DNA of 64,000 bases from Paucibacter sp. Y2R2-4 (GTDB lineage Bacteria; Pseudomonadota; Gammaproteobacteria; Burkholderiales; Burkholderiaceae_C): the NCBI RefSeq assembly GCF_025717535.1, contig NZ_JAJIRO010000005.1:186001-250000 (forward strand), given 5' to 3'. A program made the position numbers and the translations under genes. Numbering within the stretch: position 1 is the first letter of the stretch; each line of letters opens with the position of its first letter. Positions 1-64,000 of the stretch are shown one piece after another. Below the pieces are notes generated by a model, which worked only from the letters and a program-made list of their open reading frames with translations, did not search any database and was not told the DNA's origin.

Positions 1-408
1 CGCTATCCGCTGGGCCATGAGGTGCGCAGCGACAAGGCCTTGTTCGACTACACCCAGGACTTGAAGCAGCGCTATTTGCGCAATGCCGAGCCGCTCTCCA
101 AGGTCTGCTTCGACGCCAAGCTCAAGATCATTCAGCATGCCTTGGGTACGCACACAAGGGCTGCGCGGGTGCAGGGCAGCAAACTCAAGACCAAGCGCGA
201 GATCCGCGTCGCCACGCTGTTCAAGGAGGCGCCGGCCGAATTCTTGAAGATGATCGTGGTGCACGAATTGGCGCATTTGAAGGAGCTCGATCACAACAAG
301 GCCTTCTATCAACTCTGCCAACACATGGAGCCCAGCTACGGGCAGCTGGAGTTTGACCTGCGTCTCTACCTGACGCATTTGGACTTGCTCGCCGAGGTGC
401 AAGCGTGA
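1..408 (+). CDS. YgjP/WLM-type zinc metallopeptidase, 5' end cut by window
   Basis: The reading frame is open to base 1 (it reads RYPLGHEV before the first GTG at 22), so the true start lies outside the window. The visible part carries the zinc-binding motif HELAH followed about 7 residues later by DHNKAF, the H-E-x-x-H plus downstream His arrangement of the YgjP/DUF45 family (gluzincin-like). The family is widespread and its substrate is poorly known. It ends in a GTGA overlap with the next gene, so the two are probably cotranscribed. Family call is firm; function is not. Confidence 0.8.
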   Translation, partial: RYPLGHEVRSDKALFDYTQDLKQRYLRNAEPLSKVCFDAKLKIIQHALGTHTRAARVQGSKLKTKREIRVATLFKEAPAEFLKMIVVHELAHLKELDHNKAFYQLCQHMEPSYGQLEFDLRLYLTHLDLLAEVQA

Positions 409-1349
409 TTCTCTTGGCGCCGATGGAGGGCTTGCTGGACCATATGTTGCGCGATGTGCTGACCCGTGTGGGCGGCATTGATCGCTGTGTGTCAGAGTTC
501 ATCCGCGTCACCGATCGCTTGATGCCGAACCGCGTCTTCACCCGCATCGTGCCCGAGTTGCTGCATGGCGGCCTGACGCCGGCCGGCGTGCCAGTGCGCG
601 CGCAATTGCTGGGCGCCGACCCGGTTTGCATGGCCGAGAACGCGGCCAAGCTGGCGGCCTTGCGGCCGGCAGGCATCGACCTGAACTTTGGCTGCCCGGC
701 TAAATGCGTCAACCAGCATCGCGGTGGTGCGGTACTGCTGGACGAGCCGGAGCTGATTGCGCAAATCGTCGCCGCGGTGCGCCGCGCGGTGCCGCGCGAC
801 ATGCCGGTCTCGGCCAAGATGCGCCTGGGCTATATGGACGATTCGCGCACCTTGGAATGCGCGCACGCCATGGTTGACGCGGGTGCCGAAGAACTGGTGG
901 TGCACGCCCGCACCAAGGCCGATGGCTACAAGCCGCCGGCCTATTGGGACCGCATCGCGGCGGTGCGCGAAAGCGTGGCGGTACCCGTGGTGGCCAATGG
1001 CGAGGTGTGGACGGCGGCAGACGCCGAGAACTGCCTGGCGCAAAGCGGCTGCAGCGCTTTGATGCTGGGGCGCGGCATGGTGGCCGACCCTGGCCTGGCT
1101 TTGGCGATTCGATCGGCCGGTGGCGACGGTGTTGAGCCCCTCAGCTGGGGTCAGGTCTTGCCCTTGCTGCGCGACTTCTGGGCCTTGGTGCATATGAATG
1201 TCGAAACCAAGCATCAGTCCGGCCGTCTGAAACAATGGCTGAACTATCTGCGCCGCCGCTACCCGGAGGCGCAAGAGGCTTATATGCGGGTGCGCACCAT
1301 CAACGCCCCGCTGGAACTGCATCAGCAGCTGTTTGGCTGCGCCGCTTAA
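405..1349 (+). CDS. dusC: tRNA-dihydrouridine synthase, DusC type
   Basis: FMN enzyme that reduces uridine to dihydrouridine in the tRNA D-loop, using NADPH. The protein opens with the TIM-barrel motif LLAPMEG and has the family signature NFGCPAK, with the likely catalytic acid at Cys97; a second Cys lies at 101. The FMN-binding motif VVANGEV and the LMLGRG segment follow. At 314 residues it matches DusC (about 315). The GTG start overlaps the stop of the preceding gene by four bases. The DusC subfamily (U16) rather than DusA/B is inferred from the short N-terminus and the APMEGL opening. Confidence 0.88.
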   Translation: MILLAPMEGLLDHMLRDVLTRVGGIDRCVSEFIRVTDRLMPNRVFTRIVPELLHGGLTPAGVPVRAQLLGADPVCMAENAAKLAALRPAGIDLNFGCPAKCVNQHRGGAVLLDEPELIAQIVAAVRRAVPRDMPVSAKMRLGYMDDSRTLECAHAMVDAGAEELVVHARTKADGYKPPAYWDRIAAVRESVAVPVVANGEVWTAADAENCLAQSGCSALMLGRGMVADPGLALAIRSAGGDGVEPLSWGQVLPLLRDFWALVHMNVETKHQSGRLKQWLNYLRRRYPEAQEAYMRVRTINAPLELHQQLFGCAA

Positions 1350-1385
1350 GACACTTCGGGACGCTTCAGGAAGCTTGAAACCACG

Positions 1386-1781
1386 ATGAGCTCGAACAAC
1401 AAAAAAACCGCCTCCGGCTTGGCGGGCCTCGGGGCCCTGACTGGCTTGGTCTACTCGACAGACAGCGGCCGCACCTGCCCGGAGTGTCGCCAGGCCAAGG
1501 CCGACTGCCGCTGCGGCCGGCCGGTGCTGCCCAAGGGCGATGGCATCGTGCGCGTCTCGCGTGAGACCAAGGGCCGCGCTGGCAAGGGCGTCACTCTGGT
1601 CAAGGGCGTACCGCTGGATGAGGCCGGCTTGGTGGCCTTGGGCAAAGAGCTGAAAGCCGCTTGCGGCTCCGGCGGCACGGTCAAGGACGGCGTCATCGAA
1701 GTGCAGGGCGACCACCGCGAGCGCGTGATCGAGTTGCTGAAGAAAAAAGGCAGTTGGACGGTCAAGCAGGCCGGCGGCTGA
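1386..1781 (+). CDS. yciH: SUI1/YciH family translation factor
   Basis: Bacterial homologue of eIF1 (SUI1 fold). YciH affects initiation fidelity in E. coli, though its exact bacterial role is unsettled. Residues about 50-131 match the fold, including PKGDGIVRV, GKGVTLV, CGSGGTVKDG and IEVQGDHRE. The 131-residue protein is longer than E. coli YciH (108): it has an extra N-terminal stretch and a cysteine cluster CPECRQAKADCRC (Cys31, 34, 41, 43) that could bind a metal. It starts 36 bases after dusC on the same strand. Family assignment is firm. Confidence 0.85.
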   Translation: MSSNNKKTASGLAGLGALTGLVYSTDSGRTCPECRQAKADCRCGRPVLPKGDGIVRVSRETKGRAGKGVTLVKGVPLDEAGLVALGKELKAACGSGGTVKDGVIEVQGDHRERVIELLKKKGSWTVKQAGG

Positions 1782-1942
1782 GGGTTGGCGACGCCAGCTT
1801 TGGCGAATCTGAGGTTCTGCGTAGTAGCCCAAAGAGGCCCCCGAAGGAGCACGCTGCGAGATAGACTTCGGCGCGGGGAGTGGACTCGATAAGCTGACAT
1901 CTGAGTCGTGTGAGCGACCGGTCGGCATCATGGGAGAAGTCC

Positions 1943-4036
1943 ATGAAACGCGGGCGTCGGAAGCATTCTTGTGTCGCTTTGGCAGCACCACTGCTGCTGG
2001 GCTTGTCAAACGAAGCGGCGCGAGCGGCTTCCTTGCTCGATCTGGATATCGACGCTTTGTCGCAGATCGAGGTGCGCAGTGCCACCGGCTTCAAGATGCC
2101 GGCCCGCGATGCGCCCGCAGTCGTGACGGTCTTGACGGCTGCTCAGATCGAAGCGCTTGGCGCACTGAGCCTAGAGGAGGCCTTGCAAGGCATTGTCGGC
2201 CTGCACATAACGCCCAAAAATCGCAACCCCAATTTTGTCATTCGGGGCGTCGCCACTTTTGACAACCCCGAAGTCTTGGTGACCCTGAACGATGTGCCCA
2301 TCAACCAGGTCTTGACCGGCGCTCTTGGGCTGGGCGTGCAACTGCCTTTGGCGGCGGTAGAGCGCATCGAGGTGGTGCGCGGGCCTGGCTCCGCCGTCTT
2401 TGGTGCGGACGCCTTCACCGGAGTGATCAATATCGTCACCCGCGATCCGATGCGGGAGCCTGAGACGGTGGCGGGCATGAATCTGGGGGCTTTTGGTGCT
2501 CGAGGCGCCTGGGTGCGCAGCAGTACCCGAGTGGCCGATTGGGGGCTGATGTTGAGCGCACAGACGCAGCGCAGTGATGGCGACCGGGGTCGCCGTGTTC
2601 AGGCGGATCAGCAGACCGAGTTCGACGCCATTTTTGGCAGCAAGGCCTCCTTGGCGCCGGGCAGTTTGGACACGCAATATCGGGTGAGCAACTTCCATGC
2701 GGAACTGTCCCGGCCCAACCTACAAGTCCGCCTGTGGCATTACCGTGCCGATCGTCTCGGCAATGCCTGGGGCGTGGGTGGTGCTTTAGACCCCACAGCC
2801 AGCACCGATGTGCGCCAAAGTCTGGGTGAATTGCGTTGGCAATTGCCGGGTAGCAGTGCCGAGCTGAGCTCCAGCTTGCGAGCCTCTTGGATGCATTTTT
2901 GGTTTGATGCCCAGTACAAAGTGTTTCCGCCCGGAACGACTTTGCCCGTTGATGAAGACGGAGTGTTGTTCGGCCCGGGCAAGTCTCGGTTGTTCACCTT
3001 CACCGAGGGCGCGATTGGCAACCCCGGATTGGTGGAGAACGACTATCGACTGGAGTGGGAGAGTAACTACGCAGGCTGGGACGGGCATCGCCTGCGCCTG
3101 GCCCTGGGTTTGAGTCAGCAAAACTTCCACGCTTGGGAGTCCAAGAATTTTTCTAATGGCGGGCCTGCGGGGATCTTGCGTGATGTGACGAACACCCCCT
3201 ATGTCTACGAGCCGGACCTGAGCCGGCGCAACCGCTACCTCTCGCTGCAAGATGTCTGGCATGTGAGCGAAGGCATCGACGTGACCTTGGGCGTTCGAGC
3301 TGATCACTACAACGACTTCGGCAGCAGCGTGAATCCGCGTGCATCCTTGGTCTGGCGGCATACGCCAAGCCTGAGCAGCAAATGGTTGTACGGCCAAGCT
3401 TTCCGCGCGCCTTCGATGAAGGAGCAGTATGTGGCCTCCAATCCGCTCAACCTGGGCTCCAAGTCGCTGCAGCCGGAGCGGGTGCAGACGCTTGAATGGC
3501 AAGGCGACTGGATCGTCGGCCCCAACTTCAGCACACGCTTGGCGGTTTTTCACAACCGTTTCAGTGAGCTGATTCGCTTGGTGTCCAAGGTTTACCGCAA
3601 TGTTGGCGAGTTGTCGGGGCCTGGTTTTGAGCTGGAGTTTGATTGGCGCGCCTTTGAGGCCTGCCGCTTTGCTCTCAACTACGCCTACCAACGCATTGCC
3701 GATGAGCACGGTCAGCCCGCGCCCTTGGCACCTCGCCAGACCTTGAATCTGATCGCTGAACAGCGGCTGTCGCCAGCCTTGAAGTTGAACGGTCAACTGC
3801 GCTGGGTGGGTGAGCGGCCACGTGAAGCGGGAGACATGCGCAGTGGCCTGCCGGCCTACCGTTTGTTGGACCTGGGGCTGCAATGGCAGCCGGCCGCCTC
3901 CGCTTGGTCTTGGCGATTGGGGCTGAGGAATGCCTTGGACGCCAAGGCCACCGAGCCGACTGACAGCAGCGCGCTGCAAGGGGACAACCCACTGGCGGGG
4001 CGCGAGTGGCGACTTGATTTCCGGATGGCTTTCTGA
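1943..4036 (+). CDS. TonB-dependent outer-membrane receptor
   Basis: A 22-stranded outer-membrane barrel with an N-terminal plug, probably energised by TonB; the ligand is unknown. The ATG at 1943 is preferred over the GTG at 1910 because GGAGAA lies just upstream and it gives a clean signal peptide (MKRGRRKHS, hydrophobic core, ending AARA-AS). The plug covers about residues 45-160 with VRGPGSAVFGADAFTGVINIV, the classic plug signature. The protein ends in Phe, as outer-membrane barrels do. At 697 residues it is in the size range of vitamin B12/colicin I-type receptors. It is the first gene of an apparent operon with a YfiR-like protein and a sensor kinase, so it may act in sensing rather than only in uptake. 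Confidence 0.88.
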   Translation: MKRGRRKHSCVALAAPLLLGLSNEAARAASLLDLDIDALSQIEVRSATGFKMPARDAPAVVTVLTAAQIEALGALSLEEALQGIVGLHITPKNRNPNFVIRGVATFDNPEVLVTLNDVPINQVLTGALGLGVQLPLAAVERIEVVRGPGSAVFGADAFTGVINIVTRDPMREPETVAGMNLGAFGARGAWVRSSTRVADWGLMLSAQTQRSDGDRGRRVQADQQTEFDAIFGSKASLAPGSLDTQYRVSNFHAELSRPNLQVRLWHYRADRLGNAWGVGGALDPTASTDVRQSLGELRWQLPGSSAELSSSLRASWMHFWFDAQYKVFPPGTTLPVDEDGVLFGPGKSRLFTFTEGAIGNPGLVENDYRLEWESNYAGWDGHRLRLALGLSQQNFHAWESKNFSNGGPAGILRDVTNTPYVYEPDLSRRNRYLSLQDVWHVSEGIDVTLGVRADHYNDFGSSVNPRASLVWRHTPSLSSKWLYGQAFRAPSMKEQYVASNPLNLGSKSLQPERVQTLEWQGDWIVGPNFSTRLAVFHNRFSELIRLVSKVYRNVGELSGPGFELEFDWRAFEACRFALNYAYQRIADEHGQPAPLAPRQTLNLIAEQRLSPALKLNGQLRWVGERPREAGDMRSGLPAYRLLDLGLQWQPAASAWSWRLGLRNALDAKATEPTDSSALQGDNPLAGREWRLDFRMAF

Positions 4037-4050
4037 GACAGCCCAAGCCT

Positions 4051-4626
4051 ATGACCGTGATTTCCTGGCTGGCGCATGGGTCGAAACGAGCTTTGCTGCT
4101 CGGGTGCTGTGGGCTCGTGTTTTTGAGCCCCTGGGCTCGGAGCTCGGACGCGAGCTTGGGCGAGTACCGCCTCAAGGCTGCCTACCTCTACCGTATCAGC
4201 CAGTTCATTGAATGGCCGGAGGCGGGTAAGCCGGAGCAGGCTTTCAATATTTGTGTGCTGGGCAGCGACCCATTCGGGGAAAGCCTGCGCGAATTGAGCA
4301 CCCGCACAGTGGCCTCGCGGCCGATTGCCCTGCAGTACCCGGCTACGCCTCGCGAGGCGCGGGCTTGTCAAATCGTCTATATCGATGAAGCGCAGAAGAA
4401 AGCGCTCAGCGACTTGGCTGCGGTGCTGGGCGACCTGCCGGTGCTGGTCGTCGGCGGTTCGCCGCAGTTCATCGACCAAGGGGGCGCGATCGGCTTTGTG
4501 GTCGAGGCGGGCAAGCTGCGTATGGAGCTCAATCTCGACGTCTTGCGGCGCGCCAACTTGAAGCCCAGTGCCAAGCTGATTGAAGTGGCAGTACGAACTG
4601 TCGGTTCGGGGCGGGGGCGGCCATGA
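4051..4626 (+). CDS. YfiR-like periplasmic protein (DUF4154)
   Basis: Secreted protein of the YfiR family. In Pseudomonas YfiR binds and represses the diguanylate cyclase YfiN in the periplasm and responds to redox state. Residues 1-32 look like a signal peptide. The mature part has EYRLKAAYLYRISQFIEWP, the typical family start, and NLDVLRRANLKPSAKL near the end. Cys68 and Cys106 fall where one YfiR disulfide pair would be. It lies 14 bases after the receptor gene and overlaps the kinase gene by ATGA, which strongly suggests that its partner is the kinase's periplasmic domain. The role as a regulator of that kinase is inference. Confidence 0.87.
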   Translation: MTVISWLAHGSKRALLLGCCGLVFLSPWARSSDASLGEYRLKAAYLYRISQFIEWPEAGKPEQAFNICVLGSDPFGESLRELSTRTVASRPIALQYPATPREARACQIVYIDEAQKKALSDLAAVLGDLPVLVVGGSPQFIDQGGAIGFVVEAGKLRMELNLDVLRRANLKPSAKLIEVAVRTVGSGRGRP

Positions 4627-6716
4627 AGCGTCTGGCGCAAATCCCAATCCGGCACTTCAGTGTGCTCTTGATCATGGCCGTGTGTTTGGGCAGTTTGCTG
4701 CTCTCCAGCCTGGTTCATGTTTGGTCCGAGGCGCGCAGCGCGCGCAGTGCTTTGGGGGATGAGTTGACCACCTTGGCAACGGTCTTGGCCAACCGCAGCA
4801 CGGCAGCGCTGGCCTTTGATGACGCCAAGACCGCCGCTGAGAACTTGTCAGCCTTGAAAGACGTTCGGCATGTCTTGCGTGCCTGCCTTTATGGCGAGCA
4901 AGGCGAGTTGTTTGCGAGTTATGTGCGGGCCTTGCCTCCACGATCTCCAGGGGCAGCGGCAGCATTGCCTGAGGCTGTTTCTCGCGCCTGTCAGATGCAG
5001 ATGCCTACGGGTGAGCAGACCTTGCTGTTCAGCGCTGATGGGGCACAGCTGCGTCAGCCGGTGCATGTGGACGATCAAAAGCGTGCCTGGCTTTTGATCG
5101 ATTCTTCCTTGGACGGCGTTCACGAACGCCTGCTGCAACAACTGCAGCTGCAAGGCGGCGTGCTCTTGGTGGCGACCCTGCTGGCGCTGGCGGCGGCATT
5201 GCGGCTGCAGCGCTTGATCTCGCAGCCAATCCAGCAACTCAGCCAAGTGGCCCAATCGATTGTCTCCACGCATGACTACGCCACCCGGGCGCAGCGCGGC
5301 GGACCCTTGGAGTTGGACGCCTTGTCGGCCTCTTTCAACCAGCTGATGCAGACCACCCAGCAGCAGCATGCGGAGCTGGAGTCGGCGCGAGTGATCGCTC
5401 AAGGCCGCTTTGAACAATTGCGCGACAGCGAGGCCTACAACAAGCTCTTGTTCCGAGAGAGCTGCATGGCGCAAGGCATTTTGGACCCGCAGACTCTGCG
5501 CTTTGTCGATTGCAATCGGGCTGCGCTCGAGCTGTTTGGCTTTGGCTTGCCCAGACAGTTGCTGGGTATGGCTCCGGCGGATGTGGCCCCGATACGCCAG
5601 CCCGACGGCAGTGCCTCGGGCGAACTGCTGGCGACACATTTGGCCGCCGCATTGAGCGGCGAGCGCTGCGTGTTTGAAATGCAACTCTTGCGCGAGCGGC
5701 CCGACTTGGGGCCGCTGCCTTGGGAAGCCGAACTGCACCTGGATCGCTTTGAGTCGGGGCTCAAGACGCTTTTGCAAATCAGCCTGATCGATGTCTCAGC
5801 GCGTGTCCAAGCTCAGCGTGAGCTGGAAGAGTTGAACCAGCAATTGGAGTCGCGCGTGGTGCGACGCACCGAGGCTTTGTCTGCCGCCAACAGCCAACTC
5901 AGCAGTGCCCTCGATGCTCTGCAAAACACCAAAGATGAGTTGGTGCGCAGCGAGCGCTTGGCGTCCCTCGGCGCCATGGTGGCCGGTGTGGCCCATGAGC
6001 TCAACACGCCAATTGGCAACAGCCTGGTGGTGGCATCAACGCTGCAAGAGCACAGCCTGGTGCTGCAGCGGGATATGGAAAGCGGTCAGATGCGCCGCTC
6101 CACCCTGAATACCTATCTGGACCTGGCACAAGAAAGCAGCGGCCTGTTGATGCGCAATTTGCAGCGCGCGGCCGAATTGGTCTCGCGCTTCAAGCAGGTG
6201 GCGGGCGACCAGTCGGGCGGGCAGCGGCAGCGCTTTGATCTGGCCGAGCTGCTGCAGCAGCTGACCGCGGCGCTGCAGCCTCAGTTTCTGGCAACACCGC
6301 ACCAGCTTTCCTGCCAGGTGCCCGAGGGCCTCCGCATGGACAGCCGCCCTGGCGCTTTGGAGCAGGTGCTGACGCAGTTGGTGATGAACACCTTGGTGCA
6401 TGCCCACTCCGCGAGTCGCGCCGGGCACACCAGGATCGAGGCTCATTTGAAAGACGGGGAGAGCGGTTTGCTGCAGCTGAGCGTCAGCGATGACGGTTGC
6501 GGCATTTCGCCCGAAGCCTTGCCACGCATTTTTGACCCTTTCTTCACCACTCGCATGGGCTCGGGCGGCAACGGCCTGGGGCTGCACACGGTTTTCAGTC
6601 TGGTCAACAAGTCGCTGGGCGGCCGCATCTCGGTGGAAAGTCAGCCCGGCCTGGGCAGCAAGTTCCTGCTGGAGATCCCGTGCATCGCCCCACGCGGCTT
6701 GGATGAAAAGCTGTGA
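4623..6716 (+). CDS. Membrane sensor histidine kinase with CHASE8-like, HAMP and PAS domains
   Basis: Inner-membrane kinase. Domains in order: transmembrane segment about 12-33; periplasmic region about 35-175 resembling CHASE8, the sensor domain of YfiN (it includes STAALAFDDAKTA); second transmembrane segment about 176-196; HAMP about 197-245; PAS about 265-385; coiled coil about 395-445; phosphorylation box with His458 in AHELNTPIG; and an ATPase domain with DDGCGI, FFTTR and GNGLGLH. It has no receiver domain, and no response regulator gene is adjacent. The ATG overlaps the yfiR-like stop. The pairing of YfiR with a CHASE8-type kinase, instead of a diguanylate cyclase, is unusual. Confidence 0.88.
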   Translation: MKRLAQIPIRHFSVLLIMAVCLGSLLLSSLVHVWSEARSARSALGDELTTLATVLANRSTAALAFDDAKTAAENLSALKDVRHVLRACLYGEQGELFASYVRALPPRSPGAAAALPEAVSRACQMQMPTGEQTLLFSADGAQLRQPVHVDDQKRAWLLIDSSLDGVHERLLQQLQLQGGVLLVATLLALAAALRLQRLISQPIQQLSQVAQSIVSTHDYATRAQRGGPLELDALSASFNQLMQTTQQQHAELESARVIAQGRFEQLRDSEAYNKLLFRESCMAQGILDPQTLRFVDCNRAALELFGFGLPRQLLGMAPADVAPIRQPDGSASGELLATHLAAALSGERCVFEMQLLRERPDLGPLPWEAELHLDRFESGLKTLLQISLIDVSARVQAQRELEELNQQLESRVVRRTEALSAANSQLSSALDALQNTKDELVRSERLASLGAMVAGVAHELNTPIGNSLVVASTLQEHSLVLQRDMESGQMRRSTLNTYLDLAQESSGLLMRNLQRAAELVSRFKQVAGDQSGGQRQRFDLAELLQQLTAALQPQFLATPHQLSCQVPEGLRMDSRPGALEQVLTQLVMNTLVHAHSASRAGHTRIEAHLKDGESGLLQLSVSDDGCGISPEALPRIFDPFFTTRMGSGGNGLGLHTVFSLVNKSLGGRISVESQPGLGSKFLLEIPCIAPRGLDEKL

Positions 6717-6776
6717 TCACCGGGTTGCTGCCGGGCTTGGAGATTCGGGTTTTTACCGAGCAGGGATAATCGGACG

Positions 6777-8201
6777 ATGAACGCACCCGCCCAAGACAAG
6801 AATTCCTTCGCTCAACTGCCGCTGAGCGCCGCCATGCAAGCCAATCTGGCGCAGCTGGGCTATGCGCAAATGACGCCAATTCAGGCTGCCAGCCTGCCGC
6901 TGGCGCTGGCCGGCCAAGATTTGATCGCGCAAGCCCAGACCGGCAGCGGCAAGACCGCCGCCTTCGCGCTGGCGCTGCTGCACAAATTGGATGCCGCTCG
7001 TTTTGATGTGCAGGCCTTGGTGCTGTGCCCCACCCGCGAGTTGGCCGACCAAGTCACGCAAGAGATTCGCCGCTTGGCCCGCGCGGCCGACAATATCAAG
7101 GTCTTGACCCTGTGCGGCGGCTCGCCGATGAAGCCGCAGATGGAGAGCCTGGGCTTTGGCTGCCATATCGCCGTGGGCACGCCCGGCCGGGTGATGGACC
7201 ATCTGGACCGCGGCAGCTTGAATCTGGCGGCTTTGAACACCCTGGTGCTGGACGAGGCCGATCGCATGCTCGATATGGGCTTCTTTGACGACATCGTCAC
7301 CGTCGCCAAACAAGCGCCCAAGAAACGCCAGACCCTGCTGTTCTCGGCCACTTACCCGGAAGGCATTGCCAAGCTGAGCGCGCAATTCATGCGCGAGCCC
7401 AAAGAGGTCAAGCTCAACACCGCCGCCGTGCAAGCGCCCAGCAGCATCCGCCAATTGGCTTTTGAAGTGAGCGAGGGCGAGCGTCTGCATGCGGTGTCCT
7501 TGCTGCTGAACCACTTCCGCCCGGCCAGCACGATTGCGTTTTGCAATACCAAAGCGCAGTGCCGTGATTTGGTGGAGGTGTTGGCGGGTCAGGGCTTTGT
7601 GGCCATGGCCTTGCATGGCGACTTGGAACAGCGCGACCGGGACCAAGTCTTGATCCAGTTTGCCAACCGCAGCTGTTCCGTCTTGGTGGCCACCGATGTG
7701 GCTGCGCGTGGCTTGGACATTGCACAGCTGGAGTGCGTGATCAATGTCGAGGTGACGCCGGATATGGAGGTGCACACCCACCGCATCGGCCGCACCGGTC
7801 GTGCGGGCGCTGATGGCCTGGCCTTGAGTCTGGCCAGCCTGGATGAAATGGGCCGCATCGGCCGCATTGAGCAGATGCAGGGCTACCCCTTCGCCTGGCA
7901 AGGGCTTGATTCGCTAACGCCCAGCGCTGGCGGTGTGATGCAGCCGCCCATGGATACGCTGCAAATCCTGGGCGGGCGCAAGGACAAGATTCGCCCCGGC
8001 GACATCTTGGGCGCGCTGACCGGTGAGGCCGGCTTCAAGTTCGAGCAGGTCGGCAAGATCAATATCACCGAATTCCACAGCTATGTGGCGGTGGAGCGCA
8101 GCATTGCGCGCGAGGCGGTCAAACGCCTCTCGGCGGGCAAGCTCAAAGGCCGCAAGGTCAAGGTGCGCCGCATGGCCGATCTGGCCGAGCTTGGGGATTG
8201 A
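6777..8201 (+). CDS. dbpA: ATP-dependent RNA helicase DbpA
   Basis: DEAD-box helicase that acts on 23S rRNA helix 92 during large-subunit assembly. The N-terminal Q motif (TPIQ) is followed by AQTGSGKT (Walker A), VLDEADRMLDMGF (DEAD), SAT, and HRIGRTGRAG in the second RecA domain. The last 75 residues (from KIRPGDILGAL to VKVRRM) match the DbpA-type RRM-like RNA-binding domain, which separates it from other DEAD-box proteins. Its 474 residues are close to the usual 457. It stands alone, 60 bases after the kinase gene. Confidence 0.93.
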   Translation: MNAPAQDKNSFAQLPLSAAMQANLAQLGYAQMTPIQAASLPLALAGQDLIAQAQTGSGKTAAFALALLHKLDAARFDVQALVLCPTRELADQVTQEIRRLARAADNIKVLTLCGGSPMKPQMESLGFGCHIAVGTPGRVMDHLDRGSLNLAALNTLVLDEADRMLDMGFFDDIVTVAKQAPKKRQTLLFSATYPEGIAKLSAQFMREPKEVKLNTAAVQAPSSIRQLAFEVSEGERLHAVSLLLNHFRPASTIAFCNTKAQCRDLVEVLAGQGFVAMALHGDLEQRDRDQVLIQFANRSCSVLVATDVAARGLDIAQLECVINVEVTPDMEVHTHRIGRTGRAGADGLALSLASLDEMGRIGRIEQMQGYPFAWQGLDSLTPSAGGVMQPPMDTLQILGGRKDKIRPGDILGALTGEAGFKFEQVGKINITEFHSYVAVERSIAREAVKRLSAGKLKGRKVKVRRMADLAELGD

Positions 8202-8389
8202 GGAGGCAGACGCTCCGCTGTTTCGGTGGCTCTGTGTTTCGTGACAAATTGGTGTCAGCGAAAGTCCTAGTGCACCGCAGGCTTTGATCCGACGTTATTT
8301 CGAGACGTATGCACATGGTCTCCCCCTCATCTGGGGCCTAGTCTTCAAGCATGGCAGTCGAGATCATGGTGACGCATCTGGAGTACACG

Positions 8390-8647
8390 ATGGACACCCA
8401 ATTCATGCAAAGCAAGACGATTCAGAACATGGCGGCCAACGCGGCCGCCACCCTGCCTAGCAGTCAGTTTGAGCTGCGCTTTCAGTCGCTGTTCCACACC
8501 GGCAAAGCGCTGTCCTTTCCCTGCGATTCGCGCGGCGATGTGCTTTTGGACATGCTCAGCAAAAAGGCGCTGGAGAACTATCTGTTCGCCCGCGCCGTGG
8601 TCGGCCACGAATACGCAAGCCCCGTGGTTCAGCCTTTGGAGGACTGA
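8390..8647 (+). CDS. Small conserved protein of unknown function
   Basis: An 85-residue protein without signal peptide or membrane segment. The ATG at 8390 (MDTQFMQ) is preferred to the one at 8351 because GGAG sits just before it. The core, FELRFQSLFHTGKALSFPCD followed by DxLSKKALENYLFARAVVG, is the kind of compact conserved stretch I recall from many Burkholderiales proteins of this size, but no function is known to me. A terminator-like hairpin overlaps its stop codon. It is convergent with glnS. Confidence 0.6.
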   Translation: MDTQFMQSKTIQNMAANAAATLPSSQFELRFQSLFHTGKALSFPCDSRGDVLLDMLSKKALENYLFARAVVGHEYASPVVQPLED

Positions 8648-8682
8648 GCCACAGGGGCTTCTTCAAGCCCGCTCGGTTTTTT
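8646..8682 (+). terminator. Probable rho-independent terminator
   Basis: Stem GGGCTT (8655-8660), loop CTTC, AAGCCC (8665-8670), extended by an outer GAGC/GCTC pairing and followed by six T (8677-8682). It would end the small-protein transcript; glnS runs in from the other side and ends at 8686. Confidence 0.55.
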
Positions 8683-8685
8683 GCT

Positions 8686-10485
8686 TTACTTAGTCCAGCC
8701 GTCCTTCAGCCCGGTGATCTTGTTGAAGACCGGCTTCTCGGCTTGGTGATCATGCCGGTCGGCGACAAAGTAGCCGTGGCGCTCAAACTGGAAGTGAGTT
8801 TCCGCGGCCACGCCGGCCAGTGAAGGCTCCAGATAGGCGGTTACCACTTTGCGGCTGTTCGGGTTGATGAAGCTCAGGAAATCGGCATCGCCCGAGTCCG
8901 GCTGCGCTTCGGTGAACAAGCGGTCATACAAACGCACCTCGGCCTCAACGGCCTCGTGCACGCTGACCCAGGTGATGGCGCTCTTGACCTTCACTGCATC
9001 CGCACCCGGTGTGCCGCTCTTGGTGTCGGGCACCACGGTCGCCAGCACGGCGGTGATCTTGCCGTCCGCATCTTTCTCGCAGCCGGTGCATTCGATCACA
9101 TAGCCATACTTCAGTCGCGTCTTGTTGCCGGGGTAGAGGCGGTGGTAGCCCTTGACCGGCTCTTCCATGAAGTCTTCGCGTTCGATCCAGACTTCGTGGC
9201 CGAGTTGGAACTCGCGCTGACCCAACTCCGGCACTTGTGGGTGTGCCGGTGCGCTGCTGGTTTCCACATGGCTGAGGCTGCCGAACAGCTCTGCCCAGTT
9301 CGTGAGCTTCAGTTTGACCGGATCCAGCACCGCACAGGCGCGGGCGGCCTTGCCTTCTAGGTCGGCGCGCAAGCAGCCGTCCAGCACCGAATACTCCAAC
9401 CAAGCATTGCTCTTGGTCACGCCGGTGGCTTCCACCATATTGCGGATGCTGGCCGGTGTGTAGCCACGGCGGCGCATGCCCACCAGAGTGGGCAGGCGCG
9501 GGTCATCCCAGCCGGACACATGGCCTTCGTCCACCAACTGACGCAGCTTGCGCTTGGAGGTGACCACATAGGTGAGGTTCAGGCGGCCGAATTCGTACTG
9601 ATGCGGCAGCGGGTGCGCCAGCAAGCCTCCGTTGGCCAAATGGCCCAGCAGCCAGTCATAGAAAGGCCGCTGGTCTTCAAACTCCAGCGTGCACAGGCTG
9701 TGGGTGATGCGCTCCAGCGCGTCTTCAATCGGATGGGCGAAGGTGTACATCGGGTAGATGCACCATTGGTCGCCGGTGTTGTGGTGAGTGGCGCGGCGGA
9801 TGCGGTAGAGCGCCGGGTCACGTAGATTGATATTGGGCGAGGCCATGTCGATCTTGGCGCGCAAAATCATCGCGCCGTCGGCATGTTGGCCGTCCTTCAT
9901 TTCACGAAAGCGTGCCAAGTTCTCGGCGGGTGTGCGCTCGCGGAAGGGGCTGTTCACGCCGGGGCGGCTGAAGTCGCCGCGATTGGCGCGCATCTCGTCC
10001 GGCGTCTGCTCATCCACATAGGCCAGGCCGGCTTCGATCAGGTGCTCGGCGGCGCGGTACATGAAGTCGAAATAGTTGCTGGCGTAGAACAGGTGCGAGG
10101 TGCCGCTCTGGTTCCAATCCCAGCCCAGCCAAGACACCATCTCGCGGATGGCGTCCACATATTCCTGCTCTTCTTTTTCAGGATTGGTGTCGTCAAAGCG
10201 CAGATGGCAGATGCCGCCGTAGTCACGCGCCATGCCGAAGTTCAGGCAGATGCTTTTGGCGTGGCCGATGTGCAAATAGCCGTTCGGCTCGGGCGGGAAA
10301 CGGGTGCGGATCTTGGCTGCGTCCAGCGGGCCGGCAGCATGGTGAGCCGCGTCGCCCGGCGTGCCAGCAAAGTGACGCTCGGGCTGCCCGGGTTGGCCTT
10401 GTTGGGCCAGGTCGCGCTCGATGATGGTGCGCAGAAAGTTATTGCTCGGGGCGGGCTTGTTGGCGTCGGCAGTCGTTTGGGGCAT
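8686..10485 (-). CDS. glnS: Glutaminyl-tRNA synthetase
   Basis: Class I synthetase that charges tRNA-Gln. The catalytic domain holds PNGYLHIGHAKS (HIGH motif, about residues 68-79) and VVTSKRKLRQLV (KMSKS-type loop, read as TSKRK). The C-terminal anticodon-binding beta-barrels include HEVWIERED and TVVPDTKSG. The 599-residue length is above E. coli GlnS (554), mostly because of an N-terminal extension of about 50 residues before the HIGH region. The presence of GlnS means that Gln-tRNA need not be made by transamidation. It is monocistronic on the minus strand. Confidence 0.97.
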   Translation of the reverse strand: MPQTTADANKPAPSNNFLRTIIERDLAQQGQPGQPERHFAGTPGDAAHHAAGPLDAAKIRTRFPPEPNGYLHIGHAKSICLNFGMARDYGGICHLRFDDTNPEKEEQEYVDAIREMVSWLGWDWNQSGTSHLFYASNYFDFMYRAAEHLIEAGLAYVDEQTPDEMRANRGDFSRPGVNSPFRERTPAENLARFREMKDGQHADGAMILRAKIDMASPNINLRDPALYRIRRATHHNTGDQWCIYPMYTFAHPIEDALERITHSLCTLEFEDQRPFYDWLLGHLANGGLLAHPLPHQYEFGRLNLTYVVTSKRKLRQLVDEGHVSGWDDPRLPTLVGMRRRGYTPASIRNMVEATGVTKSNAWLEYSVLDGCLRADLEGKAARACAVLDPVKLKLTNWAELFGSLSHVETSSAPAHPQVPELGQREFQLGHEVWIEREDFMEEPVKGYHRLYPGNKTRLKYGYVIECTGCEKDADGKITAVLATVVPDTKSGTPGADAVKVKSAITWVSVHEAVEAEVRLYDRLFTEAQPDSGDADFLSFINPNSRKVVTAYLEPSLAGVAAETHFQFERHGYFVADRHDHQAEKPVFNKITGLKDGWTK

Positions 10486-10627
10486 GAAGTCGGCGGCGCA
10501 GGGGCGCCGTCAGAGTGGCTGGTTTGCGCTGATTTTATCGGGCTCGGCGTCAGGGGCCGGCCGAGCGTCCCCTGCAAGCAGGAATGACGCTCTCCGACAG
10601 CCGTCTCTGAGGGGCGTTCGCTGCCCT

Positions 10628-11008
10628 TCAGCCTTCCTCCTTCAACACATTGTTGCTGCCCGAGCGATTGATCTTGGACTTGAATCCGCGCGGCACATGC
10701 ACGGTATTGCCTGTGCCGGAGATGTCGATCCGGTCCACTTCCACGCCGGATTGAATCCAAACATCGTGGTTGATGCCGGTGATGTCCAGGCTGCCGACTT
10801 TGTTGCCGGAAGTGATGGTCACATCATTGTTGGAGCCGGTGACCTCGACGTTGTAGATCCCGGCCTTGTTGAGGGTGCTCTTGATATTGAGGCCGTCCAC
10901 ATAGATGGTGTTGCCGTCCTCGCTGGTGCCGCCGCAGCCTAAGAGGCTCAAGGGCAGTAGGGCGATGACCGTGGCGCATAGCAAGCGGCGTGTTGGGTTC
11001 GTAGTCAT
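10628..11008 (-). CDS. DUF3060-like lipoprotein
   Basis: A 126-residue predicted lipoprotein. The signal peptide ends in the lipobox LSLLGC (Cys25) followed by GGTSEDG. The mature part is built of short beta-rich repeats such as VEVTGSNNDVTITSGN, LDITGINHDVWIQSG and IDISGTGNTVHVPRG, typical of DUF3060 and suggestive of a small right-handed beta-solenoid. The family has no known activity. It lies just downstream of the MipA/OmpV gene on the same strand (40-base gap), so the two may be cotranscribed. Confidence 0.72.
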   Translation of the reverse strand: MTTNPTRRLLCATVIALLPLSLLGCGGTSEDGNTIYVDGLNIKSTLNKAGIYNVEVTGSNNDVTITSGNKVGSLDITGINHDVWIQSGVEVDRIDISGTGNTVHVPRGFKSKINRSGSNNVLKEEG

Positions 11009-11048
11009 TTAGATTTCCTTATGAATTGAGGTTGCGAGCTGAAGCGGT

Positions 11049-11912
11049 TCAAAGCAAATAGCTAAAGCCGCCGAAAGCGCTGAGGCTGCGCGACTTTTGG
11101 GTCAGGGGGCTGGCCTTGGCCTCGCTGCCCAGCTGGTTGGCACTCACGCCCAAGGAAAAGCCGCTGCGTTCCGAAAGGGCGTAGCTGAGCAAGAGGTTGA
11201 TGCGCGCATCTCGGAGTCCCGCCTTGGGGTTGTAGACGGCCCAGCCGCTGCTCAGCGACTGTTGTGAGCTGACGCCGAAGTAACTCTGCATATGTTCAGC
11301 ATTGACCACGCTGGCACCGACGCCGACGCCCAGCAAGATGCGAGGAGCGAGCGGCCTCGTGTAGCTGATGCCAAAGTCGGCGACCAGGCCTTTTTTTGTC
11401 TGTCCCGAGCCGTAGCGCAGCGAGTGTGTCGCTTCCAGGCCCTCTGCCAAGGCATAGTTGAAGAAGGCGCCGGCTTCGGGGCGGATGTCCACATCGCCCA
11501 TGCCGTGCAGGCGAGCATCCAGCGACTCTTTGCGGCCGAAGTCGGCGGTCAAGCGCAGACCATAGGTGGCTGGTCCAGACTTTGCGAAGTTGTAGCCCAG
11601 GCCATTGCCGGTGCCGGCGAAAAAGCCGTTTGCCCAGCGATAGTCGATCAAGGGAAAGCCCTGGACGTGGTAGTCCTTGGCCCCCATGTATCTGGGCGCG
11701 TAGATGGCTCCGCCACCGATCGTTGCGCCGTCTTCGGCAATCTTGGCGCCATACAGGCGCACGGCGTCAAAGCCTTGGGCCTGGGCTGTGGCGCTGAAAG
11801 CGCTCACGAGGAGCAAACCGAGTCCCGCTCGTGCCGCTTGGTCAAGCAGCCGTCGCTTGGTGATTGAGGGGATGAAAGGAGTGAAGGGAGTGATGGAGCG
11901 TTGTGTTGGCAT
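11049..11912 (-). CDS. MipA/OmpV family outer-membrane protein
   Basis: Outer-membrane beta-barrel of the MipA/OmpV family. E. coli MipA bridges MltA and PBP1b, while other members are porin-like or respond to antibiotics and osmotic stress. The signal peptide ends at about residue 45 (TAQAQ). The mature part has GGGAIYAPRYMGAKDYHVQ, typical of the family, then alternating beta strands and a C-terminal FSYLL. It is 287 residues long, near the usual 250-280. It lies downstream of nothing on its strand and 263 bases from a LytTR regulator gene. Confidence 0.8.
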   Translation of the reverse strand: MPTQRSITPFTPFIPSITKRRLLDQAARAGLGLLLVSAFSATAQAQGFDAVRLYGAKIAEDGATIGGGAIYAPRYMGAKDYHVQGFPLIDYRWANGFFAGTGNGLGYNFAKSGPATYGLRLTADFGRKESLDARLHGMGDVDIRPEAGAFFNYALAEGLEATHSLRYGSGQTKKGLVADFGISYTRPLAPRILLGVGVGASVVNAEHMQSYFGVSSQQSLSSGWAVYNPKAGLRDARINLLLSYALSERSGFSLGVSANQLGSEAKASPLTQKSRSLSAFGGFSYLL

Positions 11913-12175
11913 GGGCTTTCCTGATCGATGGGCTGGTGTGGAACCGATGGCGCCGCAAGCTGCGGTTCAATCGGTTGCTGAGGCCATTCTGTTCAGGAGG
12001 CGGCGCCGCCAGTATTCCGATGCGACGAGCCGTTAGCCTCTGGCGCCAATGGTGCTGATTGGGCGCAAGCTGTGAGGCGAAAGTTGGGCAATGCGGGGGG
12101 CAGAAAGACAGCGAGAGCTGTGGCGCCCATCCGCGCGGCGAGCCCAGCCTTCCCAGGCCAAGCTCGTCGAATTGT

Positions 12176-13057
12176 TTACAGGCCCTTGAACAAGGGCGCG
12201 TACAGGCGGCTGACGGCGATGCGCTCGGGGCTGCCGTGCAGGTGCAAGGTGACTTTGCCAGTTTCATCGCGGATCACGCGGTCGATGGCGTCTGATCGCA
12301 CGATGACGCTGCGATGCACCTGCCAGAAGCGTTGCGTATCCAGTTGCGGCAGCAACTCACGCAGTGAGATGCGCACCAGATGCTCTTTGCTGGCGGTCAG
12401 CACGCGCACGTATTTGTCCGCGGCCTCGAAGTACAAGACCTCATCGACCGGCACCATATGGATGGTATTGCCCAAACCAACTTGCAGCAGTCGCAGTGGT
12501 GGTGCGGGTCGGGCAGTTAATGCGTTGGCCCCGGAGGCCGTATTGGCTGCGTTGCTACCGGGCTCGCCGATGGCGGTGCCCAGCAATTGGCGCAGCTGTT
12601 GGATGGCCAACTCCAATGAGGCGGGCTCAGCGACTTGCGGTGCAGGCGGGTTTGTATGACCGGCGCTCTGACGTAAAGCCAGGGCCTTCTTCAAGCGCTC
12701 GCAAGTTTGCGCCAGACGCTCGCTTTGCACTGGCTTGAGTACATAGTCGATGGCCGAACGCTCAAACGCTTGTACTGCGTACTGGTCATAAGCGGTCACA
12801 AAGACCAGCAAGGGGAAGGGCTGGTCGGCGGGCCAGTCTTCGGCCATGGCGGCAGCGGCCTCCAGACCTGTCATGCCTGGCATGCGAATGTCCAAGAAGC
12901 ACACATCAGGGTGCTTTTGCAGGGCCGCATCGACGGCCGCTTGGCCATGCGCAGCCATGCTCACGATGTGCAGCTCCGGCCACAGTCGCGCCAACTCTTG
13001 GCGCAGGTTCTCGGCCAACAAGGCCTCGTCTTCGGCGATCAGGGCGGTATGTTTCAT
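12176..13057 (-). CDS. LytTR-family response regulator
   Basis: A two-domain regulator. The N-terminal receiver domain has the acidic pair ED at 9-10, the phosphorylation site Asp56 in FLDIRMPG, and VLKPV for the conserved Lys. After a linker of about 60 residues with poor complexity, the C-terminal LytTR DNA-binding domain (about 190-293) has VDEVLYFEAADKYVRV and RFWQVHRSVIV. It overlaps the upstream kinase gene by ATGA, so the two form one system. Its targets cannot be read from sequence; the adjacent MipA/OmpV gene is a plausible one. Confidence 0.92.
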   Translation of the reverse strand: MKHTALIAEDEALLAENLRQELARLWPELHIVSMAAHGQAAVDAALQKHPDVCFLDIRMPGMTGLEAAAAMAEDWPADQPFPLLVFVTAYDQYAVQAFERSAIDYVLKPVQSERLAQTCERLKKALALRQSAGHTNPPAPQVAEPASLELAIQQLRQLLGTAIGEPGSNAANTASGANALTARPAPPLRLLQVGLGNTIHMVPVDEVLYFEAADKYVRVLTASKEHLVRISLRELLPQLDTQRFWQVHRSVIVRSDAIDRVIRDETGKVTLHLHGSPERIAVSRLYAPLFKGL

Positions 13058-14214
13058 GGGTTCTGAATCGGGATGAGGATTCGCGCCAGCGTGCCGCCTT
13101 GTGGCGCTGGTGAAATGCTCAGGCTGGCCTGTGAGCCGTATTGCGTGGCCAGGCGCTCGCGCACCTGGTGCAGGCCAAAGTGCGTGCCTGATTCGGCGCC
13201 GGGGGGGAGCTCATCAGCGGTGCGGGTGTCTGGACTTGCACTTGAGTTGATGCCGATGCCGATACCGGTGTCCAGCACGTCGAGTTGCAAATGGCTGCCC
13301 ATGCGCAGGGCGCGGACACTAAGCTCGCCGCCGTCAATGGCCGGCTCCAGGCCATGCTTGATAGCGTTCTCTACCAGGGGCTGAAGTAGTAGCGGCGCAA
13401 TGGGGAACTCGGCCAGTTCGGCCGGCAGCTCCAAGCTGGGCCGCAGTCTCTGGCCCATGCGGATTTGCATCAACGCCAAATAGTCGCGCAAGCGCTCGAA
13501 CTCGTCGCGCAAAGGGTGGCTCTCGGCGCGCGAGGCGGTGAGGGTGGCGCGCAGATAGGCGATCAGCTGGTCCAGCATGTGCTGGGCTCGCGCCGGGTCC
13601 ATGCCGATCAGAACCCGCAAATTGGCCAAGGTGTTGAACAGCATATGGGGCTCGAGCTGCGATTGCAGCAGGCGCAACTGGTTCTCGGCGGCAGAGCGTT
13701 GGGCCTTCAGGGCGAGCGCATGGGCTGCCTCGACGCGGCCTCGGCCGACAAAGTACAAGGTGACGGCAACGCCAGGAATCAGCGAAATCACCAAAATCAC
13801 CAGACCTTGGCGCAGGCTCACATCAACCAGCCCTACGTTTTGATGCCCGCTGATCCAATTGGCCAGCGCATTGCCCAGGCTGTAGCCCAAGAGCGTACCC
13901 ACGATCAGGCAAGCGCTTTGCAAAGGCCATCCCAACCAAATCCGCGGCTCCGTATGGGCTGGAAGCGATCGGTTGAGCCCATAGAGCATGAGCTGACTCA
14001 GGCCCTGAATGATCAGTGAGCAGCAGCAACTGATCACAAAGGTGTAGAGCAAGCTTTGACCGGTCGGTTGGCCAAACACCAGGGTCTCTAGCGCGGTGAA
14101 GACCGCGGTGATCACCAAGACGATGCGCAACTGAGAAAACGCGCGTTGCCGCAAGCTGGGCGCTGCCTTAGGCGCCAATCGGTCAAGTGCTACTGCGCTC
14201 GGGGATGGTTTCAT
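13054..14214 (-). CDS. LytS/YehU-type sensor histidine kinase
   Basis: Membrane kinase of the His_kinase type. Four hydrophobic segments occupy about residues 30-160. They are followed by a linker and the phosphorylation box QLEPHMLFNTLANLR, then the N-box PLVENAIKHGLEPA and the G-box DTGIGIG. It has no periplasmic ligand-binding domain, so sensing would be within the membrane or by partner contact. The gene precedes and overlaps its LytTR regulator by four bases. A glycine/serine-rich insert sits between the G1 and G2 boxes. Confidence 0.9.
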   Translation of the reverse strand: MKPSPSAVALDRLAPKAAPSLRQRAFSQLRIVLVITAVFTALETLVFGQPTGQSLLYTFVISCCCSLIIQGLSQLMLYGLNRSLPAHTEPRIWLGWPLQSACLIVGTLLGYSLGNALANWISGHQNVGLVDVSLRQGLVILVISLIPGVAVTLYFVGRGRVEAAHALALKAQRSAAENQLRLLQSQLEPHMLFNTLANLRVLIGMDPARAQHMLDQLIAYLRATLTASRAESHPLRDEFERLRDYLALMQIRMGQRLRPSLELPAELAEFPIAPLLLQPLVENAIKHGLEPAIDGGELSVRALRMGSHLQLDVLDTGIGIGINSSASPDTRTADELPPGAESGTHFGLHQVRERLATQYGSQASLSISPAPQGGTLARILIPIQNP

Positions 14215-14259
14215 AAATCCTTGAAGAACGGGAGCGAAAGTGCTGTGCGTGAGTTGGCT

Positions 14260-14300
14260 GCCTTATGCGCCTTATGCGCCTTGGGCGCCTTGTGCGCCTT
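14260..14300. repeat. 9-bp tandem repeat spanning a stop codon
   Basis: About 4.5 copies of a 9-bp unit, on the plus strand GCCTTATGC (twice), GCCTTGGGC, GCCTTGTGC and GCCTTGCAG. On the minus strand it encodes Gln-Gly-Ala units, and the stop codon of the adjacent gene is a CAA-to-TAA variant of the same unit, repeated once more 9 bases downstream. Confidence 0.85.
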
Positions 14301-14811
14301 GCAGCTGGACTTGTGTGGGCGTTGCGCTTTGCAGAATCTGCCTCGAGCGTGCCAACAAGGCGCCACTCAGGCAGCCGAAGAGGGCACTAAAGCTGGCGGC
14401 GAAGTTGGCATTGCTGATCAGCTCCGGGCGCATGCCCAGGCTCATGCCCAGCGCAAACTTGGCCGCGAAAAGGCTCAGCATCAAAGCCAGAGGAGCCCAA
14501 CTGCCGGGCACGAAGTAGAGCTGCGTTTTCGCATCGAATCGGCTGCCATGGGCCCAGCCGATTTGACGCAGCGTGGCCAGGCTCAGAACCAGAGCGAGCA
14601 CCCAGGGCAGGATGACGCTGGCACCAAAACCAAAGGTGTTGAAAACGCCCCACAGGCCGTAGCCCAGCCAGACCAGCGGCAAGATCATCAGTCTTTGGCG
14701 ATTCATGAAACGATCGCGACTTTGCATCACGCCCAGCACCAAGAGCATTGCCAGGATGGCCCAGACATAGGTCGGGACCTGCGACAGGATGGCGTTCAGG
14801 GCTGTAAACAT
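14272..14811 (-). CDS. Multi-pass membrane protein of unknown function (DUF6622-like)
   Basis: A 179-residue protein with about five hydrophobic segments (roughly 13-31, 42-60, 63-82, 103-122 and 133-156) separated by short polar loops such as MQSRDRFMNRQR. The opening MFTALNAILSQVPTYVWAIL resembles proteins I associate with DUF6622, but I am not certain of the family. The C-terminus is the simple repeat GAQGAQGA encoded by 9-bp units, and its stop codon arises inside the repeat. It is 57 bases upstream of the LytS-type kinase gene on the same strand and could be read together with it. Confidence 0.65.
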   Translation of the reverse strand: MFTALNAILSQVPTYVWAILAMLLVLGVMQSRDRFMNRQRLMILPLVWLGYGLWGVFNTFGFGASVILPWVLALVLSLATLRQIGWAHGSRFDAKTQLYFVPGSWAPLALMLSLFAAKFALGMSLGMRPELISNANFAASFSALFGCLSGALLARSRQILQSATPTQVQLQGAQGAQGA

Positions 14812-15061
14812 GGTGTGGGCTTGTCGGTGGAGGGCTGAAGAGTGCGGCGCTTTTGGCTCGCGTCATCTGTTCAGAGTTCGCAAGCGCTGCAATGCCGGGC
14901 TCATCAATCGACTCAGTGCCCGGTGTGTTGGCATCTTGGCCGAGTCCTGGCGTGGCCCCAAGTCTGTTGCGACGAAGGGAGGCTCAAGGTCGCGAGTGGT
15001 TTGCTGTGGGCGCGAAGCGAGCTCGGCCCTGGCCGACCTTTGCAAGGCACCCCCAGCGGCT

Positions 15062-16609
15062 TCACCTTCGACGGCTATTGCTCCCGCCCAAAAGGCTGCC
15101 CAACACGCCGCGAACAATTTCGCGCCCCACCGAGCTGCCCATGGTGCGCATGGCTGATTTGGCGGCAGTCTCTGCCAGGCCGGGGTGATGGCCGCCGCGC
15201 GGTCCGGTGCTGCCAAACAAGAGCTCTTTCAATCCGCCCAACATGCCGCCGTCATCCGTGCTGCTCGGTACACCGTTGCCGGGCAGGCCGGCGGTGCCTG
15301 TGGGCAGGGTGGAGGGTGCTGAACCTGTGCCGGCTGCAGGTCCACCCTTGAGCTTCTCAAAGGCCGACTCGCGATCCAACATGGCCTCGTAAACGCCGGC
15401 CACCAGTGAGTTCTTGATCAAGGCCTGACGTTGTTCGGCATTGATGGGCCCAATCTGGCTGCCGGGAGGCAGCACGAAGACGCGTTCGGTCACGCTGGGG
15501 CGGCCCTTCTCATCCAACAGACTGACCAAGGCTTCGCCCACCGCGAGTTCGGTGATGGCCGTGCTGATGTCCAAGCCCGGCTTGGCGCGCATGGTCTCGG
15601 CGGCGGCTTTGACCGCTTTCTGATCACGTGGGGTGAAGGCGCGCAGCGCATGTTGCACCCGGTTGCCCAGCTGACCCAGCACCGCGTCGGGAATGTCTAG
15701 CGGGTTCTGAGTGACGAAATAGACGCCCACGCCCTTGGAGCGCACCAGACGCACGACCAGTTCGATGCGCTCCACCAGGGCCGCCGGCGCATCCTTGAAG
15801 AGCAGGTGGGCCTCATCGAAGAAGAACACCAGCTTGGGCTTGTCGAGGTCGCCCACCTCGGGCAGGGTTTCGAACAGCTCCGACAACATCCACAGCAAGA
15901 AGGTGGCGTAGAGCCGCGGCGCGTTCATCAGCTTGTCGGCGGCCAGCACATTGATGACGCCTTGGCCGGCCTCGGTTTGCATGAAGTCGGCGATGTTCAG
16001 CATCGGCTCGCCGAAGAATTTGTCGCCGCCTTGGGCTTCGATCTGCAGCAGGCCGCGCTGAATGGCGCCGACGCTGGCCGCCGAGACATTGCCGTACTGG
16101 GTGGTGAACTGCGCCGCGTTGTCACCCACATGCTGCAGCATGGCGCGCAGGTCCTTCAAGTCCAGCAACAAGAGGCCGGCGTCATCGGCAATCTTGAAGA
16201 CCATTTGCAACACGCCCTGCTGGGTTTCGTTCAAAGCCAGCATGCGGGCCAAGAGCAGCGGGCCCATATCGGAGACGGTGGCGCGCACCGGGTGGCCTTG
16301 TTCGCCAAACACATCCCAGAGCGTGGTCGGGCAGGCGAGGGGCGCTGGGGCTTCGATGCCGCGTTCTTTCAAGGCGGCCAGCAACTTCTCGGAAGGCTTG
16401 CCCGCTTGCGAAATGCCGGTCAGGTCACCTTTCACATCCGCCATGAAGACAGGCACGCCGATGCTGCTGAAACTTTCGGCCAGTTTTTGCAGGCTGATGG
16501 TCTTGCCGGTGCCGGTGGCGCCGGTGATCAAGCCATGCCGATTGGCCAGTGCGGGCAGCAACAGGCATTCGGTGGTGTCATGGCGGGCCAGCAGAATCGG
16601 GTCGGACAT
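15062..16609 (-). CDS. HerA/YjgR-like P-loop ATPase (DUF853)
   Basis: ATPase of the HerA/FtsK superfamily, YjgR branch; its cellular role is not established. Walker A is GATGTGKT at residues 30-37, and Walker B is [11 protein letters not shown]. The DUF853 features [38 protein letters not shown] and [12 protein letters not shown] are all present. The C-terminus is a low-complexity Gly/Ser/Pro stretch followed by [15 protein letters not shown]. The ATG at 16609 is chosen over the GTG at 16627 because GGAG lies six bases upstream. It is monocistronic, 515 residues against about 500 in E. coli YjgR. Confidence 0.85.
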
Positions 16610-16639
16610 GGGGGCTCCAGGGCTCACAGTTAATGCAGT

Positions 16640-16747
16640 TTTGCTTCAATGAAGACTCAAATCGCGGAGGCGATGTGATGTCGGAATTAAAGCGGTTTGC
16701 GCTTCAGAGAAGACTCATATCGCGAAGCGATGTGATGTCGGAACTAA
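16640..16747. repeat. Two tandem copies of a 52-bp palindromic repeat
   Basis: Copy 1 is 16640-16691 and copy 2 is 16696-16747, a 56-bp period. Both contain GAAGACTCA, an inverted repeat ATCGC...GCGAT with a loop of GGAG in copy 1 and GAA in copy 2, then TGTGATGTCGGAA and TAAA. The conserved stem with a changing loop looks like a structured or REP-type element. A 28-codon frame (16678-16764) starts at the ATG in copy 1 and contains the peptide MSELK twice; I do not regard it as a proven gene. Confidence 0.75.
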
Positions 16748-16811
16748 AATCGCAGTCTATCTAACTAAATGGGGCTCGCGAACGCGCGGGTTCAGCAGGA
16801 GCAAGAGCCAT

Positions 16812-17537
16812 ATGGCGGGTCATTCCAAATGGGCCAATATTCAGCATCGCAAGGGCCGTCAAGACGAAAAGCGCGGCAAGATCTGGACGCGCATCATTCG
16901 TGAAATTACCGTGGCGGCCCGCCAGGGCGGCCCCGACATCAAGGACAACCCGCGCCTGCGCTTGGCGGTGGACAAGGCCAAGGGCGCCAATATGCCGGCC
17001 GACCGCATCAAGTACAACATCGACAAGGCCTCGGGCAATATTGACGGCCTGGTCTATGAAGAGATCCGTTATGAGGGTTACGGCATCGGTGGTGCCGCCG
17101 TCATCATCGACACCATGACCGACAACAAGGTCCGCACCGTGGCCGAGGTGCGGCATGCCTTCAGCAAGTGCGGCGGCAATATGGGCACCGAAGGCGCGGT
17201 GGCCTTCCAGTTCAAACATTGCGGCCAACTGGTGTTCGCGCCCGGCAGTGATGAGGACAAGATCATGGAGGTGGCGCTGGAAGCCGGCGCCGAGGATGTG
17301 ATCACCGATGACGATGGCGCGATTGAGGTCTTGACCGCGCCGGCCGACTTTGAAGCCGTGCGCAATGCCCTGGAAGCAGCCGGCCTGACGGCCGATGCGG
17401 CCGAGGTCACGATGCGGGCCGAGAACACCATCGAGCTCAGCGGCGACGAAGGCGTGCGCATGCAAAAGCTGCTCGATATGCTGGAAGACTTGGACGATGT
17501 CCAAGAGGTCTACAGCAACGCCAGCATCAGCGAATAA
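16812..17537 (+). CDS. yebC: YebC/PmpR family protein
   Basis: YebC family member. These proteins were described as transcription regulators and, more recently, as factors that help ribosomes through polyproline stretches. The N-terminus [18 protein letters not shown] is the hallmark of the family. GGTA-type core motifs follow, such as [20 protein letters not shown] and [10 protein letters not shown]. Its 241 residues are the usual length. GGAG lies 13 bases before the ATG. It stands 49 bases ahead of purD, as in many Burkholderiales. Confidence 0.95.
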
Positions 17538-17586
17538 GGGTGGGCTGCGGCCTGTCCAGCAAAACCTCAGAAAGTAAGGTCCTCGA

Positions 17587-18867
17587 ATGAAGGTATTGGT
17601 GCTTGGTAACGGCGGGCGAGAGCACGCGCTGGCCTGGAAGTTGGCACAGGGCGCTCGGGTGAGCCAAGTGTTTGTGGCGCCGGGCAATGGCGGTACGGCA
17701 CGTGACTCGCGGCTGAAGAACGTGCCCATCACCGATGTGAAGGCTTTGGCCGACTTCGCGGTGGAACAAAAGATCGCGCTGACCGTGGTCGGCCCCGAGG
17801 CCTACCTGGCCGCTGGCGTGGTGGATGAGTTCCGCGCGCGCGGCTTGCGCATTTTTGGCCCCACCAAGGCGGCCGCGCAGCTGGAGTCGTCCAAGGCCTT
17901 TGCCAAGGACTTCATGAAGCGCCACGCCATCCCGACTGCGGCCTACGAGGTCTTCAGTGATGTGGCTGCAGCCCATGCCTATGTGGACGCGCAAGGCGCG
18001 CCCATCGTCATCAAGGCCGACGGCTTGGCTGCCGGCAAGGGCGTGGTTGTGGCCATGACCCTGGCCGAGGCGCATGAGGCGATCGACTGGATTCTGGAAG
18101 ACAACAAGCTCGGCGTGGTGCATAACGAAGGTGGCGCGCGCGTCGTCATCGAGCAGTTCCTGCAAGGCGAAGAAGCCAGCTTCATCGTCTTGTGCGACGG
18201 CAAGAACGTGGTCTCGCTGGCCACCAGTCAAGACCACAAACGCCTGCTGGATGGCGACGAAGGCCCCAACACTGGGGGCATGGGCGCTTACTCGCCGGCC
18301 CCGGTGGTCACGCCCAATGTGCACGCCAAGGCCATGCACGAAATCATCATGCCCACCATCCAGGGCATGGCGCGTGACGGCATTCCCTTCACCGGCTTCC
18401 TCTACGCCGGCCTGATGATCGATGCGCAGGGCCAGCCCCGCACCGTGGAATTCAACACCCGCATGGGTGACCCCGAGACTCAACCCATCATGATGCGCTT
18501 GAAGAGCGATCTGTTGGAAGTGCTCTTGCACGCGACCGACGGCACGCTCGATCAGGTCGAGCTGCAATGGGATCGCCGTGTCGCCTTGGGCGTGGTGATG
18601 GCGGCCGGCGGTTATCCGCTGTCGCCGCGCAAGGGTGATGCCATCACTGGCCTGCCGGCCGATGCCGAAGACCATATGGTCTTCCATGCTGGTACCGCTG
18701 AAGTGGACGGGCAGCTGCGCACCTCCGGTGGGCGTGTCTTGTGCGTGACGGCCTTGGGCGAGTCGGTGCGCAAGGCCCAGCAACTCGCTTATGAGTCGCT
18801 GGTCAATATTCAGTTCGAAGGCAAGCAGTACCGCCAGGACATCGGACACCGCGCGGTGAAACGTTGA
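17587..18867 (+). CDS. purD: Phosphoribosylamine-glycine ligase
   Basis: ATP-grasp enzyme of purine synthesis that joins glycine to phosphoribosylamine to make GAR. It shows the N-terminal MKVLVLGNGGREHALAWKL, ATP-binding KADGLAAGKGVVVA, the signature RMGDPETQ, and SQDHKRLLDGDEGPNTGGMG. Its 426 residues match the family. It overlaps the following acyltransferase gene by TTGA, which implies coupled translation. Confidence 0.97.
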   Translation: MKVLVLGNGGREHALAWKLAQGARVSQVFVAPGNGGTARDSRLKNVPITDVKALADFAVEQKIALTVVGPEAYLAAGVVDEFRARGLRIFGPTKAAAQLESSKAFAKDFMKRHAIPTAAYEVFSDVAAAHAYVDAQGAPIVIKADGLAAGKGVVVAMTLAEAHEAIDWILEDNKLGVVHNEGGARVVIEQFLQGEEASFIVLCDGKNVVSLATSQDHKRLLDGDEGPNTGGMGAYSPAPVVTPNVHAKAMHEIIMPTIQGMARDGIPFTGFLYAGLMIDAQGQPRTVEFNTRMGDPETQPIMMRLKSDLLEVLLHATDGTLDQVELQWDRRVALGVVMAAGGYPLSPRKGDAITGLPADAEDHMVFHAGTAEVDGQLRTSGGRVLCVTALGESVRKAQQLAYESLVNIQFEGKQYRQDIGHRAVKR

Positions 18868-19508
18868 GCGGACGCGATCTACTGCCCCAGCCGCGCGCAT
18901 TTGCGGCGGCCGAAAGCCCTCAGCAGCTGCGTTTGCAGGGCAGCGTCTGGGCGCAGGGTCTGCTGCGTCTGGCCGGTTGGCGCTTGGAGTTTGATGGCCT
19001 GCCGGGCAAGCAGGGCGTGATTTTGGTCTACCCGCACACCTCGAACTGGGATTTTGTGGTCGGCATTCTGGCCAAGTGGGCGCTGGGCTTGCAGCTGCGC
19101 TTTTGGGCCAAAGACAGCTTGTTCCAACTGCCGCTGTTCGGCTCCTGGGTGCGCTGGCTCGGCGGTGTGGCGGTGCGCCGCGACAGCCCGCAGGGCTTGG
19201 TGCGCGACACGGTGCAAGACATGCAGGCGGCGCAAGCGCGTGGCGAAATGTATTGGCTGGCCATGGCGCCCGAAGGCACTCGTTCCTTGGCGCCGGCTTG
19301 GCGCTCAGGCGCCTATCAGGTGGCGTTGCAAGCGCAGGTGCCGGCCGGTCTGGCCTATTTGGACTACGCCAGCAAAACAATTTGCCTGCGTCAGTTTGTG
19401 CAACTGGGCGGCGACCCGGCCGCTGACTTGGCACTGATGGCCCAGACCTTCAGCGCGGAACATGGCCTGAAGCCGGCTTTGGCCAGCCCGATAAGGATGA
19501 AATCATGA
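18864..19508 (+). CDS. PlsC-like 1-acyl-glycerol-3-phosphate acyltransferase family protein
   Basis: Acyltransferase with the two hallmark motifs of the PlsC/LPLAT family: H-x4-D in [11 protein letters not shown] and the substrate motif PEGTRS. At 214 residues it is short and has only one clear hydrophobic stretch ([11 protein letters not shown]), so it is probably membrane-associated rather than multi-pass. The likely start is the TTG at 18864 that overlaps the purD stop. It also overlaps hemF by ATGA (19505-19508). The exact acyl acceptor is not predictable; HTSNWD-type members are often called lysophospholipid acyltransferases. Confidence 0.83.
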
Positions 19509-20446
19509 CCATGAACACCCAAAGGGTGCGGGAGTACCTGCTTGATTTGCAGTCCCGCATCGTCGCGGCCTTGCAAAAAGCCGACGGCGGCGAGTTCATC
19601 AGCGACGGTTGGACCCGCGAACCCGGCAGCCGCTTGGAAGGTGACGGCCTCTCGCGCCTGATCGAGGGCGGGGCGGTGTTTGAGCGCGGCGGCGTCAACT
19701 TCTCACATGTACGGGGTCGGGTCTTGCCTCCCTCGGCCACCCAGCACCGGCCCGAGTTGGCCGGCGCGCCGTTTGAAGCCATGGGCGTGTCGCTGGTGAT
19801 TCATCCGCACAATCCTTTCGTGCCGACGGTGCATATGAATGTGCGCATGTTTGCCGCCTTCCCGGCCGATGCCGAGCCGGTCGTCTGGTTCGGTGGCGGC
19901 ATGGACCTGACGCCGTACTACGGCTTTGAGCGCGACGCCCAGCATTTCCACCGCACCTGTGAGGCTGCCTTGCAGCCGCATGGCGAAGACCTGTATGGCC
20001 GTTTTAAGCCCTGGTGCGATGAGTATTTCTATCTGAAGCACCGCGATGAGCCGCGCGGCATCGGCGGCATCTTTTTTGATGACTATGCCGAGGGCGGGTT
20101 CGAAGCCGCTTTCGCCATGCTGCGCTCGGTGGGCGATGCTTTCGTGCCCGCTTACCTGCCCATCGTGGAGCGCCGCCATGGCTTGGCCTACACCGAGCGC
20201 GAGCGTGACTTCCAAGCCTATCGGCGCGGGCGTTACGTCGAATTCAATCTGGTTTTTGACCGTGGCACCTTGTTCGGTCTGCAGTCGGGCGGGCGCACCG
20301 AGGCCATCCTGATGTCCATGCCACCCATCGTGAAATGGCGCTATCAATGGGCGCCGGAAGAGGGCAGCCTGGAAGCCAAGTTGTACAGTGACTTCCTGCG
20401 CCCGCGCGATTGGGCACAGGAGGCGGCGACGCATCTATGGCTGTAA
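19505..20446 (+). CDS. hemF: Oxygen-dependent coproporphyrinogen III oxidase
   Basis: Converts coproporphyrinogen III to protoporphyrinogen IX with O2 in heme synthesis, so the organism can make heme aerobically. It shows [40 protein letters not shown] and [31 protein letters not shown], all diagnostic for HemF. Its 313 residues are close to the usual 300. The start overlaps the acyltransferase gene by four bases, and the end overlaps nadD by ten. Confidence 0.97.
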
Positions 20447-21060
20447 ACCTCTGCGGGGCGGGCCGCACCGGCCTGTTTGGCGGGAGTTTTGATCCGGTGC
20501 ATCTGGGTCATTTGAGCCTGGCACGCTGTGCCCTGGAACAATTGAGTCTGGACCGCCTGCTTTGGCTGCCGGCCGGCCGGCCATGGCAGAAGACCGGCCG
20601 AGGCTTGGCGTCGCCGCTGCATCGGCGCGCCATGGTCGAGCTGATGGTGGCCGAGGAGCCGCGCTTCTCGGTGGATGACAGCGAGTTGGAGCGTGACGGC
20701 GCCAGCTACACCATAGACACGGTGCGGCAGCGCTTGGCAGCGCACCCCGGCGAGCAATTGTTCTTGGTGATCGGCCAGGACCAGTTCGAGCGCTTTCACA
20801 CCTGGCGCGAATGGCGCGAGTTGCTCAGCCTGGTAACACTCGCCGTGGCCGCACGTGCGGGTCAAGAAGTTCAGGGATCGGCCGAAGTACTAGAAATCCT
20901 TCAAGCCGAGCCCAACAAAATGCTGAAACTGGCGATGCCGGCGATGCAGGTTTCATCCACCCAAGTGCGCGAACTGGCTTCGCGCGCTCAGGACATCAGC
21001 CCCTTGGTGGGCGACGCGGTCGCGGGGTATATTGCCCAGCACCGTCTTTACAGTGAGTAG
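20437..21060 (+). CDS. nadD: Nicotinate-nucleotide adenylyltransferase
   Basis: Adenylates nicotinate mononucleotide in NAD synthesis. The nucleotidyltransferase motif [11 protein letters not shown] (HxGH) and the C-terminal SSTQVRE (ISSTxxR type) are both present. The ATG at 20437 (MAVNLCG) is preferred over the upstream ATG at 20410, because it leaves only a short overlap with hemF and has GGAGG upstream. The predicted product is 207 residues. It is part of the hemF-nadD-rsfS-rlmH run. Confidence 0.94.
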
Positions 21061-21067
21061 GTACTGA

Positions 21068-21826
21068 ATGGACATTCGTAAGCTGCAACGCGCCATCGTC
21101 GATGGTTTGGAAGATGTGAAGGCCCAGAACATTGTGGTCTTCAATACCGAGCACCTCTCGCCGCTGTTTGAGCGCGTGATCATTGCCTCGGGCACCAGCA
21201 ATCGGCAGACCAAGGCGCTGGCTTCCAGTGTGCGAGTAACGGTCAAAGAGCGCGGCATGGATGTGCTGCGCTGCGAGGGCGAAGAAAACGGCGAATGGAT
21301 CATCGTCGACTGCGGCGCCGCCGTGGTGCATGTGATGCAGCCCGCCATTCGCGACTATTACCACCTGGAAGAAATCTGGGGCGGCAAGCCGGTGAAGATG
21401 GCGCTGGGCGACGGCAAGACCAAGCTGGTCAAGGCCTCGGATGATGATGAAGAAGACGCCGCGCCAGCTAAGAAGCCCGCCAAGAAAGCCGTCAAGCCCT
21501 CGCTGCCCGGCAAGCCCGGCGTGAGCAAGAAGGTCGCGGCCAAGGAAGCCGAAGCCAAGCCAGCGGCCAAGAAGACCGCTGCGAAAAAGGTCGTCGCCAA
21601 GAAGAGCGCCAGCTCGCGCGAGGTGGATCACAAGACGCCTGCTACCCAAACCCTCAAAGTGGGCTTGGTCAAGCCTGCCGCGAAGAAGGTGGCCGCCAAG
21701 AAAGTGGCGACCAAGACCGTGGGCGTCAAGAAGGCGCCGGCCAAGTCTGCCGCCAAGCCCGCTGCAAAGACGACCGCCACCAAGGCTCCGGCTAAAAAGG
21801 TTGTGGCCAAGAAGGCCGCTCGCTGA
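21068..21826 (+). CDS. rsfS: Ribosome silencing factor RsfS with long histone H1-like tail
   Basis: RsfS binds uL14 on the 50S subunit and blocks subunit joining during starvation. Residues 1-115 are a normal RsfS domain (DIRKLQRAIVDGLEDVKAQ, IASGTSNRQTKALA, WIIVDCGAAVVHVM, YYHLEEIWGGKP). The normal protein ends there at 105-130 residues. Here an acidic patch (DDDEED, 125-130) is followed by about 120 residues of Lys/Ala/Pro repeats (AAKK, APAKK, VAAKKVA), like histone H1 tails and AlgP. The tail (21458-21823) could bind rRNA or DNA. It lies 19 bases upstream of rlmH. Confidence 0.93.
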   Translation: MDIRKLQRAIVDGLEDVKAQNIVVFNTEHLSPLFERVIIASGTSNRQTKALASSVRVTVKERGMDVLRCEGEENGEWIIVDCGAAVVHVMQPAIRDYYHLEEIWGGKPVKMALGDGKTKLVKASDDDEEDAAPAKKPAKKAVKPSLPGKPGVSKKVAAKEAEAKPAAKKTAAKKVVAKKSASSREVDHKTPATQTLKVGLVKPAAKKVAAKKVATKTVGVKKAPAKSAAKPAAKTTATKAPAKKVVAKKAAR

Positions 21827-21845
21827 GCTTCGCTGACCCTCACTG

Positions 21846-22313
21846 ATGCGTTTGTATTTGGTCGCTGTGGGCCAGCGTCAGCCGGCCTGGGCTGATGCGG
21901 CTTATGAGGATTTCGCCAAACGGTTTCCGCCCGAGATGCGTCTCGAGTTGAAGGCCGTGAAGGCTGAAACACGCGGCAGCAAAACGGCCGAGCAATTGAT
22001 GGCCGCCGAGGCCTTGCGCATCGAGGCTGCTTTGCCGCGCGGAGTTCGTCGTGTCATCTTGGATGAGCGCGGCGAGCGCCGTACCAGCATGCAATTGGCC
22101 GAGCGCATGAAGCTGTGGATGGGCGATGGCCGCGATGTTGCCTTGATCATCGGCGGGCCGGACGGTCTGGCCACGTCCCTGAAAGCCACTGCTGATGAGA
22201 CGCTGCGCCTCTCCGACCTGACCCTCCCTCACGCCTTCGCGCGCGTCTTGCTGGCCGAGGGGCTTTACCGCGCTTGGACGGTGATGACAGGGCACCCCTA
22301 TCACCGCGAGTAA
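21846..22313 (+). CDS. rlmH: 23S rRNA (pseudouridine-1915 N3) methyltransferase
   Basis: SPOUT methyltransferase that methylates pseudouridine 1915 in helix 69 of 23S rRNA. It shows the trefoil-knot motif [33 protein letters not shown] and the invariant C-terminal HPYHRE. Its 155 residues are the standard length. It follows rsfS closely, as in most proteobacteria. Confidence 0.97.
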
Positions 22314-22319
22314 GTGACG

Positions 22320-24326
22320 ATGAGGCAAGCGGACTTGGGCGGTGCCGGGCTCTATCGGCGGGATATTGATGGGCTAAGAGCTTTGGCCGTCTTGGCGGTC
22401 GTACTTTTTCACATCAACGCCCATTGGCTGCCCGGCGGCTTTGTCGGCGTCGATGTGTTTTTCGTCATTTCAGGTTACCTGATCACACGCAATATCGTCA
22501 GTGATCTGGATGGCGCGCGCTTCACGCTGGCCGAGTTTTATCGACGCCGTATCAAGCGAATCGTGCCAGTGATGTTGACGGTATTGGCCTTCACCTTGCT
22601 CGCTGGCTATTTTGTTTTATTGCCTGAAGACTTGGAAGCCTTGGCCAAGTCGGCGGTCTGGTCGGTCGCATCACTTGCCAATGTGTATTTCTGGCGAGAG
22701 GTCAATACCGACTACTTTGCTACCGAGAGTGCCCAGTTGCCGCTTTTGCACCTGTGGTCTTTAGGTGTGGAGGAACAGTTTTATCTATTCTGGCCTTTGC
22801 TGCTGGCCGTCATTTGGCGACTGTGGCCGCGCACGGTTTCGGGACGCAACGCTGCCTTGTGGCCCGCTTTGATCTTGGTGCTTTTGCTTGTGCCGCTCTC
22901 CGTGGTCTTCGCTGAGTGGTATTTCGAAGCGAGTCCGCGATTTGTGTATTACATGCTGCCCAGTCGTGCCGGCGAACTGATGGTTGGCGCTGCCGCGGCC
23001 CTTTGGTCTATGGGGAGTCGACCAGACAGCATCACACGAGTTCGCTCGACTGTCATGAGCTGGATGGGTTTGGGCTTGCTGTTGCTGAGTCTGCTTTTTC
23101 TGAATGAAACGCAGGTGTTTCCGGGTTGGCGCAGCCTGCTGCCGACGGTCGGTGCGGCCTTGTTGCTCTTGGCTGGCCTGGGAGCACAAGGTACTTGGCT
23201 GCAGAGAGCTTTGAGCTTCGCGCCCATGGTTTGGATTGGGCGGCTGTCCTATTCCCTCTACCTTTGGCATTGGCCGGTGTTGGCGTTTTGGCGCTATTTG
23301 TACGGCCAGCCCAGTGCGCTGGAAGGCATGGGCCTGCTGGCTTTGATGTTTGTGCTGTCATGGTGCAGCCATCGCTGGGTGGAGGAGCCTGCGCGGCATG
23401 TGCGTTATGGTGCCGCCCGCGTGCTGATGGGTCAATTTGTCCTGCCGGGTGGAGCGTTACTGCTTTTCGCACTTTTCTTGGTCTTGGGCCCGCGCTTGGG
23501 TCTGCCGACGCATTCGCAGCAGTATCTGCTCGCTTTGCAAGAACGGCGCGCAGACTTGCAAGCTGCTTACCAGCAAGACTGGGTATGTCAACGACAAAGG
23601 CTGCATGACGATGACCTGAAGAACGACCGATGTGTGTTGGGGAAGGCCACAGAGCGGCCACCTCGCGTTTTGTTGTTCGGTGACTCCAACGCGGCCCATT
23701 ACATTCCGATGCTTAAAACGGTGGCCGAAACTACGGGCTTTTCGTTTCGGAACTACGCGATTGGGGCATGCCCGCCGGTGATGGGGGACCCCCAGCCATT
23801 TGTCCATGCAGAACGCTTGTCTGATTGCCGAGAGTCGCTGGCGCTGGCTTGGACCGATAGCCAAGCCTACTCCGTGCTGGTTCTGGGTGGTTCTTGGCTC
23901 GACTACGGGCGGCGTTCGCCCATATTCATGGCGCGGCTGGAAGAAACTTTGCAATTGGTTGCCGCTCGCGGGCAACGGGTGGTTTTGCTGGCCAAGACGC
24001 CGCAACTCAGTGGCTACGATAGCCATTGCCGAGAGAAGGCCTTGAAGTTGCCGTGGCTCAACTGCGCGGGGCTGGACCAGCGGTTCAGTTCTGAACTGCA
24101 AGACCTGAATCAGGCCCTTCGCGAAATGGCTGATCGAATTCCGGGCGTGAAGTTTTTTGACGCTAGCGCGCAGCTTTGCCCTGAGGGGCGCTGCAAAATC
24201 TATGCAGACGACAACACGCCTCGGTACTTCGACGCCAGTCATCTCACAGTGAAGGCATCTCATGAACTTGGTCTTGCGGTTTTGCAGCAAGACGCGGGAG
24301 CAGTGTCTGAAATGTTTGCCCCCTGA
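22320..24326 (+). CDS. OafA/YrhL-type acyltransferase with C-terminal SGNH domain
   Basis: Membrane-bound O-acyltransferase (acyltransferase_3) that probably acetylates a surface polysaccharide. The opening YRRDIDGLRALAVLAVVLFH has the catalytic-type His of the family, and VDVFFVISGYLITRNI follows. Some ten hydrophobic segments occupy residues 10-400. The C-terminal half is an SGNH-hydrolase-like domain with FGDSNAAHY (Ser nucleophile) and DASHLT (Asp/His). A GTG at 22314 is also possible. Its base composition looks poorer in G+C by eye than its neighbours, and it separates rlmH from maf, so it may have been inserted by transfer. Confidence 0.88.
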   Translation: MRQADLGGAGLYRRDIDGLRALAVLAVVLFHINAHWLPGGFVGVDVFFVISGYLITRNIVSDLDGARFTLAEFYRRRIKRIVPVMLTVLAFTLLAGYFVLLPEDLEALAKSAVWSVASLANVYFWREVNTDYFATESAQLPLLHLWSLGVEEQFYLFWPLLLAVIWRLWPRTVSGRNAALWPALILVLLLVPLSVVFAEWYFEASPRFVYYMLPSRAGELMVGAAAALWSMGSRPDSITRVRSTVMSWMGLGLLLLSLLFLNETQVFPGWRSLLPTVGAALLLLAGLGAQGTWLQRALSFAPMVWIGRLSYSLYLWHWPVLAFWRYLYGQPSALEGMGLLALMFVLSWCSHRWVEEPARHVRYGAARVLMGQFVLPGGALLLFALFLVLGPRLGLPTHSQQYLLALQERRADLQAAYQQDWVCQRQRLHDDDLKNDRCVLGKATERPPRVLLFGDSNAAHYIPMLKTVAETTGFSFRNYAIGACPPVMGDPQPFVHAERLSDCRESLALAWTDSQAYSVLVLGGSWLDYGRRSPIFMARLEETLQLVAARGQRVVLLAKTPQLSGYDSHCREKALKLPWLNCAGLDQRFSSELQDLNQALREMADRIPGVKFFDASAQLCPEGRCKIYADDNTPRYFDASHLTVKASHELGLAVLQQDAGAVSEMFAP

Positions 24327-24359
24327 ACGACGAAGCCAAAAGACCTTGGAATTGCATCG

Positions 24360-24953
24360 ATGATCTATCTTGCCTCGCAAAGCCCACGTCGCCGCCAATT
24401 GTTGGAGCAGTTGGGCGTGGCGTATGAATTGCTTTTGCCTGGACCTGAAGAGGACGCCGAGAGCCTGGAGGCCGAGCTTGCGGGGGAGTCGCCTGAGGAC
24501 TATGTCGCACGGGTGACCGAGGCCAAGTTGGAGGCGGCGCTGAAGCGGCTGAAGATGCGTGGCTTGGCACCTGCTCCGGTGCTGTGCTCGGATACGACGG
24601 TGGCGATCGAGCAGCGGATTCTGGGCAAGCCGCAAGATGCGGACGATGCGTTTCAGACGCTGAGTCTTTTGTCTGGGCGCAGCCACCGGGTGATCACGGC
24701 CGTGGCGATTGGCCTGGGCGAGCGCCAGACAGCGGCCCTGAACGTCTCCGAAGTGGACTTCATCCAGGTACCCGAGGAGCAGATCCGGCGCTATATCGCC
24801 AGCGGCGAGCCCTTTGGCAAAGCGGGTGCTTACGCGATCCAGAGTCAAGCGGCGGCGTGGATTTCTCGCATCGAGGGCAGCTATTCAGGCATCATGGGCC
24901 TGCCCTTGTTTGAAACTGCGCAGATGTTGCAGCAATGGGGGCTGCGTTTTTGA
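24360..24953 (+). CDS. maf: Maf/YhdE-type nucleoside triphosphate pyrophosphatase
   Basis: House-cleaning pyrophosphatase of the Maf family (dTTP/UTP-type, YhdE). It starts [17 protein letters not shown], has CSDTTVAI in the catalytic centre, and ends [20 protein letters not shown]. In most YhdE-type proteins the loop reads AIQG; here it is AIQSQ, a single small deviation. Its 197 residues fit the family. It starts 34 bases after the acyltransferase gene and 70 bases before rng. Confidence 0.92.
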
Positions 24954-25022
24954 GAGAAGTCCGCGTGTTCTGACGCATGCCCGTGGCCCAGTCGGCATGC
25001 GTCAGTATTCGAGGTTAGCGCC

Positions 25023-26510
25023 ATGGAAGATATTTTGATCAACTGGTCTCCGCAGGAGACGCGTGTGGCCGTGGTGGAGAACGGTGCCGTGCAGGAGTTG
25101 CACGTCGAACGCACCTTGGAACGAGGCCTGGTCGGCAATGTCTATTCGGGCAAAGTGGCTCGAGTCTTGCCCGGTATGCAGTCCGCTTTCATCGACATCG
25201 GATTAGAGCGGGCCGCTTTTTTACATGTGGCCGATCTGCATGTGAACGGTGCGCCTGGCCATGTGCGCAGCCAGCATGCCGAGGGCGGCGTGGCCACTCC
25301 CATTGAACGCCTGGTCTTTGAGGGCCAGGCCTTGACGGTGCAAGTCATCAAGGACCCCATTGGCACCAAGGGTGCGCGCTTGTCGACCCAGATCAGCATC
25401 GCCGGTCGCATGTTGGTGTTCTTGCCGCAAGATGAACACATCGGCATCTCGCAAAAAATTGGCTCGCCCGAGGCTCGTGAACAACTGCGCAGTCGCATGC
25501 AAGCCTTGGTCGGTACGGCCGAACAAGGCGGTGGCGGTGGCTTCATCCTGCGCACCAATGCCGAAGATGCCAGCGATGAGGAGCTGGCTTCTGACATCGC
25601 CTATTTGCGCAAAGCCTGGGCCGCCATCCGCGAGAAAGGCTCGAACTCACCGCCCGGCACCTTGCTTCACCAAGACCTGAGCCTGGTCGAGCGGGTACTG
25701 CGCGATTTGGTCAGCGAGCGTACCGGCTCGATTCGCATTGATTCCAAGCTGCAGTTTGATGTCTTGCACAGCTTTGGCGAGAAGTTCATGCCTGCGGCAA
25801 CCGCCAAGCTGGAGCATTACCGGGGCGAGCGGCCGATCTTTGATCTGAACAATATCGATGCTGAGCTGAGCCGCGCCTTGGCGCGCCGTGTGGATTTGAA
25901 GTCTGGCGGCTATTTGATTTTTGATCAGACCGAGGCCATGACCACGGTGGATGTGAACACCGGCGGCTTCGTCGGCGCCCGCAATTTCGACGACACCATT
26001 TTCAAAACCAATCTGGAAGCGGCGGGCGCGATTTCTCGCCAACTGCGCCTTCGCAATTTGGGTGGCATCATCATTGTTGACTTCATCGACATGACACGCG
26101 AGGAGCATCGCTCCGCCGTGTTGACCGAGTTCCGCAAGCAGCTCGGCCGCGATCGCACCAAGGTGACCTTGGGAGGCTTCACGCAGCTGGGCCTGGTGGA
26201 GATGACGCGCAAGCGCACGCGAGAGTCTTTGTCTCGCATGTTGTGCGAGCCATGCCCCACTTGTGAGGGACGCGGCCAAGTCAAAACAGCGCGCACCGTC
26301 TGCTACGACATCATGCGCGAGATCTTGCGTGAGGCCCGGCAGTTCTCGCCCAAGGAATTCCGGATCGTGGCAGCCGCCAACGTGGTGGAGATGCTGCTGG
26401 ACGAAGAAAGCCAACATCTGGCGGGCCTGTCTGATTTCATTGGCAAGCCCATCTCTTTGACCGCTGAGCCAGCCAATCAGACCGAGCATTACGACATCGT
26501 CTTGCTTTAG
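25023..26510 (+). CDS. rng: Ribonuclease G
   Basis: Single-strand endoribonuclease that matures the 5' end of 16S rRNA and degrades some mRNAs. The N-terminal S1 domain begins GNVYSGKVARVLPGMQSAFIDIG. The DNase I-like catalytic part has TTVDVNTGGFVGARN and GGIIIVDFIDM, with the metal-binding Asp residues. The CPTCEG zinc-link motif is near residue 410. The protein lacks the long C-terminal scaffold of RNase E. Its 495 residues match RNase G (489). Confidence 0.95.
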   Translation: MEDILINWSPQETRVAVVENGAVQELHVERTLERGLVGNVYSGKVARVLPGMQSAFIDIGLERAAFLHVADLHVNGAPGHVRSQHAEGGVATPIERLVFEGQALTVQVIKDPIGTKGARLSTQISIAGRMLVFLPQDEHIGISQKIGSPEAREQLRSRMQALVGTAEQGGGGGFILRTNAEDASDEELASDIAYLRKAWAAIREKGSNSPPGTLLHQDLSLVERVLRDLVSERTGSIRIDSKLQFDVLHSFGEKFMPAATAKLEHYRGERPIFDLNNIDAELSRALARRVDLKSGGYLIFDQTEAMTTVDVNTGGFVGARNFDDTIFKTNLEAAGAISRQLRLRNLGGIIIVDFIDMTREEHRSAVLTEFRKQLGRDRTKVTLGGFTQLGLVEMTRKRTRESLSRMLCEPCPTCEGRGQVKTARTVCYDIMREILREARQFSPKEFRIVAAANVVEMLLDEESQHLAGLSDFIGKPISLTAEPANQTEHYDIVLL

Positions 26511-26650
26511 CCTTGGATGACCTAAAGCGGACAAAAACGGAACACAGAGGCCACAAGCTGTTACCGGCCTCAGGGCGGAAATGCCCCCGGCTCAGGCAGA
26601 ATGCAAAGCAGTTTGAAGTCGCACCCTGGGGTGCTTTGATCGCGAGTCGC

Positions 26651-28015
26651 ATGTCTGCACAGAACACTACTCCTCTTCAGTTTGAATCGGTGCGAGGCGA
26701 GGGCCTTGGCGCTCAGGCGCAAGCACGTCGCTCGGTCTTGATTCGCGGTGCTTCCGCAGTCGGTGCTTGGGCTGGTCTGGCTGGCTTGAGTACACCAGCT
26801 TGGGCACAGTTCCGGGTCGAGATTTCAGGCGTGGGCGCCACGCAATTGCCGATCGCTTTGCCGGAATTTCGTGATGAATCGAGGGCCGGCCAGGCCGTGG
26901 CCTCCATCATTCGTTCTGACCTGGAACGTAGTGGCAAGTTCCGCATCATTGATGCGCCACAGTCGGGCCTTTTTGAAGGCAGCCAGCCCACGTGGAGCGA
27001 CTGGCGAGGTCGCAATGCCGACGCCTTGGCGGCGGGTTCTGCTTCGCGCTTGGCCGATGGCCGTGTGGACCTGCGCTACAAGCTCTGGGATGTGGTCAAG
27101 GGCCAGGACCTGGGCGGCGAAGCCCATGCGGTGGCCCCTGATGATGTGCGCTTGGCAGCTCATCGCATTGCCGACACCATCTATCAAAAACTCACCGGTG
27201 AGCCCGGCGTGTTTGCGACGCGCATGGCCTATGTCACCAAGGCCGGCGGTCGTTACAGTCTGCGCATCACCGATGCGGACGGCGAGGGCGGACAAGTGGC
27301 GCTGGCCAGTCCTGACCCCATCATCTCGCCGGCTTGGTCGCCGAATGGCCGTGAGCTGGTTTATGTGTCCTTTGAGACCCGCAAGGCGGTGGTTTGGATT
27401 CAAGATGTCTCCACCGGCAAGCGCCGTGCGCTCGCTGATTTCCGGGGCACGAACAGCGCGCCGGCTTTCTCGCCCGATGGGCAGCAACTTTCTTTGACGC
27501 TGTCGCGTGAAGGCGGCTCGCAGCTCTTCATCATCAACCGCGATGGCAGTGGCTTGCGCCGCTTGACGCAGAGCTCAGCCATCGACACCGAGTCAGTGTT
27601 TTCGCCCGATGGCCGCTCGCTCTATTTCGTCAGCGACCGGGGCGGTAGTCCGCAGATTTACCGTATGTCTGTGGCCGGTGGCGCGGCCGAGCGTGTGACC
27701 TTCAATGGCGCTTACAACATCAGCCCGGCCATCAGCCCGGATGGTCGCACCATGGCTTTCATCACCCGCCTCAACGGCGGCACCTTCAGGCTTTGCGTGA
27801 TGGACCTGGCCAGTGGCACGGTGCAGCAGATCAGCGATGGCAATGATGATGAAAGCCCCAGCTTTGCACCGAACGGCCGCTTGCTGGTGTATGCCAGCCG
27901 CTCGGCCGGGCGCGATGTGCTGATGACGACCACTTTGGATGGCCGTATCAAGGCCAAGCTGATCTCGACGCTGGCCGATGTGCGCGAGCCGACTTGGGGC
28001 CCGTTTGGCCGTTGA
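26651..28015 (+). CDS. tolB: TolB, periplasmic beta-propeller of the Tol-Pal system
   Basis: Periplasmic protein that links the Tol complex with Pal during outer-membrane constriction. The signal region RRSVLIRGASAVGAWAGLAGLSTPAWAQ is twin-arginine-like, then the N-terminal domain and six propeller repeats carry SPAWSPNGRELVYVS, SPDGQQLSLTLS and similar segments. The ATG at 26651 gives a 454-residue protein; an in-frame ATG at 26513 would add 46 residues with no role. No tolQRA genes lie beside it; rng precedes it. It is followed by pal and cpoB. Confidence 0.95.
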   Translation: MSAQNTTPLQFESVRGEGLGAQAQARRSVLIRGASAVGAWAGLAGLSTPAWAQFRVEISGVGATQLPIALPEFRDESRAGQAVASIIRSDLERSGKFRIIDAPQSGLFEGSQPTWSDWRGRNADALAAGSASRLADGRVDLRYKLWDVVKGQDLGGEAHAVAPDDVRLAAHRIADTIYQKLTGEPGVFATRMAYVTKAGGRYSLRITDADGEGGQVALASPDPIISPAWSPNGRELVYVSFETRKAVVWIQDVSTGKRRALADFRGTNSAPAFSPDGQQLSLTLSREGGSQLFIINRDGSGLRRLTQSSAIDTESVFSPDGRSLYFVSDRGGSPQIYRMSVAGGAAERVTFNGAYNISPAISPDGRTMAFITRLNGGTFRLCVMDLASGTVQQISDGNDDESPSFAPNGRLLVYASRSAGRDVLMTTTLDGRIKAKLISTLADVREPTWGPFGR

Positions 28016-28158
28016 AGCTCGCGATTGTTGGGCCAAAGCGGCGCTGAAAAGCGGCTTGTGAAAGTTGTAAGACAATGAGCCTCAGCGCTATCACAAGAGC
28101 TGATTGAGGCTTGTTGTTTTTTGACGCAAATGTAGATTTTTCCGAAGGAGTGAACCGC

Positions 28159-28698
28159 ATGAAGATGACTCGTTACGCATTGAGCTTGCTGGCCGCCGCT
28201 GTACTGGCAGGCTGTGCATCGTCCGTCAAGCTGGATGAGCCGGCCCCGGTTGAAACCCGCCCCGTGGCACCGCCGAGCTCGGCTGCTAACAGTGGTGCCA
28301 GCGCCACTCCGATGGCCGAGTCCAAGGTGGCAACCGTTGATCTGGGAGCACAACTGACGGCGGCTGTCGCTAACCAGCGCGTGGTGCTGTTTGATTTCGA
28401 CAGCTATGTGGTGAAGGACGACTACCGCGGCTTGGTGGAGGCGCATGCCAAGCGTCTGAGCAATGACCGCAAGCTGGCTCTGAGCCTGGAAGGCCATACC
28501 GACGAGCGCGGCGGTCGTGAGTACAACCTGGCCCTGGGTCAAAAGCGTGCGGAAGCGGTGGCCAAGTCGTTGAGCCTCTTGGGCGTTGCTGCTGCGCAGG
28601 TGGAGCCGGTCAGCTTCGGCAAAGAAAAGCCGGCTGCACAAGGCAGCGATGAGGCCGCCTGGGCCAAAAATCGCCGCGTCGAACTGAAGGACAAGTGA
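28159..28698 (+). CDS. pal: Pal, peptidoglycan-associated lipoprotein
   Basis: Outer-membrane lipoprotein that anchors to peptidoglycan through an OmpA-like domain. GAAGGAG sits ten bases before the ATG at 28159. The lipobox LAGC places the lipid on Cys19. The OmpA-like domain has FDFDSY, EGHTDERGGREYNLALGQKRAEAV and NRRVEL. Its 179 residues are the usual length. It is followed two bases later by cpoB. Confidence 0.96.
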   Translation: MKMTRYALSLLAAAVLAGCASSVKLDEPAPVETRPVAPPSSAANSGASATPMAESKVATVDLGAQLTAAVANQRVVLFDFDSYVVKDDYRGLVEAHAKRLSNDRKLALSLEGHTDERGGREYNLALGQKRAEAVAKSLSLLGVAAAQVEPVSFGKEKPAAQGSDEAAWAKNRRVELKDK

Positions 28699-28699
28699 G

Positions 28700-29500
28700 A
28701 TGAGTCTGCTGCAGCGCAGCCTGGGTGCCTCACGAGTGCTGGCGGTCGCGTCCGTGGCAGCCTTGATGGCGGCTGGCGCGGCTCAAGCGGCCTTGTTTGA
28801 TGATGACGAGGCGCGCAAAGCCATTTTGGAATTGCGCGGCCGTGTTCAGCAGAGCGAGGACGCCCAGCGCCAACGGGTCGAGCAGTTGTCGACCCAGGTG
28901 CAGGACCAGTTGGGACCTTTGCGTCGCAGCATGTTGGATCTCAATTCGCAGATCGACATGTTGCGCAGCGAGATCGCCAAGCTGCGCGGCCAGAATGAAC
29001 AACTGGCGCGGGAGCTGTCGGAGACTCAGCGCAAGTTGAACGACCAGGCGCAAGCCTTGGATTCGCGCCTGAAGCCGCTGGAGCCACAAAAAGTGGCACT
29101 TGATGGTAAAGAGTTCCAGGTCAATCCAGAGGAGCGTCGGCAATACGATGCGGCCATGGGTTTGGTGCGCCGTGGGGACTTCGCCGAAGCGGTCAACACC
29201 TTGGGCAGCTTCTTGAAGCGTTTCCCGGCGAGTGGCTATGCAGACTCGGTTCGCTTTTGGTTAGGCAATGCCCAATACGGCAAACGTGACTACAAAGATG
29301 CCATCGCTACGTTCAAGGCCTTTATTGCAGGCAACCCTGAGCACCCGCGGGCCAGTGAAGCTCTGCTGGCATTGGCTAACTGTCAAATCGAGCTGAAGGA
29401 CGTCAAGTCCGCCAAGCGCAGCCTGGAGGACTTGATCAAGGCCTACCCAGGCACAGAGGCTGCACAGGCCAGCAAAGAACGGCTTGCTGCGCTGAAATAA
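28700..29500 (+). CDS. cpoB: CpoB (YbgF), Tol-Pal associated periplasmic coordinator
   Basis: Periplasmic protein that coordinates Tol-Pal with PBP1b during division. Domains: signal peptide to about residue 32 (AAQAAL), a trimerising coiled coil (about 33-125, heptad-like LRGRVQQSEDAQRQRVEQL), then TPR units (about 140-266) with YDAAMGLVRRGDFAEAVN and KDAIATFKAFIAGNPEHP. It is the last gene of the rng/tolB/pal/cpoB run, and a terminator follows. Confidence 0.93.
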   Translation: MSLLQRSLGASRVLAVASVAALMAAGAAQAALFDDDEARKAILELRGRVQQSEDAQRQRVEQLSTQVQDQLGPLRRSMLDLNSQIDMLRSEIAKLRGQNEQLARELSETQRKLNDQAQALDSRLKPLEPQKVALDGKEFQVNPEERRQYDAAMGLVRRGDFAEAVNTLGSFLKRFPASGYADSVRFWLGNAQYGKRDYKDAIATFKAFIAGNPEHPRASEALLALANCQIELKDVKSAKRSLEDLIKAYPGTEAAQASKERLAALK

Positions 29501-29531
29501 TGTTGCAGCGCCAAGCGCTCGCGTGATCCCT

Positions 29532-29556
29532 GGCCCCGCTTGCGGGGCCTTTTTAT
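29532..29556 (+). terminator. Rho-independent terminator after cpoB
   Basis: Perfect 8-bp stem GGCCCCGC/GCGGGGCC around a TT loop (29532-29549), followed by a T-rich tract (29550-29554, then ATT). It closes the tolB-pal-cpoB transcript. Confidence 0.9.
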
Positions 29557-29678
29557 TGCCCGCGTCATGCTCGTGCGAGCGGCGAGCATTGCTTTCTACA
29601 ATCGGTCCATGCGAAAAATGACAAGGGCGAGTCGGCCTATTGCCTCTGTGCCGCAAGGGCTGAATTACGGCGCCAAAT

Positions 29679-30509
29679 ATGAGTGACTTCAACGATGACT
29701 TCATGGCGCCGGATGACGAGCGCCGATTCGGTGGTTTGCGCCGCCTCTATGGCGAGCAGGACTATCAGTGCTTGCGCCGTGCGCATATTGCCGTGGTCGG
29801 CTTGGGCGGCGTCGGCTCCTGGGTGGTCGAGGCTTTGGCGCGCAGCGGTGTTGCGGCTCTAACCCTGATCGATTTGGATCAAGTGGCAGAGTCCAATATC
29901 AACCGCCAAGTGCAAGCCTTGGGGTCAACCGTCGGTATGGCCAAGGTCGAGGCGCTGCGTCAGCGTATTCTGGATATTCACCCTAACTGCAAAGTCACGC
30001 TGATTGAAGAGTTTGTCGACGAGCAAAATTGGCCGGGTTTGCTGCTTGGCCGAGAGGGTGAATTGCATGGCTTAGTTGATGCTTGCGATCAGGTTCGCGC
30101 CAAGGCCTGCCTCGCGGCCTGGGCGCTAGAGCGGCGTCTGCCCTTCGTCAGCGTCGGCGCGGCGGGCGGCAAGCGCATGCCACATCTGATGGGCATCGAA
30201 GACTTGGCCGAGATCACCCACGACCCCTTATTGGCTTCCTTGCGGCAACGATTGCGCAAGCAGTACGGCGCCAAGCGGCAGGGGAAGATGGGCGTGGCCT
30301 GTGTTTTCTCTCGAGAGCCGGTACATCGCCCGACGGCGCCCGAGGGCCAAGCTTGCGAAGTGGACGGCAGCCTCAATTGCCATGGCTATGGATCTAGTGT
30401 GGCGGTCACTGCCAGCTTTGGCATGGCCGCTGCTGCAGCGCTATTGAAGATTCTTTTCGATAATTTGAAAAAACCTCTTGCGCGCGAATTAAAAGTCGGC
30501 TTAAAATAG
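29679..30509 (+). CDS. tcdA: tRNA threonylcarbamoyladenosine dehydratase
   Basis: E1-like (ThiF fold) enzyme that cyclises t6A37 to ct6A in tRNAs, with ATP. The nucleotide-binding motif GLGGVGSWVVEALARSGV, LIDLDQVAESNINRQ and DACDQVRAKA are all present, as is the motif GKMGVACVFS. Its 276 residues match E. coli TcdA (268). The -10 element of the downstream tRNA promoter overlaps its stop codon. It is on its own, between a terminator and two tRNA-Lys genes, whose product is a ct6A-type substrate by family knowledge. Confidence 0.94.
   Translation: MSDFNDDFMAPDDERRFGGLRRLYGEQDYQCLRRAHIAVVGLGGVGSWVVEALARSGVAALTLIDLDQVAESNINRQVQALGSTVGMAKVEALRQRILDIHPNCKVTLIEEFVDEQNWPGLLLGREGELHGLVDACDQVRAKACLAAWALERRLPFVSVGAAGGKRMPHLMGIEDLAEITHDPLLASLRQRLRKQYGAKRQGKMGVACVFSREPVHRPTAPEGQACEVDGSLNCHGYGSSVAVTASFGMAAAAALLKILFDNLKKPLARELKVGLK
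30478..30507 (+). promoter_or_regulatory. Sigma-70-like promoter for tRNA-Lys(TTT)
   Basis: TTGCGC (30478-30483), spacer of 18, TAAAAT (30502-30507). The -10 box lies within the last codons of tcdA. Transcription would begin near 30514, about 12 bases before the tRNA. Confidence 0.7.
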
Positions 30510-30525
30510 TGGGCTTCTCTGGTAG

Positions 30526-30601
30526 GGGTCGTTAGCTCAGTTGGTAGAGCAGCGGACTTTTAATCCGTAGGTCGCAGGTTCGAGTCCCGCACGACCCACC
30601 A
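30526..30601 (+). tRNA. tRNA-Lys (anticodon TTT)
   Basis: A 76-base tRNA with encoded CCA. The 7-bp acceptor stem GGGTCGT/ACGACCC pairs perfectly. The D-arm is GCTCAGTTGGTAGAGC, the anticodon loop is CTTTTAA (anticodon TTT), the variable loop is short, and TTCGAGT forms the T-loop. It is nearly identical to E. coli tRNA-Lys. Confidence 0.98.
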
Positions 30602-30619
30602 GAAATTACAGCAAATATG

Positions 30620-30628
30620 TGCTATAAT
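30620..30628 (+). promoter_or_regulatory. Extended -10 promoter element ahead of second tRNA-Lys
   Basis: TGCTATAAT (30620-30628), a perfect TGn-TATAAT extended -10 box, lies between the two tRNA genes. No good -35 box is visible at the usual spacing. It could let the second tRNA be transcribed apart from the first. Confidence 0.6.
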
Positions 30629-30681
30629 GCGAAGCTTGCAAATTGACTGATTTGAATCTAATTCAATAAGTTAATAAGTGA

Positions 30682-30757
30682 GGGCTCTTAGCTCAGTTGG
30701 TAGAGCAGCGGACTCTTAATCCGTAGGTCGAGTGTTCGAGTCACTCAGGGCCCACCA
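30682..30757 (+). tRNA. tRNA-Lys (anticodon CTT)
   Basis: A 76-base tRNA with encoded CCA. The acceptor stem GGGCTCT/AGGGCCC has one T-G wobble. The anticodon loop is CTCTTAA (anticodon CTT), with the same stem as the tRNA-Lys(TTT) gene 80 bases upstream. The T-arm is GAGTG-TTCGAGT-CACTC. The D-arm and anticodon arm are shared with the first tRNA, while the acceptor and T-arms differ. Confidence 0.96.
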
Positions 30758-30773
30758 AAATTAAGAATGGATC

Positions 30774-30807
30774 AAGCACCGAATGCGAAAGCACTCGGTG
30801 CTTTTTT
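30774..30807 (+). terminator. Rho-independent terminator after the tRNA-Lys pair
   Basis: Stem AAGCACCGA (30774-30782) with TCGGTGCTT (30795-30803), containing an inner TGC-GAAA-GCA hairpin, followed by T6 (30802-30807). Confidence 0.9.
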
Positions 30808-30897
30808 CATTGGCCTTATGCTTTGTGAAAATTGGGGTCGATACTCGCTCGTGGCGTCGCCGCGAGTTTTTGCTCTCTTTTCTTTTTTGAGGCGGCT

Positions 30898-31242
30898 ATG
30901 AAAAAGTTTCTCTTTTTTGCAACGCTCTTGTCGGTGATGAGCTGCGTTGGGGCCAAAGAAGTCGTCATCGATGTGCGCACTGCGGCCGAGTATGTCGAGG
31001 GTCACGTGGCCGGTTCACTCAATATCGAGCACACCGAGATCGCTAAAGAAATTTCCAAGCTAGCCATAGGCAAGGATGACAAGATCATCTTGTATTGCCG
31101 ATCAGGTCGCCGGTCGTCGATTGCCTTGGAAACTCTCAAGAACTTGGGTTACTCCAAGCTTGAGAACTATGGCGGCTTGGAAGAGGCGCGGCGACGCTTG
31201 GAGTCTCCGGTCACTCCAAAGGTTGAGGACGCAGGCCAGTGA
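30898..31242 (+). CDS. Periplasmic rhodanese-like protein (PspE type)
   Basis: Single-domain rhodanese, 114 residues. The ATG at 30898 is chosen because it gives the signal peptide MKKFLFFATLLSVMSCVGA; an upstream frame adds nothing sensible. The domain has VVIDVRTAAEYVEGHVAGSLNIEH and the active-site loop YCRSGRRSS with Cys67. Periplasmic single-domain members such as PspE transfer sulfane sulfur in vitro. The 55-base gap after its stop holds no clear terminator. It lies alone between the tRNA genes and the SRP RNA. Confidence 0.88.
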   Translation: MKKFLFFATLLSVMSCVGAKEVVIDVRTAAEYVEGHVAGSLNIEHTEIAKEISKLAIGKDDKIILYCRSGRRSSIALETLKNLGYSKLENYGGLEEARRRLESPVTPKVEDAGQ

Positions 31243-31476
31243 GGCCAGTGCGAGCGCAAGTCTGCCTAGCTGGCGGTGAGTGCCTGCCGCAAGGCTAAAG
31301 CTGGAAACAAAGTCTTGAGAGCTGGCGCTGCGTGGCTCTTGGGCGCAAATCAAGAGCTTTGTAAAAAGCTTTGAATCAAGCGAGGTGGGCTTGCTGCAGA
31401 CGCGGCAGCCAGAACGGCCTCGCGAAACTCATGCTGCATTTGAGCAGCGACCCGGGGAGGGTGGTGAGTTGGGGTT

Positions 31477-31570
31477 GACGAGCCTTGCCCCGGCACTGGT
31501 CACAACGGTTAGGGCTGCTTCGTTCCCGACCTGACCCGGTTGGCCGCGCTTCCATGCGAGGAGGCCCGTC
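31477..31570 (-). ncRNA. ffs: Small signal recognition particle RNA (4.5S RNA)
   Basis: On the minus strand the ends pair as GACGGGCCT/AGGCTCGTC (nine pairs, one G-T). The conserved SRP core GGTCAGGTCGGGAACGAAGCAG with the domain IV tetraloop region is present. It forms the RNA part of the SRP with Ffh and directs membrane-protein targeting. It sits between the rhodanese gene and the PurM-like gene, about 1.4 kb from dnaX. Confidence 0.95.
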
Positions 31571-31577
31571 ACTTTCT

Positions 31578-31583
31578 ATTGTA
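31578..31583 (-). promoter_or_regulatory. -10 box for the SRP RNA
   Basis: TACAAT on the minus strand, seven bases upstream of the SRP RNA 5' end at 31570. The -35 region is not obvious at the normal spacing. Confidence 0.55.
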
Positions 31584-31693
31584 AACGATGCGGCGTGTCG
31601 CTCTGGGCGCGGGGCTTGAATTGCGCAAGTTTTGAACAAGAAAAAGGCGCCCGTTGGGCGCCTGATTCACAAGACTTGTCGTGTCAGCTCATC

Positions 31694-32821
31694 TCAGCGC
31701 AGCTGCAAATCGTCGTCGCTGAAGCGGATGTTCAAGGGCTCGATCAGCAACTGCTTAGGTCCATCTTCCAATTGGCCCGCCACGATGGCGTCGATGCCGC
31801 AAGCTTTGGCTACTTCAACCGTGCGCGCCGCATCTTCTGCCTTCACAAAGATGGCAAAACCTGCACCCATGTTCAGCGTGGAATAGGCTTCGCGGTCATC
31901 CTGCTTGGCCTGCTCTTGCATGAAGCGCAGCACCGGTGTGACGGGAGGCACGCTGTGGATGCGGTAAGTGAACTGACCCGGATGACGCAGCAGCTTGCGC
32001 CAGCCGTGGCCAGTGATGTTTGCGCAGTAATGCGGTGTGATGCCGGCCTTGAACAGGGCTTCGGTGACCGGTGAGTACAGCACGGTCGGGGCCAGCAGCG
32101 CGTCGCCATAGCTCAGGCCGGGTTCGATCTCGGTCAGATAGCCTTCTGGCAGACGCTCAACCAGCTTGCGTGCCAGGCTCAGGCCATTGGCGTGGATGCC
32201 GCTGGAGGCCAGCAGCACGATGGCATCGCCGGCGCCGAGTTTGTCGCCCACCGAGAGGCGTTCCTTGGGGTTGATCAAACCGGTGCAGGAGGCGGCCAGA
32301 TCGATGCGGTCAGCTTCCACAATGCCGGCCAGGGCCGGTGTTTCGCCGCCGCCCCAGGCCACTTGGCAGGTGTCGCAGGCTTTCTTCCAGCCTTCCACCA
32401 AGCTCTGGGCGCGCAATTTGTCGCCAAACCAGTCCGAGCCGCCAGCGGCCCAGTAGGCCTGCACCACCAGCGGCGTGGCGCCGACGGTGATCAGGTCATT
32501 GATGGCCATGGCGATGGTGTCTTGCGCGATACCGGCGTAATAGCTCTTGCCGGTCAGCTTGTACATCTCGTCAGCGACCAAGGTCTTGGTGCCCAGGCAC
32601 TCGACGATGGAGGCGATGTAGAACGGCCCCACGTCGACCACGTAGGCTGACTCGCCGCGCGAAGCCAGCACCTCGCTGAAGCCGTGGCCACCGAGGTGGG
32701 CGCCAGTCGCAGCGGCAGCGCGCTGCGCGCTGATCTTCAGCGGATCGATCAGGTCGTAGTTGACCCCGGCTTGGCTGTAGCTGAGGGTGTCGGGGGAGGA
32801 TGGGGCGTCATGCGTACTCAT
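31694..32821 (-). CDS. Divergent PurM-like protein (AIR synthase related)
   Basis: A 375-residue member of the PurM/SelD/HypE/ThiL ATP-binding superfamily. It opens with YSQAGVNYDLIDPLK, like AIR synthase, and keeps LGTKTLVADEMY, GIAQDTIAMAINDLITVGATPL, WGGGETPAL and GIHANGLSLARKLV, each a variant of a PurM motif. It lacks the canonical GTDGVGTK form. Bona fide PurM is about 345 residues; this one is longer and diverged, so it may be a paralogue with another substrate. It stands alone, divergent from dnaX. Databases often label such proteins as phosphoribosylformylglycinamidine cyclo-ligase; I would not rely on that. Confidence 0.75.
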   Translation of the reverse strand: MSTHDAPSSPDTLSYSQAGVNYDLIDPLKISAQRAAAATGAHLGGHGFSEVLASRGESAYVVDVGPFYIASIVECLGTKTLVADEMYKLTGKSYYAGIAQDTIAMAINDLITVGATPLVVQAYWAAGGSDWFGDKLRAQSLVEGWKKACDTCQVAWGGGETPALAGIVEADRIDLAASCTGLINPKERLSVGDKLGAGDAIVLLASSGIHANGLSLARKLVERLPEGYLTEIEPGLSYGDALLAPTVLYSPVTEALFKAGITPHYCANITGHGWRKLLRHPGQFTYRIHSVPPVTPVLRFMQEQAKQDDREAYSTLNMGAGFAIFVKAEDAARTVEVAKACGIDAIVAGQLEDGPKQLLIEPLNIRFSDDDLQLR

Positions 32822-32953
32822 GGGGCGGGATTATCGGTCAGACCGCGCTGATATTCCGCCCAGGCTTTGCAATCGATGCTTCAAGCCTTTCTTTGTCATC
32901 TTCTCCGCGAGCGCAGCAGGAGGCATGGGTCGACCCCCGTAGAATCCAACGCC

Positions 32954-35170
32954 ATGAGTTACCAGGTTCTCGCGCGCAAGTATCGTCCCCACAGCTTTGA
33001 AGAGTTGGTGGGTCAGGAGCATGTGGTGCAGGCGCTGGCCAATGCGCTGACGCAGCAGCGTTTGCATCATGCCTATCTGTTCACCGGCACACGGGGTGTG
33101 GGCAAGACCACGGTTTCGCGGATCCTGGCCAAGAGCCTCAATTGCACCGGCGCCGATGGGCAAGGCGGCATCACGGCCACGCCTTGCGGCGTTTGCGATG
33201 CCTGCCGCGATATTGATGCGGGCCGATTCGTGGACTACATCGAGCTCGATGCGGCTTCCAATCGCGGCGTGGAGGAGATCTCGCAATTGCTGGACCAATC
33301 GGTCTACAAGCCGGTGATGGGCCGCTTCAAGGTCTACATGATCGACGAAGTCCACATGCTCTCAAACACCGCCTTCAATGCGATGTTGAAAACGCTGGAG
33401 GAGCCGCCGGACTACTTGAAGTTTGTGCTGGCCACCACTGACCCGCAAAAGGTGCCGGTGACGGTTTTGTCGCGCTGCCTGCAGTTCAATTTGCGCCCGA
33501 TGGCTCCGCAAACGGTGTTGAGTCATCTGCGCCAGGTCTTGGAGGCAGAGAACGTTCCTGCCGATCCTGGGGCCTTGCGATTGCTGTCGCGCTCGGCGCG
33601 CGGCTCTATGCGCGACGCCTTGTCTTTGACCGACCAAGCGATTGCCTTTGGCGCGGGCGCCTTGGTCGAAGAGGGCGTACGCCAAATGCTGGGCAGCGTG
33701 GACCGCAGCCATGTGGTGGCGATTTTGGATGCCTTGATCGCTGCTGATGGGGCCGCAGTGGTGGCGCAGGCCGATGGTTTGCGCAGTCTGGGCTTGTCGG
33801 CCGCCGGTACCTTGGAAGACTTGGCCGGGCTGTTGCAGCAAATGGCTGTCGCCCAGGCCGCGCCGGGCGCTTTGGATGAGCAAGACCCCGACACCGCTGA
33901 AGCGGAACGTTTGGCCGCGCTGTTGCCGGCGGATGAAATTCAGCTGATGTACAGCATGGCCTTGCATGGTCGGCAAGAGTTGGCCTTGGCCCCGGATGAA
34001 TATGCTGGCTTGCTGATGGTGCTGCTGCGCATGTTGAGCTTTCGCCCGAATGGGGTGAAGGGATCAGGCGGCAACTCCAGCCAGTTGGCTAAGCCGGTTG
34101 CCAGGTCGGCAGGAGGTTCCGCCGGGGGCATGAATGCTGCTGCTGCCGCAGCTCGGCCGGCTGCGCCAAACACGCAAGCTGCAACTCTGAGCGCACCAGT
34201 GAGCGCGCCTTTGTTGCGCCCGCAGGCCGCTGTAGCGACCGTGCCGGCGCCGCTGCCGCCTCAGGTGGTGGCGGCTATTAGCCGTCCACAGGCGGCGCCT
34301 GCCATCGCTACCCTTGAGGTTTCGGCGCCTGTGCTTGTGGCAGACGCAGGTGAAGAGGCTGATGCCATGGTGCCGGTCGTGGGCGAGATTGCCTCAGCGG
34401 CTGTCGTTGATCCTGTCTTGCAAGCTGAGGCCGAAGTTGTTGAATCAGCCCCTGCTGCAGCGCCCGCTGAGTCGCGTCCGACGCCACCTCGTGCTCCTCT
34501 GGGCCGCGGTGCGGCCAACGCAGACTTCAGTGCACGCCTGCGGCCCCGCGCGATCGAGCCTGAACCTGCAGCGAAAGTCGAGCCGCCTCGACAAGCGGCC
34601 AGTGATGAAGTGCCGCCATGGCTGGACATGCCGCCTCCGGACGACGATGACATGGCTGCCTCGAGCGCCATGGCTTTTGAAGAGGGCGAGGCTGAACTCG
34701 ATGATTCTTCGCGGGGCATTTCAGCCGCTGAACGTCAGGCCTATGCCTCTACGGCGGGTGAAGATGTTCCCTTGCTGCCCACTGCTCTGGGTGAGCGCTG
34801 GGCCGAGCTGGTCAAACCGCTGGGCTTGACGGCGCTGACCCGTGAGCTGGCCGTGCGTTCAGAATGTGTGGGCTTTGAGGAGCAGGGCGAGACCTGGGTC
34901 TGGCGACTGCGCGTTGAGCGCGAGTCGCTGCGGCAACCGGCGCTGCGAGATAAATTGCAGGCGGCGCTGGTGGCTCATTTGCAGCGTCCGGTGCAGATAG
35001 AGATGGAGGCCGGCGTGGCGCAGGATTCGCCCGCTTTGCGCGACCTGGCGCAGGCGCAGGCGCGGCAACGCTCCTTGGAGCAAATCGTCGTTAAGGACCC
35101 GCTGGCGCAAGCTTTGCTGGCGCAGTTCAAGACGGCGCGCATCGTCCCGGGCTCGATCCGCTCGCACTGA
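32954..35170 (+). CDS. dnaX: DNA polymerase III subunits gamma/tau
   Basis: Clamp-loader ATPase that organises the replisome. Starting at the ATG at 32954 (MSYQVLARKYRP), the protein has Walker A GTRGVGKT (45-52), zinc-binding Cys64, 78, 81 and 84, and DEVHML and SRCLQF (sensor 1/arginine finger). A long Ala/Pro-rich linker (about 400-600) leads to the tau C-terminal domain (about 630-738). I see no A-rich slippery heptamer of the E. coli gamma type in the linker. It heads dnaX-ybaB-recR, a strongly conserved order. Confidence 0.95.
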   Translation: MSYQVLARKYRPHSFEELVGQEHVVQALANALTQQRLHHAYLFTGTRGVGKTTVSRILAKSLNCTGADGQGGITATPCGVCDACRDIDAGRFVDYIELDAASNRGVEEISQLLDQSVYKPVMGRFKVYMIDEVHMLSNTAFNAMLKTLEEPPDYLKFVLATTDPQKVPVTVLSRCLQFNLRPMAPQTVLSHLRQVLEAENVPADPGALRLLSRSARGSMRDALSLTDQAIAFGAGALVEEGVRQMLGSVDRSHVVAILDALIAADGAAVVAQADGLRSLGLSAAGTLEDLAGLLQQMAVAQAAPGALDEQDPDTAEAERLAALLPADEIQLMYSMALHGRQELALAPDEYAGLLMVLLRMLSFRPNGVKGSGGNSSQLAKPVARSAGGSAGGMNAAAAAARPAAPNTQAATLSAPVSAPLLRPQAAVATVPAPLPPQVVAAISRPQAAPAIATLEVSAPVLVADAGEEADAMVPVVGEIASAAVVDPVLQAEAEVVESAPAAAPAESRPTPPRAPLGRGAANADFSARLRPRAIEPEPAAKVEPPRQAASDEVPPWLDMPPPDDDDMAASSAMAFEEGEAELDDSSRGISAAERQAYASTAGEDVPLLPTALGERWAELVKPLGLTALTRELAVRSECVGFEEQGETWVWRLRVERESLRQPALRDKLQAALVAHLQRPVQIEMEAGVAQDSPALRDLAQAQARQRSLEQIVVKDPLAQALLAQFKTARIVPGSIRSH

Positions 35171-35272
35171 GCCGCACTGAGCGTTTCTTCCATCTATTTA
35201 TTTATTGTTTTGATTCGTCGCGCTGTCACTGGCGAATGAGTTTTTTGAATTTGAACCGAGAGGAGTACGGCA

Positions 35273-35599
35273 ATGATGAAGGGTCAACTGGCAGGTCTGA
35301 TGAAGCAAGCTCAGGCCATGCAAGACAATTTGAAGAAGGCGCAAGAAGAGCTGGCCACCGTCGAGGTAGAAGGTCAGTCGGGCGCAGGCTTGGTCAAGGT
35401 CTTGATGACCTGCAAAAACGACGTCAAACGCGTCACCATCGATCCCAGCCTTTTGGCCGACGACAAGGACATGCTGGAAGACTTGGTCGCCGCCGCTTTC
35501 AATGACGCGGTGCGTCGCGCCGAAGAAGTCAGCTCGCAAAAAATGGGCAAGCTCACCGCCGGCATGCCCATGCCTCCCGGCATGAAGTTCCCGTTCTGA
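35273..35599 (+). CDS. ybaB: YbaB/EbfC nucleoid-associated protein
   Basis: Small DNA-binding protein of the nucleoid-associated YbaB/EbfC family. It starts [34 protein letters not shown] and has [10 protein letters not shown] and the C-terminal glycine/proline tail [12 protein letters not shown]. Its 108 residues match the family. It lies between dnaX and recR in the standard order, 18 bases upstream of recR. The second ATG at 35276 is also possible. Confidence 0.95.
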
Positions 35600-35616
35600 C
35601 GCGATAGTTCTGATCG

Positions 35617-36198
35617 GTGACGGCACTCGAAACCTTGATTGAGGCGCTCAAGCGCCTGCCGGGCGTGGGCCAGAAGTCGGCGCAGCGCATGGCTTATCAC
35701 CTTTTGCAGCATGACCGTGAGGGCGCGCAGCGCCTGTCGACGGCCTTGCAAGCGGCTGCCGAGCAGATCGGCCATTGCCGGCGCTGCCACACCTTCAGCG
35801 AAACGGAAATTTGCACTATCTGCGCCGACGTTTCGCGCGACCCCAAGCTGCTCTGTGTGGTGGAGTCACCTGCGGACCAAGCGGCCTTGGAGCGCAGCAA
35901 TTCCTACCGCGGCTACTACTTCGTGCTTTTGGGGCGTATCAGTCCACTGGACGGGGTGGGCGTCGGCCAGATTGGGGCGGCCGAACTCTTGCAGCGCGCC
36001 GCAGAAACCGGCGTGGAAGAGGTGATTCTGGCTTGCAGCTTTACCGCTGAAGGCGAGGCCACCGCCCATGTCTTGGCCGAGGCTTTGCGCTCGCGCGGCC
36101 TGCGCTCAAGTCGTTTGGCGCGGGGTGTGCCGGTGGGCAGCGAATTGGAATATGTGGATTTGGGCACCATCGCCCATGCCCTGGTTGATCGGCGTTAG
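35617..36198 (+). CDS. recR: Recombination protein RecR
   Basis: Partner of RecF/RecO in gap repair; the protein forms a ring around DNA. It shows the HhH motif [18 protein letters not shown], the zinc finger [16 protein letters not shown], the Toprim domain [14 protein letters not shown] and the Walker-B-like tail. The GTG start at 35617 gives 193 residues, the family length. It is the third gene of dnaX-ybaB-recR. Confidence 0.96.
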
Positions 36199-36281
36199 GC
36201 TGGGCGATTGTTCGGTGTTCGTGCGGGCTTCAGCCTTGCGGCTAAAGCCTCGTAATTTCAATTGACACTACTGGAGAAGCG

Positions 36282-36677
36282 ATGACCATCGCCCATTTCT
36301 GCATCATCGCGGCCTGTATGCTGCCCATTGTTTGTGCCGGCCTGGCCAAGTCGAGCGGCTTCGGCCGTTCGCGCCGCGAAGGTGGCTACGACAACCATGA
36401 TCCGCGCGCCTGGTTGGCCAAGCAATCGGGCCGTCAAGCACGGGCCAATGCCGCACAGGCCAATAGCTTTGAGGCGCTGCCGCTTTTCATTGCGGGCGTC
36501 TTGGTGGCGCACCAGTTGCAAGCACCGCAAGGCTGGGTCGATGGACTGGCCCTGGGTTTTATCGCGGCGCGTGTGGCCTATATCGCCGCCTACTTGGCCG
36601 ACAAGGCGAGCCTGCGTTCCGCCATTTGGTTTGTCGGCGTGGCCTGCAGCGTGGGTTTGTTCTTCAGCGCGCACTGA
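36282..36677 (+). CDS. MAPEG-family membrane protein
   Basis: Small integral-membrane protein of the MAPEG fold (eicosanoid and glutathione metabolism family), about four hydrophobic segments. It shows NPRAWL-like DPRAWLAKQSGRQARANAAQANSFEALPLFIAGVLVA, typical for bacterial MAPEG proteins, and ends RSAIWFVGVACSVGLFF. At 131 residues it matches the family. Function in bacteria is mostly unknown. It follows recR by 84 bases on the same strand and is convergent with mltD. Confidence 0.82.
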   Translation: MTIAHFCIIAACMLPIVCAGLAKSSGFGRSRREGGYDNHDPRAWLAKQSGRQARANAAQANSFEALPLFIAGVLVAHQLQAPQGWVDGLALGFIAARVAYIAAYLADKASLRSAIWFVGVACSVGLFFSAH

Positions 36678-36756
36678 GCGGGCCAATGAGCTCGCCCATG
36701 GGAATTGGGCGGCCGCCTGTAGACACGGCCCGATAAGCCTCTGCAGGCTTGACGCT

Positions 36757-38388
36757 TCAGCGCTTCATCATCTGACGGGCCGCCACGTTCGGATGCGATG
36801 CCGAGGCCACCACGGCCCGGCCGCCTGTCGGCTTGCGGCTGCTCTTGCTGGGCTTCGCGGCTGCAGGGGCGCTATTCGATTTGGCCAAGGTGACCCGCTT
36901 GCCGGCAGCGCTCGGTGCGGTGTAGACCACCAAGGTTTGGCCGGGCTTGAAGCTTGATTTGACTGCCACTTTGTTCCACTCGGCCACCTGAGCTGGGCTG
37001 ACCCGGTAGCGGGCCGCGACAGTCGCCACGGTGTCATGCTTGCCCGCCTTCAGGCTCAGGCGGCGCAGGGGAGGGACGTCCGGCGCCAAGCTGATCGACG
37101 CGTGGTCGGCCAAATGTTCAGAGACATCTTCGATGCGATGGGCGGCACGCGGCACCAGCAAGGTGGAGCCTTGCTTGACCAACATCCGCGGCGGAATCTT
37201 GTTGATCTCGCGCAGCGAGCTTTCGCTCATGCCGACTTCTTTGGCCGCGGCTTGCGGGCTCATGGTCTTGGGCACGGTCCAGGCGGTCCAACTGGCCAAG
37301 GGACCGCGGTGGGCGGCCAAGGCCTGAGCAAAGGCGCGAGCATTGTCGTAGGGCAGCAGAATCTGGTTGGTGCCTGCCGCCAGCATCACCGGCTTGTTCA
37401 TCTGCGGATTGAACTGCTTGAATTCGTCGACCTTCATGCCCGCCAGTCTCGCGGCCAGGTCCACGTCCATATCGCGGTCGAGATTGACGCTCAAAAAGTA
37501 GGGGTGATTGGCCGCCGGTGGCAGCGTCAGCGCAAACTTTTGAGGGGCCAGCACGATGTTTTTGACCGCCTGCAGCTTGGGCACGTAATAGCGGGTTTCA
37601 TCGGGCATCTTCAGGCTCTCGTAATCGGTCGGCAAACCGGCCTTCTGATTGCGCGTGATGGCTTTTTGCACATTGCCCTGACCCCAGTTGTAGGCGGCCA
37701 AGGCCAGATGCCAGTCGCCAAACATCTTGTGCAAGCGGCCCAGATAGTCGAGGGCCGCGCGGGTCGAGGCCAGCACATCGCGGCGGTCATCACGGAAGAT
37801 GTTTTGCTTCAGATCGAAATCGCGGCCGGTGGCGGGCACGAACTGCCACATGCCCGAAGCCTTGGCCGTGGACATGGCTTGCGGATTGAAGGCGCTTTCG
37901 ATGAAGGGCAACAGGGCCAGTTCGGTGGGCATGCCGCGCTTTTCGACTTCTTCGATGATGTGGAAAAGATAGCGGCCGCCGCGGTCGGTCATGCGCTGCA
38001 CATAGTCGGGGCGCGTGCTGTACCAAGTCTCGGCTTTGCGTACCCAGTCATTGTCCAGATCGTTCATGGCGAAACCCGCGCGCAAGCGCATCCACAAATC
38101 AGTTTGTGCTTCGGATTCGCTCAGTTCGATCTTGACGCCGGGTCGCAGACTGTCTTCCAGCAAAGGCAGGCCGGCAGTTTCTGTGTTGGTGCTTGCGGCC
38201 GCGACGGTGCTGCTTTCGGGCGCCGCTGGGTTCGCGATCCAAGTGCGGGGCAAAGCATTGCGTTCGGTGCTGGTCGCCAATTCTTGCGTGGGCGGTGTAC
38301 TGGCGCAGGCGCCCAGCAGGGCACTCATCAGCAGCAGGCTCAGACGCCCAAGGGCGCGTGGCAACACGGGAGGCATGGTCAATTTCAT
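36757..38388 (-). CDS. mltD: MltD-like membrane-bound lytic transglycosylase with LysM domains
   Basis: Outer-membrane lipoprotein that cleaves peptidoglycan to anhydro-muropeptides. The lipobox LLGAC (Cys28) starts the mature protein. The SLT domain (about 125-250) has LLPFIESAFNPQAMSTAKASGMWQF, with the catalytic Glu, and AYNWGQGNVQKAI. Two LysM-like repeats follow (about 360-410 and 440-490). The ATG at 38388 overlaps the gloB stop by ATGA; 543 residues against about 450 in E. coli. The last 60 residues are Ser/Lys/Ala-rich. Confidence 0.92.
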   Translation of the reverse strand: MKLTMPPVLPRALGRLSLLLMSALLGACASTPPTQELATSTERNALPRTWIANPAAPESSTVAAASTNTETAGLPLLEDSLRPGVKIELSESEAQTDLWMRLRAGFAMNDLDNDWVRKAETWYSTRPDYVQRMTDRGGRYLFHIIEEVEKRGMPTELALLPFIESAFNPQAMSTAKASGMWQFVPATGRDFDLKQNIFRDDRRDVLASTRAALDYLGRLHKMFGDWHLALAAYNWGQGNVQKAITRNQKAGLPTDYESLKMPDETRYYVPKLQAVKNIVLAPQKFALTLPPAANHPYFLSVNLDRDMDVDLAARLAGMKVDEFKQFNPQMNKPVMLAAGTNQILLPYDNARAFAQALAAHRGPLASWTAWTVPKTMSPQAAAKEVGMSESSLREINKIPPRMLVKQGSTLLVPRAAHRIEDVSEHLADHASISLAPDVPPLRRLSLKAGKHDTVATVAARYRVSPAQVAEWNKVAVKSSFKPGQTLVVYTAPSAAGKRVTLAKSNSAPAAAKPSKSSRKPTGGRAVVASASHPNVAARQMMKR

Positions 38389-39215
38389 CTGAATTCGTTC
38401 TTCCACTGCCGCAGGCGGGCGAAGACCTCGACCGCGCGTTCGGCGGTGTCGATGGCGGACGTTGAATGAGGGGCGTTTGAGGCCTGAGCCACGTCAGGTG
38501 CGGCCTGGGCGCTAGCGACAGCGCGCGCGACGGTTGCATGGTCGCAGCGCAAAAATGGGTTGATCTGCAACTCCAGCTCAAGCGTGGAGGGCAGAGTGGA
38601 TAAATTCTGGCCGCGCTGGGTCTCGCACCATGCTTGATAACGCATCAGCTCAGCGTTATCTGGCTCCACCGCGCGAGCAAAGCGCAGATTGGACAAGGTG
38701 TATTCATGGGTGCAGCACACCCGTGTTGCGGCTGGCAAAGCCGCCAAACGCTGCAAAGAGGCATGCATCTGGGCCGGCGTGCCTTCAAACAAACGACCGC
38801 AGCCGCCGGAAAAAAGCGTGTCACCGCAAAACAGGATGGGCGCGCTATCGTCCTCTGGTTCTGGCAAGAAGAAGGCGATATGGCCGGCCGTATGGCCTGG
38901 CACATCCATCACCTCGAACTTCAGGCCAAGCAGTTCGACCTGTTCACCGCCATGACAGGGCGTGCAGTCCACCGGCATGGTTTCAAGTGCTGGGGCGAAG
39001 ATCGGGCCTTGTAGCACCGGCAGCAGTTCTTTCAGGCCGCCGACATGGTCGGCATGGTGGTGCGTCACTAGAATGCCGCTCAGCTGCAGCGAATGATCGG
39101 CCAAGAATTTCAGGACCGGCTGCGCATCACCGGGGTCGACCACCAAGGCATTGCGGCCATCGTGCAAGATCCAGATGTAGTTGTCCGCAAAGGCGGCGAT
39201 CGCCTCGAGCTTCAT
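38385..39215 (-). CDS. gloB: Hydroxyacylglutathione hydrolase (glyoxalase II)
   Basis: Metallo-beta-lactamase-fold enzyme that hydrolyses S-lactoylglutathione in methylglyoxal detoxification. The metal-binding motif THHHADHVGG and the further ligands in VPGHTAGH, CGDTLFSGGCGRLFEG and CTHEYTLSNLRFA are all present. It is 276 residues long. The order mltD-gloB with a divergent methyltransferase and rnhA matches the E. coli mltD-gloB-yafS-rnhA region. Confidence 0.95.
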   Translation of the reverse strand: MKLEAIAAFADNYIWILHDGRNALVVDPGDAQPVLKFLADHSLQLSGILVTHHHADHVGGLKELLPVLQGPIFAPALETMPVDCTPCHGGEQVELLGLKFEVMDVPGHTAGHIAFFLPEPEDDSAPILFCGDTLFSGGCGRLFEGTPAQMHASLQRLAALPAATRVCCTHEYTLSNLRFARAVEPDNAELMRYQAWCETQRGQNLSTLPSTLELELQINPFLRCDHATVARAVASAQAAPDVAQASNAPHSTSAIDTAERAVEVFARLRQWKNEFR

Positions 39216-39259
39216 GCAGCCAAGTCCAGACCCGAATTCATGCCCAATTTCATGCGTCC

Positions 39260-40090
39260 ATGCCCATGCCAGGTGAAGCGTCGATTATAGAGTTGGCATC
39301 GTGGCTGCAGACCCCGCCCGGGCGCTATTTGCTCGAATGGGAGCAGGCTCGGCTGGATGCGGTCGTGGTGGACTTGTTTGGCTTTCATGCCTTGCAACTC
39401 GGCCTGCCCGAGTTAGCCGGCTTGCAAGCCAATCGCATGCCCCACCGTTGGCTGGCTCTCGACAGAACCGAGCGTTATTCCAAAACCGCACTGACAGGGC
39501 CAGGTCTTGCCTTGTTCTGCGAGTTTGACGCGCTGCCATTTGAGAGCGCCAGTCTCGATCTGGTGGTCCTGCCGCATGCCTTGGAGTTAGCCTCCGATCC
39601 GCATCAGCTGCTGCGCGAGGCGGAACGGGTGCTGAGGCCCGAGGGGCGCTTGGTCATCTTGGGCTTGAATCCGGCGAGCAGTTGGGGGCTCAGGCAAAAT
39701 CTGGGGCGAAATCTTCCAGGTCGGCCGAAACCTTTCCTGCCACAGGACGGCGAATTCATGGCTTATTGGCGCTTGCGCGACTGGTTGCGCTTGTTGAGCT
39801 TCGAGGTCGAGGCTGCGCAATTTGGCTGTTACCGGCCGCCCTTGCGCTCTGAGGCCTGGCTGGCGCGCTGGTCCTGGATCGAGCCCATCGGTGCGCGCTG
39901 GTGGCCGGTTCTGGGGGCGGTTTATTTCATCCAGGCGGTCAAGCGCGTACATGGCATGCGTTTGGTCGGGCTTGAAAAGTCTCGCAAGCCGGTGCGGGGC
40001 GCGGCCCCAGCGGTGGCGGTTCAGAGTCATCACCATGCAGGGCACCATGCGCGACATCACACACAACAACACAAAGAACAAGGTTCATGA
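39260..40090 (+). CDS. YafS-like SAM-dependent methyltransferase with His-rich tail
   Basis: Methyltransferase-fold protein, divergent from gloB, with the same neighbours as E. coli yafS. The C-terminal part of the fold is clear ([47 protein letters not shown]), but the usual motif I glycine loop is degenerate ([14 protein letters not shown]), so it may bind SAM weakly or act on another ligand. The start at 39260 (MPMPGEAS) is a best guess; a much longer upstream frame overlaps gloB. The last 21 residues hold eight His. It overlaps rnhA by ATGA. Confidence 0.8.
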
Positions 40091-40578
40091 ATCAAGCGAC
40101 GAATACGACCGGCCCCGAAGGTGCTACCCCCAAGATCGCCAAGCCAGTGGTGGTGATCTACACCGATGGCGCTTGCAAGGGCAACCCAGGCCCAGGCGGC
40201 TGGGGGGCTTGGCTGAGTAGCGCCGGCCACGAGAAAGAGTTGTTTGGGGGTGAAGCTAACACCACCAACAATCGCATGGAGCTGACCGCGGTGATCGAGG
40301 CGCTGGCTTCTTTGAAGAGAACCTGCCAGATCACGGTCTTCACCGACAGCGAATATGTGCGCAAAGGCATGACCGAGTGGATGAGCGGCTGGCAGCGGCG
40401 CGGCTGGAAAACGGCGGACAACAAGCCGGTCAAGAACGCCGACCTTTGGCAGCGCTTGGACGCGCTGCGCAAGCTGCATCAGGTGGAATGGCGCTGGGTC
40501 AAGGGCCATGCGGGCGACCCTGGCAATGAACGGGCGGATGCCTTGGCCAATAAGGGCGTGGCGGCGGCGGGTCGTTGA
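40087..40578 (+). CDS. rnhA: Ribonuclease HI
   Basis: Cleaves the RNA of RNA-DNA hybrids. All four acidic catalytic positions are visible: [37 protein letters not shown] and [10 protein letters not shown]. Its 163 residues are close to the usual 155. Its ATG overlaps the methyltransferase stop. In E. coli the same neighbourhood continues to dnaQ; no dnaQ lies here. Confidence 0.96.
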
Positions 40579-40761
40579 AGCACTTGGGTCTACTTGGGAG
40601 GCTTCGGGTTTGCGCCGGGCAAGGAGTTTTGTGCGCTGTGCGAGCAGCGGCCGTCGTCTGAGGATCTGAAAACGTCATTCAGACCTTTTCAAGCCGCGGG
40701 CATCGCCCTCAATCGAAGGAAATGAGCCGGCAGGCGCTAGAGTGCCCGCTCGGAGACCTGC

Positions 40762-41997
40762 ATGACATTCAAGAAAAAATTCCATACCGTCGGAGCGCTG
40801 GCCGCTCTTGTGGCACTCAGCGCCGGCGCCTATTGGTGGCAGCATCGGCCCGTCAACGCGATGACCGGTACGGCGGCGGAAGCGAAGCCCAGCGCTGGGC
40901 AGGTAGCCCCTGGAAAGGGTGCAAACGCAGCGTCCGGCAAAGGGCCGCAAGCGAATGGCCCAGTGCCGGTGGAGGTGGGCACGGTGGAGTCAGTGTCCTT
41001 GCCGGATGACGCGCAGACCGTCGGCACCTTGAAAGCGCGTCAATCGGCGCTGCTCAAGCCCGAGGTCAGCGGTCGCATCGTCAAGCTGGGTTTCACCGAC
41101 GGTCAACGCGTGCGTCAAGGTCAGGTGCTGGTGCAGCTGGATGACAGCTTGCAAGCCGCACAATTGCAGCAGGCCGAAGCGCAAGCCAGCATTGCGCGCA
41201 GCAATCTGAAGCGCAACAAGGAATTGCTGGCCCAGAGCTTTGTCAGTGCGAGCGCGGTGGATCAAGCCCAATCCGCGCTGGAGGTGGCCGAGGCCCAGGT
41301 TGCCCTGAGCCGGGCGCAGCAGAGTCGCATGCAAGTGCGCGCGCCCTTCGACGGTGTGATGGGCATTCGCTCGGTCAGCGTCGGCGACTATGTCAAAGAC
41401 GGCAGTGATCTGGTCAGCATCGAAGATGCCTCTTCGATGTGGGTGGACTTTCGACTGCCGGAGCGTTTTGTCCCGCGCCTGAAGATCGGCCAAGCGGTCG
41501 ATGTGGCGATGGATGCCTTGCCGGGCCGCAGCTTCAAGGCGCAAATTGAGGCTCTGGACACCCAACTCGAAGCGAACGGTCGTTCGCTGCTGGTGCGGGC
41601 GCGACTTCCGGCCAATGTCGCAGCTCAGGGTGAGCTGCGCTCCGGCTTGTTTGCTCGGGTGAGTGTCCTGCTGGCCACACACCAAAACGCCTTGTTGGTG
41701 CCCGAGGAAGCCTTGGTGCCCCAAGGTGGGCAGCAGTACATCATCAAGCTTGCAGGAGAGGCAAGTGCGCCGACCGCGCAGCGCATCGAGGCCAAGCTGG
41801 GCCTGCGCCTGCCGGGCAAGGTGGAAATTTTGTCGGGCCTGAAGGCGGGTGACCGGGTCGTCACCGCAGGTCAGGCCAAGCTGATGCGCGGCGAGGGTCA
41901 AGCGCTGAAGATCATCGACGTGGACAAGCAGGGCGCGGCTCGTGCTGGCTTGGGCGCCAACCCAGCGGTGCTGGGCGCTTCGGCGGCGAGCCGCTGA
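40762..41997 (+). CDS. RND efflux membrane-fusion protein
   Basis: Periplasmic adaptor (HlyD/AcrA-like) that joins an inner-membrane RND pump to an outer-membrane channel. It has an N-terminal anchor (residues 6-26, FHTVGALAALVALSAGAYWW) and then a Gly/Ala/Lys-rich linker. The lipoyl/hairpin region has LKPEVSGRIVKLGFTDGQRVRQGQVLVQLDD and a heptad helix, followed by RAPFDGVMGIRSVSVGDYVKDGSDLVSIED. GGAG precedes the ATG. It is followed 10 bases later by the pump gene, and no outer-membrane factor gene is adjacent. Confidence 0.9.
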   Translation: MTFKKKFHTVGALAALVALSAGAYWWQHRPVNAMTGTAAEAKPSAGQVAPGKGANAASGKGPQANGPVPVEVGTVESVSLPDDAQTVGTLKARQSALLKPEVSGRIVKLGFTDGQRVRQGQVLVQLDDSLQAAQLQQAEAQASIARSNLKRNKELLAQSFVSASAVDQAQSALEVAEAQVALSRAQQSRMQVRAPFDGVMGIRSVSVGDYVKDGSDLVSIEDASSMWVDFRLPERFVPRLKIGQAVDVAMDALPGRSFKAQIEALDTQLEANGRSLLVRARLPANVAAQGELRSGLFARVSVLLATHQNALLVPEEALVPQGGQQYIIKLAGEASAPTAQRIEAKLGLRLPGKVEILSGLKAGDRVVTAGQAKLMRGEGQALKIIDVDKQGAARAGLGANPAVLGASAASR

Positions 41998-42007
41998 GAG
42001 GCCTGCA

Positions 42008-45000
42008 ATGAAGATTTCTGAAACCTCCATCCGCCGGCCGGTCTTTGCGACGGTGATGTCGCTGCTTTTGGTGCTGGTGGGCATCGTGGCCTTTGGTCGC
42101 TTGGCCCTGCGTGAGTACCCGCGCATCGACGAGCCGGTGGTGACGGTCAGCACCCGCTTGGTTGGCGCTTCCAGCGAGGTGATTGAAGGCCAGATCACCA
42201 AGCCTTTGGAAGACTCGATCGCGGGCATCGATGGCGTGGAGGTGCTGACCTCCAGTTCGCGCACCGAGTCCAGCCAGATTACCGCGCGCTTCAAACTGGA
42301 GAAAAATCCCGACGACGCTGCCGCCGATGTGCGCGACCGCGTCGCCCGGGTGCGCGGCCGGCTGCCCGATGCGGCCGATGAGCCGGTGGTGGCCAAGGTG
42401 GAGGCCGACGCCCAGCCGACCATCTGGATTGCTTTCTCCAGCGAGACCCTGAGCCCGCTGGAGATCACCGATTTGGTCAATCGCGTGGTGAAGCCGCGCT
42501 TGCAGACGATTCCCGGTGTGGCCGATGTGCAAACCGGCGGTGACCGCAAATATGCCATGCGCGTCTGGCTGGATGCGGATCGCCTGGCGGCCTACAAACT
42601 GACGGTGCAGGATGTCGAAGACGCCTTGCGCAAGCAGAACCTGGAGGTGCCGGCCGGCCGCATCGAGAGCCAGCAGCGCGAATTCAGCGTGACGGCGCGC
42701 ACCGACCTGAACACGGTGGCCGAGTTCTCCGAAGTGATGATCAGGCAAACCGGCGGTTTCGCGGTGCGCTTGAAGGATGTGGCTCGCATCGAAGAGGCGG
42801 CATCCAGCGAGCGCTCGCGGGTGCGCTTGAATGGGGTGTTATCGGTGTCTTTGGGCGTGGTGCGTCAAGCCACGGCCAACCCGCTGGAGGTGTCGGAAGC
42901 GGTGCGCGAGATGATGCCCAAGCTGCAGGCCGACCTGCCGGACAGCATCAAGGTTTTGCCCGCCAACGACAACTCGGTTTTCATTGATCGTTCGATTAAG
43001 TCGGTGTACCACACCATTGGCGAGGCCGTGGTCTTGGTGGCGTTGGTGGTGTTTGTCTTCCTGCGCACCCTGCGGGCTTCCATCATTCCGCTGTTGACGA
43101 TTCCGATCAGCTTGATCGGCTCCTTCGCGCTGATGGCCGCCGCCGGCTTCACCGTCAACACGCTGACCTTGCTGGCCTTGGTGCTGGCCATCGGCCTGGT
43201 GGTGGACGATGCCATCGTGGTGCTGGAGAACATCTTCCGCCATATCGAGGAGGGGCTGGAGCCCTTTCAGGCGGCGCTGAAGGGCGCCAAGGAAATTGCC
43301 TTCGCTGTCTTGGCCATGACGATGACCTTGGCGGCGGTGTTCGCGCCGCTGGCTTTCACGCCGGGGCGCACGGGGCGATTGTTTGTCGAGTTCGCCTTGA
43401 CGCTAGCTGGCGCTGTGATCGTTTCCGGCTTTGTGGCGCTGACGCTAACGCCCATGATGTGCAGCAAGCTCTTGCGCCATAACGCCAAGCCCAGCCGCTT
43501 TGATCGTGGCATGGAGCGGGTGCTGGTGTGGATCAGCGAGCGCTATGCCGCCGCGCTGCGTTTTGCCTTGCGGGCACGTTGGTTGGTGGTGCTCGTGATG
43601 CTGGCCTCGGGCGGTGCGAGTTGGTGGCTATTCACCACCACCAAGTCGGAATTGGCGCCCATGGAAGACCGTGGCGTCATCGTGATGCCCATCAGCGCGC
43701 CGGATGGCTCCACCTTGGCTTTCACCGCGCGCTATCTGGATGCAGTGGACCGCATCGCGGCGCAATACCCGGAGTTTGACCGCGCCTTTTTGTTCTCGGG
43801 TGGTGGCGGCGTGTCTTCGGGCCTGGCGATCTTGCGCACCGTGGATTGGTCGGACCGCACTCGCTCAACTCAAGAGATCGCCCGCAAGATGCTGCCTCAA
43901 GTGAGCATGCTGCCGGGCGTGCAGGCTTTCCCGACCACGCCGGCCAGTCTGGGCCAGGGCTTTACTGCACGGCCGGTCAACTTCGTGGTGGTCACCAGCG
44001 ACAGCTATGCCAATTTGGCCAAGGTGACGCAGGCCATGATGGCCGAGATGGGCAAGAACCCCGGCTTGATCCAGCCTGACAATGATTTGCGCCTGAACAA
44101 GCCCGAGCTGTACATGGCGGTGGATCGTGAACGCGCCGCCGATCTGGGCGTGCCGGTGGACCAGATTGCGCGCACGGTGGAGACCATGCTGGGCAGTCGC
44201 GCGGTCACGCGTTACAAGCGGGGTGCTGATCAATACGATGTGCTGGTGCAAACCGAGGCGGCCAGCCGCAGTACGCCGGAGCAGATTGAAAAACTGTTTG
44301 TGCGTGGCCGCGGCGACACCATGGTGCCGCTGTCTAGCCTGGTCAAAGTGGAAGAGGCGGTCAGCCCGCGCGAATTGAATCACTTCAACCAGCGGCGCTC
44401 GGTGACGCTGTCCGCCAACTTGGCCCCGGGCTACGCCCTGGGTGAAGCCCTGGCCTTCATGGACAAGACCGCCGCCAAGGTGCTGCCGGTGGGCTATGCC
44501 ACCGAGTTGAACGGCGTGTCGCGCGAGTACAAGTCCAGCAGCGGCGCGCTGGGCCTGGTGTTTGTGTTGGCACTTCTGTTCATCTTTTTGGTCTTGTCGG
44601 CGCAGTTCGAGAGTTTTATCGACCCTTTTGTGATCATGCTCTCGGTGCCCCTGTCGATGGTGGGTGCGCTGGCGGCCTTGCAATGGTCGGGCGGCACGCT
44701 CAACGTCTACTCGCAGATCGGCTTGATCACGCTGGTGGGCCTGATCACCAAGCATGGCATTTTGATTGTGGAGTTCAGTAATCAACTGCGCCAGCAAGGC
44801 CGCGAGGTCAAGGAAGCCGTGATCGAAGCTGCGGCCTTGCGTCTGCGTCCCATCTTGATGACCACCGGAGCGATGGTGCTGGGCGCCTTGCCCTTGGCCT
44901 TGGCCACGGGCGCCGGTGCCGAGAGCCGCCAGCAAATTGGCTGGGTCATCGTGGGCGGCATGAGCTTGGGTACCTTGCTCACCATTTTTGTGGTGCCGAC

Positions 45001-45076
45001 CATGTACACCTTGTTTGCTCGCAAGGGGATTCCAGGCGAGATCACCACGCCGGCCTTGCCCGAGGTGCAAGCTTAG
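42008..45076 (+). CDS. RND-family multidrug/solute efflux pump
   Basis: Inner-membrane proton antiporter of the AcrB/MexB superfamily, 1022 residues. The opening [26 protein letters not shown] and the TM4 proton-relay aspartates in [15 protein letters not shown] are diagnostic. The second half repeats the fold ([21 protein letters not shown] and [17 protein letters not shown]). It is more like the MdtB/MdtC or heavy-metal-free HAE1 branch, judged by eye. The substrate is not predictable. The start at 42008 follows a GAGAGG sequence within the preceding stop region. Confidence 0.92.
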
Positions 45077-45137
45077 CGCGCAGGCAAAGTGTGCTGGGCC
45101 TGGGCCTAAAATGCGGCGCAAAACCTGGGAACATCAG

Positions 45138-45707
45138 ATGAGCATCAAAAGCGACAAGTGGATCCGCCGCATGGCCGAACAGCACGGCATGATCGAGCCC
45201 TTTGAGCCGGGCCAAATTCGTGCCAACGCCGCCGGCGAGAAGATCGTCAGCTACGGCACCTCCAGCTACGGCTACGACATTCGCTGCGCGCCCGAGTTCA
45301 AGGTCTTCACCAATGTCTACAGCTCTATCGTCGACCCGAAAAATTTCGACGATAAGAGTTTTGTCGATATGGAAGGCGACTTCTGCATCATCCCTCCCAA
45401 CAGCTTCTGCTTGGCTCGCACGGTCGAGTACTTCCGCATTCCGCGCAATGTGCTGACGGTGTGCTTGGGCAAGAGCACCTATGCGCGCTGCGGCATCATC
45501 GTCAACGTCACGCCCTTTGAGCCCGAGTGGGAAGGCTATGTGACGCTGGAGTTCAGCAACACCACGCCGCTGCCAGCCAAGATCTACGCTGGCGAGGGCT
45601 GCGCCCAGGTGCTGTTCTTTGAAAGTGACGAGGTCTGCGAGACCAGCTACAAAGACCGCGGCGGCAAGTACCAGGGGCAGCGTGGCGTGACCCTGCCCAA
45701 GACTTGA
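45138..45707 (+). CDS. dcd: dCTP deaminase
   Basis: Converts dCTP to dUTP in pyrimidine deoxynucleotide synthesis. It has [15 protein letters not shown], the active-site Glu region [20 protein letters not shown], and [11 protein letters not shown]. The ATG at 45138 ([22 protein letters not shown]) is the family start; the product is 189 residues, the typical length. It stands alone after the efflux genes; a TAAAAT at 45107-45112 could be its -10 box but has no good -35. Confidence 0.96.
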
Positions 45708-45826
45708 TCTTTGGGGTGCTCCCAAAACTTGAACTGAATCAGCGGGTGAAAGGCCTGCTTTTTCCGATTTAAGTTTTCGCCTCGGCCGGCAAGATGGCGC
45801 CATCTCCCGTCCTTGCCGAGGTTGTC

Positions 45827-46201
45827 ATGAACAAGGTCTACCATCTGCTCCCCAATCCGCAGCTGAACGCGCCGGTCTTTTTTGATCTGCGCGAACAGGG
45901 CGGGCCCGACTATTTGCTGGGCGGCTGCGCATTGGACCCTTCGCTGCGCCCTCAAACGAGCGTCGATCTGGGTTCTTTGCTGGTGGGTCCAGTGGATGGC
46001 TCCGAACTGCAGCGCTTTCAGCAGCTGATGCAGATGGAGGGTCAGGTCTTGCAGCCCACCCGCATGATGTACGACCGGCTCTATGCTTGCGAGCGTTTGG
46101 CGGTAGGGCATGCCAGTTCCAACTTGGTTTTGCGCGACCTGGCTTTGAAGCTGTTCAACAGCTACCAACAAGCCGGCGAGTGGATCGGTTTGGCACACTG
46201 A
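45827..46201 (+). CDS. Small conserved protein of unknown function
   Basis: A 124-residue, soluble-looking protein. The start is the ATG at 45827 (MNKVYHLLPNPQLN). Recognisable stretches are FFDLREQGGPDYLLGG, LGSLLVGPVDGSELQRFQQLMQME and YDRLYACERLAVGHASSNLVLRDLALKLFNSYQ. I do not recognise the family. It is followed by a terminator-like hairpin at 46242-46264. Confidence 0.6.
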   Translation: MNKVYHLLPNPQLNAPVFFDLREQGGPDYLLGGCALDPSLRPQTSVDLGSLLVGPVDGSELQRFQQLMQMEGQVLQPTRMMYDRLYACERLAVGHASSNLVLRDLALKLFNSYQQAGEWIGLAH

Positions 46202-46241
46202 AGCCCGTGCCTCTTCCTTGGGCTTCCAGCCCAGTGACTTC

Positions 46242-46264
46242 AAGCCCTCGTTCCGCGAGGGCTT
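46242..46264. terminator. Hairpin terminator between convergent genes
   Basis: AAGCCCTCG (46242-46250), loop TTCCG, CGAGGGCTT (46256-46264), with TTT then GTCGTTTT on the plus side. The weak T-tract leaves some doubt. It separates the plus-strand small gene from the minus-strand gene at 46289. Confidence 0.6.
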
Positions 46265-46288
46265 TGTCGTTTTGGGGCCTGTGCGTGA

Positions 46289-46552
46289 TCAGAGCGCCGT
46301 CAGCCAGTCGCAGCGCAGTCGGCCGCTGTGGTGCAGACGCAGACGCCATTGGGCATAAAAGCCCGGCAACATGAAGCCGGCCGGGCATAGCGGCAAGAAG
46401 ATCCAAGCGTGAATCAGCAAGAGCGCCGGCAATGCCACCCAACCCAAGACCCAAGCGGTCAGCACCAAGTCCCAGGCATGCAGTTCCACCGGGTGGCGGC
46501 GACCATGCAAAAACAGCCAGCGTTTGATCGAAGTCAGTTGAATCAAAGACAT
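46289..46552 (-). CDS. Small membrane protein of unknown function
   Basis: An 87-residue protein with two probable membrane segments (VLTAWVLGWVALPALLLIHAWIFLPL and the short GFMLPGFYAQ region). GGGAG lies seven bases before the ATG, which supports translation. The sequence MSLIQLTSIKRWLFLHGRRHPVELHAWD starts with a basic amphipathic-like helix. No family recognised. Confidence 0.5.
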   Translation of the reverse strand: MSLIQLTSIKRWLFLHGRRHPVELHAWDLVLTAWVLGWVALPALLLIHAWIFLPLCPAGFMLPGFYAQWRLRLHHSGRLRCDWLTAL

Positions 46553-46741
46553 GATGCACTCCCGCTGGAGCGGCTCTCACCTGTTGCGATGTAAGCTTCG
46601 CGTCAGTTGATTTATCGGCGATCTTCAGCCAAAACGCCAGCGCTTTTGGCAGCCTTTGTGCTTTTTTTGAGCCTTGTGTTTTCTATTGCTTTTGCAAGCT
46701 CACGGGCTGCTCAAGGCGAGCAGCCCAAATGATGGATCTGT

Positions 46742-47326
46742 ATGCAATATGTTCTGGTCAGTGCCTGTTTGCTCGGCCATGCGGTTCGCTATGACGGGCT
46801 GGACAATGCCAGCCAGCACCCGGTTTTGCTTCAATGGCTGCAGGAGGGCCGGGTCTTGCCCTTTTGCCCTGAGGTGAGTGGCGGACTGCCAACACCCAGG
46901 CCGGCGGCGGAGATCGAGGCCGCCGAGTCCGCACTTGAGGGCTTAGGCGCCGCACAGCCTGCGCTTGGCGGGGGCGAAGGCGTGCTGAAGGGCGCGCGTC
47001 GCGTCATCACCTTGCAAGGTGACGATGTCAGCCAGGCCTTTGTTCATGGAGCACAACAAGGCCTGGCCCTCGCGCAAGCGCGCGGCATCCGCCTTGCGGT
47101 CATGAAAGACGGCAGCCCATCCTGCGGCAGCACGCGAATCTATGACGGCTCTTTCGCTTCGGTTCGTATCCCAGGTGCGGGTGTGGCTGCCGCCTTGCAG
47201 CGCAGTGCGGGTATCGAGGTCTTTGCTGAAACGCAATGGGACCTGGCAAAGGCCGCTTTGGATCGTCTGGAAACACTCGATGGCGAGGTCTCACAAAGGA
47301 GCGACACTGGCGAATCGACAAGCTGA
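46742..47326 (+). CDS. DUF523/TudS-like thiouracil desulfurase
   Basis: DUF523 protein, a family that includes TudS, an iron-sulfur desulfurase acting on 2-thiouracil. Three cysteines that would hold the cluster are visible: SACLLG (Cys9), FCPEVSGGLPTPR, and DGSPSCGSTRIYDG. Its 194 residues are slightly longer than usual (about 150-165) because of an Ala/Gly-rich insert and a polar C-terminal tail. It lies just upstream of the CoA-transferase gene on the same strand (33-base gap). Confidence 0.85.
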   Translation: MQYVLVSACLLGHAVRYDGLDNASQHPVLLQWLQEGRVLPFCPEVSGGLPTPRPAAEIEAAESALEGLGAAQPALGGGEGVLKGARRVITLQGDDVSQAFVHGAQQGLALAQARGIRLAVMKDGSPSCGSTRIYDGSFASVRIPGAGVAAALQRSAGIEVFAETQWDLAKAALDRLETLDGEVSQRSDTGESTS

Positions 47327-47359
47327 GCTACGGTTTGTTCCATGGCGGGAAGAGGTGCG

Positions 47360-49339
47360 ATGACGCTCATGCAAGAAGGACCTGCGAACCCACTCGGGCT
47401 GGAGCCGCGTATCGCCCAACGCCAAGCCCATTTGCACGCCTTGCAGGCCATGGAGCATGGCAAGGTGGTCAGCGCGGCCGAGGCTGTTGCCTTGATCCAT
47501 GACGGTGATTGCCTCGCTACTTCGGGCTTTGTGGGTATCGGCTTCGCTGAGAGCTTGGCGGTGGCTTTGGAGGCGCAGTTTCTGCAAAGCGGTCGGCCGC
47601 GCAATCTGAGTCTGGTGTATGCAGCCGGACAAGGTGACGGCAAATCTCGTGGGCTCAACCATCTGGGCCATGCGGGGCTTTTGCGGCGCGTGGTGGGCGG
47701 GCATTGGGGCTTGGTGCCGGCCTTGCAAAAGCTGGCTTTGGCCGGTGAGATCGAAGCCTGGAACCTGCCCCAAGGCGTGATCAGCCAGCTCTACCGCGAT
47801 ATTGCGGCGGGCAAGCCGGGTCATTTGAGCCGGGTGGGTTTGGATACTTTCGTCGACCCTCGCTTGGGTGGTGGCGCGGTGAACGCGCGCAGTACTGAGG
47901 CTTTGGTGCGCTTGATGAGCATCGATGGCGAGGACTTTCTTTTTTACAAGACCTTCCCCATCGATGTGGCTTTTGTGCGCGGCACGACCGCTGATGCCGA
48001 CGGCAACGTCACCATGGAGCGCGAGGCGCTGACCTTGGATTCGCTGGCCATGGCCATGGCCGCACGTAATAGCGGTGGCATCGTGATCGCGCAGGTGGAA
48101 CGCTTGGCCGAGCGCGGCAGCCTGAACCCGCGGCAGGTCAAGATCCCCTGCATCTTGGTGGACGCGGTGGTCGTCGCCGACAAGCCCGAGCATCATATGC
48201 AGACCTTTGCCGAGCCCTACAGCCCGGCCTTTGCCGCTGAGTTGCGTGTGCCTTTGAGCGCTGTGGCGCCGCTGGCCATGAGTGCTCGCAAGCACATTGC
48301 CCGCCGCGCCGCGCTGGAATTGCGCAGCCATGATGTGGTGAACCTGGGCATAGGCATGCCCGAGGGCGTGGCAGCCGTTGCGGCCGAAGAGCACATCATC
48401 GATTTGATCACCCTGACGGCCGAGGCCGGCGTGATCGGCGGCATCCCGGCCGGTGGTTTGAATTTCGGCGCGGCAGTCAACACTCAGGCGGTGATCGATC
48501 AGCCCTATCAGTTCGATTTCTATGACGGCGGCGGCCTCGACTTGGCGGTCTTGGGGCTGGCGCAAGCCGATGCCCAGGGCAACGTCAACGTCAGCCGTTT
48601 TGGCTATCGCTTGGCCGGTGCGGGCGGCTTCATCAACATCAGCCAGAACGCCAAACGCTTGATCTTTGTCGGCAGTTTTTTGAGCGAAGGGGCTCCTAAG
48701 TTTTTGGCCCAGGTGGAGCAGCGCAGTTTCTCCGGCCGTGAGGCCTTGCGGCGCGGGCAGCAAGTGCTTTATGTGACCGAGCGCTGCGTGCTCGAGTTGC
48801 AGCCTCAAGGTTTGCTTCTGAAAGAGTTGGCGCCAGGCCTGGATCTGCAACGCGATGTCTTGGACCTGATGGGCTTTCGGCCATGGATGCCTGAGCCGCC
48901 TCAGCCCATGCCCGCCAGCGTCTTTGAAGAGGGCCTGATGGGCCTGAGGGCCCGCTTGTTGATGCTGCCATTGGCGGATCGCATCAGCTATGACGTGGCC
49001 ACGCGCCAGCTTTTTCTTAATCTCGAACGCATGAGTGTTCGCTCGCTTGATGATGTGGAAGCGATTCGTGGAGAGGTCGAGCGACGTTTGGCGCCGCTGG
49101 GTCAGCGGGTCTGGTGCGTCGTCAATTACGACCATTTCCATCTCGACCCGCAGGTGGCCGATGCTTATGCAGCCATGGTGCGTGAACTCAGTGAGCGCTA
49201 TTACGAGAACGTCACCCGCTATGGCAAAGCGGGCTTCAATCGAAGCCTGCTCGGCGCCGCTTTGAAGGCGCGCGGCATGGCGCCGCATTTGTTCGACTCA
49301 GCCCAGCAGGCCTTGCTGGAGGTCAAAGGCCCGGTTTGA
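47360..49339 (+). CDS. Family I CoA transferase, fused alpha-beta type with C-terminal extension
   Basis: CoA transferase like YdiF or propionate CoA-transferase, with both subunits on one chain. The N-terminal half has [19 protein letters not shown], and the second half has the active-site glutamate Glu355 in [14 protein letters not shown]. Glu forms the CoA-thioester intermediate in this family. The typical protein is 500-540 residues; this one is 659 because of a further domain of about 110 residues at the end. The GAAGAGG sequence before the ATG at 47360 supports that start. The substrate is unknown; a fatty or keto acid is likely. Confidence 0.85.
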
Positions 49340-49368
49340 GGGCAGGCTTTTGGCTTGGTGTGGCCAGT

Positions 49369-49593
49369 TCAGCGCAGCCGGTGGAAGCTCAGCTGATCGA
49401 ACAAGAGTTCGCCCATGGCTGGGCGCTGGTGTTCGCTGAGGATCTCGACCAAGCCCATCGAGGCCCAATGTTTGAATTCACGCGCCGCTCGGTCAAAGAC
49501 CCAAGGGTTCTCCAAGCTGCTGCCGGCGTTGGGCAGATCGGTCGGCAGACCCATTTGTGAGTCCAGATAGACGTCGCGAGCAAGCGTATGCAT
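49369..49593 (-). CDS. Small protein of unknown function
   Basis: A 74-residue, acidic, probably soluble protein. AAAGGTG sits six bases before the ATG, a good ribosome-binding site. The sequence MHTLARDVYLDSQMGLPTD then VFDRAAREFKHWASMGLVEILSEHQ is internally helical. I cannot place it in a family. It is convergent with the CoA-transferase gene. Confidence 0.55.
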   Translation of the reverse strand: MHTLARDVYLDSQMGLPTDLPNAGSSLENPWVFDRAAREFKHWASMGLVEILSEHQRPAMGELLFDQLSFHRLR

Positions 49594-49650
49594 AGGGTCA
49601 CCTTTTTAATGATGCGCAGGCCTGTAACGAAAGCCACGCGGTCTTGATGG

Positions 49651-49677
49651 GCGAAATTGCGAAATTGCGAAACTGCG
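49651..49677. repeat. Short tandem 8-bp repeat
   Basis: Three units of GCGAAATT (the third is GCGAAACT), followed by GCG. It lies in the gap between the small gene at 49369 and the PilZ gene; no function is evident. Confidence 0.5.
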
Positions 49678-49717
49678 CTACAGGGCGAGCAGTGCTTAGA
49701 TCAGCAGCGTGCGGCCA

Positions 49718-50131
49718 TTACAGCGGCAGCAAAACGCAGCGCACCCAAACTTTGCGCTGGGCAAAGCTCTCGAAACTGCTCAAGAACTCGGCCGCTGGGC
49801 TGTCGGTGCCTAGATATTCAAAACCGTTGACGTCGACCATGGCCGTCAGAGACTCGGACCAGGCACGGCGCAGCTGAGCGCTGAAGGGCTGGATGCCATG
49901 GCCCTCGTCCAGCAGCAGCTTGAGTTGGTAGCGCGCGGCCGAGAGCGGAAATTCGGCATTGGTCAGAATTTGCAGGCCGCCTTTGCTGACATTGGCGACC
50001 ACGCCGGCATGTCCCTCGAGATCCTGCTCGGGCTTGAAGACCCACACCGGCATTTGCTCTCTTTCGACCGGGATCAGGAAGAACTCGACCCGTTGGTCCT
50101 TGCGTTTGTCTGTCGTTGCTTGTTGGTTCAC
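49718..50131 (-). CDS. PilZ-domain protein, possible c-di-GMP receptor
   Basis: Single PilZ domain, 137 residues. The c-di-GMP binding signature is complete: R-x3-R at 10-14 (RKDQR) and NVSKGG (the D/N-x-S-x-x-G motif) near residue 50. The predicted start is a GTG at 50131. Proteins of this shape act on motility or exopolysaccharide, but the partner is unknown. It is divergent from the 45-residue membrane peptide gene, with 264 bases between. Confidence 0.85.
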   Translation of the reverse strand: MNQQATTDKRKDQRVEFFLIPVEREQMPVWVFKPEQDLEGHAGVVANVSKGGLQILTNAEFPLSAARYQLKLLLDEGHGIQPFSAQLRRAWSESLTAMVDVNGFEYLGTDSPAAEFLSSFESFAQRKVWVRCVLLPL

Positions 50132-50395
50132 GAGAGGTCCAGCTTGACTGAGAGTGGCGATATGCAGACCCCATTGGGCACTGCGCAGATGAACTGCGCG
50201 TGACAGTCTTCACTCCGCAGTCGAGGCCCTCAGTCCCCTGTGCCGTGGTTTCTTGTGGATTTGTCTCTCAACAAAAAACAAGAAAGCAAATGGCCGACAA
50301 ACGTGCGTTATTTCGCCGACAAAAAGGCCGGCAGGTACTAATCTGCATGTGTCCGTTTCTCGTGCTTTTTTGTTTCACAGCTCGGAGAGAAGATC

Positions 50396-50533
50396 ATGTC
50401 CCTGGATATCAACAAAACCGAACAATCCTGGTTTGAGCCCATTTGGGTGCGGATTCCGGTGGTGCTGCTGCTCGGCTTGCTGGGTATTTTGGGACTGCAA
50501 CTGATCATGGACTGGCTGTCGCGGGCGATCTGA
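50396..50533 (+). CDS. 45-residue single-pass membrane peptide
   Basis: A short gene with GGAGAGA about eight bases before the ATG. The product is a small membrane protein: N-terminal polar stretch MSLDINKTEQSW, then one membrane helix WVRIPVVLLLGLLGILGLQLI, then MDWLSRAI. It has no paralogue here. It lies in the interval between the PilZ gene and lldD and is convergent with lldD (24-base gap). Expression needs checking, but the ribosome site and the clean topology favour a real gene. Confidence 0.55.
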   Translation: MSLDINKTEQSWFEPIWVRIPVVLLLGLLGILGLQLIMDWLSRAI

Positions 50534-50557
50534 AGTCGCCCAATTCGAGCGCGCGCC

Positions 50558-51745
50558 TCAAGGCGGGGCGCTGCCGGCGAAGCTGCCGGGATAGGTGCCG
50601 GGATAGGTGCCCGGCAAGAGGATGCTGCGATCCACAGTCTCGATTTGGGTATGGCCGCAAAACGCCATGCTCAGGTCGAGCTCCTTGTGAATGATCTCCA
50701 GCGCCTTGCTCACGCCGGCTTCGCCCATGGCACCCAGGCCATATAAAAAGGCGCGGCCGATATAGCAGCCCCGCGCACCTAGCGCTCTGGCTTTGAGCAC
50801 GTCTTGGCCGGAGCGAATGCCGCCGTCCATATGCACTTCGATTTGGGAGCCGACGGCCTCAACAATGCGTGGCAGCGCATGGATGCTGGATTCGGCCCCG
50901 TCGAGCTGGCGGCCGCCATGGTTGCTGACGATCAAAGCGTCAGCGCCTGAGTCCACCGCCAAGCGTGCGTCCTCCACGTCTTGAATGCCCTTCAAAATCA
51001 GCTTGCCGCCCCAGCGTTTTTTGATCCACTCGACATCGCCCCAGTTCAGCTGCGGGTCGAACTGCTTGGCTGTCCACTCGGACAGCGAGCCCATGTTCTC
51101 CACGCCTTTGACATGGCCGACGATATTGCCGAACTGCCGTCTGGGCGTGCCCAACATGCCCAAACACCAGCGCGGCTTGCCCATCAGGTTGATCAGATTG
51201 GCCAAGGTCGGCTTGGGCGGCGCAGACAAGCCGTTCTTGATGTCTTTGTGGCGCTGACCCAGGATTTGCAGGTCCAGGGTCAAAACCAAGGCGCCGCAGC
51301 GCGCCGCACGGGCGCGCTCAATCAAGCGCTCGATGAAGTCGCGATCGCGCATCACATAGAGCTGGAACCAGAAGGGCGCCTTTGTGTGCGCGGCAATGTC
51401 CTCGATCGAGCAGATGCTCATGGTCGACAAGGTGAAGGGGATGCCGAACTTCTCAGCGGCGCGGGCCGCCAAGATCTCGCCATCGGCGTGTTGCATGCCG
51501 GTCAAGCCGGTCGGCGCAATCGCCACCGGCATGGCCACCGGCACGCCGACCATCTGCGTGGCGGTGGAGCGGTTCGTCATATTCACCGCCACTCGCTGGC
51601 GCAACTTGATGGCCTGGAAGTCCGCGCTGTTGGCGCGGTAGGTGCTCTCGGTCCAAGAGCCTGAGTCCGCATAGTCGTAGAACATGCGAGGCACGCGTTT
51701 CTTCGCCAAAACGCGCAGGTCTTCGATGCAGGTGATCACGGGCAT
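50558..51745 (-). CDS. lldD: FMN-dependent alpha-hydroxy-acid dehydrogenase (L-lactate dehydrogenase type)
   Basis: Flavoenzyme of the LldD/glycolate-oxidase family, oxidising L-lactate or a related 2-hydroxy acid. It shows PRMFYDYADSGSWTE, IAPTGLTGMQHADGE, QLYVMRDRDFIERL, the active-site His in SNHGGRQLDG and the FMN-binding DGGIRSGQDVLKARALGARGCYIGRAFLYG. It is 395 residues long; the last 20 residues contain GTYPGTYPG, encoded by a duplicated 12-bp unit (50585-50608). No permease is adjacent. Calling it lldD rather than a mandelate or glycolate enzyme is inference. Confidence 0.87.
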   Translation of the reverse strand: MPVITCIEDLRVLAKKRVPRMFYDYADSGSWTESTYRANSADFQAIKLRQRVAVNMTNRSTATQMVGVPVAMPVAIAPTGLTGMQHADGEILAARAAEKFGIPFTLSTMSICSIEDIAAHTKAPFWFQLYVMRDRDFIERLIERARAARCGALVLTLDLQILGQRHKDIKNGLSAPPKPTLANLINLMGKPRWCLGMLGTPRRQFGNIVGHVKGVENMGSLSEWTAKQFDPQLNWGDVEWIKKRWGGKLILKGIQDVEDARLAVDSGADALIVSNHGGRQLDGAESSIHALPRIVEAVGSQIEVHMDGGIRSGQDVLKARALGARGCYIGRAFLYGLGAMGEAGVSKALEIIHKELDLSMAFCGHTQIETVDRSILLPGTYPGTYPGSFAGSAPP

Positions 51746-51891
51746 GCAAGCCTCTCCACAAGCTGTTGTTCAATGCAAAGCGATGCTTGGCATGCTAGTG
51801 GAGTCGCAGCCGAATGGATTGAAAGCGGGCTGAAAAACGAGCAAGAAATTGCCTCGCAACATTCGGTGATGGGCTGGCTACACTGGCACGC

Positions 51892-52332
51892 ATGCCAGAC
51901 GCTGACTTCTCTTCTGTCCCCAAGGCCACCAGCCTTGAGTCGACGATGCCGCCCGTTCAGAAGCATGCGCTGGCCTGGCGTGTGCTGTGGCTGCTGGCGG
52001 GCCTGGCCAGTTTGGTGCTGGGCATCATCGGCATCTTTGTGCCGCTTTTGCCGACCACGCCTTTTGTCTTGCTGGCCGCCTTTTGCTTTTCGCGCGGCAG
52101 CACGCGTTGCGAGCGCTGGTTGCTGGAACACCGCGTTTTTGGCCCGATGGTGCGCGACTGGCGCGCTACCCGCGCCGTGCCGCTGCGGGCCAAGCAGTTG
52201 GCGAGCGTGATGATGGCTTTTGGCTCCATCACGGCGGCCTACAAAATGCCTCTGCAATGGGCTTGGCTGCCCGCGGCTTGCTGTGCCTGTGTGGCTTGGT
52301 GGTTATGGAGCTTGCCGACTCGCAAACCTTGA
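51892..52332 (+). CDS. YbaN-like inner-membrane protein (DUF454)
   Basis: Three-to-four-pass inner-membrane protein of DUF454. It shows LGIIGIFVPLLPTTPFVLLAAFCFSRGSTRCERWLLEHRVFGP, the core signature of the family, and further hydrophobic segments up to WLPAACCACVAWWLWSLP. It is 146 residues long, including a polar N-terminal extension of about 25 residues, so a start at a later ATG (MPPVQ, 51946) is also possible. Function unknown. It is convergent with the TPR kinase gene. Confidence 0.8.
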   Translation: MPDADFSSVPKATSLESTMPPVQKHALAWRVLWLLAGLASLVLGIIGIFVPLLPTTPFVLLAAFCFSRGSTRCERWLLEHRVFGPMVRDWRATRAVPLRAKQLASVMMAFGSITAAYKMPLQWAWLPAACCACVAWWLWSLPTRKP

Positions 52333-52346
52333 GCCAAGGCTGAAGC

Positions 52347-54680
52347 TCAGCCTGCGGTGCCATCCACGGGCAGGCGCAATCGCACACACAAGCCGTGCTC
52401 GCAAGGGGGCAATTCGATGCTGCCGTTCATGCGCTGCATCAGGTTTTGCACGATGTACATGCCCAGGCCTGAGCCTCCCTTGCCTCGCTTGGTGGTGAAG
52501 AAGGGTTCGAACATGCGGGCTCGCACCTCGGCGCTGGCACCCACGCCGTCGTCGGCAATGTCCATGACGATCTGCCGCCCCTCCAACCTCGCTTGGATGT
52601 GGATGCTGCCGCCGCGCCGGCCTTCGAAGGCGTGATTGATGCAGTTCATCACCAGGTTCGACAGCACCTGGGTCAGCAAGCCCGAGGCCATGCGCAGCTC
52701 AAACTCAGGATCAATCGCAACGCTGACACTGACCGAGGCTTTGCGAAGCACCGGGCTCAAGACCGAGAGCACGCTGTGCACATACTCGGCCAACTTGAAA
52801 TCACTGACCGCTTCAGAGGCCTGGTCGACCGCCACTTTTTTGAAGTCGCCAATCAAACCGGCCGCCCGTTCCAAATTGCGCTCGACCAAGGGCACGCCCG
52901 CGCTCAGCCGCGCCGCCAGTTGTTGCAATTCAATGCGACTGACTTTCTCGCTGGCCAGGAGCTGGGTGAGACGCTTGGCGACATCGCTCAAGCTGGAGGC
53001 AGCTGTGACCGCCACACCAATCGGCGTGTTGACCTCATGGGCCACGCCCGCGACCAGTCGACCCAGCGCGTCGGCTTTTTCCTGTTCCATTAGCGCTTGG
53101 GTCTGTTGTGACAGCGCCAGATCGTGCCCCAGCAAGAGCCGCTCGTAGATGCGGGCCAGGTGGTTGGCATGAAACTGGTCCAGCTTGGACCAGGCGCGTA
53201 TCTGCTTGCTTTGCACCAGCCACAGCACCGCTCGCAACTGCTGCTGCACAAACAAGGGAATCTCAATGCGGGAGCAGGCCGGGGCTATCCCGCGGACCCC
53301 GCTGATCTCGTTGGCCCCGCTGATCTTGCTCAGTTCGCTGCCGCAGGGATGCAGGCGCAGATCACCGAGAACGAGGGGCTCGCGCTGCTGCATCAGCAAG
53401 CGCAGATAGTCGGGCTGCTCGCGGCTGTTCAAGCGGGGTGTGGTGAGGGGCTGGGCCTCGGTCTTAGTCTTGGCTTGCTGCAAGTCGAAGCTGCCGGGCT
53501 CTTCATCGGCCCACCAGAACAGCACCTCATCCAGCGACAAAATCTCGCGGACCTTGTCTCCCAACTCCTGGGTGGCGAGCAGCAATTCCTCGCGGCTGTT
53601 CAAAGGCCATTGCTGGTTTGACAGTTCCAGCAACATGACCTCGGGCGGCTTGCGCGACAAGTCGTAATGCGCCAGCTTGGACAGGCGCTCGGGCAGGCCG
53701 AGTTGCTGGGCCTCGGTCTGCAGGTTCAAGTGTTGCCATAGGTGCTGCAGCGCGCTGTTCAAATTCCCCTGGGCTTGCAGCAGCTGGGCTAGTTGCAGAT
53801 GGGCACGGCTTTCTTGGGTGCGCGATTGGATGCGCTGCGCCTGATCCAAAGCGAACTGCGCACAGCGCAAGGCCTCGGTGGCATTGCCTTGAGTCCAGGC
53901 GATTTCGGTGAGGGTTTGGCTGGCCATGCTTTCCAGCCAAGCGTGGTTCAAATGAGCGGCCAGCTGCAGGGCCAGACGGCATTGCTGCGCCGCCAGCTCC
54001 ATCTGACCTCGCTCTTTGGCGGTGCGCGCGAGCTGCCAATAGGCCTCGGCCTCGAATTCCCGGTGCCCGCCTCGAATCGCAGCCGCCATGCCTTGGCGGA
54101 ACTGTTGTTCGGCCTCTTCAATCTGGGCATTTTCAAAGTTGCCAACGCCCAAATTGATGGCCAGCTTGGCTTCCAGGTAGCTGTCTTCAAGATTCGCAAG
54201 CAGCAGCGCTGCATCGCGATGAAAACGCCTGCCCTTGTCCCAAGCCCCCAGGGCATAGTGGATCTGGCCCAGGCCGATGCGAGCCGCTACGCCGATTCGT
54301 AGATCACCCGCCAAGACCGCCAGATCGACCGCTCGCGACCATTTTTCGGCGGCTTCTAGATAGTCGCCATGCTGATAGGAAATCCGGCCCAAGGCTTCCA
54401 GCAATCGCGCCGATTGTTCATGCAAGCCGGCTTGGGTGGCTTGCTGCTGGGCCATGCCCAGCGCACCCCGCAGTTGCGCGCCGCGGCCGCGGTGTTCCAG
54501 CAGATTGAAGTGGGCGTAAAGGGTGTCGAAGGCCAGATCCATTTGACCCGCCTGCCTGGCACTCGCCTCCAGCCTTTCGTACAGGCGAAGTGCCTGGCGA
54601 GGGTGGCGCTGCGCGACCCGAGCCAAACGACTCAGCCATGCAGACTTCGGTTCGTGCACATGGGGGGCGGAGGGGAGCAC
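52347..54680 (-). CDS. Soluble sensor histidine kinase with TPR and GAF-like regions
   Basis: A 777-residue kinase with no membrane segment. Residues about 20-330 are TPR-type helical repeats (LARVAQRHPRQALRLYERLEA, AGWDKGRRFHRDAALLLANLEDSY and others). A GAF-like region spans about 350-520, then a short coiled coil leads to the box AHEVNTPIG with His548. The ATPase domain has DDGVGASA, FFTTKRGKGGSGLGM. The GTG start at 54680 has GAGAGG upstream. The phosphorylation box resembles that of the CHASE8 kinase in this window. No response regulator is adjacent. Confidence 0.85.
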   Translation of the reverse strand: MLPSAPHVHEPKSAWLSRLARVAQRHPRQALRLYERLEASARQAGQMDLAFDTLYAHFNLLEHRGRGAQLRGALGMAQQQATQAGLHEQSARLLEALGRISYQHGDYLEAAEKWSRAVDLAVLAGDLRIGVAARIGLGQIHYALGAWDKGRRFHRDAALLLANLEDSYLEAKLAINLGVGNFENAQIEEAEQQFRQGMAAAIRGGHREFEAEAYWQLARTAKERGQMELAAQQCRLALQLAAHLNHAWLESMASQTLTEIAWTQGNATEALRCAQFALDQAQRIQSRTQESRAHLQLAQLLQAQGNLNSALQHLWQHLNLQTEAQQLGLPERLSKLAHYDLSRKPPEVMLLELSNQQWPLNSREELLLATQELGDKVREILSLDEVLFWWADEEPGSFDLQQAKTKTEAQPLTTPRLNSREQPDYLRLLMQQREPLVLGDLRLHPCGSELSKISGANEISGVRGIAPACSRIEIPLFVQQQLRAVLWLVQSKQIRAWSKLDQFHANHLARIYERLLLGHDLALSQQTQALMEQEKADALGRLVAGVAHEVNTPIGVAVTAASSLSDVAKRLTQLLASEKVSRIELQQLAARLSAGVPLVERNLERAAGLIGDFKKVAVDQASEAVSDFKLAEYVHSVLSVLSPVLRKASVSVSVAIDPEFELRMASGLLTQVLSNLVMNCINHAFEGRRGGSIHIQARLEGRQIVMDIADDGVGASAEVRARMFEPFFTTKRGKGGSGLGMYIVQNLMQRMNGSIELPPCEHGLCVRLRLPVDGTAG

Positions 54681-54815
54681 TCAATGCCTCTCTAGGGATC
54701 GGGGCCATTTGGGCACCCTGGGCAAGGATAGCGGCGCGCTTCAACGCTGTCTGCCGGGTTTGTCGCGAGACTGTCGCGATTTCGCTGCGGCCCTGGCTGG
54801 GGACGTGGGCGGAGC

Positions 54816-56132
54816 TTAGAACAGCGGCAGGTTCTGCGGGCGTTCGCTGGCCGGCAGGGGCTTGGTGCTCGCGCTGCTACCTGCCTTGCGCCGCTTGGGA
54901 GCCGCCTCAGGCGCCCCCGGCCGACTCAAGCCGCCCACGCGTACACCCAGCAGTCGAATCCTTTTGTCCAGAGCGACGCGCTTCAAGCAGGCGCCAGCCG
55001 CGCGGCGTATGGCTTGGGCGTCTTGGGTGGGCGTATCCAGCGTCAGGTCGCGGGTGACGGTATGAAAGCCTTCGAAGCGCAACTTCAGGCCAATGGTTCG
55101 GCCTTGGTAGCCTTTGCGTATCAGATCGCCGGCCAGTTGTTCGCACAGGCGGGTGAAGATCTGGCTCAACTCGGCGCGGTCATGCACCGCGTGCAGATCG
55201 CGCTCGAAGGTGGTTTCCCGGCTGATGCTGACCGGCTCGCTATAGGTCACCACCGGGCGCTTGTCGCGGCCATGCGCGGCCTCGTGCAACCAGGCGCCAA
55301 AGCTCTTGCCGAATTGCGCGATCAGCATCAAAGGGTCGGCCGCCGCCAACTGCTCGACGGTTTCTATCCCCAAAGCTTGCAGCTTGGCCGCTGCTTTGGG
55401 GCCGATGCCATTGACCTTGCGCACGCCCAGCGGCCAGATGCGCTCAGGGATGTCGGACTCCAGCAACAAGGTGATGCCGTCGGGCTTGTCCAGCTCAGAG
55501 GCAATCTTGGACAGCAGCTTGTTGGGCGTGATGCCAATCGAGCAGGTCAAGCCCGTGGCGCGCAAGACCGAGTTTTTGATTTCGCGAGCAATGGCGCGCA
55601 CGCCCCCCAGCGGGTCGTGCCCGACCGGTTCGCGGATGCCCGGTACCTCGCTGAGGTCGATATAGATCTCGTCGATGCCCCGGTCTTCAATCACCGGTGC
55701 CAGCTCGGCCACCGCCGCCTTGAACAGGCGCGAGTAGTGGCGATAGGCCTCGAAATCGGTGGGCAACAGGATGGCATCAGGCGCGCGCAAGGCGGCTTTC
55801 ATCATGCCCATGCCCGAGAACACGCCGAGATCGCGGGCCGCGTAGGTGGAGGTGGTGATGACGCCGCGACCGGTGTAGTCGCGCAGTCGGGCATAACGGC
55901 GAGTGCCATCAGGCAAGGTGACCGGCTCATGCATGCGCCGGCCACCGATCACCACCGCCTGCCCTTTCAAATCGGGGTAGCGCAGCAACTCCACCGAGGC
56001 GTAGAACGCATCCATGTCCAGATGCGCAATCAGGCGCTCGGGCAGGGCTGAGGCATTGGCCGGCGCCGCGGCGGTGTCAGCAGCTGCGTCTACCAGCTTG
56101 GCATCAGTGGAATCGGAGGGCAGGGCGGCCAT
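54816..56132 (-). CDS. dinB: DNA polymerase IV
   Basis: Y-family translesion polymerase. It has LDMDAFYASVE near the N-terminus, TSTYAARDLGVFSGM, catalytic DRGIDEIYIDLS, and the little-finger domain. The C-terminus ends QNLPLF, a good beta-clamp binding motif. The ATG at 56132 is preferred, as the upstream GTG/ATG frame would run into the hemerythrin gene. At 438 residues it is longer than the usual 350-360, with an Ala-rich N-terminal extension of about 30 residues and a basic linker before the clamp motif. Confidence 0.92.
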   Translation of the reverse strand: MAALPSDSTDAKLVDAAADTAAAPANASALPERLIAHLDMDAFYASVELLRYPDLKGQAVVIGGRRMHEPVTLPDGTRRYARLRDYTGRGVITTSTYAARDLGVFSGMGMMKAALRAPDAILLPTDFEAYRHYSRLFKAAVAELAPVIEDRGIDEIYIDLSEVPGIREPVGHDPLGGVRAIAREIKNSVLRATGLTCSIGITPNKLLSKIASELDKPDGITLLLESDIPERIWPLGVRKVNGIGPKAAAKLQALGIETVEQLAAADPLMLIAQFGKSFGAWLHEAAHGRDKRPVVTYSEPVSISRETTFERDLHAVHDRAELSQIFTRLCEQLAGDLIRKGYQGRTIGLKLRFEGFHTVTRDLTLDTPTQDAQAIRRAAGACLKRVALDKRIRLLGVRVGGLSRPGAPEAAPKRRKAGSSASTKPLPASERPQNLPLF

Positions 56133-56184
56133 GCCGCATTGTCGGCCCAGGCTGCTGACAGCAGCTGTCAGCAGCCCATGAGCG

Positions 56185-56679
56185 TCAAGAGGAGCAGCTA
56201 TTGCTGCCGCAGGAGCTGATGGCCTCGGCAGCGGGTGCAGGAGCATGGCTCATGGTGCCGGTCACCGGGTCAAAGCCCAGCTGATTCATATGAAAGACCA
56301 GGGCTGCGTCCATCATGTCCACATGGGCGGGCAGCCAGTTGGCCAACTCCGGGACCAGATTGCGCATCGGTTCCAGGTCTTGCTCGGCCAGGGTATGGGC
56401 CATCACCTGACGCATCACGTCCAGCACCATGGCGTGTTGCTTGCTGTGGCAGTTGTCAGCAGCGAAGCCGGTGGCAGCCATAAAGCCTTCTTCCATTGCG
56501 AAATGGGCCTCGGTGTGTTCTAAGAAACGGCGGTAGACCGGCAAAGCGCTGTTGCAATCGTTCGGCGCGTTTTTCAGCGTCCGGTCCAGCTCATCCAGCA
56601 GATCGACGAATTCTTGATGGGTTTGATCGATTTGTGGCTGATGCAGGGTCAGCTCTTCGGTCCAGCTCAGGCTTGTCAT
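56185..56679 (-). CDS. Bacteriohemerythrin
   Basis: Oxygen-binding diiron protein of the hemerythrin family, 164 residues. Candidate ligands are all there: His21 (DQTHQEF), His59 and Glu63 (HFAMEE), His78 and His82 (CHSKQH), and the H-x4-D pair His119/Asp124 (AHVDMMD). The C-terminus has a short Cys-bearing tail (SCGSNSCSS). It is divergent from the chemotaxis receptor gene, so a role in oxygen delivery or aerotaxis is plausible but not shown. Confidence 0.9.
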   Translation of the reverse strand: MTSLSWTEELTLHQPQIDQTHQEFVDLLDELDRTLKNAPNDCNSALPVYRRFLEHTEAHFAMEEGFMAATGFAADNCHSKQHAMVLDVMRQVMAHTLAEQDLEPMRNLVPELANWLPAHVDMMDAALVFHMNQLGFDPVTGTMSHAPAPAAEAISSCGSNSCSS

Positions 56680-57039
56680 AACTTTTTGAAAATTGGCGTG
56701 ATGGGACCGGATTTTGCCTTCTCAGGCTGGGGCGGCCCAAGCCCAAGCCCAAAGCCGATCCCGAGCAGTGCACTCGGTTTGCGCCAAGTCAAACGTTGAG
56801 CGCGCTTTCAGGCTTGTGCGATTGCCGTTTCAACGTAGTCCGAAAGGACTATTTTTGAGTGAACGAAAACGCAGCTTTGTGAAGATGGGTGTGGGGTGGC
56901 CGCCTACTCTGAGCGCTAGTACAAGGCCTTGGCTGCCAAGATGCCGCTGCACCGATGGTGATGGCCGGCAGGACCTTTGAGACTTCTCATGAGGCTGTTC
57001 GCGCCCGCCACGCAAAACAATCAGAGGGAACGCGCAACG
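56680..57039. other. Divergent intergenic region, hemerythrin / chemotaxis receptor
   Basis: About 360 bases with no good gene if the receptor starts at 57040. It would hold two divergent promoters. I see no convincing sigma-28 or sigma-70 boxes: AT-rich patches such as GGACTATTTTTGAG near 56847 are not followed by a well-spaced -10. The first bases may be part of the receptor gene if an earlier start is used. Confidence 0.5.
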
Positions 57040-59016
57040 ATGGACGAGCAACACGCCAGTCTGGCTAACACCAGTTTCTTTCAGCATCACGGCATCTGGG
57101 CCCTCGGGGTACGGGGCTTTCGCCATCTGAGCTTCCGTGCCAAAGCCATTTGCATCAGCCTGGCTTTCGGCATTCCTATCCTGCTGTTGAGCCTGTGTTT
57201 TTTGCAGAATCAGCAAAGTCAGTTGGACGTGCTACGCAAAGAGCGCGCCGGCGTGCGTTTGATGAGCGATTTGCAGCCCTTGCTCTTGGGCTTGCTGGAG
57301 GCTCGCAACGCCACTCGCGCGATGCTGGGCGGCCATGAGCCTGCGTCGGCGGATCTGCAGCGAGCGCGTGTGCAGGTCGATCAGGCGCTGCAGCGCCTTC
57401 AAACCGAGGATGCGGCCGTGGTGTCGGCCTTGAATCTGCAAGCGCCGATTCAGGAATTGCAAGCCGCCTGGCGCGCCAGTGCCGCCGCGGAGCGTGGTGT
57501 CGATGCCCAAGGCCGCACGGTCTTCGGCCCGGTGTCCGATGCGGTGGTGCGATTGCTGCAAGCCGTGGGCGACAACGCCCGCTTGGTGCTGGACCCAGAG
57601 TTGGACAGCTTCTACCTCATCAACGCCTTGGTGCTGACCCTGCCTCAAATGGCGGAGGACCTGGGGCAGCTCTGGGGCTGGTCCAGCTATGGGGTCAGCC
57701 GTGGGGGCTTGAGCCTGGATGAGTTTCGCCGTTATGCCGTCTGGGATGCCGGCGTTTTGCACGGCATGCAGGCACTGCGAGGCCATTTGGACCGAGCCTT
57801 CAAGGCGAGGCCCGATCTGAGCAAACGCGTGGACGTGACGCTCTTGGACGAGGTTCGGCAATACCGCCAGCGGGTCAGTGATCCTTCGCAGCTATTGGCC
57901 GCGGCGATTGAGCCGGCCGAAGCCTACACCGACGGGCGCAAAGTCTTGCGTCAATGCATGGTCTTGGCCGACAGCGGTCTCAGGGCCTTGGACGAGGTGT
58001 TGGCCGAGCGCGAGGCCCATTTGGACTGGTTGCTGCAGGGCTTGCTGGTGCTGACCGTCAGCTTTGTGCTTTTGGCGGCCTATTTGTTCCATTCATTCTT
58101 CTTGGTGGTCGATGGTGGATTGAAGGAAGTGCGCCGCCATTTGCTGGCCATGACGGCCGGCGACCTGACCACCCGCCCCGAGCCTTGGGGCCAAGACGAA
58201 GCGGCGCGTCTGATGCTGACCTTGCGCGATATGCAGCAGTCTTTGTGCCAGATCGTGGCCGGCGTGCGCGATGGTTCTCAGACCATGCTCAAGGCCAGCG
58301 AGCGCATGGCACAGGGCGCGCGTGAACTGTCCAGCCGAGCCGAACGAAGTGCGGAGCGTTTGCAAGAGTCGGCCTCGGCCATGGAGCAGATCTCGGGCAC
58401 GGTGCAGCAGATGGCGGCGCATGCGGCCCAGGCCGAGGGCATGGCGCGCAACAACGCCGCCGTTGCCCAGAGCGGCAGCCACCAGGTCAGCGGCGTGATG
58501 GGCAGCATGAGCGGCATCGAGCAAGCTTCGGGCCGCATGGAGGACGTGATTGGCTTGATCGACAGCATTGCCTTTCGCACCAATATCCTGGCCTTGAATG
58601 CAGCGGTGGAAGCGGCGCGAGCCGGCGAGCAGGGGCGAGGCTTCGCGGTGGTGGCGGCCGAAGTGCGCGCCTTGGCGCAGCGCTCGGCCTCCGCCTCACA
58701 AGACATTCGCACGCTGATTCGTGCCAATCTGGACTGTGTGGATGCGGGCAGTGCCGAGGTGCGCGTGGCCGGGGCCACAATGAGCCAGATTGAACAGAGC
58801 GCCTATCAGATGAAGCAACTCTTGGAAGAAATCGCTCGCGGCGCACAAGAGCAGCGCGCCGGCGTGGCGGGCGTGGGGCAGTCGGTACAACAACTGGACG
58901 CTTTGACGCAGCAAAACGTCGGCCTGGTCGAGCAAAGCGTGGCCGCTTCGCTCGAACTGCAAGAGCAGGCCGGGGCCTTGGTTGCCGGCGTGTCTCGCTT
59001 CAGGCTGCCGGTTTGA
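57040..59016 (+). CDS. Methyl-accepting chemotaxis protein
   Basis: Membrane chemoreceptor. First membrane segment about 30-52 (AICISLAFGIPILLLSLCF), a periplasmic helical domain about 55-325, second segment about 330-350 (GLLVLTVSFVLLAAYLF), HAMP-like linker, then the signalling domain with the hairpin IDSIAFRTNILALNAAVEAARAGEQGRGFAVVAAEVRALAQRSA. No CheR pentapeptide ends the chain. The ATG at 57040 (MDEQHAS) has AGAGGG upstream; starts at 56989 or the TTG at 56977 are also possible. The ligand is unknown. Confidence 0.92.
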   Translation: MDEQHASLANTSFFQHHGIWALGVRGFRHLSFRAKAICISLAFGIPILLLSLCFLQNQQSQLDVLRKERAGVRLMSDLQPLLLGLLEARNATRAMLGGHEPASADLQRARVQVDQALQRLQTEDAAVVSALNLQAPIQELQAAWRASAAAERGVDAQGRTVFGPVSDAVVRLLQAVGDNARLVLDPELDSFYLINALVLTLPQMAEDLGQLWGWSSYGVSRGGLSLDEFRRYAVWDAGVLHGMQALRGHLDRAFKARPDLSKRVDVTLLDEVRQYRQRVSDPSQLLAAAIEPAEAYTDGRKVLRQCMVLADSGLRALDEVLAEREAHLDWLLQGLLVLTVSFVLLAAYLFHSFFLVVDGGLKEVRRHLLAMTAGDLTTRPEPWGQDEAARLMLTLRDMQQSLCQIVAGVRDGSQTMLKASERMAQGARELSSRAERSAERLQESASAMEQISGTVQQMAAHAAQAEGMARNNAAVAQSGSHQVSGVMGSMSGIEQASGRMEDVIGLIDSIAFRTNILALNAAVEAARAGEQGRGFAVVAAEVRALAQRSASASQDIRTLIRANLDCVDAGSAEVRVAGATMSQIEQSAYQMKQLLEEIARGAQEQRAGVAGVGQSVQQLDALTQQNVGLVEQSVAASLELQEQAGALVAGVSRFRLPV

Positions 59017-59035
59017 GTCTTGCTTCGCCTGGGCT

Positions 59036-60442
<1,407 letters not shown>

Positions 60443-60555
60443 GGCGGCAGACGAGGGAGACGGTGGGCAGATGGCTGACAATTCAGCGCAGCGCGATTCT
60501 ATCGACGCTAGGCTCGGGATCGAGCCGCATCTTCCGTTTCAAGTCCAAGGCAGGC

Positions 60556-61701
60556 ATGGTTCTTCCAGCAGCGAATCGAGAAACCCCGCAGGCGAGCGTC
60601 TCGCAGCAAGACCCTGCGTGGCATGAGACTGTCGGTCTCAGCAGCCGTTTTGAGCCTGCCGCTCCTGTGACCGAGTCCGGCATTGGTTCCAGCTCTGATA
60701 TTGGGCGAGGCCAGGCGCTCTTTGATCCAGAGCGAGTCTTCGACGTCTGTCATGTCGGCTTGGTGCTGCGCGCGGTCTTAGGCGTGCAGGGTTTGCTGGC
60801 CTTGGGGCTGGGCCTGGCCACCAGCAGCTTCAATCAATGGGCCCAGGCCATGGCGGTGGGCACGGTGGTCACCATGTCGGCTTTGCTTTTGTGGCTGCTG
60901 CTGGTTTGCGCGGCCAAGCGAGGGCTGGCTAGCCTGGCACAACATTGGCTGTGGTTCTTGCTGCTGAGCTTGGGGGCCGGATGCGCTTCCCTGGGTTGGC
61001 AATTGCTGAACCTGGCCACCCAGGAGCCGAGTGGCGTGTTTCGACTGAGCACCGTTGCCCTGGCCGGCGCTGCCACGGCCGGCTTCTTGCTGGCTTGGTT
61101 GAAGCAGCGAGAGCGTCTGCAGCGGCCGGCCGACGCCATGGCGCAGTTGGTGGAGTTGCAGGCGCGCATCCGGCCGCACTTTTTGTTCAATACGCTGAAC
61201 AGCGCGATCGCCTTGGTGCGTCTGGATCCGCAGCGGGCCGAAGGCTTGCTGGAAGACTTGAGCGAGTTGTTCCGAGCGGCCTTGGCCGAGTCCAGTGCGG
61301 TGGTCAGCTTGAATGAAGAGATAGAACTGGCGCAGCGCTATCTGGCGATTGAGCAGATTCGCTTTGGCGAACGCTTGCGCATTCGCTGGGAGTTGGACCC
61401 CAGCGCCGGAGCAGCGCGGGTGCCGCCTTTGCTCTTACAGCCCTTGGTCGAAAATGCGGTGCGCCATGGCGTTGAGCCCAATGATGAGGGCGGCGAGCTG
61501 GAGATCCGCACCCGCCGCATCGGCGCCGAGGTCGAGATTCGGGTGCTCAACAGCGTGGGCCTGCCAGCGCGAACATCCGGTCACGGTTTGGCCCTGCGCA
61601 ATGTGCGACAACGGCTGCGGCTGATGCATGATGTGGCCGCACAGTTTGAATTGAATCAAGAGACAGGGCGCTTTGCGGTGCGCATCGTCTTGCCCCGTTG
61701 A
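60556..61701 (+). CDS. algZ: AlgZ/FimS-like membrane histidine kinase
   Basis: Four-transmembrane kinase (hydrophobic segments about 70-175) with a LytS-type kinase core. The phosphorylation box is RIRPHFLFNTLNSAI with His208; the N-box is QPLVENAVRHGVEPN and the G-box region SVGLPARTSGHGLALRNVRQRL. The start at 60556 (MVLPAANRE) is inferred. It lies 39 bases before its LytTR regulator, and next to argH, matching the Pseudomonas FimS/AlgZ-AlgR locus, which controls twitching motility and alginate. The functional transfer to this organism is inference. Confidence 0.85.
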   Translation: MVLPAANRETPQASVSQQDPAWHETVGLSSRFEPAAPVTESGIGSSSDIGRGQALFDPERVFDVCHVGLVLRAVLGVQGLLALGLGLATSSFNQWAQAMAVGTVVTMSALLLWLLLVCAAKRGLASLAQHWLWFLLLSLGAGCASLGWQLLNLATQEPSGVFRLSTVALAGAATAGFLLAWLKQRERLQRPADAMAQLVELQARIRPHFLFNTLNSAIALVRLDPQRAEGLLEDLSELFRAALAESSAVVSLNEEIELAQRYLAIEQIRFGERLRIRWELDPSAGAARVPPLLLQPLVENAVRHGVEPNDEGGELEIRTRRIGAEVEIRVLNSVGLPARTSGHGLALRNVRQRLRLMHDVAAQFELNQETGRFAVRIVLPR

Positions 61702-61740
61702 GGGCATTGATTCGCGTTTGAGGACAGGAGTGAAGAGGCC

Positions 61741-62595
61741 ATGACATTGGGGGCTGCGCTGAAGGTTTTGCTGGTGGATGACGAGCCTTTGGCGCGTCTG
61801 CGCATGCGCAGCCTGCTGGAGGCCTGCATTGACCCGCGTGCCGTGGTGGAAGCCGAAGCCTCTTCGTCCTCACAGGCTCAGCATTGGCTGCGGGAGCATG
61901 GCTGTGATTTGATCCTGCTCGATGTGCAAATGCCTGGCCCTGACGGCCTGCAACTGGCTGAAGCACTGCGCCAGCAAGAAGCCCAAGGTCTGAAGCCGCC
62001 GGCGGTCGTGTTTGTCAGCGCCCATGCCGAACATGCACTGCGCGCCTTTGATTTGGAGGCGATGGATTACCTGACCAAACCGGTGCGCCGCGAGCGTTTG
62101 CAAGCGGCCTTGCAGCGGGTGGCGCAGCGCCTGGATGAGCGGGCGGCGGCGCAGGCGCGCCAAGGGCAACCAAGCGGGCAGGGTGGAGCTCATGAACTCG
62201 ACGACAGCGCATTCATCAATGTCAGCGATCGGGGGCGGCTCTTGCGAGTGCCGCTCTCAGAAGTGCTGTACTTCAAGGCCGAACTGAAGTATCTGACCTT
62301 GCGCACTGCCACACAGAGCTTGGTGATGGACGGCAGCTTGTCCGACTTGGAGCCGCGCCTGGGCGATCGCTTTTTGAGGGTGCACCGCAATGCCTTGGTG
62401 GCCAAGGCGGCGGTGCGGGAGCTCGAGCGCCATGCGCCCAGCCCGGGCGCTGAGGATGAGGCAACGACAGCGGCGATCGCTGGCGACGCCGGCGAGGGCT
62501 GGGCGGTCCGCATAGCCGGGGTCAATGTTTGGCTGGCTGTGTCCAGGCGTCAGATTGCGGCCGTGCGTGAGGCCTTGGCGGCGCAGGGCAATTAG
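61741..62595 (+). CDS. algR: AlgR-like LytTR response regulator
   Basis: Receiver domain with DDE near the start (residues 13-15) and the phosphorylation site Asp61 in LLDVQMPGPDG, then the LytTR DNA-binding domain about 160-284 (LSEVLYFKAELKYLTLRT, LGDRFLRVHRNALVA). It is 284 residues long; Pseudomonas AlgR is 248, and the extra length is in the linker (RQGQPSGQGG). It forms a pair with the upstream AlgZ-like kinase. In Pseudomonas hemC follows algR; here a minus-strand kinase gene follows instead. Confidence 0.87.
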   Translation: MTLGAALKVLLVDDEPLARLRMRSLLEACIDPRAVVEAEASSSSQAQHWLREHGCDLILLDVQMPGPDGLQLAEALRQQEAQGLKPPAVVFVSAHAEHALRAFDLEAMDYLTKPVRRERLQAALQRVAQRLDERAAAQARQGQPSGQGGAHELDDSAFINVSDRGRLLRVPLSEVLYFKAELKYLTLRTATQSLVMDGSLSDLEPRLGDRFLRVHRNALVAKAAVRELERHAPSPGAEDEATTAAIAGDAGEGWAVRIAGVNVWLAVSRRQIAAVREALAAQGN

Positions 62596-62625
62596 GACTA
62601 AGACTCGAGCGCAATGGCTCAAGTG

Positions 62626-63240
62626 CTAAGGCAGCCAGATCTCAAAACGTGTGCCTCCGCCTTGCGGCCTGGCGGCCAAGCTCACCCGACCTTGACGCGG
62701 CCCGTTGTGATGGGCGCGGGCCACCGCTGCGCACAACTCCATGCCCAGGCCGGTGGACGAGCGGCTGGACGGATCGCTGGCGCCCAAGCCCAGGCCATCG
62801 TCTTCGACAGAAAAGACCAGAAAATCGTCGTGAAGCGCGGCGTCTAGACAAACATCGCTGCGCGCAAAGCGCCAAGCATTGTGCAGGGCTGCTTCCATGG
62901 CCAGCAACACCAAGCGCGCATCGAAGTACCAGAAGGGCGGCGCAGTAGCGCAGTCAGCCAAGCGCAATGGGGCGCCGTCGGGGCGGGAGTCGACGCGCAG
63001 CAACTGCTGCAAAAAGCCCTGCGGTGATTCATCCACGCATTGGGCGAAGAGCGCCTTGTCCGCCGATCCGTACAGCGTCAGATAAGCAATCAAGCGCTGG
63101 CGCAGCTGCGAGCAATGTTGATGGGCGCGATGGGCGCGGGGCCGGTCCGGGTCGGCCTCCAGCAGGCTCAACTCGGCTTCCAGCACGCCGAGCTGGTTTT
63201 TTACATCGTGTACAAAAAGCGCCAGCAGTTCCCGATTCAT
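62626..63240 (-). CDS. Small soluble histidine kinase-like ATPase
   Basis: A 204-residue protein with a phosphorylation box-like segment HDVKNQLGVLEAELSLLEA at the start and an ATPase domain: AALHNAWRFAR (N-box-like), VEDDGLGLG and TGLGMELCAAVARAH. There is no sensor or membrane segment. It lies just downstream (9 bases) of the TPR protein gene on the same strand, so the pair probably works together. The two-gene layout is a short kinase plus a TPR protein. Confidence 0.8.
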   Translation of the reverse strand: MNRELLALFVHDVKNQLGVLEAELSLLEADPDRPRAHRAHQHCSQLRQRLIAYLTLYGSADKALFAQCVDESPQGFLQQLLRVDSRPDGAPLRLADCATAPPFWYFDARLVLLAMEAALHNAWRFARSDVCLDAALHDDFLVFSVEDDGLGLGASDPSSRSSTGLGMELCAAVARAHHNGPRQGRVSLAARPQGGGTRFEIWLP

Positions 63241-63249
63241 GGGCTTTGC

Positions 63250-64000
63250 TTATGGCGCAAGGGAACCGAGGCCAGAGTTGCCGGCTGCTTGGCGCCCGGT
63301 GCTGATTTCAAACGCGCCATTGCCCTGCAGCGCAGCGAGGGTCTCTCGCAAATAGCGCCGCATCTGGGCCACCCGGTCATTCGCGGGCAGCAGTTTCTCT
63401 AGCCGAGCCAGATAGTCGCGCACTTGATTGATTCGGCCCTCATCGGCGGTCTTTTTCAAGCGCAGTGACATGCAGTTCATCTGCGCGCATTCCAGCAGCA
63501 CCGTGGTGTTGTCGGGGTACTCCGCCAGCTCGGCCTCGATGGCATGCAAGGCATCATCCAACTGGCCGCTGCGCAGCAGGCGTTTGGCTTCATACAGCCG
63601 GGTTTTGAGGCCTTGCGTGGCGGCATGCACCATCACCTCAATCTGCTCGGCATGACCGGTATCGGTCAAGGCTTTGCAGATCAGCTGCTGCATGCGGCTG
63701 TTTTCATGGTCGGCGCTGACCGATTGGCGCAGCAGGGCCAGGCCCGCCTCGACTTGGCCGGTTTGCAGCGCTGCCCGCGCCACGGCCACCGTGGCAAAGT
63801 CGGCCTTGCCCTGGCGCAAGCCGGCCAAGGCCTGGGTGGCTTCTTTTTGTGCCCGGTCGGTCTCGCCCAGCAAGGCATGGGCCTGGGCGCGTAAGGCTTG
63901 CACGACCAGATCGAACTCGGGCTTGTGCAGGCCACGCAAGGCGCTTTCGCTGATAGTTTCGAGCGCTTCCTTGGCCTCGCCGATGTCGATTTGGGTTTGC
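63250..64000 (-). CDS. TPR-repeat protein, 5' end cut by window
   Basis: The frame is open to the window edge (it reads IDIGEAKEALETISESALRG before the first TTG at 63939), so the true start is outside. The visible 250 residues are helical TPR-like repeats, such as ALGQAHALL-type units in VVQALRAQAHALLGETDRAQKEATQALAG, KADFATVAVARAALQTGQVEAGLALL and LLRSGQLDDALHAIEAELAEYPDN. The missing N-terminal part might carry a receiver domain, as in TPR response regulators, which would make it the partner of the small kinase. That is inference. Confidence 0.75.
   Translation of the reverse strand, partial: QTQIDIGEAKEALETISESALRGLHKPEFDLVVQALRAQAHALLGETDRAQKEATQALAGLRQGKADFATVAVARAALQTGQVEAGLALLRQSVSADHENSRMQQLICKALTDTGHAEQIEVMVHAATQGLKTRLYEAKRLLRSGQLDDALHAIEAELAEYPDNTTVLLECAQMNCMSLRLKKTADEGRINQVRDYLARLEKLLPANDRVAQMRRYLRETLAALQGNGAFEISTGRQAAGNSGLGSLAP

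Follow-up and report, generated by a model that had tools for sequence, protein, structure and literature searches.

In the YfiBNR system of Pseudomonas aeruginosa (TpbB/DgcN), YfiR is thought to bind at an AAVVF motif of YfiN (PMC3375315), and YfiR contains a redox-labile cysteine pair, Cys71/Cys110, as well as a second pair, Cys145-Cys152, termed essential for folding (PMC4655355). Malone et al. (2012) described YfiN-like proteins that are accompanied by YfiR, mostly without yfiB, and have histidine kinase, Hpt, GGDEF-EAL or MCP outputs; they left the signal input open since many YfiNR systems lack YfiB (PMC3375315). The word TonB does not occur in the main text of that paper. Release 20 of NCBIfam already names a triple composed of a receptor (NF053590, TOL_0244), a YfiR-like protein (NF053591, TOL_0243) and a YfiR-associated sensor kinase (NF053592). 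YfiR and TonB are both mentioned in the texts of PMC9611778, PMC8959810, PMC12485182 and PMC8228696, and YfiN and TonB in those of PMC5445275 and PMC12153312. In the literature searched, with subscription papers and preprints outside its scope, no paper was found that describes the replacement of YfiB by a TonB-dependent receptor (TBDR) or the receptor motif reported below, and, as judged by title and abstract start, none that ties YfiR to a TonB receptor as a system.

Here we analysed a stretch of 64,000 nucleotides from Paucibacter sp. Y2R2-4 (the window), in which open reading frames and Pfam searches revealed one tight operon of three plus-strand genes, encoding a TBDR, a YfiR/DUF4154 protein and a CHASE8-HAMP-PAS histidine kinase. 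The close spacing on a single strand given in the original prediction proved exact, confirming the three-gene observation: the receptor gene runs from its ATG at 1943 to its stop at 4036 and is followed after 14 bases by the YfiR-like gene (4051-4626), which shares an ATGA overlap with the kinase gene (ATG at 4623, stop at 6716). The features referred to below are:

1943..4036, plus strand: TonB-dependent receptor, 697 aa (Pfam PF07715 and PF00593; AlphaFold2 model with mean pLDDT 81.6)
2036..2074, plus strand: N-terminal receptor motif LDLDIDALSQIEV, residues 32-44, directly ahead of the TonB box and plug; putative YfiR contact
4051..4626, plus strand: YfiR-like periplasmic protein, 191 aa, with DUF4154 at residues 39-180 (4165-4590; Pfam PF13689)
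4252..4254, plus strand: Cys68, counterpart of YfiR Cys71 by alignment
4366..4368, plus strand: Cys106, counterpart of YfiR Cys110 by alignment
4623..6716, plus strand: membrane histidine kinase, 697 aa, with TM, periplasmic CHASE8, TM, HAMP, PAS, HisKA-like and HATPase parts (Pfam)
4746..4940, plus strand: CHASE8 match, residues 42-106, within the periplasmic part (Pfam)
4803..4817, plus strand: AALAF, residues 61-65, counterpart of YfiN AAVVF by sequence position
5205..5360, plus strand: HAMP domain (Pfam)
5496..5741, plus strand: cytoplasmic PAS domain, PAS_4 (Pfam, 23.6 bits, cut-off 23.1)
5967..6680, plus strand: kinase core, with HisKA-like 5967-6098 and HATPase_c 6354-6680 (Pfam)

Pfam placed the receptor plug at residues 54-161 (2102-2425; E 6e-21) and the TonB barrel at residues 273-663 (2759-3931; E 3e-33). 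The second protein matched DUF4154 with an E of 1e-40 (139.6 bits, cut-off 24.9) and is thus YfiR/HmsC-like, the best E against YfiR in the PDB by sequence being 0.0033. The periplasmic part of the kinase had been predicted to be CHASE8-like, which the profile search bore out (E 3.4e-14; 53.4 bits, cut-off 27); the match spans positions 3-67 of the 102 in the profile and leaves its C-terminal third uncovered. This part was modelled as a PAS/CACHE-like fold (mean pLDDT 88.3), and its top PDB fold matches include the extracytoplasmic PAS domains of WalK and CitA, a shared predicted fold that shows no function. No solved YfiN periplasmic domain was among the 50 matches listed in either fold search, which is not proof of absence, and a PDB sequence search with the kinase sensor gave nothing useful. 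In the kinase core, HATPase_c was clear (E 8e-22, 78.1 bits) and HisKA fell under its cut-off (20.6 against 26.9); the phospho-acceptor His458 (HELNTPIG), the N box (585), G1 (623) and G2 (649) were all found.

We consider that this operon probably encodes a YfiR-family module signalling from the outer to the inner membrane, in which a TBDR replaces the OmpA-like YfiB and a histidine kinase replaces the diguanylate cyclase YfiN. Free YfiR would bind the AALAF patch of the periplasmic CHASE8 domain and keep the kinase in a single signalling state. Ligand binding and TonB engagement by the receptor would expose or reposition its N-terminal segment beside the TonB box, which could capture YfiR at the outer membrane, and the release of CHASE8 would let the kinase alter its autophosphorylation toward an unlinked response regulator. 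Binding of YfiR to CHASE8, repression and sequestration by an outer-membrane partner are what we infer by analogy with YfiBNR.

The genomic neighbourhoods of 239 YfiR ORFs favour such a relay, as 183 had a TBDR neighbour, 22 an OmpA-type YfiB neighbour, none both and 34 neither. In the phylum-wide PF13689 set of 59 ORFs, the least biased one, the corresponding numbers were 41, 7, 0 and 11. TBDR-linked YfiRs were used to recruit the named set, for which 283 pattern matches gave 265 relatives and the best 80 were retained as 75 loci; recruitment of the order set used P0002 and NF053591. The sets overlap in one locus or more (Derxia gummosa, L147 and L171), and L285 was dropped because it gave no YfiR ORF. 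Domain labels at the loci came from home-built HMMs; Pfam checks covered 8 proteins, 47 CHASE8 regions and 37 receptors. TBDR and OmpA neighbours excluded each other out to 7 kb with a single exception, an OmpA-like gene at a distance of 5.4 kb and encoded on the other strand, and in the window no OmpA label lies within 7 kb of YfiR, where a TBDR is found instead. When the output was a CHASE8 kinase (129 YfiR ORFs), 106 had a TBDR, none an OmpA-type partner and 23 neither. Against the relay, only 3 of these 23 partnerless ORFs lie within 1.5 kb of the end of a stretch, and no CHASE8 gene is visible around 40 TBDR-linked YfiRs, of which 22 belong to the Nitrosomonas-rich named set.

Residues of YfiR itself track the partner. 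Cys68 and Cys106, which had been placed at the YfiR disulfide, do align with the redox-labile Cys71/Cys110, but the folding pair Cys145-Cys152 is absent from the window protein, which has Ile and Gly in those columns. Both cysteines of this pair occur in 21 of 22 OmpA-linked, 0 of 182 TBDR-linked and 1 of 34 other YfiRs, again in favour of the relay (residue counts omit one of the 239 proteins, with a domain match below 100 residues). At position 151, in the YfiB-binding pocket, 20 of 22 OmpA-linked proteins have F and 179 of 182 TBDR-linked proteins have I, L or V, the window protein having I; its Met at the conserved Phe162 counts against the relay, F being found there in 160 of 182 TBDR-linked proteins. 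A YfiR tree of 126 rows, from which 37 of 162 YfiRs were left out as at least 70% identical, supports the relay with 2 partner changes versus 11 output changes, the latter a parsimony count in which starred branches force at most one change per group.

The second sequence mark is the N-terminal motif of receptors linked to YfiR, a candidate YfiR-contact motif whose residues 36-40 are modelled in the window receptor as a short helix (pLDDT 77 for block 31-40 and 87 for block 41-50). A strict pattern, derived by eye from own-set and order-set rows, selected 38 training rows (35 unique) for a position weight matrix (PWM). The window receptor, itself a training row, scored 25.1 bits, versus at most 6.3 in 23 control TBDRs and a maximum of 8.3 in shuffled sequences. 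As controls, 50 receptor loci were fetched (20 from the own genome, 30 from the ten-genome plug count); 26 had a labelled receptor ORF above 450 aa, and three of these that turned out to be YfiR-linked were removed (scores 13.1, 32.2 and 5.2). Among held-out YfiR-linked TBDRs, 94 of 99 scored over the best control, which favours the relay; these came from the named and phylum sets, whose strict-pattern misses were inspected before the PWM was built and none of whose rows entered it. The strict pattern itself matched 2 of 3 receptors in the own set, 36 of 61 in the order set, 49 of 63 in the named set and 1 of 26 controls, the single match being YfiR-linked, and its finding only 10 of 36 in the phylum set counts against the relay. 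Of the 183 linked receptors, 20 are not full length.

Genome searches with a receptor model (A5) made from YfiR-linked receptors, some of which belong to genomes searched, gave a similar pattern. Across 13 genomes, 31 of 32 matches covering the motif lay within 6 kb of a YfiR, in favour of the relay, and so did 6 of 30 weaker matches not covering it. In 150 genomes, with at most 44 candidates scored per genome and larger genomes covered in part, this held for 40 of 45 motif-covering matches, and YfiR was present in 24 of 26 genomes with the motif vs 7 of 124 without it. The remaining five matches, two of them in YfiR-free genomes, speak against the relay, as does genome G113, which has YfiR and a linked receptor yet no motif match; the motif could mark a receptor subfamily instead of a contact.

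On the kinase side, F65 and D67 are each conserved at 90% or more across the 47 CHASE8 regions of alignment A3, 46 of which, the window included, match CHASE8 in Pfam; a strict AAxxF-type pattern fits just 65 of 128 kinases and 37 of 60 cyclases, against the relay. Over 80 loci, distances correlated better between YfiR and CHASE8 (0.40) than between CHASE8 and its own HATPase (0.19). On the other side, YfiR correlated with HATPase and with the receptor barrel as well (0.34 each), so that operon co-inheritance accounts for part of the correlation and, being controlled only in part, leaves it supportive but weak.

TBDRs are usually importers, and the receptor of the window is a full one with plug and barrel. 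The receptor could then merely import a ligand that YfiR would bind like a solute-binding protein and report to CHASE8, with no contact between receptor and YfiR. The fold of YfiR does resemble an ABC-type binding domain (Dali Z 11.4; PMC4655355). However, the TBDR replaces YfiB, an outer-membrane protein known to bind YfiR, the two excluding each other almost completely, and the short receptor motif, which would have no role in mere import, tracks linkage to YfiR, which makes this explanation unlikely.

The relay itself appears to serve several outputs. Neither the window kinase nor any of its three close orthologues has a response regulator gene beside it, for the window kinase a point against the relay, so the search for a cognate regulator that the prediction called for came back empty at these loci; by ORF reading, the window's first 14 kb contain a single two-component pair (12176-14214), a LytT-type regulator and the LytS-type kinase belonging to it. 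A REC-GGDEF gene in the same orientation was present within about 7 kb at 28 of 90 loci with TBDR and hybrid kinase and at 2 of 16 with TBDR and kinase, which suggests a possible return to c-di-GMP. Iron-uptake operons commonly link receptor and regulator genes, and kinase and receptor share one operon here, as they would if the kinase regulated the receptor gene, and thus ligand uptake, while YfiR sensed the envelope state independently, the linkage being co-regulation only. Such feedback is improbable, because the TBDR replaces YfiB and because its linkage persists with GGDEF outputs (TBDR 34, OmpA 22, neither 3) and at one locus with an MCP, outputs without direct promoter regulation. From the partner counts and the two partner-specific sequence marks, we conclude that the place of YfiB is held by a TBDR and that the output (kinase, diguanylate cyclase or MCP) is exchangeable.

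Conservation of the three genes in relatives, on which the original prediction depended, was borne out by the search for triples: the set occurs in 23 of the 40 GTDB families (family codes) with YfiR loci examined, beyond chance in that genomes hold only 3-43 plug matches each (ten genomes counted). A single cassette peculiar to the source genome is thereby ruled out. Within the genus, a close orthologue of the window YfiR (64-72% identity) was found in only 3 of 17 other genomes searched; of 18 genomes, 4 have the block adjoining yciH and 7 have yciH immediately ahead of the DEAD-box helicase gene that elsewhere borders the block, a further point in favour of the relay. The likelihood that the three genes were merely kept together in one lineage is negligible, for although the block occupies one chromosomal site within the genus, the family distribution, the partner-specific residues and altered gene orders with the same set (receptor after kinase in L263, L268, L269, L276 and L302, one family code) contradict it. 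Besides the window operon, the source genome carries three more YfiR sets: another one with TBDR and kinase, one with TBDR and diguanylate cyclase, and a classical one with YfiN and OmpA. The description of a rewired system stands as to CHASE8 and the conserved triple, but for a widespread module and not a one-off.

Beyond this locus, as a tentative generalisation, one class of TBDRs may carry next to the TonB box a dedicated signalling handle of about 13 residues (consensus TDLSLEQLMNIEV) for binding YfiR. Ligand and TonB would move the N-terminus of the plug and so gate a periplasmic repressor, switching histidine kinases, diguanylate cyclases or chemoreceptors; TBDRs would then have a second general way of signalling in addition to FecA-FecR. 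If true, binding at an outer-membrane receptor would be coupled to phosphorelays, c-di-GMP or chemotaxis via a single interchangeable adaptor in the periplasm, with the receptor motif as a directly testable candidate contact.

Sequence and context give good support to reading the operon as YfiNR-like, with a histidine kinase for its output and a TonB receptor for its outer partner. With FecA-FecR-FecI transducers it would share inward signalling by an outer-membrane TBDR via its N-terminus; it differs in relaying through YfiR to a histidine kinase and not through an anti-sigma and a sigma factor, and Pfam detected only plug and barrel, without an STN signalling domain, in the window receptor up to E 10. 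WalK entries, one an integrative WalK-YycH model, head the fold matches of the kinase sensor, and as in WalK with YycH/YycI an extracytoplasmic PAS domain would be controlled by an accessory protein; the WalK system has no outer membrane or TBDR, and YycH/YycI belong to families other than YfiR. The NCBIfam TOL_0243/0244 triple has the same gene set, from which the window set is more distant, scoring below all cut-offs (108.9 against 645 for NF053590, 117.3 against 125 for NF053591 and 139.1 against 194 for NF053592). YfiBNR shares the YfiR/DUF4154 repressor with its Cys71/Cys110 pair (PMC3375315; PMC4655355), a transmembrane transducer with periplasmic PAS/CHASE8, HAMP and AAxxF patch, and an operon-encoded outer-membrane partner. 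In contrast, the window has a HATPase_c kinase and not GGDEF as output, a TBDR and not the OmpA/Pal-like lipoprotein YfiB as outer partner, and a YfiR without the Cys145-Cys152 disulfide and with Phe151 and Phe162 replaced by I and M. Of the new sensing route originally proposed, the kinase output has been known since 2012 and the triple is named by NCBIfam, whereas the TBDR in the position of YfiB is new relative to the papers searched. The divergent YfiNR pairs of Malone et al. include the same kinase output with YfiR and mostly lack yfiB, but their outer-membrane partner was left open; the TBDR, with residue-level marks tracking the swap, is now a strong candidate for this missing YfiB-type partner.

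Two genes beside the YfiR homolog complete a block on the plus strand, and on re-checking the originally predicted positions matched exactly:

1943..4036, plus strand, TonB-dependent receptor (TBDR)
4051..4626, plus strand, YfiR-like (DUF4154) protein
4623..6716, plus strand, histidine kinase

Pfam identified Plug and TonB barrel domains in the receptor, DUF4154 (YfiR/HmsC-like) in the second protein, and CHASE8, HAMP, PAS and HATPase_c in the kinase, the CHASE8 domain first suggested from sequence being confirmed at 53.4 bits against a cut-off of 27. HisKA scored under its cut-off, although the kinase does have His458, an N box and G boxes. In NCBIfam, the YfiR-like protein matched NF053591 best and the kinase NF053592, and the receptor had NF053590 as its third-best model; these are families of one triple already named there, and none of the three window proteins reached the curated cut-offs. 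The predicted structure of the N-terminal part of the kinase (pLDDT 88) suggests a transmembrane helix, a PAS/CACHE-like domain and a second transmembrane helix. Its closest fold match was an integrative WalK-YycH model (Z 15.9); among crystal structures, extracytoplasmic PAS domains of WalK matched best (Z 12.7), CitA scoring Z 11.4. YfiN was likened to the CitA domain in PMC3375315, and the CACHE-like clan includes CHASE8 according to PMC8846402. The AALAF patch at kinase residues 61-65, inside the CHASE8 match, resembles in type AAVVF of YfiN; a strict AAxxF-type pattern was present in 65/128 kinases and 37/60 cyclases.

The genome carries four DUF4154 genes, and Pfam was used to check the proteins of the three sets other than that of the window:

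L015, a second TBDR-YfiR-hybrid kinase set, then a response regulator gene
L016, a CHASE8-GGDEF / TBDR / YfiR set
L017, a classical YfiR / CHASE8-GGDEF / OmpA set

In the same genome, the NF053590 model ranked the three YfiR-linked receptors top among the 34 receptor stretches listed.

The survey covered 239 YfiR ORFs: 4 from this genome, 92 from the order, 84 from named GTDB contigs and 59 from the phylum. The phylum set came from a PF13689 search over 299 genomes, matched in 70, from which 60 new stretches were taken with same-genus repeats trimmed, one lacking a YfiR ORF. The partner beside YfiR or its transducer was a TBDR in 183 cases, an OmpA-like protein in 22, both in none and neither in 34, eight of the last having a TBDR elsewhere within 7 kb. 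Widening the partner search to 7 kb altered one locus, by an OmpA-like gene on the opposite strand 5.4 kb off. Kinase-output loci had a TBDR in 106 cases, OmpA in 0 and neither in 23; GGDEF-output loci had 34, 22 and 3, respectively, and the single CHASE8-MCP output was partnered by a TBDR. The triple was also kept across relatives, as the original prediction required, with TBDR-YfiR-kinase sets in 23 of the 40 GTDB families examined. The kinase set occurs, for example, in Nitrosomonas, Nitrospira, Polaromonas and Derxia, and the cyclase set in Methylotenera and Massilia.

The partner is also reflected in YfiR itself (P. aeruginosa numbering). The Cys71/Cys110 pair is present in 160/182 TBDR-linked, 22/22 OmpA-linked and 21/34 remaining proteins, and the Cys145/Cys152 pair in 0/182, 21/22 and 1/34 (a GGDEF locus). 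Position 151 is F in 20/22 OmpA-linked proteins; in 179/182 TBDR-linked ones it is I, L or V. According to the structures described in PMC4655355, Glu144 and Ser146, adjoining the second disulfide, contact YfiB, and Phe151 is the floor of the pocket entered by YfiB Met59. The YfiB-facing side of YfiR thus varies with the partner. On a YfiR tree of 126 rows, left once rows at least 70% identical were removed, the partner changed twice, once on a long branch (L167), and the output 11 times, starred branches forcing fewer.

YfiR-linked receptors share a short segment upstream of the TonB box, with the consensus TDLSLEQLMNIEV; in the window receptor it reads LDLDIDALSQIEV (residues 32-44), with a predicted short helix at residues 36-40. 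The strict pattern was found unevenly (order 36/61, named 49/63, phylum 10/36). With a PWM trained on the own and order sets, 94/99 held-out YfiR-linked receptors scored over the best of 23 unlinked receptors. A 54-column model including the motif gave 32 motif-covering matches in 13 genomes, 31 of them within 6 kb of YfiR, and at least 45 in 150 genomes with no more than 44 candidates scored per genome, 40/45 lying within 6 kb, its rows being partly drawn from the genomes searched. Among the candidates scored, YfiR was present in 24/26 genomes with a motif match compared with 7/124 others. Three of these seven (G072, G132, G167) are OmpA-type, three (G063, G073, G090) lack both partners next to YfiR, and G113 has a YfiR-linked receptor that the model misses. 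Motif-bearing receptors G049:C1:1819778, G174:C6:43592 and G145:C7:107361 have no YfiR near; because the same genomes hold YfiR loci without an adjoining receptor (L169, L141 and L145, respectively), they may be trans partners.

Several loci depart from the simple triple. In L169 (4042-6636) one protein joins a YfiR domain to HisKA, HATPase and a receiver, with CHASE8 unmatched by Pfam; judged by sequence, YfiR is here part of the kinase itself. Directly after TBDR-YfiR, L142 (6572-8344) encodes an MCP-type chemoreceptor with CHASE8 and MCP signalling domains by Pfam, and L082 (6796-8409) a protein MCP-like by eye, without a CHASE8 label. Ectothiorhodospira loci (L188, L189, L191, L202, L215) carry consecutive YfiR, hybrid kinase and REC-GGDEF regulator genes, with no TBDR within the stretch viewed. 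Nitrosomonas and related loci (L187, L193, L194, L200, L203, L205, L212, L213) have at least two tandem TBDR genes with one or two YfiR genes, and several, e.g., L194, L200 and L212, hold a fragmented, seemingly broken receptor.

Within the genus, the block adjoins yciH in 4/18 genomes, all with a DEAD-box helicase gene downstream; in 7/18 the same helicase gene directly follows yciH, and the remaining 7 have different arrangements within the flank viewed. In the genus genomes examined, a close orthologue of the window YfiR turned up at no other site. Two of the four orthologous kinases have ~170 additional residues separating HAMP from PAS. At 12176-14214 on the minus strand lies a gene pair for a LytT-type regulator and a LytS-type kinase (by eye), unrelated to the triple.

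The main rival explanation is that the receptor imports a ligand, which YfiR then binds. Beside the observed gene sets, partner exclusion, partner marks and receptor motif, the reading best supported, by analogy, is that YfiR would bridge the outer-membrane receptor and the inner-membrane CHASE8 domain. Genetics and structures of YfiBNR suggest where YfiR would bind, that it would repress and that it would be sequestered. The original prediction of a new sensing route stands in part: that YfiR can go with a kinase output, and that yfiB is frequently lost, has been in print since 2012 (PMC3375315), and for the replacement of YfiB by a TBDR no earlier paper was found in the literature searched. 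Our literature search returned no paper treating TBDR and YfiR as one system, the few with both words being judged from title or abstract start. Within that literature, the replacement rule appears new, as do the cysteine mark and the motif of the receptors. In YfiBNR, YfiR bridges YfiB and YfiN, and the bridge proposed for the window would likewise join the receptor and CHASE8.
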